A stretch of DNA of 20,113 nucleotides from assembly GCA_001898095.1 (NCBI GenBank), contig MKSH01000018.1, positions 6,417-26,529 on the forward strand, read 5' to 3'. The position numbers and the translations under genes were made by a program. Positions 1-20,113 of the stretch are shown here, one piece after another. The notes under the pieces were generated by a model. It was not told the origin of the DNA. It saw only the letters and a list, made by a program, of their open reading frames with translations, and ran no database searches. Within the stretch, counting starts at the first letter, position 1; each line of letters opens with the position of its first letter. This stretch comes from Solirubrobacterales bacterium 70-9 (GTDB taxonomy: Bacteria > Actinomycetota > Thermoleophilia > Solirubrobacterales > 70-9).

Positions 1-444
1 GGGCCCGCGATCGTCGGCTTCTCCCCGCAGGAGGGGACGATCGGCGGCGGCACCGCCGTCCAGATCAGCGGCGGCGGCTTCGAAGGCGCGACCGCGGTGA
101 CGTTCGGCGCCCGGCCGGCGCGCTCGTTCGAGATCAAGTCGCCGAACCTGATCGAGGCGGTCGCCCCTGCCGTGCCGCGCGGGGACAACGTGCGCATCCA
201 CGTCACCGCGCCGGGCGGCACCGCGAGCACGAACCGCAACTTCACCTTCATCGGTTGCCACGTGCCGCGGGTGCAGGGCGAGCGGATCCGGCGGGCGTGG
301 AAGACGGTCGTCGCCGCGGGCTGCAAGAGGGGCGAGCTGAACTTCGTACGGACCGCGCGCAGGCCGCTGCGGGTGGTCGGCGAGTCGCCGCGTCCCGGCA
401 CCTGGCTCGACCCGGGCTCGCCGGTCGACCTGCTCGTGCGCTGA
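1..444 (+). CDS. TIG/IPT plus PASTA-like surface protein, 3' end (partial)
   Basis: The reading frame is open from the first base, so the gene starts upstream of the window; the last 147 codons are present. The visible part begins with an IPT/TIG-type immunoglobulin-like domain: GFSPQEG, GTAVQISGGGF, AVTFG and a strand ending NFTF are typical of that fold. After a Cys (CHVPRVQG) follows a PASTA-like repeat of about 60 residues: VP-x-V-x-G at its start, a helix with AGC, then the ESPRPGTWLDPGSPVDLLV ending, which matches the usual 'sPapGt.v..Gs.V.l.v' pattern. Such proteins are normally exported and act at the cell surface; PASTA units bind peptidoglycan or act as spacers. No signal peptide can be seen because the N-terminus is missing. 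The downstream gene is 219 bases away with its own promoter signals, so this is probably the end of a transcription unit. Confidence 0.8.
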   Translation, partial: GPAIVGFSPQEGTIGGGTAVQISGGGFEGATAVTFGARPARSFEIKSPNLIEAVAPAVPRGDNVRIHVTAPGGTASTNRNFTFIGCHVPRVQGERIRRAWKTVVAAGCKRGELNFVRTARRPLRVVGESPRPGTWLDPGSPVDLLVR

Positions 445-556
445 GGCGCGCCTCACGCGCGACCTCACGCCTGGCGCCTTGCGTGGTTCCTTATCCGCCG
501 TATAGCCGGAAAACGAACCGCGCAGACGCATCCCCGCCGTTTGGATGGGCGGGCCT

Positions 557-581
557 GTTTGGTGGCCTGGGGGCCGGGTAC
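557..581 (+). promoter_or_regulatory. sigma-B/sigma-F-like promoter
   Basis: GTTTGG (557-562), 13 bases, then GGGTAC (576-581). This agrees closely with the general-stress sigma-B/F consensus GTTT(AA)-N12-15-GGGTA(T). It would start transcription near 588, giving a leader of about 75 bases before the 24-residue membrane peptide at 664. A housekeeping-type alternative, TTGCGT-N16-TATAGC (479-506), lies further upstream. Assignment is by motif only. Confidence 0.5.
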
Positions 582-663
582 GACCCAGCGTCCGAGGGAG
601 AGAACCTCGCCCGTGCCGCGACCCGCGGCGCGTGAAGACCCCCGTCAGAAGGAGGCCTTGCCC

Positions 664-738
664 ATGACCATCGTCTGGATCCTCATCGTCATCATCCTGG
701 TGCTGTTGGTGATCGCGCTGGCCCGTCGCGTGCTCTAG
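664..738 (+). CDS. 24-residue single-pass membrane peptide
   Basis: ATG at 664 is preceded by a strong ribosome-binding site (AGAAGGAGG ending about 8 bases upstream). The product is only 24 residues: MTIVW, then an almost pure Ile/Leu/Val helix, ending in ALARRVL. It is a single transmembrane segment with a positively charged C-terminal tail, so the tail is expected on the cytoplasmic side. Tiny hydrophobic peptides of this type are common in soil actinobacteria and often stress-induced; no biochemical role is known to me. The sigma-B-like promoter at 557-581 fits such regulation. A hairpin starts at its stop codon. The strong Shine-Dalgarno sequence is the main reason to believe in the gene. 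Confidence 0.65.
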   Translation: MTIVWILIVIILVLLVIALARRVL

Positions 739-804
739 GCCGGGGGGCTCAGCGCTCCCTCCCCGGTCTCCGGCCTTCCCCTATCGGGCCATTTTTACCG
801 GCCC
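738..804 (+). terminator. Hairpins after the small membrane peptide
   Basis: Two possible stem-loops follow the TAG stop: CCGGGG (741-746) with CCCCGG (761-766), which can alternatively be paired as GGCCGG (738-743) with CCGGCC (770-775); and GGGCC (786-790) with GGCCC (800-804) around an AT-rich loop. There is no clear T-run after either stem, as is usual for terminators in high-GC actinobacteria. Confidence 0.35.
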
Positions 805-867
805 TTCACTTCGTACCAAGAATCGCGCGCCACCCTCGCTTCACCACCCAACGAGAGGAGGCAGGCG

Positions 868-1077
868 ATGGCGCAGATTCTGGTTTTGACCGATCCGTCC
901 GAGACCGACGGCGAGGTCGTCTACAGCGAGAGCGTGGGCTCGGTCCACCTCGAAGGACACGCGGGAGATCAGCTGGTCGAGCGGCTGCGCTGGGCGGTCC
1001 GGGACGCCCAGGTGGCCGAGCACCGGGCGGTGCTGCGCGCCGCAGCGGCACCCGAGGAACGCCCCGCCGCGGCCTGA
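868..1077 (+). CDS. Small acidic protein of unknown function, 69 aa
   Basis: ATG at 868 has a good ribosome-binding site (GAGAGGAGGCAGGCG directly upstream). The 69-residue product starts MAQILVLTD, has a predicted beta-rich first half (GEVVYSESVGSVHLEG) and a helical second half (DQLVERLRWAVRDAQVAEHR), and ends in an Ala/Pro/Glu-rich tail. There is no signal peptide, membrane segment or recognisable catalytic motif. The gene is followed by a strong hairpin (1087-1129), so it looks monocistronic. I do not recognise the family; the belief that it is real rests on the Shine-Dalgarno sequence, the codon usage and the terminator. Confidence 0.6.
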   Translation: MAQILVLTDPSETDGEVVYSESVGSVHLEGHAGDQLVERLRWAVRDAQVAEHRAVLRAAAAPEERPAAA

Positions 1078-1086
1078 CCGCCGGCT

Positions 1087-1129
1087 GCGTTCGCACTTTC
1101 CCGTAACCGGTAGGGGGAACTGCGAACGC
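1087..1129 (+). terminator. Stem-loop terminator after the 69-aa gene
   Basis: GCGTTCGCA (1087-1095) pairs perfectly with TGCGAACGC (1121-1129). After one mismatch the stem continues with six more pairs (1097-1102 with 1114-1119, one of them a G-T wobble) around an 11-base loop. It begins 10 bases after the TGA. The arm contains GTTCGCACTT, the same 10-mer found in the long hairpin at 3014-3060. Confidence 0.6.
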
Positions 1130-1144
1130 CCCGGGGGCGGCCGG

Positions 1145-1182
1145 GTGGACATTTTAATTCGCGTCACGTATAGTGACGCGAA
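1145..1182 (+). promoter_or_regulatory. Leaderless promoter with TetR-type operator palindrome
   Basis: TGGACA (1145-1150), 18 bases, TATAGT (1169-1174) form a -35/-10 pair that would start transcription within a base or two of the ATG at 1183. There is no Shine-Dalgarno sequence, so the mRNA is probably leaderless. A perfect inverted repeat, TTCGCGTCAC (1158-1167) and GTGACGCGAA (1173-1182) with a 5-base centre, overlaps the -10 box and ends at the base before the ATG. Its size and position are those of a TetR-family operator, so the regulator encoded next is expected to repress itself and the downstream glycosyltransferase. Confidence 0.7.
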
Positions 1183-1794
1183 ATGAGTACCACGCGCACC
1201 TACCGTCAGACGCGCCGGGCCGACGCGACCGAGCGCACCAAGGCGACGATCCTCGCCGCCGCCCAGGCCGCCTTCCGCGCCGACCCGGCGGGCGATCCCT
1301 CGCTCGAGGCGGTCGCCGAGCGGGCCGGGGTCAGCACCCGCACCGTGATCCGCCAGTTCGGCTCCAAGGACGGGCTGATGCAGGCGGCGATCGAGGACGG
1401 GATGGCGACCAGCGCCACCGACCGGCGGGTCGAGGCGGGCGACGTCGCCGGCGCGATCCGCAAGCTCACCGCCCACTACGAGGCCGACGGCGACGAAGTG
1501 ATCCGCTGGCTCGCCCTCGCCGACCGCCTCCCGCACGTGCGCCGGATCACCGAGCGCGGCGCCGCGATGCACGTCGAATGGGTCGAGACGGCGTTCGCGC
1601 CCGACCTCGATGGGCTCCCCCGGGCCGCCCGCCGCGCCCGCGTCGGCGCGATCGCCACCGCCCTCGACGTCTACACCTGGCACCTGCTGCGCCGGCGCGA
1701 AGGGCTGGGCGCCGAGGCCACCCGCAGTGCGATCCGCAACCTGGTGGACGGGGCGCGCACGGCGGGGCAGCCGGCCGAGGCGGCCGCCCGATGA
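1183..1794 (+). CDS. TetR/AcrR family transcriptional regulator
   Basis: The 203-residue protein has the TetR layout: an N-terminal DNA-binding domain (about residues 15-65) with AAQAAF, then the helix-turn-helix LEAVAERAGVSTRTVIRQFG (41-60) followed by SKDGLMQAAI, and a helical ligand-binding domain of about 130 residues. It most likely represses by binding the palindrome at 1158-1182 immediately before its own start, and releases DNA when a small molecule binds. Its TGA overlaps the ATG of the glycosyltransferase (ATGA), so the two are translationally coupled and co-regulated. The start at 1183 is preferred because promoter and operator end exactly there and no ribosome-binding site precedes it. 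The ligand cannot be read from the sequence. Confidence 0.9.
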   Translation: MSTTRTYRQTRRADATERTKATILAAAQAAFRADPAGDPSLEAVAERAGVSTRTVIRQFGSKDGLMQAAIEDGMATSATDRRVEAGDVAGAIRKLTAHYEADGDEVIRWLALADRLPHVRRITERGAAMHVEWVETAFAPDLDGLPRAARRARVGAIATALDVYTWHLLRRREGLGAEATRSAIRNLVDGARTAGQPAEAAAR

Positions 1795-3017
1795 AGGTCC
1801 TCGCCTACACCTCGCCCGCCCGCGGCCACCTGAACCCGATGATGGGACCGCTGCTGGAGCTGCGCCGACGCGGCGCCGAGGTCCACGTGCGCACGCTCTC
1901 CGCCGGGGTCGAGTCGGTCCGCGCCGCCGGGCTCGAGGCCGAGCCGCTCGCCCCCGCGATCGAGGCGATCGAGCACACCGACCACCTCGCCTCCAACCAG
2001 ATGGCCTCCGGCGCCCGCTCCTACGCGACCCTCGGGGCGCGCGCCCCGCACGAGGTCCCCGACTTCGAAGCCGCCCTCGACGCGATCGGCCCCGACCTCG
2101 CCCTGGTCGACTGCACCACCTACGGCGCCAAGGCGGTGGCCGAGCGGGGCGGCATCCCCTGGGCCGAATCGCAGCCGTTCCTGCTCCAGGAAAGCGCCCC
2201 CGGGGTGCCGGCGGCAGGGCTCGGGATGCGACCGCTGCGAGCGCCGCTCGGCCCGCTTCGCGACCGCCCGCTGAGCATGGTCGCGAGCCGCTTCGACTCC
2301 CGCTTCCGCCTGCCGCCGGTGAACGCCGGGCGCCGCGCCGCCGGCCTGCCACGGCTCGCCCACATCGCCGAATCGCACCACCGCGCCCCGCTCACGCTCT
2401 ACTACACCGCCGAGCCGTTCGACTATCCGCGCCCGCTGCCGCCGAGCGTGCGGATGGTCGGGCCGGGACTCTGGGACCCGCCCGCCGCGGCGCCGGTCGA
2501 GCTGCCCGCCGGGGACCGTCCCCTGGTCCTGGTCGCCTGCTCCTCGGAGTTCCAGGACGACGGCGCGATCGCCGCCACCGCCCTGGCCGGGCTGCGCGAC
2601 CGCTACCGCCTCGTCGTCACCACCGCGGGCGTCGACCCGGCCTCGCTTGGCGATCACGGCGACGCGCTGGTCGACCGCTTCCTCCCCCACGGCGAGATCC
2701 TCCCCCACGCCGACGTCGTCGTCTGCCACGGCGGCATGGGGGTGACCCAGAAGGCGCTCTCCTTCGGGGTGCCGGTCTGCGTCGTGCCGTGGGGACGGGA
2801 CCAGCTCGACACCGCCGCCCACGTGGTCGAGGCGGAAGCGGGGACGCGAGTGTCGCGCCGCAGGCTCTCCCCCGCCCGGCTCGCCGTCGCGGTCGAGAAG
2901 GCGCGCACCTGCCGTCCCGGCGCCGCCCGGGTGAAGGCGGGCTACGAGGCGACGGGCGGCGCCTCAGCCGCGGCAGACGCCCTCGAAGCCCTCCTCTCCC
3001 CCGCCCCCGCGCGGTGA
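1791..3017 (+). CDS. GT1-family glycosyltransferase (MGT/UGT-like)
   Basis: A 408-residue glycosyltransferase of the GT-B fold, family GT1, related to macrolide glycosyltransferases and UDP-glucosyltransferases. The N-terminus MKVLAYTSPARGHLNPMMGP is the typical acceptor-side start with the catalytic His region (GHLNP). In the C-terminal half, LPHGEILPHADVVVCHGGMG carries the donor-binding HGG (residues 313-315), and PWGRDQ (333-338) supplies the Asp-Gln pair that contacts the sugar in this family. It would transfer a sugar from a nucleotide donor to a small lipophilic acceptor, often as self-resistance, detoxification or natural-product tailoring. Control by an adjacent TetR regulator fits a detoxification role. 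The acceptor is unknown. It overlaps the regulator by 4 bases and ends in the hairpin shared with the convergent ligase gene. Confidence 0.88.
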   Translation: MKVLAYTSPARGHLNPMMGPLLELRRRGAEVHVRTLSAGVESVRAAGLEAEPLAPAIEAIEHTDHLASNQMASGARSYATLGARAPHEVPDFEAALDAIGPDLALVDCTTYGAKAVAERGGIPWAESQPFLLQESAPGVPAAGLGMRPLRAPLGPLRDRPLSMVASRFDSRFRLPPVNAGRRAAGLPRLAHIAESHHRAPLTLYYTAEPFDYPRPLPPSVRMVGPGLWDPPAAAPVELPAGDRPLVLVACSSEFQDDGAIAATALAGLRDRYRLVVTTAGVDPASLGDHGDALVDRFLPHGEILPHADVVVCHGGMGVTQKALSFGVPVCVVPWGRDQLDTAAHVVEAEAGTRVSRRRLSPARLAVAVEKARTCRPGAARVKAGYEATGGASAAADALEALLSPAPAR

Positions 3018-3060
3018 GTTCGCACTTATGGCCGCTATGCGGCCATAAGTGCGAACTCAC
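3014..3060. terminator. Perfect 22-bp bidirectional hairpin between convergent genes
   Basis: The arm 3014-3035 is exactly complementary to 3039-3060, leaving a 3-base loop (TAT). The TGA stop of the glycosyltransferase (3015-3017) lies inside the left arm, and the last base of the TAG stop of the acyl-CoA ligase (3062-3060 on the other strand) is the end of the right arm. The structure is the same on both strands and can stop transcription from either side. It shares GTTCGCACTT with the hairpin at 1087-1129. Confidence 0.85.
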
Positions 3061-4682
3061 TAGGGGCGCTGCAGGAGGGCGGCGTCGGCGATCGCGGACT
3101 CGCGGACGCGAAAGTGCATCTTCTTGCCGGTCGCGGTCATCGGCAGGGAGTCGACGAGGCGGTAGGCGCGGGGGCGCTTGTAGTCGGCGAGCATCGGATG
3201 CTCGCGGCAGTGAGCGTCGAGGGAGGCGGCGGTCAGCTCCTCCGCGGCGTCCGACGCGGGGACGACGTAGGCGACGATCAGTTCGCCCCAGCGCTCGTCG
3301 GGCAGCCCGACCACGCAGGAGTCGGCGACGCCGGGGTGCTCGTTCAGCACCTCCTCGACCTGCACCGGGTGGACGTTCTCGCCGCCTGAGATCAGCATGT
3401 CGTCGCCGCGCCCGACGATCGTCACGAAGCCTTCGGCGTCCCAGGTCGCCAGGTCCCCGGTGTGGAACCAGCCGTCGCGGAAGCGCGCCGCCCCTTCCTC
3501 CGCATTGTTGACGTAGGCATACCCCGCCTTCGGCGTGCGGACGACGACCTCGCCGACCTCCTCCCCGTCGCGCGCCACCGGATTGCCCGGATCGGCACCG
3601 TCGCCCTCTCCCGGCCCGGGCCGCGCGACGACCACGTCGTCGTCGGTGCAGGCCCGCCCCGCCGAGCCCGCGTGGGCGGGCAGGTCGGCCGGGCGTAGGA
3701 AGGTGTTCCAGAACGACTCGGTGGTCCCGTAGCCGTTGAAGATCCGCGGCGTCAGCACCTCTTGGTAGAGCAGACAGGCCTCGCGCTCGAGCGGCGCACC
3801 CATCGTCACGATCCCGCGCAGGCTGGCGAGGTCCCGCGGCGCCCGTCGCTGCTCCTCGGCCAGCATCGCCAGGTTGGTCGGCGCGCCGACCAGAAACGTG
3901 AGCCCGCGGGCGGCGACCAGGTCCAGCACCGCCGCCGAGTCGAACGCCCGCAGCGACACCGCCGCCGCGCCGACGTAGAAGACCGGGTTCGGCCCGCCCG
4001 AGTAGAGCCCGCCGCGATGGAACCAGGGGGTCATGTTCAGGGTGACGTCGTCGGGGGCGAGCGGGAAATGCATGATCACGTCGTGGGCGCTCATCACCTC
4101 GACCACGTCGTTCAGCGAGACCCCCTTCGGCAGCCCGGTCGTCCCCGAGGTGTAGAGGCGGGTCGTCTCGCCGTAGACGTCGCGGTCGGGGAGCGGCGGC
4201 GGGGACGCGTCGGTCGCCAGCAGCGCGTCGAAGTCCTCGCCGACCACCGCGGTCCAGTCGGGGCTGTGGGAGGCGAGCGCGAGCGCCTCGCGCGCCGCCG
4301 GCCCGAGCTCGGCGTCGAAGATGAACGCCGCCGGCGCCGAATCGTCGAGGACGTGGGCCGTTTCGCCGGCCGAGAGGCGGAAGTTGATCGGCGTCGCCAC
4401 CGCCCCGAGGCGCATCGCGGCGAGCCAGGTGAGCGCGAACTCGGGCCCGTTGAAGAGTTGGAAGACGACCGTCTGCCCGGGCCGGACGCCGCGCGCGGCA
4501 AGCTCCCCGGCCAGCCGCTCGACGTCGGCCCAGAGCTCCGCGTAGGTCCAGGTCCGCTCCCCCTCGGCCTCCCCCAGCGCCGGGCGGTCGGCGAAGCGGC
4601 TCGCGTTGCGGGCGACCCCGGCCAGGTAGCCGAAATCGCGCTCGAAGACGCCGCGGAAGGGGGTTGGGTCGTACTCGTACAA
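3060..4682 (-). CDS. Acyl-CoA synthetase (class I adenylate-forming, AMP-dependent ligase)
   Basis: The 540-residue protein carries all landmarks of the ANL superfamily: the phosphate-binding loop TSGTTGLPKG (178-187), NGYGTTE (316-322), WFHTGDL (405-411), the hinge region GRGDDMLISGGENVHP (424-439) and the C-terminal catalytic lysine in LPMTATGKK (K520). It activates a carboxylic acid with ATP to an acyl-adenylate and then forms the CoA thioester. The sequence resembles fatty-acid or aromatic-acid CoA ligases; the exact substrate cannot be read. An insertion rich in Gly/Asp/Pro (about 354-373) lies before the hinge and is not typical. The start is a TTG at 4682 with GCGAGGAG about 10 bases upstream. 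The gene is divergent from the propeller gene at 4759 and convergent with the glycosyltransferase. Confidence 0.9.
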   Translation of the reverse strand: MYEYDPTPFRGVFERDFGYLAGVARNASRFADRPALGEAEGERTWTYAELWADVERLAGELAARGVRPGQTVVFQLFNGPEFALTWLAAMRLGAVATPINFRLSAGETAHVLDDSAPAAFIFDAELGPAAREALALASHSPDWTAVVGEDFDALLATDASPPPLPDRDVYGETTRLYTSGTTGLPKGVSLNDVVEVMSAHDVIMHFPLAPDDVTLNMTPWFHRGGLYSGGPNPVFYVGAAAVSLRAFDSAAVLDLVAARGLTFLVGAPTNLAMLAEEQRRAPRDLASLRGIVTMGAPLEREACLLYQEVLTPRIFNGYGTTESFWNTFLRPADLPAHAGSAGRACTDDDVVVARPGPGEGDGADPGNPVARDGEEVGEVVVRTPKAGYAYVNNAEEGAARFRDGWFHTGDLATWDAEGFVTIVGRGDDMLISGGENVHPVQVEEVLNEHPGVADSCVVGLPDERWGELIVAYVVPASDAAEELTAASLDAHCREHPMLADYKRPRAYRLVDSLPMTATGKKMHFRVRESAIADAALLQRP

Positions 4683-4758
4683 AGGGCCGGTGCTCCTCGC
4701 GGCGAACTCTATTCGGCGCTACCTTGCGCTCCGCTCCCCCTTCCCCGCGTCCCACGAG

Positions 4759-6792
4759 ATGGAGAAGACCTTGCCCGCACGCCGCCGCCCGTCCCCGCTC
4801 CTGGTCCTCGCCGTAGTGCTCATCGCCCTCGCCGCGCTCCCCGGCACGGCGCTCGCGGCGGGCGGGACGATCACCGGCACCGTGCCGCGGACCGGGATGG
4901 ACGTCGCGCTGATGGCGGCGACGCCGGGCGCGAAGGCCCCGGTCCGACTCGGCGGCGCCCGCAGCGGCAGGGGCGGCGTCTTCAAGCTCCACTACCGCGG
5001 CAACCGAGGGGGGAGCGTCAAGTACCTGCTCGCGACCCGGCCCGGCGGGGGCGCCGAAGCGGGCTTCCCGGTCGGCGGCCAGAGCTACCGCCTGGGGGCG
5101 GTGTTGGGCGAGGGTGACGTGCCCTCCGCGGCAGTGGTGAACGAGCGGACCACGGTCGCGATGGGCTTCGCGATGGCCCAGTTCATCGGCGCGGGCGACC
5201 GCGTCGCGGGGCCGACCCCCGGCCTGGGCAACGCGGCGGCGATGAGCGGTGACCTGGTGACGATCACGGGCGGCCTCAGCCAGGTGCTGCGTCAATACCC
5301 CAACGGCCGCTCGACCTCCACCCTGCCGACCTTCAACTCACTCGCCAACCTGCTGGCGGCGTGCCGCGCCCAGGACGCCGCCTGCAGGCGACTCCTGTCC
5401 CTGGCGCGGACTCCCGGCGGCGCCCCCGCGCCCGACACCCTCGCCGCCGTGGCGAACATCGCCCGCGACCCCTGGCACAAGGTCCGCGACCTCTACCGGC
5501 TCTCGCTCGCCCCGGCGGTCGCCGCCCGCTGGCGACCGGCGCTGGGGCCGCGGCCGGGCGAAGCCCCCGACGGCTGGACCCTGGCCCTGCGCTTCGAAGG
5601 CGAACCGAAGACCCTCGACGGCCCCGGCAACTTCGCCATCGACGCCGAAGGCAACCTCTGGGTCGGCAACAACTACGCCTACAGCCGCCGGTCGCGGCAG
5701 CCCGCCTGCGGCAGCGAAGTGCTCTCCCGTTTCACCCCGACCGGGCAGACCTACCCCGGCTCCCCCTATAAGGGCGGCGGCCTCAGCGGGGTCGGCTTCG
5801 GCGTCGCGATCGACCGCTCCGACCGCGTCTGGGCGACCAACTTCGGCTTCGAAGGCAAGGGCTGCCAGACCGAAGCCGACCACTTCACCGCCTCCGTCTT
5901 CGACCTCGACGGCACCCCGCGCTCGCCGGAAGGTGGCTGGCCCGTCGGCAGCATCAGCTGGCCGCAGGGGACCGTCGTCGACCAGAGCGAAAACGTCTGG
6001 GTCGCCAACTGCGGCAACGACAGCGTCACCCGGATCGCCGCGAACACGACCCCGCTGCGGCCGACCGGCCCGCCGCCGAGCGCGGTGAACTTCCCCGGCT
6101 CCCAGATCACCGCGGGCAGCAGCGTCGGCTTCGAACGCCCCTTCGCCGACGCGATCGACGCCGAAGGCCACGTCTTCGTCACCGGCAACGCCAGCAACTC
6201 GGTCGCCGAGCTCTCCCCGAGCGGCGCGCCGCTCGACCTGATCAGCGGCGGCGGCCTGCACCTGCCGATGGGCCTCGTCGCCGACGACAACGGCTACGTC
6301 TGGGTCTCCAACTCGCGCTGGGTGGTCGCCCCCTGCCCCGGCGTCCGCACCGGCAAAGAAGTGTCCGAAGCGGAGCCGAAGGGCGGCGGCAACGTCACCC
6401 TGATCAAGCCGGACGGGACGCCGGTGGCGAAGCCGATCACGGCGGGCGGGCTGCGCAATCCCTGGGGGATCACGGTCGACGGCGACGACCACGTCTGGGT
6501 CGCCAACTTCGGCGGCCAACGGCTGACCGAGCTCTGCGGCAGCGACACCGGCACCTGCCCGCCGGGCAGGCAGCAGATCGGCGCCCCGATCTCGCCGCCG
6601 AGCGGCTACGGCTTCGACGGCCTGGTCCGCAACACCGGCGTCATCGTCGATCCCTCCGGCAACGTCTGGCTGGCGAACAACTGGAAGAACCTGCCGATCC
6701 AGACCAACCCCGGCGGCTACCAGATCGTCGCCTACCTGGGCCTCGCCGCGCCGGTCAAGAGCCCCCAGATCGGCCCGCCGCAACGGCCCTGA
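4759..6792 (+). CDS. Secreted NHL/virginiamycin-B-lyase-like beta-propeller protein
   Basis: A 677-residue exported protein. The N-terminus has ARRRPS, a hydrophobic stretch and a signal-peptidase site at ALA-AGG (about residue 36). Residues 37-250 form an N-terminal region starting GGTITGTVPRTG, which looks like a small beta domain, followed by helices. From about residue 270 six or more propeller repeats follow, each with a 'D..GN(V/L)WV.N' strand: NLWVGNNY, RVWATNFG, NVWVANCG, YVWVSNSR, HVWVANFG and NVWLANNW. Such propellers bind or act on extracellular ligands; the fold also includes virginiamycin B lyase and SMP-30, but no catalytic residues are assigned here. ATG 4759 is in frame with a TTG at 4771 that has GGAGAAG at suitable spacing, so the true start may be four codons later. 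The next gene begins 26 bases downstream. Confidence 0.8.
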   Translation: MEKTLPARRRPSPLLVLAVVLIALAALPGTALAAGGTITGTVPRTGMDVALMAATPGAKAPVRLGGARSGRGGVFKLHYRGNRGGSVKYLLATRPGGGAEAGFPVGGQSYRLGAVLGEGDVPSAAVVNERTTVAMGFAMAQFIGAGDRVAGPTPGLGNAAAMSGDLVTITGGLSQVLRQYPNGRSTSTLPTFNSLANLLAACRAQDAACRRLLSLARTPGGAPAPDTLAAVANIARDPWHKVRDLYRLSLAPAVAARWRPALGPRPGEAPDGWTLALRFEGEPKTLDGPGNFAIDAEGNLWVGNNYAYSRRSRQPACGSEVLSRFTPTGQTYPGSPYKGGGLSGVGFGVAIDRSDRVWATNFGFEGKGCQTEADHFTASVFDLDGTPRSPEGGWPVGSISWPQGTVVDQSENVWVANCGNDSVTRIAANTTPLRPTGPPPSAVNFPGSQITAGSSVGFERPFADAIDAEGHVFVTGNASNSVAELSPSGAPLDLISGGGLHLPMGLVADDNGYVWVSNSRWVVAPCPGVRTGKEVSEAEPKGGGNVTLIKPDGTPVAKPITAGGLRNPWGITVDGDDHVWVANFGGQRLTELCGSDTGTCPPGRQQIGAPISPPSGYGFDGLVRNTGVIVDPSGNVWLANNWKNLPIQTNPGGYQIVAYLGLAAPVKSPQIGPPQRP

Positions 6793-6818
6793 CGGCCTGA
6801 GGCCCTAGGCTGGGTCCC

Positions 6819-7379
6819 TTGGCACCGTTCTTCGCACGCGGTCAGGGCGACGGCTCGCGCCGCAACCGCTGGACCGACCGGATCATCGGCATCGTCGTCG
6901 GCGTCGTGCTCGGGCTCGGTGTGCTCGTCTACTTCGTCTTCGTCCACTCGGAAGGGACGATCGACGCGCCCAAGATCCACGAAAACGGGTCCGCCGAAAC
7001 GCCGCCCCCAGCCGAATCCGGCACGCCGGAACTGCCCGCCGAAGGCGAACCCGCCGGCAAGCCCGCCGAAGAAGGAGAAGGCAAGGGCGGCAAGTCGGCA
7101 AAGCCGGCGAAGAAGCCGATCCCGGTGGTCGAAGTGTTCGGCGGCGCCCCGCCGCAAGAATCCGGCCCCAAGCAGCTCCACTTCGTGAAGGGCGAACGCG
7201 CCCAGTTCATCGTCGAAACCAACGAACCCTTCTCCTTCGAAATCAAGGGCCTCGGCATCACCGAGTCGATCGAACACACCGCGACGATCTCCTTCAACGC
7301 GACCAGGACCGGCCAGTTCCCGGTGGTCGCGACGGCGACGCTGATCGGCGTCGCCGACATCCAGATCACGAAGAAGTGA
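6819..7379 (+). CDS. Membrane-anchored protein with degenerate cupredoxin-like domain
   Basis: A 186-residue protein with a TTG start. A charged cytoplasmic head (RRNRWTD) precedes one transmembrane helix (about 21-43). A Pro/Glu/Ala/Gly/Lys-rich linker follows (about 45-105), then a C-terminal domain of about 75 residues (LHFVKGERAQFIVETNEPFS ... GQFPVVATATLIGVADIQI). The strand pattern of that domain resembles the single-domain cupredoxin fold seen in many actinobacterial exported proteins, but the His/Cys/Met copper ligands are missing. It probably has a structural or binding role outside the membrane. A TAGGCT box sits 7 bases before the TTG and there is no Shine-Dalgarno sequence, so it may be leaderless; it may also be read through from the propeller gene 26 bases upstream. 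Glu is coded almost only by GAA in the linker. Confidence 0.65.
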   Translation: MAPFFARGQGDGSRRNRWTDRIIGIVVGVVLGLGVLVYFVFVHSEGTIDAPKIHENGSAETPPPAESGTPELPAEGEPAGKPAEEGEGKGGKSAKPAKKPIPVVEVFGGAPPQESGPKQLHFVKGERAQFIVETNEPFSFEIKGLGITESIEHTATISFNATRTGQFPVVATATLIGVADIQITKK

Positions 7380-7386
7380 TGGGACG

Positions 7387-7593
7387 ATGAAGGTCGGCAC
7401 CCCGTTCGGCGAGTTCCCCTTCGAATACCGCCGGGTCGAGCGGCGCCCCGACGGGATCGTCGTCATCGGCACCGTCGCCGGGCTCGAGTCGAGCGTCGTC
7501 TTCGACCGCGAGGACGCCCGCCGCGCGGGCAAGGTGCTGGCGGTGGCGGCGGCGCTGGCCTTCGTCGGCCGACGCCTTCGGCGCCGTTCCTAG
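7387..7593 (+). CDS. Small unknown protein with C-terminal hydrophobic helix, 68 aa
   Basis: It starts with an ATG 7 bases after the stop of the preceding gene, so the two are very likely cotranscribed. The first 45 residues are polar and probably beta-rich (GEFPFEYRRVERRPDGIVVIG, with a SSVVFDRED stretch). The last 20 form a hydrophobic helix, VLAVAAALAFVG, followed by RRLRRRS. This resembles a tail anchor with a positive C-terminus, or a membrane-associated amphipathic helix. I do not recognise a family. Together with the membrane protein upstream it may form a small envelope unit. Confidence 0.6.
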   Translation: MKVGTPFGEFPFEYRRVERRPDGIVVIGTVAGLESSVVFDREDARRAGKVLAVAAALAFVGRRLRRRS

Positions 7594-7610
7594 CGCTTGA
7601 CGATCTCGTA

Positions 7611-7626
7611 TTCGGCGCATGCCGAA
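7611..7626. promoter_or_regulatory. Inverted repeat upstream of the AAA ATPase gene
   Basis: TTCGGC (7611-7616) and GCCGAA (7621-7626) form a 6-bp inverted repeat with a GCAT centre, followed by AAAT. It lies between the stop at 7593 and the GTG at 7660. A TTGACG hexamer (7597-7602) just upstream could be a -35 element, although no convincing -10 follows. The repeat could be a short terminator for the upstream genes or an operator for the downstream one; I cannot decide which. Confidence 0.3.
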
Positions 7627-7659
7627 AAATGTCCCGAGCAGATCTGAAATCCTGCGCGG

Positions 7660-9552
7660 GTGCTGGTGGGGCGCGACGATGACCTGGGCGCGATCGAAGC
7701 GGAGCTGGCGAGGCCGGACCGCGTCGCTGCCGTCTACGTCCACGGGCCCGCCGGGATCGGCAAGACGACGCTCCTGCGGGAGGCGACCGAGCGCGCCCTG
7801 GCGGCGCGAGAGTACGACCTCGTCTGGATCGACGGGCGCGACATCGCGCCGGTCCCCGACCAGCTCGAGGACGCGCTCGGGGCGCCGGCCGAGCGCGGGC
7901 GCCCGCTGGTCGTACTCGATACCTTCGAGCACGTCGAGGTGCTCGGCGGCTACCTGCGGCGCGTGCTGCTGCCGGCGCTGCCCGCCGGCGCCGCGGTCCT
8001 GATCGGCTCGCGGCGGGCGCCGGGGCCCGAGTGGGGACCGCGCGAGGAGTCCGGGTTCCTGTCGCTGGCGTTGGCGCCGCTCGACCCGGAGGCGTCGAAC
8101 GAGGTGCTCCGCCGGCGCGGGCTCTCCGGCGGCGCGGCGGCGCGCGCCCGCGACTGGGCGCACGGCAACCCGCTGGCGCTGGAGCTCGCCGCGATCTCCG
8201 CCGCCGGCGACTCGGGCTCGGCGGCCGCCGATACGGGGCTCGACGAGGATCTGGTCGCGCGGCTGGTCGCCGAGCGGCTCCAGGGTCCCCACCTGGCGAC
8301 GCTGGGCACCGCCGCGATCGCCCGGGTGACGACGCCCGAACTGCTTGCCGACGCGCTGCTCGGCGCCGACCCGCAGGCCGAGTGGGAGTGGCTGCGGAGA
8401 CGTGATTTCATCGAGCCGCGCGGGCAGGGGGTCGCCCCGCACGAGCTGGTCCGCGAGGCGATCCGCGCCTGCCTGCGGCGTGACCACCCGCTGGTCGAAC
8501 GCGAACTGCGGCGACGCGTCGCCGACCACCTGTACGCGGCAGGCACCGGTGCGGCGGGGCCGCTGGCGGTCACCGACCTGGCCGAACTCGCCGACAGCCC
8601 GGCGCTCCACTGGGGCTTCTCCTGGCGGGCGTCGGAGCGACTGCGGGTCGACAGCCTTCGTACCGGGGACCTCGAGGCGGCCGACGCGGCCGTCGCCGGG
8701 CACCGCCACGCGGTCGTCTGGGAGGGCTCGCGGGAGCTGCTCGAGGCGGCGCCGGAGCACGCCACCGTCGCCCGCGACCGCGATGAGCGGCTCTGCGGGG
8801 TGACCGTCTCGCTCACCCCGGGGACGGCGCCTGCGATCGCCGACGACGACCCGATCCTCGGCCCGCGCCTCGCCCACGCGCGCCGGCTCGACCGACCCGA
8901 CACGGTGATCTGGCGCGACATGATCGGGGTCGCCGCCGACCGCGATCCGGACCTCTTCGGCCTGCTCGGGATGGCCGGGCTGCTGGCGGCGACCTCGGGC
9001 AGCCCGCGCTACGGCTACCTGCCGATCAACCCGGGCCTGCCCGGCGCGCGGGACTTCGCCGCCGCCGGGGGCGCGGTTCACGTGCCCGAGCTCGACGCCG
9101 TCGTCGGTGGCGAGACGATCGAGTGCCACCTGCTCGACTGGGGACCGGGCGGCGTCCTCGCCGCGCTCCACGCCCACGTCTACCGCGAGCTCGGCCTGGC
9201 GGAGCCGGAGCGGCCGGTCGCCGCGCGCGCCGTCTCGGTGGCGACCGTGCGGGATGCCTTCCGCAACTTCGGCGTGCCCGCCGACCTGGCGTCGAGCCCG
9301 CTGGCAAGCGGTAGGAGCGTCACCGAACGCTCCAACTCGGTCCGGGACACCCTGATCGACGCGGTCGATCGCGCCTTCGGCGAGACCCCCGGCGACCAGC
9401 TGACCCAGACCGCGTTGCGCCGGGGTTACCTCGAACGCAACGCGACCCAGGAAGCTGTCGCCGAAGGCCTCCACCTCAGCCGCGCCGCCTACTTCCGGCG
9501 GTTGCGGCGCGGCTGCGAGCGGGTCGCCGCCTACCTCTCGGCGATCGGCTGA
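7660..9552 (+). CDS. AAA/STAND-like ATPase with C-terminal HTH-like domain
   Basis: A 630-residue protein. It opens with LVGRDDDLGAIEAEL, the usual entry to STAND/AAA signalling ATPases, then Walker A GPAGIGKTT (29-37), Walker B VVLDTFEH (84-91) and a sensor-like IGSRR. A winged-helix-like segment follows (LLADALLGAD ... RRRDFIEPRG). The region from about 350 to 510 (WRDMIGVAADRDPDLFGLLG, YLPINPGLPG, HVPELDAVVGGETIECHLLD, VYRELGL) is a separate alpha/beta domain that may be GNAT-like. The last 50 residues (LERNATQEAVAEGLHLSRAA, YFRRLRRGCERV) look like a helix-turn-helix. It is most likely an ATP-dependent regulator, though its target is unknown. An in-frame TGA at 7645 restricts the start to GTG 7660; no clear ribosome-binding site is present. 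Confidence 0.75.
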   Translation: MLVGRDDDLGAIEAELARPDRVAAVYVHGPAGIGKTTLLREATERALAAREYDLVWIDGRDIAPVPDQLEDALGAPAERGRPLVVLDTFEHVEVLGGYLRRVLLPALPAGAAVLIGSRRAPGPEWGPREESGFLSLALAPLDPEASNEVLRRRGLSGGAAARARDWAHGNPLALELAAISAAGDSGSAAADTGLDEDLVARLVAERLQGPHLATLGTAAIARVTTPELLADALLGADPQAEWEWLRRRDFIEPRGQGVAPHELVREAIRACLRRDHPLVERELRRRVADHLYAAGTGAAGPLAVTDLAELADSPALHWGFSWRASERLRVDSLRTGDLEAADAAVAGHRHAVVWEGSRELLEAAPEHATVARDRDERLCGVTVSLTPGTAPAIADDDPILGPRLAHARRLDRPDTVIWRDMIGVAADRDPDLFGLLGMAGLLAATSGSPRYGYLPINPGLPGARDFAAAGGAVHVPELDAVVGGETIECHLLDWGPGGVLAALHAHVYRELGLAEPERPVAARAVSVATVRDAFRNFGVPADLASSPLASGRSVTERSNSVRDTLIDAVDRAFGETPGDQLTQTALRRGYLERNATQEAVAEGLHLSRAAYFRRLRRGCERVAAYLSAIG

Positions 9553-9574
9553 GAGAGGGGGGGTTGCTCAGCCG
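9546..9574. terminator. Short bidirectional hairpin between convergent genes
   Basis: CGGCTGA (9546-9552) pairs with TCAGCCG (9568-9574) around a G-rich 15-base loop. Both converging genes have their TGA stop codon inside this stem: 9550-9552 on the + strand and 9570-9568 on the - strand. Confidence 0.5.
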
Positions 9575-9906
9575 GCGGCGCCCCAGACGAGCAGCGACTG
9601 GGGATCGTCGGGGTCGATCTTCACCGCGACGGTCGCTCCCTGCGCGACCCCTTTCAGCGTCTGCTCGTGCATCGACTGGCTGGTCGCCACCTGGTAGTCG
9701 GCGCCGCCGCCAGGGTGGACGGTGAGCTGGAAGTCGATCTGATGGCCGCCGCCGAGCTGCGAGCCGACCTCCTCCATCGAGTCGACGGTGGCGGTCGCGT
9801 CGACGCCGGAGGCGTTGATCTTCTGGATCTTGTCGCGTTCCTTCATTGATCCACCGGGGTTGACCGCCTGCTTCGCAGTGCCCTTGACCTTGTCCAGGAA
9901 TCCCAT
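9568..9906 (-). CDS. Small DUF3592-like soluble protein, 112 aa
   Basis: ATG at 9906 has a very strong Shine-Dalgarno sequence (AAGAAGGAGGACGG). The N-terminus MGFLDKVKGTAKQAV is a short amphipathic helix common in small actinobacterial stress proteins. From residue 34 the pattern ATATVDSMEEVG, IDFQLTVHPGG, YQVATSQSM, GATVAVKIDPDDPQSLLVWG is a beta barrel-like module. Its ending 'G..V.VkiDP.DP..v.v' is typical of DUF3592-type and related domains, although the flanking membrane helices of true DUF3592 proteins are missing. Function unknown. It is 26 bases downstream of the lipoprotein gene and probably in the same operon. Confidence 0.7.
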   Translation of the reverse strand: MGFLDKVKGTAKQAVNPGGSMKERDKIQKINASGVDATATVDSMEEVGSQLGGGHQIDFQLTVHPGGGADYQVATSQSMHEQTLKGVAQGATVAVKIDPDDPQSLLVWGAAG

Positions 9907-9932
9907 CCGTCCTCCTTCTTCGCGAAGCGCGA

Positions 9933-10310
9933 CTACGGGGTCGCTTCTTCGATCTGCTTGTTGACTTCTTCGGTGATTTCTTTGGACATTTCCTTGCCTT
10001 CTTCAATGCCCTTCTGCGCCTGCGAGTTCGCTTCTTCGATCGCTTCTTCCGCCTTCTTGGCGGCTTCCTTGCCCGCCTTCGAGTCCGATTCTTCGCCCGC
10101 CTTCTTCACTTCTTCCTGCGCCTGATTGGTGGCTTCGCCGACGATCTTTTCGGCCTGTTCGTTGCCCTTTTCGATCTGCTTTTCCACCGTGCTCGCGACG
10201 TCGCTGCTGTCGCTCCCGCACCCCGCAAGCACCCCTCCCGCAAGCGATGCCGCGACGACGAGCGCAAGCACCGTCGCCTTCGAGCCGTACTGACTGAGCC
10301 AACGATTCAT
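9933..10310 (-). CDS. Lipoprotein with long Glu/Lys/Ala-rich helix, 125 aa
   Basis: ATG at 10310 gives a clear lipoprotein signal: MNRWLSQYGSK, a hydrophobic core and the lipobox L-A-G-C with the lipidated Cys at residue 31. The mature part (about 95 residues) is almost entirely charged and alpha-helical (KQIEKGNEQAEKIVGEATNQ and similar heptad-like runs of E/K/A/Q), probably a coiled coil or an extended rod on the outer face of the membrane. No catalytic motif is visible. GGGGGA lies about 8 bases upstream of the start. Glu is nearly always GAA and the GC content is visibly lower than in neighbours. An in-frame extension upstream to 10484 exists but lacks a ribosome-binding site and would bury the signal peptide, so it is rejected. 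Confidence 0.78.
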   Translation of the reverse strand: MNRWLSQYGSKATVLALVVAASLAGGVLAGCGSDSSDVASTVEKQIEKGNEQAEKIVGEATNQAQEEVKKAGEESDSKAGKEAAKKAEEAIEEANSQAQKGIEEGKEMSKEITEEVNKQIEEATP

Positions 10311-10510
10311 CTCTTCTTGTTCCCCCTGCTGAGTTCGAGTGGACTGGGCCGACCGGAGTCGGCGTGCGCGCGCGAACGTAGTCCAGCCAGACGGGCCCGA
10401 CCCGAAAACGCGACCAAGGTGAGACCGTTTCGTGGACGCTTGGCCGGGAGACGATTCGTGGCCCCTGCGGCGGGGACGGCCCACTTCGCGGCGCCTGCGG
10501 CCGGGGACGG

Positions 10511-10576
10511 TCGCGTCCTGGGCGTCTCGTGGCGGCCCGGGCAGGCTGTGGCCGCCACGAGACGCCCAGGACGCGA
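10511..10576. repeat. 27-bp perfect hairpin with 12-base loop (copy A)
   Basis: Bases 10511-10537 are exactly complementary to 10550-10576. The loop 10538-10549 is CGGGCAGGCTGT. The inner stem is CTCGTGGCGGCC. The loop sequence reappears as its exact reverse complement in the loop of the hairpin at 10779-10830. Confidence 0.9.
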
Positions 10577-10617
10577 GGCTTTCGGGGGGAAGTGCGCGGG
10601 GTCGGTCACAGGTATGG

Positions 10618-10671
10618 GGACGCGGTCGACTTTCACCTTGCCAGGGCAGGGTGAAAGTCGAGAGCGCGTCC
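10618..10671. repeat. Interrupted hairpin with GGGCAGG near its tip
   Basis: The outer arm GGACGCG (10618-10624) pairs with CGCGTCC (10665-10671). After a small internal loop (2 and 4 bases) the inner arm starting CGACTTTCACC (10627-10637) pairs with 10650-10660 and continues to a 4-base tip. The tip contains GGGCAGG, as do the loops of the hairpins on either side. Confidence 0.8.
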
Positions 10672-10773
10672 GGACCTCCTTAAGGAACGTGGAGTTCCGC
10701 ACCGATCCCGCGCAGATCGTCACGGATCTCCGCCGGGACCCGCACGGGACGCGCGCCCTCGCCCCTCTCCCCG

Positions 10774-10835
10774 AGGGACGGCCCTCTCGTAGGCGGTCAC
10801 AGCCTGCCCGGACCGCCTACGAGAGGGCCGCGTCC
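10774..10835. repeat. 20-bp perfect hairpin with 12-base loop (copy B, inverted)
   Basis: Bases 10779-10798 are exactly complementary to 10811-10830; the loop 10799-10810 is ACAGCCTGCCCG. The stem extends outward: GGGAC (10774-10778) pairs with GTCCC (10832-10836 region) after a short bulge. On the - strand the inner stem reads CTCGTAGGCGGTC, a one-pair-longer variant of copy A's inner stem, and the loop is identical to that of copy A. Confidence 0.85.
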
Positions 10836-10918
10836 CTTGGTCGTCCCTTACCCGCCCCTCCGCGTCCCTCCGCGCCCCCGCCAACCCCCGCCACGACCCG
10901 CTGCGGTACTACTGCTCG

Positions 10919-11764
10919 ATGCTTGCAGCGGCGCTCGCCCTCGCCTCGGCGCTCTCCTACGGGGTCTCGGACTACATCGGCGGGGTCTTCAGCAAGACCC
11001 GCTCGGTCTGGAGCGTCGCGGCCGCGAGCCAGCTGACCGCCGGCCTGGGGACGGCGGTGGTCGCGATCTTCGTTCCCGGCGATCCCGGGGCGGCCGACTT
11101 CGCCTGGGGCGCGCTTGCCGGGCTCGGCGGGGCCTTCGGGATCATCTTCCTCTACCGCGGATTGAGCCGCGGGCGGATGAGCGTGGTCGCGCCGATCTCG
11201 GGGATCGGTGCGGCGGTGATCCCGGTGGTGGTCGGGATCGCGAGCGGTGAGCGGCCGACGCTGTTGATCTGGCTCGGGATCGCGATCGCCTTCCCGGCGA
11301 TCTACCTGATCCCCCAGGTCGACCCCGAGGAGGAAGCCCACGGCGGCCCGCCGCGGCCGAGCGCCGCCTCCGACGGGGTCCTCGCCGGGATCGGGTTCGG
11401 GGTCATCTTCGCCGCGGTCGGGCAGATGGGCGAAGGGTCGGGATTCCTACCGCTGTCGCTGGTGCAGGTGGTGAACGGCAGCGCCGTCGTCCTGGCGGCC
11501 ATCTTGCTTCGCCAGCAGTGGGTACCGCGCGGGCGACGTGATCTTCCCGTCTTCGCCTTCGGCCTCCTCTCGACCGCCGCGATGGTCTTCTTCCTGCTCG
11601 CCACCCGTCACGGCCTGCTCAGCGTGGTCTCGGTGATCGCCTCGCTCTACCCGGCCAGCACGGTGGCGATGGCGGCGGCCCTCCTCGACGAGCGGCTCGC
11701 GCGGCTGCAGATCGTCGGCCTCGCCCTCGCCGCGGTGGCGGTGGTGCTGATCACGCTGGGCTAG
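10919..11764 (+). CDS. EamA/DMT-family transporter
   Basis: A 281-residue polytopic membrane protein with about ten hydrophobic helices in two five-helix halves, as in the drug/metabolite transporter superfamily. The first half starts LALASALSYGVSDYIGGVFS and has the YRGLSRGRMSVVAPISG region typical of EamA domains. A charged loop (PEEEAHGGPPRPSAASDG) separates the halves. The second ends SVIASLYPASTVAMAAALLD-ERL, the usual EamA C-terminal signature. It exports or imports a small metabolite that cannot be named from sequence. No Shine-Dalgarno sequence precedes ATG 10919; TACTAC (10907-10912) 6 bases upstream may be the -10 box of a leaderless transcript. The stop overlaps a TAGGTT box that could serve the next gene. 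Confidence 0.88.
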   Translation: MLAAALALASALSYGVSDYIGGVFSKTRSVWSVAAASQLTAGLGTAVVAIFVPGDPGAADFAWGALAGLGGAFGIIFLYRGLSRGRMSVVAPISGIGAAVIPVVVGIASGERPTLLIWLGIAIAFPAIYLIPQVDPEEEAHGGPPRPSAASDGVLAGIGFGVIFAAVGQMGEGSGFLPLSLVQVVNGSAVVLAAILLRQQWVPRGRRDLPVFAFGLLSTAAMVFFLLATRHGLLSVVSVIASLYPASTVAMAAALLDERLARLQIVGLALAAVAVVLITLG

Positions 11765-11810
11765 GTTAGGTCCCGACCGCTTCCAAGCCGCGACACCGGG
11801 GGGACGCCGA

Positions 11811-12410
11811 ATGCCCGACACCACCTGCCACATGTCGATCTCGCTCGACGGCTTCGTCGCCGGGCCGGACCAGAGCCGCGACGACCCGCTCGGCAAACGG
11901 GGCCAGGAGCTGCACCTCTGGCACCTCGGCGACGAGCGCGCCAACGAGGCCGACGAGGCGGCGGTGAAGTGGCTGATGCGCCCGCGCGGGGCCTACATCA
12001 TGGGCCGCAACATGTTCGGGCCGATCCGCGGCGAGTGGGACGAGGACTGGCGCGGCTGGTGGGGCCCGGAGCCGCCCTACCACGCCCCCGTGTTCGTGCT
12101 CACCCACCACGCCCACGAGCCGATCGAGATGGAGGGCGGCACGACCTTCCACTTCGTCACCGACGGCTTCGACGCCGCCTACGCGCAGGCGAGCGAGACG
12201 GCGGGCGACGGCGGCATCGACATCGCCGGCGGCGCCTCCACCGTGCGTCAGGCGCTCAGCGCCGGCGTGGTCGACGAACTCGCGCTCGACATCGCCCCGG
12301 TCCTGCTCGGGTCGGGCGAGCGGATCTTCGACGGCGTCGAGACGTTCGAGATGGAGCCGGTCGAGGTCCTGCACTCGCCGCTCGCCACGCACGTCCGCTA
12401 CCGCCGCTGA
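11811..12410 (+). CDS. DHFR/RibD C-terminal domain reductase
   Basis: A 199-residue single-domain protein of the RibD-C/dihydrofolate-reductase-like superfamily, which uses NADPH to reduce a pterin-, flavin-precursor- or other small substrate. Landmarks are MSISLDGFVAGPDQS at the N-terminus (the substrate-side S.DG.(I/V)A motif), YIMGRNMFG (the M-G-R-x-T/M cofactor region), PVFVLTHH, then IDIAGGASTVRQALSAGVVD with the GG(A)..(V/I) nucleotide-binding loop, and the closing ELALDIAPVLLGSGERIFDG. GGGGGGA about 7 bases upstream is a suitable ribosome-binding site. It is followed 46 bases later by a MetF-like gene, so the two folate-related folds may work together; this is an inference from proximity only. 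Confidence 0.85.
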   Translation: MPDTTCHMSISLDGFVAGPDQSRDDPLGKRGQELHLWHLGDERANEADEAAVKWLMRPRGAYIMGRNMFGPIRGEWDEDWRGWWGPEPPYHAPVFVLTHHAHEPIEMEGGTTFHFVTDGFDAAYAQASETAGDGGIDIAGGASTVRQALSAGVVDELALDIAPVLLGSGERIFDGVETFEMEPVEVLHSPLATHVRYRR

Positions 12411-12456
12411 CCCTCCCCTCGCTCCGCCCCGCCTCGCCTTGGGTAGCTTGGCGGAC

Positions 12457-13395
12457 GTGGACCTCCAGCAGCGAATCACCTCCCGCCGCGGCGAGTTCCT
12501 GCTCTTCGCGCTGACCCCGCCGCGGCTGTCGACCGCCCCGGCGGCAGCGCAGGAGATCGCCGACGTCACCTTCGAGCGCCTCCGACCCCTCGACCTCGAC
12601 GGCCTGATCCTCTACGACATCGACGACGAGGCCGACCGCAACCCCGCCGAGCGGCCGTTCCCGTTCCTGCCGACGATGGACCCGGGCGACTATCTGGACC
12701 GGCACCTCGAGGCCTGGCCGACGCCGGTCGTGGTCTACCGCGCGACGGCGAAGTACACCGAGGACGAGCTCCGCGACTGGATCGGGTGCCAGGACCCCGC
12801 CACCCGGATGACCGTCTTCGTCGGCGCCCCCTCGGGGGAGAAGCGGGTCGAGACGACCCTGCGCCGGGCCCAGCAGCTGCGCGCCGAGATCGCCCCCGAC
12901 CTGCTCCTCGGCGCGGTCGCGATCCCCGAGCGCCACACCCGCAAAGGCGAGGAGCACCTCCGTCTGATCGCCAAGCAGGAAGCTGGCTGCTCCTACTTCG
13001 TCACCCAGGTCGTCTACGACGTCAACGCCGCCAAGAACCTGGTCTCCGACTACGCCTACGAGTGCCGCGACCGCGGCCTCGACCCCCTCCCCATCGCCTT
13101 CACCTTCTCGGTCTGCGGCTCGATCAAGACCCTCGAGTTCCTCCGCTGGCTCGGCGTCGACGTCCCCCGCTGGATCGAGAACGACCTGCGCCACGCCGAC
13201 GACACCCTCGACGCCTCGCTCGAACATGCCGAAGCGACCGCGCTCGAGCTGATCCCCTTCTGCCGCCACCTCGGCGTCCCCTTCGGCCTCAACGTCGAGT
13301 CGGTCTCAATCCGGCGGGTGGAGATCGAGGCGAGCGTGCGGTTGGCCGAGCGCCTCGCCGGCGAGCTGCACCGAGGAGGGCCTTGCCGTCGCTGA
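12457..13395 (+). CDS. MetF-like (methylenetetrahydrofolate reductase family) protein
   Basis: A 312-residue protein that can be aligned by eye with MTHFR along its length: FALTPPR (17-23), TVFVGAPSG (119-127), AIPERHTRKGEE (155-166), KQEAGCSYFVTQVVYD (173-188) and IAFTFSVCGSIKTLEFLRWL, with a late GLNVES. In E. coli MetF the first motif is FEFFPPR, whose Glu28 is the key acid, and the second is ALRGD, whose Asp120 contacts the folate; here they read FALTPPR and FVGAP, so both acids are absent, while the TQ glutamine (Q184) is kept. It may be a non-canonical MTHFR or a relative with another substrate. The start is GTG 12457, 7 bases after a TAGCTT box (leaderless-like); a TTG at 12439 is the alternative. 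Its TGA directly abuts the stop of the next gene. Confidence 0.75.
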   Translation: MDLQQRITSRRGEFLLFALTPPRLSTAPAAAQEIADVTFERLRPLDLDGLILYDIDDEADRNPAERPFPFLPTMDPGDYLDRHLEAWPTPVVVYRATAKYTEDELRDWIGCQDPATRMTVFVGAPSGEKRVETTLRRAQQLRAEIAPDLLLGAVAIPERHTRKGEEHLRLIAKQEAGCSYFVTQVVYDVNAAKNLVSDYAYECRDRGLDPLPIAFTFSVCGSIKTLEFLRWLGVDVPRWIENDLRHADDTLDASLEHAEATALELIPFCRHLGVPFGLNVESVSIRRVEIEASVRLAERLAGELHRGGPCRR

Positions 13396-13674
13396 CTAGC
13401 CGGAGATGATGATGCGCCAGGGCGGCGCCCTGAGGATCCCGAGATCCCGCAACCGCCGGATCTCTGCGTCGGCGTCGTCCTCGATCTCCCTCAGCAGCGT
13501 GTCCCGATCCAGCGGCGCGATCGCGGCGAAGGCGTCGCCAAGCGCGAGCATCCACTCCGTGCGACGTGACAGCATCGGTCGCACCCGCAGGAGGATGTCC
13601 CGCTGCTCGGCCGCGCACGCCGCGCCGCGGAGCCTGGTCCGGGCGGCGGGCGATCCGTCGTAATCGATGTTCAT
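13396..13674 (-). CDS. Unknown 92-aa helical protein
   Basis: ATG at 13674 has a strong ribosome-binding site (GAGGAGGGTGCC before it) and lies 19 bases after the stop of the decarboxylase-like gene, so it is the last gene of that operon. The product is mainly helical: RTRLRGAACAAEQRDILLRV, TEWMLALGDAFAAIAPLD, then RDTLLREIEDDADAEIRRLR, ending in PPWRIIISG. There is no signal peptide and no metal- or cofactor-binding motif. It could be a small accessory subunit of one of the enzymes upstream, but I do not recognise the family. Its TAG abuts the TGA of the convergent MetF-like gene with no base between. Small hairpins lie in its 3' end (CAGGGC-GGC-GCCCTG at 13418-13432; GGATC/GATCC at 13434-13447). 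Confidence 0.7.
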   Translation of the reverse strand: MNIDYDGSPAARTRLRGAACAAEQRDILLRVRPMLSRRTEWMLALGDAFAAIAPLDRDTLLREIEDDADAEIRRLRDLGILRAPPWRIIISG

Positions 13675-13693
13675 GGCACCCTCCTCGGCCGCC

Positions 13694-14665
13694 TCACACC
13701 AGCACCTCCGGCATCGCGATCGGGAACAGCTCCTCGGCGCGCAGTCGTCGCGGGGTGAGGCCCTGCTCGTGTGCGTAACGGGCGAAAGTCTCGATCGTGG
13801 CGCGGTTTGCCTCGAGCCCGTAGGGCCAGAGGTCGCCGCCGAACGCGGCCGCCGCTTCGCCGGCGGACTGCGCCAGCCAGGGCAGCGGGGCGTGGCTCGC
13901 GGTGCCGTCGAGGACGCGGGCGACGCTGCGCGCGCGAGCCCGGTCGAGCCCCGCGTAGAGGCTCGCCGCCGCCCACGGGTAGCGCGCGAGGAATTCGCGC
14001 GACAAGACGACGATGTGCATGATCGGAAAGACCCCGGTCGCCGCCCAGTAGCCCCGCTCGGCCGCGCGCGGGTCGGCAAGCAGCGGCCGGAGCTCCCCGG
14101 CGGCGGCGACGCGCGGCTCGCGTGCGCTGATCACCGCATCGAGCTCACCCGCCCGCAGCAGCTGGTCGAGCGAGCGTTCCGGCTCATGCCGGACCGAGAG
14201 CCCAGCGGGCAGTTGCAGCTTCGCCTTCTCCTTGCGGCCACCCTGATCGACGCCGCCCTGGACCCACTCGATCGAGGCCAGGTCGACGCCGTGATGCTCG
14301 GCGAGGATCCCCCGGGCCCAGACACAGGCGGTCTGTCCCCACTCGGGGATGCCGACGCGGGCCCCGGCGAGATGCTCGAGCTCAGTCGGCCCGTCGCCCC
14401 GCACGTAGAAGGCCGAGTGGCGGAAGACCCGCGACGGGAAGACCGGGATGGCCGCGACCGGCGGATCGCCGCGGCCGACCAGGTTCGTGTAGAGGCCGAA
14501 CGAAAGCTCGCAGGCCTCCCACTCGAGGGAGGCGCTGAAGCGGGCGAAGATCTCCTCCGGGGAGGCGAGCAGGCAGGTTACCTCCAGCCCCTCGGCGGCG
14601 ACCCGGCCGGCGGCGAGGTCGCGGACGTGGTCGTAGTCGCCGATCGCCAGCGCCAGCTGGATCAC
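13694..14665 (-). CDS. 4,5-dihydroxyphthalate decarboxylase-like protein
   Basis: A 323-residue cytoplasmic protein of the Pht5/4,5-dihydroxyphthalate decarboxylase family, which shares the type-II periplasmic-binding-protein fold. Matching stretches include LAIGDYDHVRDLAAGRVAAEG, IPVFPSRVFRHSAFYV, GARVGIPEWGQTACVWARGI-LAEHHGVDL, GELDAVISAREP, GVFPIMHIVVLSRE and WPYGLEANRATIETFARYAH-EQGL, ending RRLRAEELFP. Family members remove a carboxyl group from a dihydroxylated aromatic acid; the true substrate here may differ, and many homologues are untested. There is no signal peptide, which argues against a substrate-binding protein. The GTG start overlaps the TGA of the upstream SDR (GTGA), so it is translationally coupled to that gene. 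Confidence 0.82.
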   Translation of the reverse strand: MIQLALAIGDYDHVRDLAAGRVAAEGLEVTCLLASPEEIFARFSASLEWEACELSFGLYTNLVGRGDPPVAAIPVFPSRVFRHSAFYVRGDGPTELEHLAGARVGIPEWGQTACVWARGILAEHHGVDLASIEWVQGGVDQGGRKEKAKLQLPAGLSVRHEPERSLDQLLRAGELDAVISAREPRVAAAGELRPLLADPRAAERGYWAATGVFPIMHIVVLSREFLARYPWAAASLYAGLDRARARSVARVLDGTASHAPLPWLAQSAGEAAAAFGGDLWPYGLEANRATIETFARYAHEQGLTPRRLRAEELFPIAMPEVLV

Positions 14666-15429
14666 ACGCGCACCAGGCCTCCGTCGACGTAGTAGGTCTG
14701 GCCGGTGATGAAGGCCGACTCGTCGGAGGTGAGGAAGGCGAGGGCGCCGCAGAGATCCTCCGGGACCTCGGAGCGCTTGATCGCCTGCATGCCCGCCAGC
14801 AGCTCGAACTCTTCCTCCTCGCTCATGCCTCCCGGCGCCTTCAGCTCCCGGTGTTCGGTGCTCGGCGTGCGGACCAGGCTGGGCGCGATCGCGTTGACGG
14901 TGATGCCGTCCGGCGCCAGCTCGGTGGCCAGCGCGCGGGTGAATCCGACGACGCCGGCCTTCGACGCCGTGTAGGCGATGAACCCCGGCGCGACCAGGTT
15001 GAAGACGTTGGAGGCCTGACTGACGATCCGGCCCCAACCGCCCTCCCGCATGCCCGGGACGAAGGCCTTGCAGAGCAGGAAGATCGAGTCGAGGTTCACC
15101 TCGAACATCCGCTTCCAGTCCTCGAGGCGGGTCTCGTCGAAGTCGCGGATCGGGTAGATGCCGGCGTTGTTGACCAGGATGTCGCAGCGGCCGAACTCCG
15201 CCTCGACGGCACGCCGCAGGTCGGCGACCTGGTCGGCGTCGGAGATGTCGCACTCGTAGGCGACGGCCTTCCTGCCGCGCTCCTCGACTCCGGCGACGGT
15301 CTCCGCGGCGGCCTTGATGTCGACGCCGACGACGTCCACCCCCTCCTCGGCGAGGCGCCAGGCATAGGCCTGGCCGATGCCCTGCGCCCAGCCGGTGACG
15401 ACCGCGACCTTCCCCTCGTGTCCCTTCAT
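14662..15429 (-). CDS. SDR-family oxidoreductase
   Basis: A classical short-chain dehydrogenase/reductase of 255 residues. TGWAQGIG (12-19) is the nucleotide-binding glycine motif, CDISD the adenine-binding Asp region, NNAG (87-90) the structural motif, and S140, Y153 and K157 (YTASK) the catalytic residues. VDGGLV closes the fold. D37 (VVGVDIK) after the second strand suggests NAD rather than NADP. It oxidises an alcohol or diol, or reduces a ketone; in this setting it may form a dihydroxylated acid for the decarboxylase encoded next. The start at ATG 15429 is chosen because it begins the conserved fold and follows a promoter about 63 bases upstream. The gene overlaps the decarboxylase by GTGA. 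Confidence 0.88.
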   Translation of the reverse strand: MKGHEGKVAVVTGWAQGIGQAYAWRLAEEGVDVVGVDIKAAAETVAGVEERGRKAVAYECDISDADQVADLRRAVEAEFGRCDILVNNAGIYPIRDFDETRLEDWKRMFEVNLDSIFLLCKAFVPGMREGGWGRIVSQASNVFNLVAPGFIAYTASKAGVVGFTRALATELAPDGITVNAIAPSLVRTPSTEHRELKAPGGMSEEEEFELLAGMQAIKRSEVPEDLCGALAFLTSDESAFITGQTYYVDGGLVRV

Positions 15430-15491
15430 CGAATCTCGCGCCCTTTCTCGCTTGCGCACCCCCGGCCGGTTGCCACGGGAGCCTGCGACCG

Positions 15492-15520
15492 ACGGTATTG
15501 CCGGTCTTGCCGGTCTTCAA
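15492..15520 (-). promoter_or_regulatory. Promoter of the SDR-decarboxylase operon with 9-base direct repeat
   Basis: On the - strand TTGAAG (15520-15515), 17 bases, TACCGT (15497-15492) form a housekeeping-type promoter. The spacer and -35 edge consist of a perfect tandem 9-mer, TTGCCGGTC twice on the + strand (15498-15515), a spacing that would place two bound protein subunits almost one helix turn apart. It may be a regulator site. The leader would be about 55 bases. Confidence 0.5.
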
Positions 15521-15566
15521 ATTCGTAGCCGGCGCGCTCGTATTCCCGGCCGCGAATGAAGGCCCC

Positions 15567-15597
15567 GGGGCGGCTCCCGATGGAGGCCGTCAGCCCC
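15567..15597 (-). terminator. Hairpin at the end of the flavin reductase gene
   Basis: GGGGC (15567-15571) pairs with GCCCC (15593-15597), and inside it CGGCTCC (15571-15577) with GGAGGCCG (15582-15589) with one bulged base. The stop codon at 15592-15590 lies within the stem. No T-run is visible. Confidence 0.35.
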
Positions 15598-16177
15598 AGA
15601 CGATGCACGGCGGGCCTCCCCAGGGATCGAGGTCGCCGACCCACCGGTCGTCGTCGGCGGCGACCCGGCCGAACCTCCCCTGCTGGTAGCTCAGCGGCGT
15701 CGCCGATCGAGCGGGCGGCGCCATCGCCCTCACCTCGCCGATGAACAGCGTGTGATCCCCCGCCCGGTGGCGGTCGCGGATTTCGGCGACCACGTGGGCG
15801 CAGGCGTCTTCGAGCACCGGCGCGCCGGAGACCTCCCGCCAGTGGATCTCGGGGGCGTCGCGGCCGCGATCCGCGGGCGCCCCGGCGAAGCCGCGCGCGA
15901 GCGCCGCCTGGCGGTGGTCCAGAAGGCTGACCGCGTAGCGCTCCTGGCGCTCCAGCACGGCGTGGAGCCGGGCGCTGCGGGCGACGCTGATCAGCACCAG
16001 CATCGGGCGCAGGGAGACGGCGAGGAAGGAGCTCGCCGTCATCCCGTGCGGCTCGACGCGCTCACCCCCGTAGGCGGCGGCGACGGCGACGCTGGCCGGG
16101 AAGGACGACACCACCGTGCGGAAGGTCGCCTCCTCGACCGCCCGCGTGGCGGCCGTAGGTTCAGAGGAGCGGATCAC
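15590..16177 (-). CDS. Flavin reductase-like (FMN-binding split barrel) protein
   Basis: A 195-residue protein of the flavin reductase (RutF/HpaC-like) family. The conserved parts are TFRTVVSSFPASVAVAAAYG, GMTASSFLAVSLRPMLVLIS (the FMN-binding core, usually 'G.T.ssf.svSl.PplvlvsV'), then VLERQERYAVSLLDHRQAAL-ARGFAG, IGEVRAM and LSYQQGRFGR. It supplies reduced FMN to a two-component monooxygenase, or reduces a substrate directly. No partner monooxygenase is seen beside it other than the ABM domain further upstream. The start is taken as GTG 16177, the only start codon in frame between the permease stop and the conserved domain; its ribosome-binding site is weak. It lies 35 bases after the permease and is probably cotranscribed with it. 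Confidence 0.8.
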   Translation of the reverse strand: MIRSSEPTAATRAVEEATFRTVVSSFPASVAVAAAYGGERVEPHGMTASSFLAVSLRPMLVLISVARSARLHAVLERQERYAVSLLDHRQAALARGFAGAPADRGRDAPEIHWREVSGAPVLEDACAHVVAEIRDRHRAGDHTLFIGEVRAMAPPARSATPLSYQQGRFGRVAADDDRWVGDLDPWGGPPCIVWG

Positions 16178-16212
16178 GCGGGTCGAGGCCGAGCTCGAGG
16201 CGCGCGCGAACT

Positions 16213-17244
16213 TCAGCCGCCCGCACCCAACTTCGCCCGGATCGTGCGTGGTCGGAGCCCGACCTGGTCGATCAGCACCGCGAGGACCAGGATCAGGCCG
16301 GTGACCACCTGCTGCCAGAAGCTCTGCACGCCGGCGATCGAAAGGCCATTCTGCAGCACGCCGATGAACAGCACCCCGATCGCGGTGCCGCCGACCCCGC
16401 CGGTGCCGCCGCTGAGGCTGGTGCCGCCGAGCAGCACCGCGGCGATCGCCTGCAGCGGCAGGTTGACGTCGACGGTCGGCGCCGCGACCCCGATGCGGCC
16501 GATCGAGATGATGCTGCCCAAGGTCGCGCAGAGCGCGGTGACGCCGTAGACGCCCATGATCGTCCACGAGGTGCGGATCCCGGAGAGCCGGGCCGCGGTG
16601 AGGCTGCCACCGACCGCGTAGACGTGTCGCCCGAAGAACGTCCATTGCTGCACGTAGATGGCGACCACCAACGTCCCGATCATGATCCAGATCGGCGCCG
16701 GCAGGCCCGCGTAGGTGTCGATCCCGAGGGCCGCCGGGACGCTCGATTCGACGATGAAGGACTCGGTTCCGGACCAGAGGTTGACGACGCCGGTGAAGGC
16801 GATCATCGAGGCCAGGGTGACGACGAAGAAGGAGAGCCCGAGCCGGCCGATCAGCGGCCCGTTGATCAGGAAGCCGATCGCCAAGCCGAAGAGGAGCGTG
16901 ACGGCGAGGGCGGGCCAGCCGGAGAGTCCCGCGTCGATCAGTTTGGCGAAGAGGATCCCGGTCAGCGCCGCGATCGCCCCGACCGAGAGGTCGGCTCCGG
17001 CGGTGAGGACGACGAAGGTCATCCCGAGGCTGACCACCCAGAGGACGGAAATCGCGGTCAGCATGTTCTGCATGTTGGTCCAGGTGGCGAAGCCCGATTG
17101 GGTGATCGCCAGGACCACGAACAAGACCACGGTGACCCCGAGGACGGGCCGGAAGTGCCGGGTCGCCCCCCAGCCGCGCTGCAGGGCCGAGTGCATCACC
17201 TCCCCGCCGGTGGAGTCGAGCGGCGGAGCTGAGACGGAGTTCAT
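16213..17244 (-). CDS. Ribose-type ABC transporter permease (RbsC-like)
   Basis: A 343-residue integral membrane protein with about 8-10 helices of the BPD_transp_2 family. Typical parts are FRPVLGVTVVLFVVLAITQS at the N-terminus, MTFVVLTAGADLSVGAIAAL (the conserved 'VI.tGgiDLSVG' motif, here with TAGADLSVG), FFVVTLASMIAFTGVVNLWS, GRHVYAVGGSLTAARLSGIR (the 'G..iyAiGgN..AA.lsGI' coupling loop) and LLGGTSLSGGTGGVGGTAIG. It forms the channel of an importer for a sugar or another small polar compound, with the ATPase encoded immediately upstream. Start ATG 17244 has GGAGGG 8 bases upstream and overlaps the ATPase stop (ATGA). The usual periplasmic-type binding protein is not in the window. Confidence 0.9.
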   Translation of the reverse strand: MNSVSAPPLDSTGGEVMHSALQRGWGATRHFRPVLGVTVVLFVVLAITQSGFATWTNMQNMLTAISVLWVVSLGMTFVVLTAGADLSVGAIAALTGILFAKLIDAGLSGWPALAVTLLFGLAIGFLINGPLIGRLGLSFFVVTLASMIAFTGVVNLWSGTESFIVESSVPAALGIDTYAGLPAPIWIMIGTLVVAIYVQQWTFFGRHVYAVGGSLTAARLSGIRTSWTIMGVYGVTALCATLGSIISIGRIGVAAPTVDVNLPLQAIAAVLLGGTSLSGGTGGVGGTAIGVLFIGVLQNGLSIAGVQSFWQQVVTGLILVLAVLIDQVGLRPRTIRAKLGAGG

Positions 17245-18833
17245 GATGAGGTCCCTCCAGATAGTCGTGCGAGTTCGATCTCGCTCGCGGCTTCCGCCGT
17301 GAGCACGCTGACGATTTCCCCCCGGTACATGACGAGGATGCGGTCGCAGAGGCCGAGCAGCTCCTCGTTCTCGGAGCTGCTGACCAGGAGCCCCATGCCC
17401 TGGTCCGCCAGTTCCTTGAGGAGGGCGTGGATCTCGGCCTTGGCGCGGACGTCGACCCCGCGGGTCGGCTCCTCGAGCAGCAGCAGGCGCGGGTTGTTGA
17501 CGAGCCACTTGCCGAGCGCGACCTTCTGCTGGTTGCCGCCGGAGAGGGTGCCGACCAGGGACCCGGGCGAGGCCGCTTTGATCCGCAGGGTGCTCATCGT
17601 CTGGGCCAGCCCCTCGGCCTGTCGCCGGCGCTGGGGACGGCGCCACCAGGGCAGGCTGCTGGAGTGCGCCATGGTCAGGTTGTCGAGCACGCTCATCGTC
17701 AGGACGACGCCGTCGGCCTTGCGTTCGGCCGGGACGAAGCCGATCCCGGCGGCGATCGCCCGGCCGGGGCTCGGCCGGGACAGCTCCTCGCCATCGATGA
17801 AGATCGAGCCGGCGGCCATCGGCCGGGCGCCGAAGATCAGCTCCAACAGCTCGCTGCGGCCCGAGCCCGCCAGGCCCGCGACGCCGACGATCTCGGCCGG
17901 GGCTACCTCAAGGTCGGTCGCCCGGACCCCCAGCCCGTCGCCCAGCCCTTCGACCCGCAGCCGCGGCACACCCGCGACGCCGCTGCCGGTGCGATGGGTG
18001 CGGACGATCTCGCTCTCCGGTTCGCCGACCATGTCGTGGACGATCCGGCCGGAGTCGTACTCGCCGATCGGGCCGTTGCTGACCGTGCTGCCGTCGCGCA
18101 GGACGGTCAGCTCGTCGGCGATCTCGAACAGCTCGGGCAGGCGGTGGGAGACGAAGATGGTCGAGACGCCGCGGCTCGACAAGTCGCGGACGGCCTGGAA
18201 GAGACGTTCGACCTCGTCTTCGGAGAGGAAGCTGGTCGGCTCGTCGAGGATCAGGACCTTGGCGTCGATCGAGACGGCGCGGGCGATCTCGACCATCTGC
18301 TGCTGGTCCGGTCGAAGGCGGCCGACCTTCGCCTCGACGTCGTAGTCGAGCTTCAGCCAGTCGAGCACCTCCTTGGCGCGGCGCCGGGTGGCGGCCCAGT
18401 CGATCCGCCCGTGGCGGCGGATGAGGCGGGCGCCGAGCAGGATGTTCTCGGCGACCGAGAGGTCACGCGCGACCGCGGTCTCCTGGGAGACCATCGCGAT
18501 GCCGGCCTTGACCGCGGCGGGCGGATGGCCGAAGGAGACCGACTCGCCCTCGAGTCGGACCTCGCCCGCGTCGGGCTGCACCTGTCCGGAGAGGACTCCG
18601 AGCATCGTCGACTTGCCCGAGCCGTTCTCGCCGACCAGGCAGTGGACGACCCCCGGCCTGGTCAGCGACAGGGTGGCACCGCGCAGGGCATGGACGCCGC
18701 CAAAACGTTTGTCGAGGCCCTTGACCTCGAGGACCGGGGCACCCGCCCGTCCGGCGCCGCCGCCCTTCGCGGCAGCGGAGGCGACGACCGCCGGGGCCGC
18801 GCCGCCGGGGGCATATTTCCCTCTCGTATCCAA
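17241..18833 (-). CDS. Ribose-type ABC transporter ATPase (RbsA/MglA-like)
   Basis: A double ATP-binding subunit of about 530 residues. Domain 1 has Walker A GENGSGKST (68-76), a signature region LRPDQQQMVEIARA (from 173; unusual against the common LS.GQQQ) and Walker B VLILDEPT (193-200). Domain 2 has the degenerate Walker A GLAGSGRSE (320-328) typical of this subfamily, the signature LSGGNQQK (430-437) and Walker B LLLLEEPT (450-457). It powers the permease downstream. The start is uncertain: TTG 18833 lies 8 bases after a TAGGGT -10 box, while an ATG at 18893 would add 20 residues with codons unlike the rest of the gene. A well-placed ATG with GAGAGGG at 18814 is out of frame by one base. 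The first 25-30 residues are low complexity in any case. Confidence 0.88.
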   Translation of the reverse strand: MDTRGKYAPGGAAPAVVASAAAKGGGAGRAGAPVLEVKGLDKRFGGVHALRGATLSLTRPGVVHCLVGENGSGKSTMLGVLSGQVQPDAGEVRLEGESVSFGHPPAAVKAGIAMVSQETAVARDLSVAENILLGARLIRRHGRIDWAATRRRAKEVLDWLKLDYDVEAKVGRLRPDQQQMVEIARAVSIDAKVLILDEPTSFLSEDEVERLFQAVRDLSSRGVSTIFVSHRLPELFEIADELTVLRDGSTVSNGPIGEYDSGRIVHDMVGEPESEIVRTHRTGSGVAGVPRLRVEGLGDGLGVRATDLEVAPAEIVGVAGLAGSGRSELLELIFGARPMAAGSIFIDGEELSRPSPGRAIAAGIGFVPAERKADGVVLTMSVLDNLTMAHSSSLPWWRRPQRRRQAEGLAQTMSTLRIKAASPGSLVGTLSGGNQQKVALGKWLVNNPRLLLLEEPTRGVDVRAKAEIHALLKELADQGMGLLVSSSENEELLGLCDRILVMYRGEIVSVLTAEAASEIELARLSGGTSS

Positions 18834-18841
18834 CCCGCCCG

Positions 18842-18870
18842 ACCCTACTTTCGGCGATCTGGCCCAACAA
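18842..18870 (-). promoter_or_regulatory. Putative promoter of the ABC transporter operon
   Basis: On the - strand TTGTTG (18870-18865), 17 bases, TAGGGT (18847-18842). The -10 box ends 8 bases before TTG 18833, the same geometry as at 1169-1183. An inverted repeat GCATAG/CTATGC (18890-18895 and 18904-18909) lies just upstream and may be an operator or part of the preceding terminator. Confidence 0.4.
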
Positions 18871-18914
18871 ATCCGGATGCGGGTCTCACGCATAGGCGTC
18901 GGGCTATGCCCTCG

Positions 18915-18937
18915 GAGCGGCCCTGAGGCCGCGGCTC
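18915..18937 (-). terminator. Hairpin after the VOC-ABM gene
   Basis: CGGCC and GGCCG around CTGA form the core, with GAGC and GCTC extending it past a 3-base bulge. It starts at the stop codon of the VOC-ABM gene on the - strand and separates that gene from the ABC operon. Confidence 0.4.
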
Positions 18938-19691
18938 AGCGGGTCGTCAGATCGACGATCAGGGGCGGCTCGGAGACCAGGTCGCCGAGCTTGGAGAGGA
19001 GGTTCTGAAGCTGCGGCTGGTCGTGGTGAAGCGCCGCCGCGTCGTCGTCGGCGTAGCGCTCGTAGAGCCAGAAGCTCGCCGGATCCTCGCTGCTCTCGTG
19101 CAGCACCCATTCCTCGCTGCCGGCTTCGGCGGCGGTCGCGGCGCCGACCGCGGCGATCAGCTCGAGGAACTCCTCGCGCCGCTCCGCCGCGATCCTCAGG
19201 TTGACCACCATCGCCGGCCGCGGGCGCGGCTCGGGGGGCGGCGGCGCGATCAGCTCGATCCGGTTGCCGTCGGGGTCGGAGGTGAACACCAGGTCGAAGC
19301 CCGCGGCGTCCCCCTCCTGGACCCGCAGCGGCGGTCGCGGGAACTCGAGCCCGAGCGCGAGCAGCCGCCGGTAGGCGGCCTCGACGTCGTCGACCTCGAA
19401 GGCGACGTGCGAATCGCCGATGCGGTTCGCCTGCGACGGCACCCGCTCGGGGGACGCCGGCTCGTGGAACTGGAAGAGCTCCAGCACCGCGCCCCCGTAA
19501 CGGATGAAGGCAAGGTCGAAGCGCGCCTCGTCAAGCCCGTGCAACGCCGCGATCTCGGGCCCGCCGGTGTCCCGCAGGACCGCCTCGAGCTCGCCGCCGA
19601 AGCAGCGCTGGTAGAAGGCGATCGAGTCGTCCAGCGAGGAGACCACCAACGCCGTGTGGTGGAACGAGGCGGTCGGCACCGCGTCGGTCAC
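18936..19691 (-). CDS. VOC (glyoxalase/dioxygenase-fold) and ABM monooxygenase fusion protein
   Basis: A 251-residue two-domain protein. Residues 8-150 are a vicinal-oxygen-chelate domain: FHHTALVVSSLDDSIAFYQR, VLELFQF, SHVAFEVDDVEAAY and FTSDPDGNRIELI. H12, E71, H95 and E146 sit where this fold binds its divalent metal. After a Pro-rich linker (150-159), residues 160-250 resemble the antibiotic-biosynthesis-monooxygenase dimeric alpha/beta barrel: MVVNLRIAAERREEFLELIA, EEWVLHESSEDPASFWLYER-YADDDAA and HHDQPQLQNLL. VOC enzymes isomerise or cleave oxygenated substrates; ABM proteins oxidise aromatic rings without a cofactor or act as small stress or degradation proteins. The GTG start overlaps the SDR stop (GTGA), so the two are coupled. 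Which reaction each domain catalyses here is not known. Confidence 0.82.
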   Translation of the reverse strand: MTDAVPTASFHHTALVVSSLDDSIAFYQRCFGGELEAVLRDTGGPEIAALHGLDEARFDLAFIRYGGAVLELFQFHEPASPERVPSQANRIGDSHVAFEVDDVEAAYRRLLALGLEFPRPPLRVQEGDAAGFDLVFTSDPDGNRIELIAPPPPEPRPRPAMVVNLRIAAERREEFLELIAAVGAATAAEAGSEEWVLHESSEDPASFWLYERYADDDAAALHHDQPQLQNLLSKLGDLVSEPPLIVDLTTR

Positions 19692-20113
19692 ATCGCCGCC
19701 TTGATGCCGCCGTCGGAGCAGTACTCCGAGCCGGTGACGTTGCCGGAGACGTCGGAGGCCAGGAAGGCGATCAGGTTGGCGATGTCCTCGACCTGACCGA
19801 TCCGACCGATCGGGATCTGGCGGATCTCCTTCACGAAGCGGTCGATCGCGGCCTCGGTCTCCATCCCCCACTCGGCCGCCATTTCGCTGAGCGGCCCTTC
19901 CAGGCCGGGCGTCAGGATCGGCCCCGGCGAGACGGCGTTGGAACGGATCCCGCGGTCGGCGTACTCGATCGAGATCGCCTTCGAGAGGCTGAGGACCCCC
20001 GCCTTGGCGACCGCGTACTCGACGAAGATCGGGTCCGGCTGGCGCCCCTGGTCGGAGGAGATGTTGACGATCGAGCCACCGCCGCGCTGGATCAGGTGGG
20101 GGATCGCGGCCCG
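19688..20113 (-). CDS. SDR-family oxidoreductase, C-terminal part (partial)
   Basis: The last 141 codons of a short-chain dehydrogenase; the N-terminal nucleotide-binding half lies beyond the window end. Visible are GGSIVNISSDQG with the catalytic Ser region, YAVAK with the catalytic Tyr and Lys, IRSNAVSPGPILTPGLEGPL (the conserved 'vN.isPG...T' stretch), RIGQVEDIANLIAFLASDVS and SEYCSDGGIKAAM, the usual closing GG. It is distinct in sequence from the SDR at 14662-15429. It is translationally coupled to the VOC-ABM gene through a GTGA overlap, which suggests successive steps on one substrate. Confidence 0.88.
   Translation of the reverse strand, partial: RAAIPHLIQRGGGSIVNISSDQGRQPDPIFVEYAVAKAGVLSLSKAISIEYADRGIRSNAVSPGPILTPGLEGPLSEMAAEWGMETEAAIDRFVKEIRQIPIGRIGQVEDIANLIAFLASDVSGNVTGSEYCSDGGIKAAM

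Follow-up and report, generated by a model that had tools for sequence, protein, structure and literature searches.

The window analysed here is the whole 20,113-nt stretch of DNA, and its assembly of origin (the source genome, G000) comprises 4.2 Mb on 278 contigs, with a completeness of 84% and a contamination of 5.7%. In this window a gap flanked by two genes called as divergent is occupied by two long hairpins, which frame an element with the following features:

10455..10514, no strand: two direct copies of a unit of about 30 nt (TTCG..CCTGCGG..GGGGACGG..), outside hairpin A, read by eye
10511..10576, minus strand (model strand): framing hairpin A, 27 bp, arms 10511-10537 and 10550-10576, loop 10538-10549
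10577..10778, no strand: element body between the framing hairpins, of no known family
10627..10662, no strand: inner palindrome TCGACTTTCACCTTGC-CAGG-GCAGGGTGAAAGTCGA, 15 bp with 1 mismatch, one of many exchangeable inner palindromes
10779..10830, plus strand (model strand): framing hairpin B, 20 bp, arms 10779-10798 and 10811-10830, loop 10799-10810
10831..10877, plus strand: outer flank of B, rich in C, in which GTCCCTT / GTCCCT recurs

Each hairpin, taken on its model strand, is in the sense of the adjoining gene. The gene calls come from a purpose-written script rather than standard software; this script puts the start of the left-hand gene at 10187, although there is an in-frame ATG at 10310. 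Units resembling the 30-nt one are present outside A in other copies of the source genome too, and GTCCCTT also follows B in other copies.

A reading made from the sequence alone had proposed two perfect hairpins of 27 and 20 bp, and an inverted-repeat search found exactly these: the arms of A (27 nt) and of B (20 nt) are 100% complementary with 12 nt between them in both cases, and A and B, compared with one another, make up an inverted repeat of 26 nt (92%). On the sequence itself the loops are CGGGCAGGCTGT and its exact reverse complement, as had been read; the loop of A on the model (minus) strand is ACAGCCTGCCCG, and the inner stems of A and B differ by the one inserted pair and the one C-G to T-A change described there. 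A covariance model scored A at 76.9 bits on the minus strand (48.4 on the plus strand) and B at 76.8 bits on the plus strand (44.6 on the minus strand). Predicted RNA folds had z values of -9.6 (A, plus strand), -8.6 (B, minus strand) and -7.9 (B, plus strand), with 0 of 200 shuffles as stable as the real fold in each case, and in four loci 20 hairpins of at least 14 bp were counted vs 1 in mononucleotide-shuffled sequence. Two things had escaped the first reading, namely a third hairpin between A and B (10610-10677, arms 76% complementary, fold z -5.9) and the fact that the pair is just one member of a family whose loop has 180 exact matches in the genome. No Rfam family reached its gathering score in the window; the matches below threshold were long-hairpin microRNA-type and similar ones only.

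The loop 12-mer is found 92 times forward and 88 times in reverse in the source genome (reversed-pattern control 1+0), which bears out the proposal of a palindromic repeat family with many copies. Exact totals over both strands are 212 in G009, 180 in G000, 57 in G003, 49 in G006, 24 in G008 and 16 in G007, while the remaining six of the 12 genomes of the genus hold 0-3 each; the pair is thus no one-off, the loop being abundant in half of the 12 genomes. Across 89 genomes from outside the genus the 12-mer has 0-6 matches per genome, close to the reversed control (0-4). A covariance model built from 80 hairpins was run on the order and the class with stricter filters and an upper limit to the matches scored per genome. 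Among the 232 genomes of the order, each of the six element-rich ones gave at least 23 matches, the other 226 giving three weak matches (E 0.006-0.01), and in 399 genomes of the class there were matches in four members of the same genus and in one other genome (G243, weak, E 2.3e-4). At least 78 contig stretches carried copies, and among the matches listed all were MAGs labelled Actinomycetota SZAS-14, SZAS-10 or Solirubrobacterales RYN_247. Neither did plasmid and phage records give a blastn match to the element, nor viral contigs an exact match to one element pattern. RpoB was found in 7 of the 12 genus genomes, and its tree splits three element-rich from four element-free species with 99/99 support; genome sizes are 3.8-4.7 Mb for element-rich vs 2.4-3.4 Mb for element-free members. 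The family is therefore lineage-restricted: the six species in which it abounds all belong to a single uncultured genus of actinobacteria. No description of it was found among the papers listed in the literature searches (open-licence papers only).

The anatomy of the element was taken from 120 stretches of six genomes, loci selected for holding copies. Two types of hairpin are told apart by the outer stem, which is GGGCG.. in A and GGCC.. in B; read on the model strand, the loop is ACAGCCTGCC[C/A]G. The 120 stretches hold 215 hairpins, forming 69 outward pairs and 77 singles, 38 of which have no called gene on one side. Among neighbours less than 1 kb apart 69 of 71 face outward (the other two point the same way), in agreement with the inverted, BIME-like arrangement noticed at first reading; 61 of the outward pairs are A+B, 7 include an untyped hairpin and one is B+B. 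Loop-to-loop distances in 27 complete pairs of the source genome are 242-502 nt, and bodies reach 776 nt in G006. Of 67 bodies (two of the 69 were dropped for N runs), 51 contain one or more additional strong palindromes, which between them represent at least ten different sequences; the count after mononucleotide shuffling was 0. One subfamily of 9 copies (458-467 nt) has a mean identity of 99.6% in A, 90.7% in B and 85.8% in the body, and of 41-47% farther out. Since A, B and body are alike but the farther flanks are not, A-body-B behaves as a unit, of which hairpin A is the most conserved part in this subfamily. One inner palindrome of the same 9 copies occurs in two alternative forms at one place.

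At least ten further inner palindrome sequences with short loops (CAGG, CATG, CTATATC, CCATACC and others) were seen, e.g., in L112, L121, L124, L141 and L264, and some of these sequences recur in several elements. In G008, L239 (9853-10436) holds an element with B and without A; judged by eye, the sequence around the missing A reads CTCCGT..CTCGGACGG, like the full copy L236, as if A had dropped out, and such drop-out may be a source of single B hairpins. Many contigs of G009, G007 and other element-rich assemblies end about 100 nt or less from a framing hairpin (e.g., L034, L041, L091, L105), as is expected if element copies break assembly.

Conservation of the folded form was assessed on an alignment of 80 distinct hairpins, chosen by loop pattern. 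In it 93.3% of cells are paired vs 81.2% after shuffling, changes on both sides occur in 16 of 25 pairs vs 12.2 (0 of 500 shuffles as high), double-change cells number 203 vs 61, and the covariation score is 0.309 vs 0.115 shuffled and at most 0.070 slid. The one-pair deletion of the short A type is misplaced in this alignment, with 37 of 80 rows unpaired at one pair. The earlier view that the fold is preserved with covarying stems is borne out by these values. Invariance of the loop is partly built into this alignment, because its rows were chosen by loop pattern, and the loop was therefore checked by a stem-anchored search without any loop condition. That search gave 342 strand-rows (both strands of one site counted), 328 with a 12-nt loop and 314 with ACAGCCTGCC[C/A]G. 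The loop is thus nearly invariant while the long stems covary.

Stems could also be kept perfect by mutation alone, through template switching in replication (quasipalindrome correction), and the covariation would then be silent on function. The mechanism is described in one paper as one by which hairpins can arise and persist, with compensatory changes of several bases (PMC8794818), and a second palindrome family of the same genomes likewise has inner stems that vary but stay paired. It leaves unexplained, however, the kept loop, the conserved G.T at the third pair together with the excess of one wobble type, and the greater conservation of hairpin A than of the body. We consider it improbable as the whole explanation; it could be the source of part of the covariation, not of the kept loop.

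The wobble excess is as follows. On the model strand, the non-Watson-Crick cells of 181 distinct contexts are G.T in 135 cases vs A.C in 5, and 27 vs 5 without the third pair. In a strand-neutral recount of 108 distinct hairpins from six genomes, the third pair had 32 G.T vs 0 A.C and the other pairs 31 vs 10. An earlier pairing criterion had counted G.T as paired on the model strand (32 vs 12 outside the third pair); with Watson-Crick pairing as the only criterion the bias stays (the 31 vs 10 just given). The p-values are only indicative, because samples overlap and copies are related. Split by the direction of the upstream gene, the bias of the model strand is 18:6 in sense and 8:3 in antisense, and since the former is no stronger than the latter, it does not favour selection on read-through RNA.

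As to location, 101 occupied gaps comprise 57 convergent, 37 tandem and 7 divergent ones, vs 62 convergent, 278 tandem and 176 divergent among the 516 gaps that reach 60 nt and hold no element (Fisher p = 1e-20 for the excess of convergent gaps and 2e-9 for the deficit of divergent ones, the copies being related and the counts not independent). In a first sample of 169 hairpins (49 at edges, 8 untyped but placed), one of 111 with a verdict lies inside a called gene. The median distance from the loop to the 3' end of the facing gene is 65 nt for B (n = 44) and 122 nt for A (n = 47). The family therefore sits behind genes, above all between convergent ones, and the copy in the window is an exception to this.

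For this exceptional copy, one earlier suggestion had been a regulatory RNA, structured and belonging to the divergent promoter, whose loops could kiss over 12 bp. The setting would suit such an RNA, with each model-strand hairpin sense to its neighbour, and in 37 of 69 pairs, including 25 of 28 in the source genome, the partner loops are identical and would therefore be complementary throughout if both were on one RNA. The case for a kissing contact is nevertheless weakened, for it is not strictly kept: loops differ in the other 32, and are identical in only 1 of 14 pairs of G006 and 0 of 4 of G009. A role tied to the divergent promoter is not supported, since only 4 of the 64 pairs that have called genes as neighbours left and right occupy divergent gaps, the window copy among them, and no exact loop motif was present in the 1.5-kb stretch upstream of the 77%-identical EamA gene of G008, on which ground a tie of the element to the EamA gene was also rejected. 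With the lack of an Rfam family at gathering score in the window added, we regard the promoter RNA as very improbable indeed.

A second palindrome family was seen alongside the first. It is 39 nt long, with a constant outer stem GTTCGCA..TGCGAAC and a variable but largely paired inner stem; its cores in the window are 3018-3056 and 1088-1126, and other copies are in G000, G006, G007, G009 and G003. The palindrome at 3018-3056 exactly fills the gap between the end of a glycosyltransferase gene (3017) and the end of an AMP-binding gene (3060). The pattern GTTCGCACTTN{4,28}AAGTGCGAAC has 20 sites in G000, 22 in G009, 14 in G006, 9 in G007 and 2 in G003, and 0 in the other 7 of the 12 genomes (reversed control 0). 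In the fetched loci there are 61 distinct copies, 15 inside A-B elements and 46 outside them (26 convergent, 15 tandem, 2 divergent, 3 at an edge). A further observation concerns the ABC-transporter ATPase encoded at 17241-18893 of the window: with it as query, the six element-rich genomes gave 83-120 matches and five of the element-free genomes 39-60, but G005, also element-free, gave 81. There is a large ABC-transporter expansion in this lineage.

To hypothesize on function, we suggest that converging transcripts carry the element as a folded RNA at their 3' ends, and that ending or insulating these transcripts is its likeliest role. The C-skew of the 43 nt next to each hairpin on its centre side, taken on the model strand, is 0.38 (A) and 0.35 (B), vs a background of 0.01 (sd 0.19), and that of the outer flank is 0.24 for B and 0.05 then 0.21 for A. 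Because of this layout, each convergent transcript meets the G-rich half first, and second the C-rich half with the model-sense hairpin. An entering transcript would take in the near hairpin in reverse sense and after it the inner palindromes; the C-rich stretch and, in model sense, the far hairpin would come last, immediately ahead of the point from which the transcript would continue antisense into the opposing gene. At that point the transcript would be ended or held by the clustered hairpins without a U-tract, with Rho loading on the C-rich stretch perhaps contributing and a factor likely reading the conserved loop of the ACAGCCUGCCCG hairpin. The classical feature of intrinsic terminators, a hairpin and then a T run, is absent: 0 of 215 hairpins are followed by a run of at least 5 T on the model strand (the longest is 4, and 3 on the other strand), and 0 terminator-like sites were found in 10200-11000 of the window. 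Hairpin clusters without poly-U have been claimed as terminators in the literature (PMC8355165). Against a gene-end role count the 37 tandem and 7 divergent gaps of the 101 that are also occupied, and the half of the genus that lives without the element; a selfish element tolerated only behind genes would be expected to have the same location and turnover. Should the gene-end role hold, the element would illustrate how a GC-rich lineage can separate its convergent genes without recourse to terminators of the U-tract type.

The turnover is seen at nine comparable orthologous intervals with the element in at least one species (our own grouping of rows). Four have an element facing a tight gap, namely G008 L236 vs 5 nt in G000 L119, G008 L239 vs 78 nt in G007 L264, G007 L264 vs overlapping gene ends in G008 L239, and G000 L184 vs 175 nt in G003 L234. 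Three are common to species (L175/L167/L252, L192/L166 and L193/L262, the last with opposite single hairpins only), and in two the partner gap is longer and contains neither A nor B (L128/L247 and L128/L160). The family clearly turns over, gain and loss not being separable in pairwise comparison, and target-site duplications are not readable at full and empty sites as the orthologous flanks are too diverged.

What moves the element was sought among four enzyme families: IS200/RAYT Y1, RVT_1, Transposase_20 and rve. The expected RAYT-like transposase did not turn up, PF01797 (IS200/RAYT Y1) being found in 0 of the 12 genus genomes while 5 of 14 control genomes were positive in the same search. 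The other three were rejected as not specific: reverse transcriptase RVT_1 is in 2 of 12 genomes (one element-rich, one element-free), IS110-type Transposase_20 in 4 (two and two), and rve integrase in 10, with 1-4 matches each, i.e., in all six element-rich genomes but also in four of the six without the element. The loci fetched showed no full autonomous copy.

These results bear on the view that the element is solely a REPIN-like miniature mobile element, whose hairpins would be single-stranded DNA handles for an enzyme and for which gene ends would be the least harmful place of insertion. The copy number uneven within one genus, the unit behaviour with unrelated flanks and the full and empty sites all suit it, as do the inverted doublets known from REPINs (PMC3116915), and the wobble bias is equally readable as single-stranded DNA. 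The enzyme is the difficulty, since PF01797 is lacking in all 12 genomes, RVT_1 and Transposase_20 do not follow the element, rve is not confined to element-rich genomes and no autonomous copy came to light. We hold this view to be possible, though rather on the doubtful side. The proposal that we prefer, a gene-end folded-RNA element whose A-body-B unit would be spread, as non-autonomous DNA, by some machinery other than that of the IS200/RAYT type, is put forward tentatively, at somewhat less than an even chance. It is unlikely, though worth stating, that the family is a new class of bacterial miniature mobile element with a bipartite folded frame, which would use the 12-nt loop as a signal for its copying machine, gather other palindromes inside its A-B frame and build gene-end modules insulating convergent genes.

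Compared with ordinary terminators, the element has a conserved loop, dispersal as a unit and a fixed A/B geometry, which are not known as traits of such terminators. With U-tract-free and bidirectional terminators it shares strong hairpins, often several, behind stop codons, poly-U being reported as unnecessary (PMC8355165). The closest likeness is to REP, BIME and REPIN sequences, which are described as intergenic palindromes, in inverted doublets, near gene 3' ends (PMC3733652, PMC3116915, PMC12306157). Shared with them are the many extragenic palindromic copies (180 exact loops in G000, 212 in G009), the inverted doublets (69 of 71 neighbours here), the position mostly between convergent or same-direction genes near their 3' ends, and G-T pairs in the stems (PMC3733652, PMC3116915). 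Unlike GTAG-class REPs, with stems of 5-13 bp, the element in the window has stems of 20-27 bp; moreover, there is no Y1/RAYT gene in the 12 genomes, no GTAG beside the stem in the ungapped consensus of G000, G006 and G009 copies, and the element has a conserved 12-nt loop and hundreds of nt with further palindromes between its two hairpins. CGTC-class REPs, reported as being without a transposase of their own (PMC3733652, PMC3116915, PMC12306157), resemble it as palindromes without a linked transposase, but have a stem of 8-9 bp and a loop of 4-5 nt where the element has 20-27 bp and 12 nt (PMC3733652). Several REP classes are explained by RAYT transposases, and a REP-like, inverted, high-copy element in a clade where no Y1 transposase was found makes the spread of such repeats a concrete question. 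In addition, hundreds of copies per genome with covariation within one genome are a natural data set for weighing selection via G-U steps against template switching. Because no RAYT was found and the stem length and tag differ, we do not class the element as a REP, although it behaves in the manner of a REP doublet; its likeness to REP and BIME sequences is one of behaviour, with defining features of REPs lacking.
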